The position numbers and the translations under genes are program-made. Positions 1 through 14,109 of a stretch of 14,109 bases of DNA are shown piece by piece. The stretch's first letter is position 1; every line of letters begins with the position of its first letter. This DNA is from Candidatus Heimdallarchaeota archaeon. GTDB lineage: Archaea > Asgardarchaeota > Heimdallarchaeia > Heimdallarchaeales > Heimdallarchaeaceae. Location of the stretch: NCBI GenBank assembly GCA_016839875.1, contig JAEOTK010000110.1:1-14109 (forward strand). The letters are read 5' to 3'. The notes below the pieces were generated by a model. The model was not told the DNA's origin and searched no databases. It worked only from the letters and a program-made list of their open reading frames with translations.

Positions 1-315
1 AATGTCAACTTAACAATATATGGAAGTAGAATAAGTATACCGTTCTCCATTTCAAAATTTATTGATGGAATAAATATCTATCAATTGCCTTTGTTACTTG
101 ACTCAAATTCAAGTTTACAATTAAATGCCCAGCGAATCCTACAAACGTCTTTGTACTATATTGTATTAAGCACAACGATGGATCAGTGGTTGGGAACTCC
201 AATCTACTTATCAGAAATGGAAATTACATATTACTTGGGAGTAATTATTCCTACTCGACCAACACTTCATGTCGTGGTAAATAACGGTAAAAATTTTCTA
301 CTATATCATTTATAG
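1..315 (+). CDS. C-terminal part of an unrecognised protein (5' end outside window)
   Basis: The frame is open from the first base of the window to a TAG at 313-315, giving 104 visible residues, so this is the tail of a gene that starts to the left. A TTG at 85 is an internal codon rather than a likely start, because nothing interrupts the frame before it. The visible part is rich in Leu, Ile, Tyr and Thr and includes the short string QWLGTPIYLSEMEI; I recognise no family motif. The stop codon sits inside the Shine-Dalgarno region of the next gene, a glycosyltransferase, so the two are very probably co-transcribed. By context it may belong to a glycan or polysaccharide locus, which is inference only. 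Confidence 0.6.
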   Translation, partial: NVNLTIYGSRISIPFSISKFIDGINIYQLPLLLDSNSSLQLNAQRILQTSLYYIVLSTTMDQWLGTPIYLSEMEITYYLGVIIPTRPTLHVVVNNGKNFLLYHL

Positions 316-324
316 GTGAAAGAA

Positions 325-1464
325 ATGGAAAAACTGAATATTGTCCAAGTCACTCCGTTTTTTGAATCTAAAAGTTACGGAGGTACAGAGAGATATGTTA
401 GTTATCTGTCTCGAGAATTAGCAAATCGTGGTCATTACGTAGATGTTTTTACAACCAAGAAATCTACCAAAGTTCCCTATCAAACTTACTCAACCAATAT
501 GACTATCCATCGCTTTTTCAGTCCTTGGGATGTCTTCGGCATAAATCCTGCTTGTATCATGCTGCATAAATTACTCAAGGTACAAGATGTGGATGTTTTT
601 CATGTACATTCGTATATATATTTCACAACAATCCAAGCAGCAATAACTAAACTATTCAAAAGAATTCCTCTCCTCTTACATATTCATGGAGGAGTAGGTC
701 GTCCCCCCTACAAAACAAGCTTTCTAAAAGAATTTGCTAAACTTTTCTTCGATTTTACTTTGGGTCGTTTTGTACTTTCTCAAGCTGACAAGATAGCTTC
801 TGTAAGTAAAAATGATATTGATTTGTTAAAACAAACCATAACAAGAACAGAACGATTGATGATAGTCAATAATGCAATTGATACAGAAATATTTCCAGAA
901 ATAAAGCCTGAAATAGATAAAAAACCAGTTATTACCTATATTGGGGACCTTGAATCATGGAAAGGAATTGGATATTATGCAGAAGTAGTTCAGAATCTAC
1001 TTAAGCAAAAGACAGATCTCTCATTTTGGTTTGTTGGAAATGGTTCTCTTTTTCCTATATTGAAAAAGAAATTTGAGAATGAGAAAAACGTAAAACTATT
1101 TGGTTCTGTCAATCATCTAGAAATTCCTAAACTATTAGCACAATCCAATGTCTTAATGTTACCAAGTTTTTGGGAAGGATCTCCAACTACAGTAATTGAA
1201 GCAATGGCAATGGGAATACCTGTAATAGCATCTGATATAGGTGATATGCCTCGACTTCTTGATAATGGGAAATTGGGGACGATTTTTGAAGCGGGAAACA
1301 TTGAAGCTTTGGAACGTTCAATTCTGAAAGTAGTTAGTGATTATGATAACTATGTAAACATTGCACAAAAAGCAAGGAAAAAAATCAGGTCAGAATTTTC
1401 TTTTGAGAGTGTAACAAATCAAATAGAACAGCTGTTTTATGATATGATAAATAAGAAAGTCTAA
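325..1464 (+). CDS. GT4-family (GT-B fold) glycosyltransferase
   Basis: This 379-residue protein is a predicted glycosyltransferase that transfers a sugar from a nucleotide-sugar donor, probably at the cytoplasmic face of the membrane during glycan assembly. The N-terminal Rossmann domain opens with NIVQVTPFF and the glycine-rich GGTERYV loop (about residues 19-25), typical of the GT4 group. The C-terminal donor-binding domain has PSFWEGSPTTVIEAMAMG, with the E-x7-E pair at Glu284 and Glu292, followed by PVIASDIG. The length is normal for the family. I start at ATG 325 rather than the in-frame GTG at 316 because AGGTGA (314-319) then forms a well-spaced ribosome site. It abuts the upstream partial gene, and a run of eight T (1484-1491) follows the stop. 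Donor and acceptor cannot be read from sequence. Confidence 0.9.
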   Translation: MEKLNIVQVTPFFESKSYGGTERYVSYLSRELANRGHYVDVFTTKKSTKVPYQTYSTNMTIHRFFSPWDVFGINPACIMLHKLLKVQDVDVFHVHSYIYFTTIQAAITKLFKRIPLLLHIHGGVGRPPYKTSFLKEFAKLFFDFTLGRFVLSQADKIASVSKNDIDLLKQTITRTERLMIVNNAIDTEIFPEIKPEIDKKPVITYIGDLESWKGIGYYAEVVQNLLKQKTDLSFWFVGNGSLFPILKKKFENEKNVKLFGSVNHLEIPKLLAQSNVLMLPSFWEGSPTTVIEAMAMGIPVIASDIGDMPRLLDNGKLGTIFEAGNIEALERSILKVVSDYDNYVNIAQKARKKIRSEFSFESVTNQIEQLFYDMINKKV

Positions 1465-1483
1465 TTAGTTCTTTCACAAACAA

Positions 1484-1491
1484 TTTTTTTT
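1484..1491 (+). terminator. Oligo-T terminator after the glycosyltransferase
   Basis: Eight consecutive T lie about 20 nt after the glycosyltransferase stop. Archaeal RNA polymerase commonly terminates at such U-tracts without a hairpin, and a new promoter follows directly at 1500. No strong stem precedes the tract. Confidence 0.45.
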
Positions 1492-1499
1492 CCATTAGA

Positions 1500-1507
1500 T
1501 TTAAAAA
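1500..1507 (+). promoter_or_regulatory. TATA box for the metG transcript
   Basis: TTTAAAAA in an otherwise mixed context matches an archaeal TATA element. Transcription would be expected to start about 25-27 nt downstream of its centre, near 1526-1531. This coincides with the start of a foldable segment (1524-1633) and would give metG a leader of roughly 200 nt. Confidence 0.45.
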
Positions 1508-1523
1508 GGAGAGTGCTGCGTGT

Positions 1524-1633
1524 TATTTAGGTGGTTAAGTGGTTAAGTCGAGGGATAGTGAAATGCATCCCAGAAAAGGATTCTAAAATCTTTTTGAGAA
1601 GGCGCATTAGTGTAAAGTTTCAACCACCAAATA
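1524..1633 (+). ncRNA. Candidate structured leader RNA or small RNA upstream of metG
   Basis: The segment can fold into a closed multi-branch structure. The 5' side 1524-1536 pairs with 1622-1633 over 12 bp with a single bulged A (GGTGGTT with AACCACC at its core). Inside are a GGGAT/ATCCC hairpin (1552-1556 with 1567-1571) and an 8-bp hairpin AAAAGGAT/ATCTTTTT (1574-1581 with 1588-1595). The octamer GTGGTTAA is repeated in tandem at 1531-1546, so the AACCAC strand could switch partners. No convincing ORF covers it, and a TATA box lies at the right distance upstream. It may be a cis-regulatory leader of metG or a separate small RNA. It matches no riboswitch class I know. An ACA at 1636-1638 just after the closing helix makes an H/ACA-type RNA a weak alternative. 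Confidence 0.35.
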
Positions 1634-1667
1634 TAACAACTCTTTCTTCCCAAAAAACACATAAAGC

Positions 1668-1716
1668 TTATTGTTTTCTACAGTTTGTGCGGAAGAATAC
1701 ACCTTTAAACAATAAA
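1668..1716 (+). promoter_or_regulatory. Hairpin next to the metG ribosome-binding site
   Basis: TTATTGTTT (about 1669-1677) is exactly complementary to AAACAATAA (about 1707-1715), which would form a 9-bp stem ending a few nucleotides before the GGAGTGAT ribosome site at 1721-1728. An inner GTG/CAC pairing is possible. It could affect access to the start region. This is seen by inspection only, and the stem is AT-rich. Confidence 0.25.
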
Positions 1717-1732
1717 AGAAGGAGTGATTAAA

Positions 1733-3781
1733 ATGTCTAAAGAAAAATGGGTAATAACAGCTGCGTGGCCTTATGTTAATAATGTTCCACATCTTGGAAC
1801 CTTTTCACAGTTGTTATGGGGTGACGTAATTACTCGTTATCATAAATTAAGAAAGCACGATGTAATCTATGTTAGTGGTTCTGATGCACATGGAACCCCT
1901 ATTGTGGTTGCATCTGAAAAGGAAGGTTTAACTCCTGAAGGACTTGCACTCAAGTATCACAAGCAAGTACTCCATTTACTTGATGAATGGAGTATTGAAT
2001 TTGATAGATACACTATTACTAGTAATCCAACGCATATCTCATTTGTTCAAGATTTTCACAAGAAAATTCATGAAAATGGATATTTCAATTTGAGAGAAAC
2101 AGAACAGTTTTACTGTAATCATGATAAAAGATTCCTTCCAGATAGATTTGTAGAGGGAAAATGTCCAAAGTGTGGTCATGAAGGAGCAAGAGGTGATCAA
2201 TGTACTAATCCCGATTGTGGAATGATATTGAAACCTACAGAATTAATCAATCCTTATTGTATAACATGCAAAAAAGAGCCAATACTCAGAAAGACTAGTC
2301 ATTGGTATTTTGATTTGCCTGCTTTTACTAATGAGTTGAAGGACTTTCTGACAAAGAATCCCCATATCCCAAGTTTTGCCAAGCAAAAACTCTTGAGTAT
2401 GATAGATGAAGGATTAAAAGAAAGGCCAATTTCTAGGGATATGACATGGGGTATTCCAATTAGCCCAATATTTGGAGAAGAATTCGTAAATAAAGTACTA
2501 TATGTTTGGTTTGAAAATGTTCTTGGTTATATAAGTACTGTCAAACTATTAGCAGATGAACAAGGAAAGCCAGAGAAATTCAAAGAATATTGGAACGATA
2601 AGAATACTAAGACTGTGTTCTGTATTGGTAAAGACAACATAATATTTCATGCTCTTCTATTTCCAGCAATGCTTCTAGCAACAAAGGATCCTTACCCCTT
2701 ACCCTATGCAGTAGCAACTACAAACTTCATAAATTTCAAAGAAGGACCATTTTCGAAATCTCAAGGAATAGGAATCTGGTGTGATGAAGCTATCGAAACT
2801 CTTCCTGCTGATTACTGGCGCTATTATCTCAGTATTAATAGAGCAGAACTCAAAGATTTCTTCTTCGATTGGGATGTATTTGCGACTAATGTTAATGTGG
2901 ACTTAAATGATGTTACAGGTAATTTCATTCATAGAACTATTACTTTCATCAATCAGCATTTCGATGGAAAAATACCCAAAAGAGGTAAATTGTTTAAAGA
3001 AGAGCAAGCATTAATTGAGAACATCAAAAAGGAAATTGAAGTATATATCAAAGCAATGGATAATTTCAAGATAAAAGATGCAACAAACACAGCAATAAAC
3101 GTTGCCAGATTAGGGAATCAATATTTCTCAACAAAAGAACCTTGGCATTTGGTGAAAAAAGATAAGGAGAAAACAGCAACAATACTCAATATCTCTGCAA
3201 AAGTTTCTGAGATAATATCCATCTTACTTTGGCCAATTATTCCAAAAACTGCAGAACAAATATGGTCAGCTTTAGGATTTGAGGGGAAACCACAGGATAA
3301 GGGAATTGACCAAATTGATTTAGAGGAGATCAATGTAGGGCAAAAGATAGAAAGAATTAAACCTGTTTTCTATAAAATCAAAGCCAAAGAAGTTGAGAAA
3401 AAACTTGCCGATATAAGAACAAGGGCAAAGAAGGAAATAAAAAGTGATGAAAATATGGACGAAATATCATATGAGGAATTCAAAAACGTTGAGCTGAAAG
3501 TTGCTACAATACTTGAAGCAGAAACAATGGAAAAAAGTAAGAATCTAATAAAACTAATCATAGATCTCGGTACAGAAAAACGACAGATACTTGCAGGAAT
3601 TAAGAAATACTACAAACCAGAAGAGCTTGTTGGAAGGCAAATTATTGTTGTTACAAATCTTAAACCAGCAAAACTGATGGGAGAAAAATCTGATGGTATG
3701 TTGTTAGCTGCAGATATCGATGGTGAACCTATCTTACTAAATCTTGACAAAGAAGTTCCTCCTGGAACCGGCATAATGTAA
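1733..3781 (+). CDS. metG: Methionyl-tRNA synthetase with C-terminal tRNA-binding domain
   Basis: The protein (682 aa) charges tRNA-Met with methionine in the cytoplasm. The class I catalytic domain shows the HIGH-type motif as PHLG (His at residue 20) in WPYVNNVPHLGTF, followed by SGSDAHGTP. The zinc-knuckle insert carries repeated cysteine pairs (CNHDKRF, CPKCG, CTNPDCG, CITCK). The KMSKS-type loop reads FSKSQ at 340-344. A helical anticodon-binding region follows, and an EMAP/Trbp111-type OB-fold tRNA-binding domain occupies about 580-682, ending in PPGTGIM. I start at ATG 1733 because GGAGTGAT (1721-1728) is an excellent ribosome site, although GTG 1724 is in frame. The gene stands alone behind a long foldable leader, suggesting its own control. 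Confidence 0.97.
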   Translation: MSKEKWVITAAWPYVNNVPHLGTFSQLLWGDVITRYHKLRKHDVIYVSGSDAHGTPIVVASEKEGLTPEGLALKYHKQVLHLLDEWSIEFDRYTITSNPTHISFVQDFHKKIHENGYFNLRETEQFYCNHDKRFLPDRFVEGKCPKCGHEGARGDQCTNPDCGMILKPTELINPYCITCKKEPILRKTSHWYFDLPAFTNELKDFLTKNPHIPSFAKQKLLSMIDEGLKERPISRDMTWGIPISPIFGEEFVNKVLYVWFENVLGYISTVKLLADEQGKPEKFKEYWNDKNTKTVFCIGKDNIIFHALLFPAMLLATKDPYPLPYAVATTNFINFKEGPFSKSQGIGIWCDEAIETLPADYWRYYLSINRAELKDFFFDWDVFATNVNVDLNDVTGNFIHRTITFINQHFDGKIPKRGKLFKEEQALIENIKKEIEVYIKAMDNFKIKDATNTAINVARLGNQYFSTKEPWHLVKKDKEKTATILNISAKVSEIISILLWPIIPKTAEQIWSALGFEGKPQDKGIDQIDLEEINVGQKIERIKPVFYKIKAKEVEKKLADIRTRAKKEIKSDENMDEISYEEFKNVELKVATILEAETMEKSKNLIKLIIDLGTEKRQILAGIKKYYKPEELVGRQIIVVTNLKPAKLMGEKSDGMLLAADIDGEPILLNLDKEVPPGTGIM

Positions 3782-3945
3782 AAATTGCATATATATCATT
3801 TGTGAAATTGTATTATCTCTCAAACGTTCACCTAACACTACTATGCGCTCTGCAAGTAATGTTTCGCTACAATTCTTTCTTTTATTAGACATATCAGAAA
3901 AACATATGAAAATAGTGAAGTATATTCTCCTAATATTACATTTCC

Positions 3946-3953
3946 TTTAAATA
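3946..3953 (+). promoter_or_regulatory. TATA box for the ribbon-helix-helix gene
   Basis: TTTAAATA lies about 38 nt before the proposed ATG at 3988, which predicts a transcript start near 3975 and a leader just long enough to carry the GAGGTG site at 3974-3979. The spacing is plausible but not tight. Confidence 0.4.
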
Positions 3954-3987
3954 AAAAAGACGGAGTGAAATCAGAGGTGCAATGACA

Positions 3988-4143
3988 ATGAAATTGGTTA
4001 CCGTTCATCTCCCAGATGAATTCCTTCATGATTTAGATGAGTTAGTTCGGTTGAAAAGATATCCAAACAGAAGCGAATGTATAAGAGTCGCAATTCGTGA
4101 TTTGCTAAAGGAAGAAATGTGGAATAAAAACAATGCGTTTTGA
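3988..4143 (+). CDS. Small ribbon-helix-helix (CopG-type) DNA-binding protein
   Basis: This 51-residue reading frame encodes MKLVTVHLPDEFLHDLDELV followed by RLKRYPNRSECIRVAIRDLL and a short charged tail. That is the pattern of a CopG/NikR-type ribbon-helix-helix protein: a short beta strand (KLVTVHLP), a first helix, the N-R-S-E turn and a second helix. Such proteins bind DNA as dimers through the strand pair. ATG 3988 is preferred over ATG 3982 because GAGGTG (3974-3979) is then 8 nt upstream. It stands alone between metG and the convergent PHP gene, with no toxin-like partner next to it, so it is more likely a stand-alone regulator than an antitoxin. Its target is unknown; it may regulate its own promoter. 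Confidence 0.8.
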   Translation: MKLVTVHLPDEFLHDLDELVRLKRYPNRSECIRVAIRDLLKEEMWNKNNAF

Positions 4144-4252
4144 TCTCCACAATCAATTCTTTTTCCAATCATCTTTCAAATTTTGGAATAATTAATTAAT
4201 ATCAACAAGATTCCATTTTTAATTTAGTAGGTTACTTGAATAAGCAAAATTC

Positions 4253-4891
4253 TCAAAAGCGTATCTGGAAAGCCCTTACTATTTTTGCAGGAATTGATAA
4301 ATGAGATCCTCGCGATTTTGATTTTCGTTTTCTAATTGCTTCAATAAGTTCTTCAGCTGTTTCTATTTCATTTTCAAAAACAGTATATGCTAAACCTATA
4401 TCTTGAAGTCTGTGTGCATCGCTTCCTCCAGTCTCTGGAAGATTGTTCTTCTCAGCCCATCTTTTCGCTTTTTTGTTAAACCTCCCTAAAGGACACGAGC
4501 CATTGATGGTTTCAATACAAACTCCCTTAAGATATTGAAGTTCTCTTCCTATACCCCTTCTTGTGAAATCAAAAGGATGAGGAATTATGGGATACCCTCC
4601 AAGCTCAATTATCTTTTCAACTGTTTCTATAACAGAAATTTTTTTGCCTATTGTACTACTAAGACCTAGTCCTATTACATGCCCTTTGTTTGTGGAAATC
4701 TCAACACCTGGAATAACAAGAAGTCCTTTGATACTCTGTTCTTTTTGATGAAACTTTGTATCATTATGATCAGTAATTGCTAGACCCGCTAATTTCTTCT
4801 TTTTAGCTACTTTGAATATATCTTTTGGATTACTCTTACAATCATATGAGTAATGACTGTGAACATGTAAATCAAAGCAATTATTTCTCAT
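4253..4891 (-). CDS. PHP-domain metal-dependent phosphoesterase
   Basis: The 212-residue protein belongs to the PHP superfamily of metal-dependent phosphoesterases related to histidinol phosphatase. The classical metal-binding motifs are all visible: FDLHVHSHYS (His9, His11), TDHND (Asp41, His42), PGVEIS (Glu64), HVIGL (His71), IPHPF (His105) and GGSDAH (Asp158, His160). The intact motifs argue for an active enzyme. The substrate could be a phosphate ester, a nucleotide or a nucleic acid end, and cannot be told from the sequence. It starts 21 nt after the KH-protein stop and is probably the last gene of the RIO1-KH-PHP transcript. It should not be mistaken for the RNase P subunit Rpp30, which has a PHP-like fold but lacks these canonical motifs. 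Confidence 0.88.
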   Translation of the reverse strand: MRNNCFDLHVHSHYSYDCKSNPKDIFKVAKKKKLAGLAITDHNDTKFHQKEQSIKGLLVIPGVEISTNKGHVIGLGLSSTIGKKISVIETVEKIIELGGYPIIPHPFDFTRRGIGRELQYLKGVCIETINGSCPLGRFNKKAKRWAEKNNLPETGGSDAHRLQDIGLAYTVFENEIETAEELIEAIRKRKSKSRGSHLSIPAKIVRAFQIRF

Positions 4892-4912
4892 TTGAATCTA
4901 CTTATTTGCTAT

Positions 4913-5566
4913 TTATTTAGATTGTTCTTCCTCTTCTCCCTCTTCAAAAATCAACCGTTCTAATTCATCTAAATCGGTAATGCCTACTAAATCTTCTTCC
5001 TCTTCTTGTCTGACCCACAGTTTATCTCTGTCTCCCTTTAGTTCTCTAATTTGTTGTTCCAGATATTTGTAAACACTGCTTTGTTTTGCACCGTTTATTA
5101 ATCTAATAACACCCTCTCGGAGTATTTGCAACTTGTTAAATTCTGATATGATACAAACTGTATTGCCATAAACAGAGATGTGAGAGCTTGTTGATTGTTC
5201 AATGATATGACGTGTTCTTCCGTTTTTTCCTATGAGTCTTGATCTAACTTCTCTTAAAGCATTGTGAGAAGCTCCTACAAAATCTCTTAAGTTTAATAGC
5301 TCAAAACCCCATCCAGCATTATTAATTTGATAAGCTTTAGGAGGACTAAATCCTCTGCCTATTGCTTTAATCATATCTCTAGCTTTCCACAAACTAATGG
5401 GATCTTCAAGTTCCTCCTCAGCAACTATTATAACATCGCCACTTTGACTGTCAATCATTAATTTGCAATCTGTTAATTCTTCTATCTTCTTCTTAGTACT
5501 ACCTTTAGGACCTATCAATACCGCAACTCTTTCCAACGGGATCCTAACGAGAAATTCGCTTGACAC
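4913..5566 (-). CDS. Double-KH-domain RNA-binding protein (Krr1/Pno1/Dim2-like)
   Basis: The protein (217 aa) is the archaeal counterpart of eukaryotic Pno1/Dim2 and Krr1, which bind pre-rRNA during small-subunit maturation. The first KH domain has the GxxG loop GPKG at 19-22 in VAVLIGPKGSTKKKIEE. The motif IGRGFSPPKA follows at about 69-78. The second KH domain has GKNG at 113-116 in SRLIGKNGRTRHIIEQ. The C-terminus is strongly acidic (EEEEDL and GEEEEQSK). I choose GTG 5566 over GTG 5575 because AGGTG (5577-5573) then becomes a well-placed ribosome site six bases upstream. It lies 12 nt after the RIO1 stop. The pairing with RIO1 matches the shared role of these families in 40S/30S assembly. 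Confidence 0.92.
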   Translation of the reverse strand: MSSEFLVRIPLERVAVLIGPKGSTKKKIEELTDCKLMIDSQSGDVIIVAEEELEDPISLWKARDMIKAIGRGFSPPKAYQINNAGWGFELLNLRDFVGASHNALREVRSRLIGKNGRTRHIIEQSTSSHISVYGNTVCIISEFNKLQILREGVIRLINGAKQSSVYKYLEQQIRELKGDRDKLWVRQEEEEDLVGITDLDELERLIFEEGEEEEQSK

Positions 5567-5578
5567 TTGTAACACCTA

Positions 5579-6379
5579 TTAAAACTCAATTGCTTGGATT
5601 TTTGGGCTAGGGGGGGAATCTGTTATTTGTTCATAAAGCTCTTCATTAGAGAGAGTTTCTACACCCAAAGATTCAAAAAATCTATTTACATTTAGAACAT
5701 CTCTATATAGAAAAGCTGGGGCATGAGGGTGATCTATAAGAACAGCTTGCGAGACATCAATAATTACAGGTTCTTTTTTGTAATAAAGAACGTTGTATTC
5801 ACTTAAATCTGCGTGAACCATTCTTCCCTTTTCGTATAATTTTGTTAAGAACTCAACAATTTTACCATATACCTTGTGAGGTTTCTTAATCCTGACATCT
5901 TTCAAGAGAGGAGCTGCTTCTTGGTTTTTTCCTATGAATTCCATCACTAAAACGTTTTTAAGTACGGTAATTGGAATTGGAACTTTTATACCTGCCTCAT
6001 TCATTCTTTTCAGGTTTTTGTATTCTTTCCTAGCCCAAGTGTAAATGAAAGAATATGTGCCTTTTTTATAGTTTGTAAAACGAGGATCCCCTTCAACATA
6101 CATCCAGTTTCTCTTGAACTCAGCTGTTGTTGTTCTATAAATCTTGATAGCTAATTCTTCACCATTATACCCAAAACCATGATAAACATTAGCTTCTTTT
6201 CCTGTTGATACACAAAACTCAATATCTTTGATGATTTTCTTATTCATCAATTTTACAATAAGCATCCTAGTTTGATAGTCAAAAACACTCTCAATCACTT
6301 TAAGGGTATCAATATCTTTCTCTCTTGATCTTTCTTTGTCAATGCGCTTATCAAAGCCATTGAATTCTTTATCTGACAT
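5579..6379 (-). CDS. rio1: RIO1-type atypical serine kinase/ATPase
   Basis: RIO1 kinases act in late small-subunit ribosome maturation. The 266-residue protein shows the RIO-type nucleotide loop STGKEANVY at 58-66, the ATP-anchoring lysine in AIKIY (Lys79), the catalytic loop HADLSEYN (His189, Asp191, Asn196) and the metal-binding Asp208 in IIDVSQA, the RIO equivalent of DFG. HPHAPAFLYRD follows, as expected in RIO1 rather than RIO2, and no N-terminal winged helix is present. ATG 6379 is preferred to GTG 6388 because the GTGAT at 6388-6384 then serves as ribosome site. The gene lies directly before the KH gene and 196 nt after aIF1A. Its upstream gap contains TTTTATTTATTT (about 6501-6512), a possible promoter. 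Confidence 0.95.
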   Translation of the reverse strand: MSDKEFNGFDKRIDKERSREKDIDTLKVIESVFDYQTRMLIVKLMNKKIIKDIEFCVSTGKEANVYHGFGYNGEELAIKIYRTTTAEFKRNWMYVEGDPRFTNYKKGTYSFIYTWARKEYKNLKRMNEAGIKVPIPITVLKNVLVMEFIGKNQEAAPLLKDVRIKKPHKVYGKIVEFLTKLYEKGRMVHADLSEYNVLYYKKEPVIIDVSQAVLIDHPHAPAFLYRDVLNVNRFFESLGVETLSNEELYEQITDSPPSPKIQAIEF

Positions 6380-6554
6380 AGATATCACAACACTTTTTGG
6401 ATTTGTGATTGAGTACGAGTTCTATCAAACGAGTAGGGTCAACTATGGGGGCGATTAGTGATAAAGCTCTAGCTTTCTCTAATTACTTAGAATGTAGGAA
6501 ATAAATAAAACTATTGTTGAAGCTAAAAACTGAAAATAACCTATAAAGGGAGGT

Positions 6555-6583
6555 TGAGTTGATTCTTAGAAGATTTCAACTCA
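6555..6583 (-). terminator. Hairpin at the aIF1A stop codon
   Basis: TGAGTTGA (6555-6562) and TCAACTCA (6576-6583) form a perfect 8-bp stem around a 13-nt loop, exactly over the end of the aIF1A frame (stop at 6578-6576). No long T-tract follows on the minus strand, so it could be a weak terminator, a processing signal or a 3'-end stabiliser separating aIF1A from RIO1. Confidence 0.3.
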
Positions 6584-6950
6584 TAAAATCTTCAGGTATA
6601 TGTTTGTTATTAACTAACCATCTAACCTCATTCTTTCTAAATCTATGAACAAGTTCTCCTTTTTCATCGTGATTCATACCATAAAATGGCATGATAATTA
6701 CAACATCTCCGATTCTGCACCACATTCGTTTTCTATATTTTCCTGGAATACGAATTTGTCTAGTGAAGCCATCCAAGCACTTAACTAAGAGAATACTAGC
6801 TCCTAGTATCTGTAATACTATTCCAAAAATTTCTCCTTCTTTAGGTAATCGTGCCCTTATTGCATCAGAATCAGCAGTAACCCAAGCAGCTGCACCTGTT
6901 CCTTTCTTTGTTTTCTTTCGGGGTTTTGTAGGTTTTTTTCTATTGCTCAA
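6576..6950 (-). CDS. eif1A: Translation initiation factor aIF1A
   Basis: The protein (124 aa) is an archaeal IF1/eIF1A homologue that binds the small-subunit A site during initiation. A Lys/Arg-rich N-terminal tail (residues 3-16) is followed by an S1-like OB fold (about 35-100) with the typical GEIFGIVLQILG start, KCLDGFTRQIRIPGKYRKRMWCRIGDVV core split over two strands, and the RWLV helix near the end. The start is a TTG at 6950-6948, supported by GAGGTTA six to seven bases upstream; there is no ATG alternative that keeps the basic tail. It is transcribed divergently from aIF2-beta across a 135-bp spacer. A hairpin sits over its stop codon. Confidence 0.95.
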   Translation of the reverse strand: MSNRKKPTKPRKKTKKGTGAAAWVTADSDAIRARLPKEGEIFGIVLQILGASILLVKCLDGFTRQIRIPGKYRKRMWCRIGDVVIIMPFYGMNHDEKGELVHRFRKNEVRWLVNNKHIPEDFMS

Positions 6951-6982
6951 ATACTAACCTCAAAATAGGACAGTGTAATGAC

Positions 6983-6990
6983 TTAAAATA
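6983..6990 (-). promoter_or_regulatory. TATA box for aIF1A
   Basis: Read on the minus strand, TATTTTAA is centred about 36 nt before the TTG start. The transcript would begin near 6961, giving a leader of about 11 nt that just includes the GAGGT ribosome site. The divergent aIF2-beta promoter must share this spacer; the candidate TTTATTTG at 7008-7015 (+) is less certain. Confidence 0.4.
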
Positions 6991-7085
6991 TCTTGTGATT
7001 CACTGGATTTATTTGAATTGGATGAAAGAGGTTTGAAACGAAACAAACAAAAAGGATTGGCGTAAGAAAGAATTGAGGCATATAA

Positions 7086-7496
7086 ATGGATTATAAGAAT
7101 CTATACGAAAGAGCAAGAGATCAGCTTCCTGAGAAAGTATTTGAGCAGTCTAGGTTCGAAATACCTACTATACGTTCTGTAATTGAAGGAAATAAGACCT
7201 TTATTGTAAATATAAGAGACGTTTTAGAAACAATCAATAGAGATGGAAATCATTTTCTCAAATTCATGGCTGGTGAACTAGCAACATCTGCAACTATGGA
7301 AGGAACAAGAGCCGTTTTTGCAGGTAAGCATGCAAAGGTAACATTACAAACACTCTTAGAACGATATGTGAAGGAATATGTCATCTGTGGAGAATGTGGA
7401 AAGCCTGATACCAGACTTGTTACTGAAACTAGAATAATGTGGAAACGATGTGATGCTTGTGGAGCATCGATATCAGTAAAGCCACTGAGAAAATAA
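7086..7496 (+). CDS. Translation initiation factor aIF2 subunit beta
   Basis: The 136-residue protein is the beta subunit of the aIF2 complex, which brings initiator Met-tRNA to the small subunit. It has the usual archaeal layout: an N-terminal helix (DYKNLYERARDQLP), a central alpha/beta domain (about 30-95, including HFLKFMAGELATSATMEG) and a C-terminal zinc ribbon with Cys101/Cys104 and Cys122/Cys125 (CGECGKPDTR, KRCDACGAS). ATG 7086 is preceded by GAGG at 7075-7078. The length is normal. It heads a run with DUF424 and NMD3, an order known from many archaea, linking initiation with large-subunit maturation. Confidence 0.97.
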   Translation: MDYKNLYERARDQLPEKVFEQSRFEIPTIRSVIEGNKTFIVNIRDVLETINRDGNHFLKFMAGELATSATMEGTRAVFAGKHAKVTLQTLLERYVKEYVICGECGKPDTRLVTETRIMWKRCDACGASISVKPLRK

Positions 7497-7513
7497 TAAC
7501 AAAAGTGATTTTG

Positions 7514-7831
7514 ATGACTTCTTTTTTCATGAAAATAATTGAACAACGAGGTGAAAGACTGGTTGCAGCTTGTGATAAAGAAGTTATTAATTTAGAACTT
7601 GATAGAAGTGGAGTGAAAATCAAAATAAATCAGAAATTCTACGGAGATGAATTAGTTGATGAAAAAGATCTTGTAGCTGCAGTTAAGAACTGTACTTCTG
7701 CAAACGTGATGGGATCTAAGATAATTGAAGTGCTTGTTAAAAACAGACTAATTCATGAAGAAGCTGTTTTATGGCTAGATCATCCTGATGGAAAAAGACA
7801 GAAGGTTGGTCATGCAATCTTGATAAAATGA
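7514..7831 (+). CDS. DUF424 family protein
   Basis: This 105-residue protein belongs to the small archaeal DUF424 family, whose biochemical role is not established. The family signature is the early GERLVAACDKEVI segment followed by FYGDELVD and a C-terminal HAILIK. I recognise it partly from its fixed position between aIF2-beta and NMD3. ATG 7514 is chosen because GTGAT (7505-7509) lies just upstream; ATG 7529 would remove MTSFF and begin at MKIIEQRG, closer to the usual family N-terminus, so the start is open between these two. An in-frame ATG at 7457 lies inside aIF2-beta and is unlikely. The conserved context suggests a role in translation. Confidence 0.85.
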   Translation: MTSFFMKIIEQRGERLVAACDKEVINLELDRSGVKIKINQKFYGDELVDEKDLVAAVKNCTSANVMGSKIIEVLVKNRLIHEEAVLWLDHPDGKRQKVGHAILIK

Positions 7832-7878
7832 TTAAGAAAAGGCTTATTTGGTTAAAGGGGAAGGGGAATCTAGAGTAG

Positions 7879-8985
7879 GTGAAGACAATTTCTGAAAGAG
7901 GAAGATTCTGTGCAGTATGCGGTGCGATTGAAGGTCCTTTCTTAGACAATCTTTGCGAAAAATGTTTCAAAAAGGAAAATCCTCTTGAAATGAAGAAACT
8001 TAGATCTTTGAATGTTGAAATATGTCCTTCTTGTGGTACACTCAAAGTAATGGGAGCAAATATAGATACTTGGGAGAGAAATCAACCTCTAGAAGAAACA
8101 ATACGTGAAGTTGTTAGAAGTGCAATAGTTGAGCAGATTAATCTTGAATCATCCTTTCAATGTGATTTTGAGGATAATATAGAAGAAAGCAAAATCATGA
8201 ATTATGGAGTAAAAGCGTTTGAAATGAAAACATATGTTGTAACAAAACCATATGAAGAATTTGGTGATTTTGAGGAAGAATTCGTAACTAGATTAAAAAT
8301 GAGAAGAGCTGGTTGTGACGATTGTTCCAAATACAAATCAGGTTATTTCGAAGCCATTTTACAGGTTCGGGGAGAAAACAGAAAACTTACTGAAAAAGAA
8401 CAGGATGAGATTGAAAAACTGATTGATAACAAAATGAAACAATTTGAGGATGCGAGATTAGCATATATACTTGACTTTGATATAGACCAAGATGGTATCA
8501 CTGCACAAATTAGTACTAAATTTCTAGCTGAGATGTTAGCGAGAGAAATCAAGAATTTCACAGCTGGTAAACTATCAACAGCTTATGAGCACAAAACAAC
8601 TTCAAAGGACGGAGATGAAGTATATATCAACACATATCTAGTTAGATTGCCGGAATTAACACAAGGGGATATTGCTGAATATGATGGGATTCTATGGGTA
8701 GTAAAGAATGTAAGTGATGTACAAGTCAAAATGGAATCTTTAGAGAATCATGAAATTAGGAAGATTGATAGAAAGAGAGTTGAAAATAAAGCAATCAAAA
8801 GATCAGAAGAGATTGTAGAAAGAGAATTCATGTTTGTTTCTGCTGAAGCAGATGTAATCACCATTATGGCAATGGATAACTATGAGAATTTTGATGATAA
8901 TCTAGAAAGACTACCCAAAAACAAGATAGTGGGTGAAAATATCAAAGGCTTCATTCTAGAAGAAAAAAATTACTATCTAGAATAA
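7879..8985 (+). CDS. nmd3: NMD3 family 60S/50S ribosome export-adaptor homologue
   Basis: The 368-residue protein is the archaeal homologue of NMD3, which in eukaryotes binds the large ribosomal subunit at the tRNA sites and adapts it for nuclear export; in archaea a maturation or quality-control role is inferred. The N-terminus carries zinc-binding pairs: Cys11/Cys14 (RFCAVCG), Cys26/Cys29 (NLCEKCF) and Cys49/Cys52 (EICPSCG). A central region has RRAGCDDCSKYKSGYFEA and the C-terminal part is OB/SH3-like, with TQGDIAEYDGILWVVKNV. The start is a GTG at 7879; GGGGAAT about 12 bases upstream may serve as ribosome site, and no closer ATG precedes the first zinc finger. It is third in the aIF2-beta-DUF424-NMD3 run. 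Confidence 0.93.
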   Translation: MKTISERGRFCAVCGAIEGPFLDNLCEKCFKKENPLEMKKLRSLNVEICPSCGTLKVMGANIDTWERNQPLEETIREVVRSAIVEQINLESSFQCDFEDNIEESKIMNYGVKAFEMKTYVVTKPYEEFGDFEEEFVTRLKMRRAGCDDCSKYKSGYFEAILQVRGENRKLTEKEQDEIEKLIDNKMKQFEDARLAYILDFDIDQDGITAQISTKFLAEMLAREIKNFTAGKLSTAYEHKTTSKDGDEVYINTYLVRLPELTQGDIAEYDGILWVVKNVSDVQVKMESLENHEIRKIDRKRVENKAIKRSEEIVEREFMFVSAEADVITIMAMDNYENFDDNLERLPKNKIVGENIKGFILEEKNYYLE

Positions 8986-9086
8986 AATGATAAAGAAAAC
9001 CTTAATAAAAGGAAAGCAGAGAAAAAAACTAGAATTCGAATTAAGTAGAATTCAAGAAAATTGGGGACTTGGCTCAGTCCGGTAGA

Positions 9087-9118
9087 ATCCTCAGGCTTGC
9101 GTGGCCTGTGGAGATTGA
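9087..9118 (+). other. Intron 1 of tRNA-Trp, in the D arm (32 nt)
   Basis: The D stem GCTC finds its partner GAGT only if about 32 nt are skipped. The register is ambiguous by two bases, because GA occurs at both junctions (9085-9086 and 9117-9118), so 9085-9116 and 9086-9117 give the same product. The intron forms a strong hairpin, TCC-T-CAGGC (9088-9096) with GCCTG-T-GGA (9104-9112), around a 7-nt loop. With cuts after 9086 and 9118 the hairpin base sits one bulge base away from the cut, as in a relaxed bulge-helix motif, though the central helix is poor (G-U pairs and one mismatch). Such sites are normally cut by the archaeal splicing endonuclease. Confidence 0.75.
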
Positions 9119-9132
9119 GTGGTTGGCTCCAG

Positions 9133-9218
9133 TGTGTGCACGTGTCAATGAATAGCAATTGGTTTAATGAAAATCTTATGATTACTCATTGGAGCGATGA
9201 GCGCGTGCAAACGTAGAA
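9133..9218 (+). other. Intron 2 of tRNA-Trp, canonical 37/38 position (86 nt)
   Basis: The junctions fit a bulge-helix-bulge. The 5' bulge is A36 G37 and T9133, and the 3' bulge is A9217 A9218 and A38, each cut after its second base. The central helix pairs C32, T33 and C35 with G9216, A9215 and G9213 (C34 opposite T9214 is a mismatch). Inside, GT/AC and then a 9-bp stem, 9137-9145 with 9201-9209 (two G-U pairs), close around the box C/D core. An intron at this place in tRNA-Trp, acting as a guide RNA, is known from Haloferax and related euryarchaea. Confidence 0.85.
9148..9200 (+). ncRNA. Intron-encoded box C/D guide RNA targeting its own tRNA-Trp at C34 and C39
   Basis: The order is box C ATGAATA (9148-9154), 12 nt, box D' ATGA (9167-9170), 7-nt spacer, box C' ATGATTA (9178-9184), 12 nt, box D ATGA (9197-9200), with a closing stem outside. 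Guide 1 (9156-9165) pairs over 10 bp with 9217-9226, and its fifth base before D' (G9162) faces C9220, position 39. Guide 2 (9187-9195) pairs over 9 bp with 9126-9134, and its fifth base before D (G9192) faces C9129, position 34. Positions 34 and 39 are the known targets of the Haloferax tRNA-Trp intron guide. The D boxes are AUGA, not CUGA; the C boxes have U at position 6, which restores the pair to the D-box A. The role is 2'-O-methylation by fibrillarin with Nop5 and L7Ae. Confidence 0.8.
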
Positions 9219-9313
9219 ACCAATTGGTCGGGTGTTCAAATCACCCAGTCCCCACCATTTTCAGCTTATTGTAAAAATTCTTATGTCTGAAAATCTAAGT
9301 ATTCTTTGATAAA

Positions 9314-9541
9314 ATGCAACCTGTAACAATTATCATAATACTAATTGCAGTTTTTCTTGCAATTAGTCTAGGTTGTATAACATACTTTATGATACGGGTT
9401 GCAGTTTGGCTAAACCAAAAAAATCAGAAAGCATTATTTGATATTAACGGTAAACGAAAATCAATCTATGAGCGGTTAGGTGAAGATGAAAACGCAACTC
9501 GCCATTATGTCTATATGAGAAGAAAGATGACTGGAGGATAA
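9314..9541 (+). CDS. Small single-pass membrane protein, function unknown
   Basis: The 75-residue frame has a strongly hydrophobic N-terminal segment (about residues 3-31, VTIIIILIAVFLAISLGCI and onward) followed by a basic and polar cytoplasmic-type tail (NQKNQKALFDINGKRKSIYE, then RYVYMRRKM-like end). It is a predicted one-helix membrane protein; I recognise no family. ATG 9314 has no clear Shine-Dalgarno site, so it may be read from a near-leaderless transcript or from a read-through of the tRNA transcript. It ends 17 nt from the convergent gene to the right, with a palindromic hairpin across the junction. The hydrophobic organisation and clean ends support a real gene. Confidence 0.6.
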   Translation: MQPVTIIIILIAVFLAISLGCITYFMIRVAVWLNQKNQKALFDINGKRKSIYERLGEDENATRHYVYMRRKMTGG

Positions 9542-9545
9542 CTAA

Positions 9546-9567
9546 GAAACAGAGATATCTATGTTTC
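9546..9567. terminator. Palindromic hairpin between convergent genes
   Basis: GAAACA (9546-9551) and TGTTTC (9562-9567) flank the self-complementary AGATATCT (9553-9560), making a nearly perfect 22-nt palindrome across the junction of two convergent genes, including the stop codon of the minus-strand one. It could stop transcription in both directions. Confidence 0.4.
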
Positions 9568-9831
9568 CTCAGTTTCCATGAAGATAGCTTCGCAGCATTT
9601 TACAAATGAAAAAGGCATTTTCCTCTTCTCTGTATCGACCTGCCAGACTAATCTAATATACTCCTGCAATTCTTTAGGTAACAATCGAAAAAGCGGTGCT
9701 AAGAGAGAATATCCTACTTTTCTTTGAACTATGTCTTCATGTTCTATAAAATGAACAGCATATTTGTAACCTGGGTATTTTTCCCCTAGTTCATTAGAAT
9801 CCAAGACTTGTTTAGCACTTTCTTCTTGCAT
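9559..9831 (-). CDS. Hypothetical protein, 90 aa
   Basis: The frame encodes a soluble, charged protein beginning MQEESAKQVLDSNELGEKYP and containing LLAPLFRLLPKELQEYIRLVW; it is probably helical in the second half. I recognise no family. No membrane segment or metal-binding motif is seen. The best evidence for a real gene is the promoter: a palindromic TATA (CTTTATAAAG, 9854-9863) lies about 27 nt before the ATG, which predicts a leaderless mRNA. It is downstream of, and in the same direction as, the GNAT-like gene but has its own promoter. Confidence 0.6.
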   Translation of the reverse strand: MQEESAKQVLDSNELGEKYPGYKYAVHFIEHEDIVQRKVGYSLLAPLFRLLPKELQEYIRLVWQVDTEKRKMPFSFVKCCEAIFMETEET

Positions 9832-9853
9832 GCAATGTTAAATCTAAATTATC

Positions 9854-9863
9854 CTTTATAAAG
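9854..9863 (-). promoter_or_regulatory. TATA box giving a leaderless transcript of the 90-aa gene
   Basis: CTTTATAAAG is centred 27 nt before ATG 9831, so transcription should begin at or beside the start codon. No Shine-Dalgarno site is present, which agrees with leaderless translation. Confidence 0.5.
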
Positions 9864-9878
9864 CCAAAAAATGTTTTA

Positions 9879-10700
9879 TCACATCATCTTTTTTTCCATG
9901 ACATGCAATCGGTAATATAATTTGTAACCTCTTTTTTCAAACAAGTTAGCTAATTCTTTATTTCTATCAAAAGTTAACCTAACGTATTCTTTTTTCCTGA
10001 AGCGCTGTAGTTTGTCAAGAAAAGGATCTACATACTTAATATCAGTACAGAGGAACGGTCTACAACCAGGGAAATTAGGGCTAAATCTTCCGTATACTTT
10101 TAGTTTATCCTCTTTGAATAGTCCAAGTGGAATTGAATCCCCAGTAAGGCTTGCTGCAGTACCAACTAGTTGAGCTTCTAACTCTGCAATATTTACTTCT
10201 GGAAATGTAGAGATAATTATATTGTAGTCATCTAAATCCAACATTCTGAGATTAGTAGTATCTTTGAGTTGCTCATTCTTTTCAATCTCTTTTATGAACT
10301 TCTCATTAATCCAATAATGCCAAGATTCAAAGGCATATTCAAAACCAAATTTCTTATATAAATTAATAGCTCTTTCATTTGTCTTTTCTACATAAAGACC
10401 AGCTTTCTTGATATCATTTTTTTCAAAGTAATCGATTACAAACTCCATCATTTTCGAGCCATAACCTTTTTCCCATTCTGATTTTTTTATAGCTATTTGC
10501 GCTAAATGACCATAATCTTTCATTATTCTTATCTTCAAATAGCCAATAAATTCATCCATTACGAAGTACCCTATAAAACCCGCTTTTTCAACTACTTGTA
10601 GGAAATTTTCTTTTGAAGATTCTTGTTCTGGAAAAGCTTCTTGTTCCAGTTGTTTGAAATATTCCCAATCTTCAGGTATCAGTCTTCGAAAAAGCTGCAT
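9879..10700 (-). CDS. GNAT-type N-acetyltransferase, probably with a second degenerate GNAT domain
   Basis: The 273-residue protein has an N-terminal GNAT domain (about 1-150) that would transfer an acetyl group from acetyl-CoA to an amine. Motif A is LAQIAIKKSEWEKGYGSKMM (about 67-86), with the pyrophosphate loop as EKGYGS; the usual Q/R three residues before the first loop glycine is a Trp here. Motif B is visible as VEKTNERAINLYKKFGFEY (about 104-122). The C-terminal half (about 150-273) ends in a region reading FDRNKELANLFEKRGYKLYY, which resembles a second GNAT motif B, so a tandem or degenerate GNAT fold is likely. The substrate is unknown. The ATG at 10700 has no ribosome site but a TATA-like TTTTATTTAT 25 nt upstream. 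Confidence 0.85.
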   Translation of the reverse strand: MQLFRRLIPEDWEYFKQLEQEAFPEQESSKENFLQVVEKAGFIGYFVMDEFIGYLKIRIMKDYGHLAQIAIKKSEWEKGYGSKMMEFVIDYFEKNDIKKAGLYVEKTNERAINLYKKFGFEYAFESWHYWINEKFIKEIEKNEQLKDTTNLRMLDLDDYNIIISTFPEVNIAELEAQLVGTAASLTGDSIPLGLFKEDKLKVYGRFSPNFPGCRPFLCTDIKYVDPFLDKLQRFRKKEYVRLTFDRNKELANLFEKRGYKLYYRLHVMEKKMM

Positions 10701-10720
10701 AGAGTTAGATTAATGAAAGA

Positions 10721-10730
10721 ATAAATAAAA
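10721..10730 (-). promoter_or_regulatory. TATA box for the GNAT gene (leaderless)
   Basis: On the minus strand TTTTATTTAT is centred about 25 nt before the ATG at 10700, so the transcript probably starts at the initiation codon. Confidence 0.4.
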
Positions 10731-10746
10731 CTTTGGAGCATTTCTA

Positions 10747-11061
10747 CTATGCTTCAAACTCCGGTAAAATATCTAACTCATCATCTGTTATCTCTACTAC
10801 AAGATGCGACAAATCTTTATACAATTTAAGATATTCCGATCCTCTTTGAGTTGCTCGATAGATGTAGACAGGTCTTTTTTGTGGATTCTTGTATTTAACT
10901 AACAATCCCCTTGCTTGCATAAATTGAATTAATCCCTTTGCCCGATCTACAGGTAGATTAGCTCTTCTAGCAATTTGGGAGATGCCTGCCTCTACATAAA
11001 AATCCAATACGGATAAAATATCTGCATAAATGTCATATCTTGATCTATTAACAACTGGCAT
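10747..11061 (-). CDS. Winged-helix DNA-binding protein
   Basis: This 104-residue protein has a winged-helix fold of the type common in small archaeal regulators. Helices 2 and 3 read ISQIARRANLPVDRAKGLIQ and onward to FMQARGLLVKY, the wing reads KNPQKRPVYIYRATQRGSEY, and the last 25 residues (LYKDLSHLVVEITDDELDIL and an acidic end) may dimerise. It resembles the HTH_45-like group, which I infer from pattern. ATG 11061 (MPVVNRSRYD) is preferred to a TTG at 11070. A TATA element (CCTTATAATTCC, 11091-11102) and an imperfect inverted repeat directly upstream of it suggest autoregulation. It lies downstream of the solenoid-protein gene on the same strand and may regulate it. Confidence 0.82.
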   Translation of the reverse strand: MPVVNRSRYDIYADILSVLDFYVEAGISQIARRANLPVDRAKGLIQFMQARGLLVKYKNPQKRPVYIYRATQRGSEYLKLYKDLSHLVVEITDDELDILPEFEA

Positions 11062-11090
11062 TTTAAGCAACCAAAGTACTATTATGTTTT

Positions 11091-11102
11091 GGAATTATAA
11101 GG
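11091..11102 (-). promoter_or_regulatory. TATA box for the winged-helix gene
   Basis: On the minus strand CCTTATAATTCC is centred about 36 nt before the ATG at 11061; the transcript would start near 11071 with a short leader containing GGTTG. Confidence 0.4.
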
Positions 11103-11134
11103 ATTGAGTCCTACCTACTAGTAAGACTCTAACC
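11101..11134. promoter_or_regulatory. Imperfect inverted repeat: terminator hairpin or operator
   Basis: GGATTGAGTC (11101-11110) and GACTCTAACC (11125-11134) match as an inverted repeat at 8 of 10 positions around a 14-nt centre that contains the palindrome ACTAGT. It lies just after the solenoid-protein stop and just before the winged-helix TATA box. It could be the 3'-end hairpin of the first or the operator of the second. Confidence 0.35.
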
Positions 11135-11149
11135 TTGTTTTTAGGTACT

Positions 11150-12349
11150 CTATTCTTCGAGTTTGTATTTCGCTGAAGAATGAGCATCCAGGTTTTTAGC
11201 TTGAACGTAGTTGACACGAGCATCTTCTCCTATTTCAACTTCATCAGCGATTATTCTATCAACTCTGGCATCTTCTTCAACAATTACTTTCTCTGCAATT
11301 ATTGTTCCTCTAACACGGGAATTTTTCTCGACTAATACAAATCTACCTTTTGCTTCTTCACAATTTAGTGATCCTGCTACCCTTATTTCATCTGCTTCTA
11401 CTTTATCTCCACTCAATGATCCATTTATTTTCAATTGATCAGTAAGTTGAAGTAGCCCTCCAAATCCACATGAACCATTAATAGTTAGGTTATTACCATA
11501 ACCATTTTCTTCCATATTAAGAGCACCATTCAGTTCAATATCCTCAAATTTGAAATTAGTACCTGTTTTTGTGGCTCCGTTTATGTTTATTTTAGTAACT
11601 TGTGAATTATCACCGAATTTGCATGCACCATTACAACCAACAATTTTAGCAACTAACTCTTCATTGCTCTTAAATGACCCATTAACACTTATTGTGTCAT
11701 CTACTTTAGCACTATTTACCTTAGCAGATCCTCCTATTTCAATTTCAACAGTTACCAAATCTCCACAGTTTAAAGATCCACCTACTTCAATTTCTGGTGA
11801 TTCTAGTTTTCCATCAATTTTGGCAGATCCTGAAATTTCGAATTCTTCTTCAGCAATTACATCTGCTTCTGCTTTTAGAGAACCATCTACTTCAATCTCT
11901 ATAGAAATTATTGTTCCTCCATGCTTTGCTGAACCACTTACTTCGTATTCTTTAATATTTGATTCTCCATGAACTTTGCATCCTCCCATAATCTTTGCTT
12001 CATTGCATATGAAATCCTTATCTACTTCTAGTCCTCCATCAATTTCAGCTTTTTCACATTCCAAATTCCCATAAACAGTTAATTGGGAACCGTTTCTCAT
12101 TTTACTGCTAGAGACTTGAACTTCTTTTACTTGGGTATCTCCCTCGATTTCAAGATATCCATTTCGAAGTAAAATCATGTTAGCTTGAACACCACTTCTG
12201 ATTACAGCATCTCCTTTACAAACCAAGTCTCCAGTGATATTCAAAACCTCAGAAGGTACATTTACAACCGCACCATCTAAAACTTCAAGGTTACCATCGA
12301 CCTTGGTTAGTTCCATTTCTTCGTCCTCATTGACTACAATTTTTTCCAT
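11150..12349 (-). CDS. Bactofilin-like beta-solenoid protein, 399 aa
   Basis: The protein resembles polymer-forming bactofilins, right-handed beta-helices that assemble into filaments. It is built of rungs of about 17 residues, each with a core of the form hydrophobic-x-G-S/A-hydrophobic/Ala/Cys, for example VSGSAK, VDGSLK, ISGSAK, VGGSLN, IGGSAK, VNGSFK, INGATK, LNGALN and INGSLS. Glycines fall at about 106, 123, 139, 156, 174, 191, 207, 224, 241, 258, 275, 292, 310 and 326, a steady period of 16-18. Typical bactofilins are much shorter, with one compact helix, so this is an extended version. There is no signal peptide or membrane segment. The protein is acidic. AGGTG lies 9 nt before ATG 12349. 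It may be a cytoskeletal or scaffold rod; the role is inference. Confidence 0.8.
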   Translation of the reverse strand: MEKIVVNEDEEMELTKVDGNLEVLDGAVVNVPSEVLNITGDLVCKGDAVIRSGVQANMILLRNGYLEIEGDTQVKEVQVSSSKMRNGSQLTVYGNLECEKAEIDGGLEVDKDFICNEAKIMGGCKVHGESNIKEYEVSGSAKHGGTIISIEIEVDGSLKAEADVIAEEEFEISGSAKIDGKLESPEIEVGGSLNCGDLVTVEIEIGGSAKVNSAKVDDTISVNGSFKSNEELVAKIVGCNGACKFGDNSQVTKININGATKTGTNFKFEDIELNGALNMEENGYGNNLTINGSCGFGGLLQLTDQLKINGSLSGDKVEADEIRVAGSLNCEEAKGRFVLVEKNSRVRGTIIAEKVIVEEDARVDRIIADEVEIGEDARVNYVQAKNLDAHSSAKYKLEE

Positions 12350-12394
12350 TTTTTATAACACCTGCGTGAGTTATTTTCAAAATAAGTAACCAAT

Positions 12395-12405
12395 CTATAT
12401 ATAAA
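12395..12405 (-). promoter_or_regulatory. TATA box of the solenoid-protein gene
   Basis: On the minus strand TTTATATATAG is centred about 50 nt before the ATG at 12349, so transcription should begin near 12373 and give a leader of about 23 nt carrying the AGGTG site (12363-12359). Confidence 0.5.
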
Positions 12406-12413
12406 AAGAAAAA

Positions 12414-12432
12414 TCACAAGTTGTGACCACAA
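12414..12432. promoter_or_regulatory. Three-half-site palindromic element upstream of the solenoid-gene TATA box
   Basis: TCACAA-G-TTGTGA (12414-12426) is a perfect inverted repeat with a 1-nt centre, and TTGTG-AC-CACAA (12421-12432) is a second overlapping one, giving three alternating CACAA half-sites. It lies about 9-27 nt upstream of the TATA box in the direction of transcription, near the BRE, a usual place for an archaeal activator or repressor. Confidence 0.45.
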
Positions 12433-12459
12433 ACAGTGTTATTTGGAGAAACTTAGATT

Positions 12460-14109
12460 CTAATCTGAAGCGGATGCAATTGATTTTGTTTCTGCTTTCA
12501 TGATCTTTTCTTCCCATAATCTTTGCATCTCTTCGCATGTTTTTAATAGATCTTCCAGTTTTCCTTGAGCTTCGATTCTTCCATTTTTCATAACTATTAT
12601 ATTATCAGCTCTACGTAATGCTATAGGTCTGTGAGAAACAGCTAAGCAAGTAGCACCCGCTTTTTCAAAGACTCTTCTCCAAAGAAGCTGTTCTGTTTCT
12701 ACATCTAAAGCACTGGATAAGTCATCAAAAATTAAAATTTCTGGTTCTCTGGCAAACATTCGAGCAGCTGCTAATCTTTGCCTTTGTCCTCCTGAGAGTT
12801 TTACTCCTTTAGGACCTACCAAAGTGTCCAACCCGGTTTCAAAATCATTCACCTCATCTTCAACTACTGCTAACCTGAGAGAATTTTCAACATTCACTGC
12901 TTCTTCCGGAAGCCCCATCAGAATATTTTCCTTGATTGTTTCACTGAAAAGTCGAGGAATTTGTGAAGTGTAAGCTGTTTTTGGTGGGATTAGGAAGTCT
13001 TCTGGTTTCTCTATGGGAACATCATTCCAATATAGTTCTCCTTCTTCTTTTGGCAGAAGTCCTAACAATGTACGGAGTAAAGTGGTTTTTCCTGAACCAA
13101 TTCTACCAGTTATTACAGTAAATGTTCCTTTTTCTATTGTAAGATTGATATTCCTAACTCCCATCTCTGAATCAGGATAGTTATAGGTTAGATTTTTGGC
13201 TTCAAATTTATTCAACTTAAAACTTTCTTCTAATACTGATGGTTGAATTGATGGAAATTGTTCCCAGATATAAACTGGACCATGTGTTCCTAAATTCAGT
13301 TCTGTTACATCTGGGTCTTTACTTTTAATCAGTTTAAACATCCTTTCGACTGATACTTTTGTTCGCAAATACCGTGGTATCATATCACCTAATTGCCATA
13401 CAAAATCTCCTAACGCTCCTAAAACACCTACAAAGAATGCTAAATCTCCCACTGAGAAAAGGTTACTCTGAATGTTTTGTCCAACTAGTAGTAGTATGAC
13501 ACCAATACATAAGTAAATAGTAACATTATATATGGAATGAATTAGTCGATGAAAGAATTCATCCCTAACTTCTGCTTTACGTCTCTTCTCGTTAATCTCT
13601 CCGAAGTAAGTTAATACTTGATCTTCCGCAGTAGCAACTTTTATAGCTTGTACAGAGCGAAAAATCTCACCTATAGTTCTAGTAACAGCTCCTGCAGCTT
13701 TACGACGTTTTTTCCTCAATTCTGTAAAAACAGGTCTAGTGAAGAAAATAAGAATCATCATGGCCAAAAATGGTATACTCACATAAACAGTTAATTTCCA
13801 ATCAATACTTTGCATGACAAAGAACGATAGTATTGTAAAAACTGCAAAACTGAATTTTGAAGTTATGTGATACATGAACCAATTTAGCTCTTCAACATCT
13901 CCTCTGAACCTCGATACAGCCTCACCAGGTGAATCTGGGAGAGCAACAGCACCTGGTTTCTTGAAAATCCCTTCTAACATATTCTTTCGAATAAGAATCC
14001 TACTTGCAAGAATAAAGATCCACATAGTAAAAACAAAGACTAAATCTCCAATGAGTCTCAAGCTTAAGGTTAATGGTAGTATTAATAGTATTAATATCCA
14101 TATATTAAC
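12460..14109 (-). CDS. ABC exporter half-transporter (fused membrane and ATPase domains), 5' end outside window
   Basis: This is the permease-ATPase half of an ABC exporter. The frame remains open from a TTG at 14061 out to 14109 with hydrophobic codons, so the N-terminus is missing; 549 residues are visible. Counting from 14061, the membrane domain spans about 1-240, with visible hydrophobic segments near 5-20, 70-108 and 180-222. The ATPase domain has Walker A GRIGSGKTT (319-327), Q-loop Gln367, signature LSGGQ (422-426), Walker B ILIFD with Asp446, D-loop SALD and the H-loop His477. The residue after the Walker B aspartate is Asp447 in place of the catalytic Glu, as in the degenerate subunit of heterodimeric exporters, so a partner subunit is expected beyond the edge. 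The substrate is unknown. Confidence 0.92.
   Translation of the reverse strand, partial: VNIWILILLILPLTLSLRLIGDLVFVFTMWIFILASRILIRKNMLEGIFKKPGAVALPDSPGEAVSRFRGDVEELNWFMYHITSKFSFAVFTILSFFVMQSIDWKLTVYVSIPFLAMMILIFFTRPVFTELRKKRRKAAGAVTRTIGEIFRSVQAIKVATAEDQVLTYFGEINEKRRKAEVRDEFFHRLIHSIYNVTIYLCIGVILLLVGQNIQSNLFSVGDLAFFVGVLGALGDFVWQLGDMIPRYLRTKVSVERMFKLIKSKDPDVTELNLGTHGPVYIWEQFPSIQPSVLEESFKLNKFEAKNLTYNYPDSEMGVRNINLTIEKGTFTVITGRIGSGKTTLLRTLLGLLPKEEGELYWNDVPIEKPEDFLIPPKTAYTSQIPRLFSETIKENILMGLPEEAVNVENSLRLAVVEDEVNDFETGLDTLVGPKGVKLSGGQRQRLAAARMFAREPEILIFDDLSSALDVETEQLLWRRVFEKAGATCLAVSHRPIALRRADNIIVMKNGRIEAQGKLEDLLKTCEEMQRLWEEKIMKAETKSIASASD

Follow-up and report, generated by a model that had tools for sequence, protein, structure and literature searches.

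A double box C/D guide RNA with U-A box pairs in the tRNA-Trp intron of a Heimdall archaeon and its predicted targets in the unspliced precursor

The tRNA-Trp locus and its intronic guide

The window (the whole 14,109-nucleotide stretch of DNA that was analysed) contains, downstream of a gene for an NMD3-like protein, a tRNA-Trp(CCA) gene with two introns, and the 86-nt intron of this gene holds a double box C/D guide RNA at positions 9148-9200 (Table 1). This protein marks the window as Heimdallarchaeota-like, as it shares 75% identity with its counterpart in the named Heimdallarchaeota MAG L001; the name NMD3-like is ours, and none of the NCBIfam models assigns one. The loci of all 17 confirmed relatives are titled Heimdallarchaeota or Asgard, and a 21-nt pattern from the 3' half of the tRNA-Trp gene matched in 17 of 17 of the relatives' genomes. 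The fold of the tRNA precursor comprises the anticodon stem and an inner helix. Neither ARAGORN nor Rfam at the gathering score detects anything here, the tRNA-Trp that carries the guide included.

Table 1. Features of the tRNA-Trp gene, its introns and the guide RNA in the window.
Feature	Position	Strand	Basis
Pre-tRNA-Trp(CCA) gene, CCA encoded, two introns	9063..9257	+	Spliced form folded
D-arm intron, 32 nt	9087..9118	+	Excision restores GGCTCAGTCCGGTAGAGTGGTTGG of relatives; G001 is without it
C34, predicted 2'-O-methylation target of the D guide	9129	+	D+5 rule; run of 9 pairs
Anticodon-loop intron, 86 nt, position 37/38, contains the guide	9133..9218	+	Read from sequence and fold; same arrangement in L001/L027 (G001)
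5' arm of 8-bp terminal stem, GCACGUGU, two G·U pairs	9138..9145	+	Pairs with 9201-9208
C box AUGAAUA (U6)	9148..9154	+	Read and parsed
D' guide GCAAUUGGUUUA, 12 nt, pairs with the 3' splice-site region, aimed at C39	9155..9166	+	10 pairs in a row; i-1 paired with position 3
D' box AUGA (A1)	9167..9170	+	Read and parsed
Spacer, 7 nt	9171..9177	+	Read and parsed
C' box AUGAUUA (U6)	9178..9184	+	Read and parsed
D guide CUCAUUGGAGCG, 12 nt, spans the 5' splice site, aimed at C34	9185..9196	+	9 pairs in a row; i1 and i2 paired with positions 9 and 10
D box AUGA (A1)	9197..9200	+	Read and parsed
3' arm of terminal stem, GCGCGUGC	9201..9208	+	Read from sequence
C39, predicted 2'-O-methylation target of the D' guide	9220	+	D+5 rule; run of 10 pairs

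The guide possesses two C/D-type motifs with conserved UGA and GA cores and is orthologous to canonical members, such as that of G031 (AUGAUGU, CUGA, AUGAUGA and CUGA). Its own boxes depart from the strict consensus of RUGAUGA and CUGA in all four places, and the pair between position 6 of the C box and position 1 of the D box (C6-D1) is a Watson-Crick U-A in both modules. The C box also has an A at position 5, so that the C/D module has an A5-U2 pair instead of U·U. Both guide elements lie within the 10-12 nt of box C/D guides, with the target at the fifth letter from D or D', and the placement in the 37/38 intron of tRNA-Trp(CCA) with targets at 34 and 39 is that of a tRNA-Trp intron guide. 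Two letters separate the terminal stem from the C box in the window and in G001, and one in G005, corresponding to kink-turn loops of 4 nt and 3 nt. A preliminary description of the locus had given the same coordinates, D boxes of AUGA, a U at position 6 of either C box and 12-nt spacing, all of which proved exact on re-reading and parsing; absent from it were the A5-U2 pair, the D-arm intron and the location of the guide outside the intron in most relatives.

The bulge-helix-bulge (BHB) central helix of the anticodon-loop intron, as read by hand, sets CUCC at tRNA positions 32-35 against GUAG (i-6 to i-3), with three of four pairs formed. The mismatch in this helix (9127-9130 with 9213-9216) falls exactly on C34, a predicted methylation site, and relatives with GAAG at the same position of the helix have the same mismatch. 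The D-arm intron can be placed at 9085-9116, 9086-9117 or 9087-9118 with identical exons, and its hand-read BHB helix is imperfect. An intron at roughly the same site is present in one of the two tRNA-Trp copies of G012 (L040). T-loop introns follow TTCAAA in L027 (G001) and L026 (G008), two members of the family that are not nearest kin, and were found in none of the other tRNA-Trp genes of the family that were read. Additional introns have thus been gained and lost in one gene within this family; many non-canonical tRNA introns are reported from other Asgard genomes (PMC11291895).

Orthologous guides and their box pairs

A guide pattern matched 24 of the 58 genomes of the class, some of them falsely. 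A covariance model built on 21 rows gave one strong match in the window (E of 7e-15, the window being one of the training rows; next best E of 1.4) and a match at E up to 1 in 49 of the 58 class genomes, of which 40 were accepted after the boxes had been read. G027 was left out of the counts, with a G-C pair in C/D and degenerate D' and C' boxes. The model matches in G018, G025, G049 and G050 were read and not taken as guides; those in G039, G051, G054 and G055 (best E of 0.13-0.63) lie outside the set that was read. Weaker second matches were not accepted either, including those of G036 and G041, whose sequences were read. Among 227 genomes of the phylum, 40 had a match at E up to 0.001, five of them outside the class, and four of these five were accepted (G073, G160, G165 and G168); G110, which is without a D box, was rejected as a guide. 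Weak matches are lost by the filters of the class and phylum searches, and little can therefore be read into the absence of the guide from other genomes. The comparison comprises 45 orthologous guides, from the window, the 40 class genomes and the four other Asgard genomes.

Box pairs were counted on the box parse of each guide, without the alignment, as MAFFT shifts the rows of G011, G012, G014 and G017. C6-D1 is Watson-Crick in 33 of 45 guides, with 22 U-A, eight G-C, two A-U (G019 and G030) and one C-G (G048). The other 12 comprise ten C·A (G006 and nine genomes of one clade, between G036 and G047), one A·G (G160) and one A·C (G073). Eleven of these 12 belong to intronic guides, in which the tRNA itself may assist closure of the motif. 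The corresponding pair of the second module, C'6-D'1, is Watson-Crick in 42 of 45 (23 U-A and 19 G-C, G020 being counted among the 23 although its C'/D' boxes are degenerate), and the three exceptions are all C·A (G011, G014 and G033).

Shuffling of rows, which ignores kinship, reached the observed pairing in 0 of 20,000 trials for either module, with means of 17.9 (C6-D1) and 21.3 (C'6-D'1). In an earlier count on 20 distinct rows, 95% of cells were paired, a level attained by 0 of 500 shuffles, and a slide of -1 to the neighbour gave 87.5%. As the shuffles ignore kinship, the stronger argument lies in the separate lineages with A-U, C-G and an isolated U-A (G034). Pair types are mixed within one RNA in four guides (G034, which has G-C in C/D and U-A in C'/D', together with G019, G030 and G048); in these, boxes fit their own partners in eight of eight cases and swapped partners in none of eight. 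The compensated U6-A1 pairs of the preliminary description are borne out by this covariation. The paired box change is real, family-wide and probably older than the placement of the guide in the intron.

The box change had also been taken for the new-looking trait of this site. The U-A pairs are real, but they are not special to it: they occur at the frequencies given above in both modules, and all U-A guides except those of the window and G001 are free-standing genes. Relatives with canonical G6 and CUGA boxes, named in advance as evidence against compensation, do exist in G028, G029, G031 and G035, where both modules are G-C. All four are free genes and do not lie at the intron, and both sides of the pair have changed together, which supports compensation. 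Loss of pairing between close relatives, the second adverse sign named, was seen in part: among the 24 rows of the family, C6·A1 occurs in the C/D module of G006 and in the C'/D' modules of G011 and G014, and the C'/D' module of G020 is degenerate though included among the paired ones. A strict canonical double pattern was found in 3 of the 58 class genomes and a strict U6/AUGA double pattern in 18, of which 14 show the Trp guide by our reading. With looser patterns, canonical matches numbered 0-4 per genome (in 26 of 58 genomes), and U6/AUGA matches over the 58 genomes at least 1367, against 505 in a reversed control.

Guide-target duplexes and the unspliced precursor

By the D+5 rule the two guides point to C34 and C39, as first described, and the duplex runs of 9 and 10 pairs are uninterrupted when G·U is included. 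Among the 278 12-mers that precede ATGA or CTGA on both strands of the window, a single one reaches a run of 9 to C34 and a single one a run of 10 to C39, namely the D and D' guides themselves. Such rarity of the duplexes argues against a chance resemblance. Cm34 of tRNA-Trp is known from Sulfolobus, Haloferax and Thermococcus (PMC7668247). C39 of Pyrococcus furiosus tRNA-Trp is likewise a predicted guide target, and no methylation was seen there in the tRNAs analysed (PMC7668247), which counts against the reading of C39 as methylated. The guide probably directs methylation of the same tRNA that hosts it.

Both a guide and a tRNA-Trp are available from 42 genomes, 28 with free guides and 14 with intronic ones (the tRNA-Trp sites of the window, G004, G005, G048 and G073 were read by hand). 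In all 42 the D guide is paired at positions 9 and 10 with the first two letters of the intron, i1 and i2 (one G·U at i1), and in 30 of 42 at position 11 with i3. The D' guide is likewise paired in all 42 at its position 3, with the last intron letter, i-1 (39 U-A, two A-U and one G-C). The letters at i1-i2 vary by clade (AG, AU, AA, UG, GU and GA), and the guide changes along with them: the window and G001 have U at i1 with A9 in the guide, and G001 and G019 have U at i-1 with A3. Joint changes of guide and intron are found at i1 in the window, G001 and G048 and at i-1 in G001, G019 and G073. When the genomes are collapsed to six distinct guide/intron types, the guide forms Watson-Crick pairs with i1 and i2 in 11 of 12 cases, a score matched by 0.3% of all permutations. 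The unspliced pre-tRNA-Trp is the likely target, for intronic and free guides alike, and the intronic guide of Haloferax is also reported to act on the precursor (PMC7994747, PMC4090602).

Most of each duplex lies in the exons, which would suit a guide that acts on the mature tRNA, besides or in place of the precursor, with the pairing to the intron as a by-product. Some intron pairs could indeed be replaced after splicing, position 9 of the D guide pairing with A38 and position 3 of the D' guide with G37 by G·U, each in 39 of 42. Position 10 of the D guide, however, would face C39 in the spliced tRNA and pairs with it in 0 of 42, and the intron pairing holds in the 28 genomes with free guides too. 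As the G37 wobble is possible in 39 of 42, the argument from i-1 rests on G001, G019 and G073; the main support for the precursor comes from i2 and from those clades in which i1 or i-1 changed together with the guide, and an action on the mature tRNA is improbable. Decay of a non-functional intronic guide, with the AUGA and U6 letters as drift, would fit the losses of single modules in relatives (G006, G011 and G014) and the degenerate C'/D' modules of G020, G027 and G033. It is very unlikely for the window, where both modules are intact, the guide changes are compensatory and two-sided conservation extends across the family. AUGA is frequent in AT-rich DNA, and the loose U6/AUGA pattern has many matches in the 58 genomes; yet a fortuitous likeness within an ordinary intron is refuted by the orthologues in 40 of 58 class genomes, in line with the rarity of such duplexes in the window, and deserves next to no credence.

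Guide location, mechanism and known systems

A tree of NMD3, a single marker with some open forks near the window and flagged long branches, places the window and G001 as sisters (support 95/96) inside a family of 24 rows (100/98). Within this family the guide is intronic only in the window and G001 and is a free gene in the other 22; among the 17 confirmed relatives, only G001 (L001/L027) has an intronic guide, and the other 16 have short introns. The free guides lie on the same strand, 112-4949 nt downstream of the short-intron tRNA-Trp, in 21 of 22 cases; that of G019 lies about 2.2 kb from tRNA-Trp on the opposite strand. In G002-G005 and G023, 112-116 nt separate C39 from the C box of the free guide. 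Intronic guides recur in ten class genomes (G036-G038, G040-G043 and G046-G048) and, among the Asgard genomes outside the class, in G160 and G073, all distant from the window; these may be older or separate. In another group of six genomes (G028, G030, G031, G033, G034 and G035), guide and tRNA-Trp are on different contigs.

By parsimony, the guide most likely moved from a free gene into the intron in the ancestor of the window and G001, as these two are nested among free-guide members and one entry is the simplest history. The opposite history starts from an ancestral intronic guide, as in Euryarchaeota, that departed from the intron repeatedly among Heimdall archaea and stayed there in the window and G001; it would account for the twelve intronic guides elsewhere and for the free gene still standing near tRNA-Trp on the same strand in 21 of 22 family members. 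It is the less probable of the two, as the outermost members, G019 and G016, also have free guides, and several escapes would be needed against one entry. The NMD3 tree, with Asgard genomes only in the comparison, favours a separate entry into the intron in the lineage of the window.

In 20 family genomes the free guides are enclosed by a longer conserved hairpin with a 3-nt bulge (alignment columns 27-39 with 116-124). Its outer stem comprises UCUY, the bulge and AUGUG on one side and CACAU and RAGA on the other, with C-G in place of U-A at one pair in 7 of 20 rows, and it is perhaps a processing signal. Excision of the free guides as BHB introns was considered and rejected, since by our reading the bulge lies on the side of the helix that does not fit a BHB. 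In G012, two copies of tRNA-Trp (L031 and L040) stand 3.7 kb apart, both upstream of the free guide, and one of them has an unrelated 5' part and appears to be 5'-truncated. Such a duplicate arrangement is a possible route for a guide to become flanked by tRNA halves.

We put at about 0.83 the probability that the tRNA-Trp intron of the window is a double box C/D guide with U-A kink-turns that methylates C34 and C39 of the unspliced precursor. What the sequences themselves provide are the boxes, the spacing, the guide-target pairing, the two-sided box changes, the guide-intron pairing and the fibrillarin and Nop genes of the nearest relative, G001, which are adjacent. On the opposing side are the exceptions to Watson-Crick pairing at C6-D1 and C'6-D'1, the 4-nt kink-turn loop, the BHB mismatch at C34 and the P. 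furiosus result for C39. The C/D and C'/D' motifs would fold as kink-turns in which the second stem pair after the tandem G·A pairs (C6-D1, or 4b:4n in our own mapping of the numbering) is U-A, not G-C. L7Ae, Nop5 and fibrillarin would assemble on the intronic guide, and the complex would 2'-O-methylate pre-tRNA-Trp at C34 and C39 before splicing, acting either in cis or on a different precursor molecule; the splicing endonuclease would then excise the intron.

Fibrillarin is over the cut-off in 56 of 58 class genomes (barely so in G002), and Nop was found in 54 of 58. Of 14 controls, five matched fibrillarin, the bacterium Thermotoga among them, with four over the cut-off, and four matched Nop, all archaea. 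In the 58-genome search G002, G007 and G010 gave only weak fibrillarin-like matches and no Nop match, perhaps because of assembly gaps. Two related genomes have fibrillarin reading frames with one in-frame TAG (G051:C21:205957-206631 and G056:C124:8815-9489), possibly a recoded stop.

The window shares with archaeal box C/D sRNAs the UGA cores able to form tandem G·A pairs, the 12-nt guides and the D+5 rule. Archaeal box C/D kink-turns have a strongly conserved G:C at 4b:4n and a strong propensity to U:U at 3b:3n (PMC5689011); the window, in contrast, has U-A at 4b:4n in both modules, and its orthologues use all four Watson-Crick pairs there. A Watson-Crick pair at 3b:3n is reported to prevent the folding of kink-turns in metal ions alone and not their folding by L7Ae (PMC4382518). 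With A5-U2 at 3b:3n besides U-A at 4b:4n, the C/D module of the window departs at both positions with the pairing kept.

A guide RNA in the tRNA-Trp intron had been noted beforehand as known from other archaea, and rightly so. The D+5 rule and the tRNA-Trp intron guide are known in Haloferax and Pyrococcus (PMC7994747, PMC4090602), where the RNA of Haloferax volcanii and sR50 of Pyrococcus lie, as in the window, in the tRNA-Trp(CCA) intron and target positions 34 and 39 of the precursor; the C at position 39 is a predicted target in P. furiosus also in PMC7668247. The window differs in its Asgard host, in its AUGA D boxes with U6 (the comparison with Euryarchaeota covering host and targets) and in having close relatives with a free guide gene and a short boxless intron. 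The arrangement of G002-G005 and G023, with a guide gene immediately 3' to a tRNA, is known from dicistrons with tRNA-Ser in Ignicoccus, tRNA-Pro in Thermoproteus and tRNA-Val in Nanoarchaeum (PMC7994747). In the Heimdall family, by contrast, the neighbouring tRNA is the predicted target itself, intron included, an arrangement seen at the level of gene order. Among the listed titles and abstract openings of the openly licensed literature, no report of box C/D guides in Asgard archaea was found.

A wider scenario, tentative and somewhat short of an even chance, is that the Heimdall tRNA-Trp intron is kept as part of the methylation target. C34 and C39 would be methylated before splicing, the short boxless introns would serve as docking site, and the neighbouring guide would have entered the intron once, an independent re-invention of the euryarchaeal self-guiding tRNA-Trp, with U-A kink-turns. 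The occurrence of all four Watson-Crick pairs at C6-D1 forms a natural mutational series, which suggests that the pairing is kept and not the letters, and the family's guides would escape a search based on CUGA. A guide that is intronic in some genomes and free-standing in others, and that pairs with the intron in 42 of 42, makes it testable why tRNA-Trp keeps its intron and whether methylation precedes splicing.
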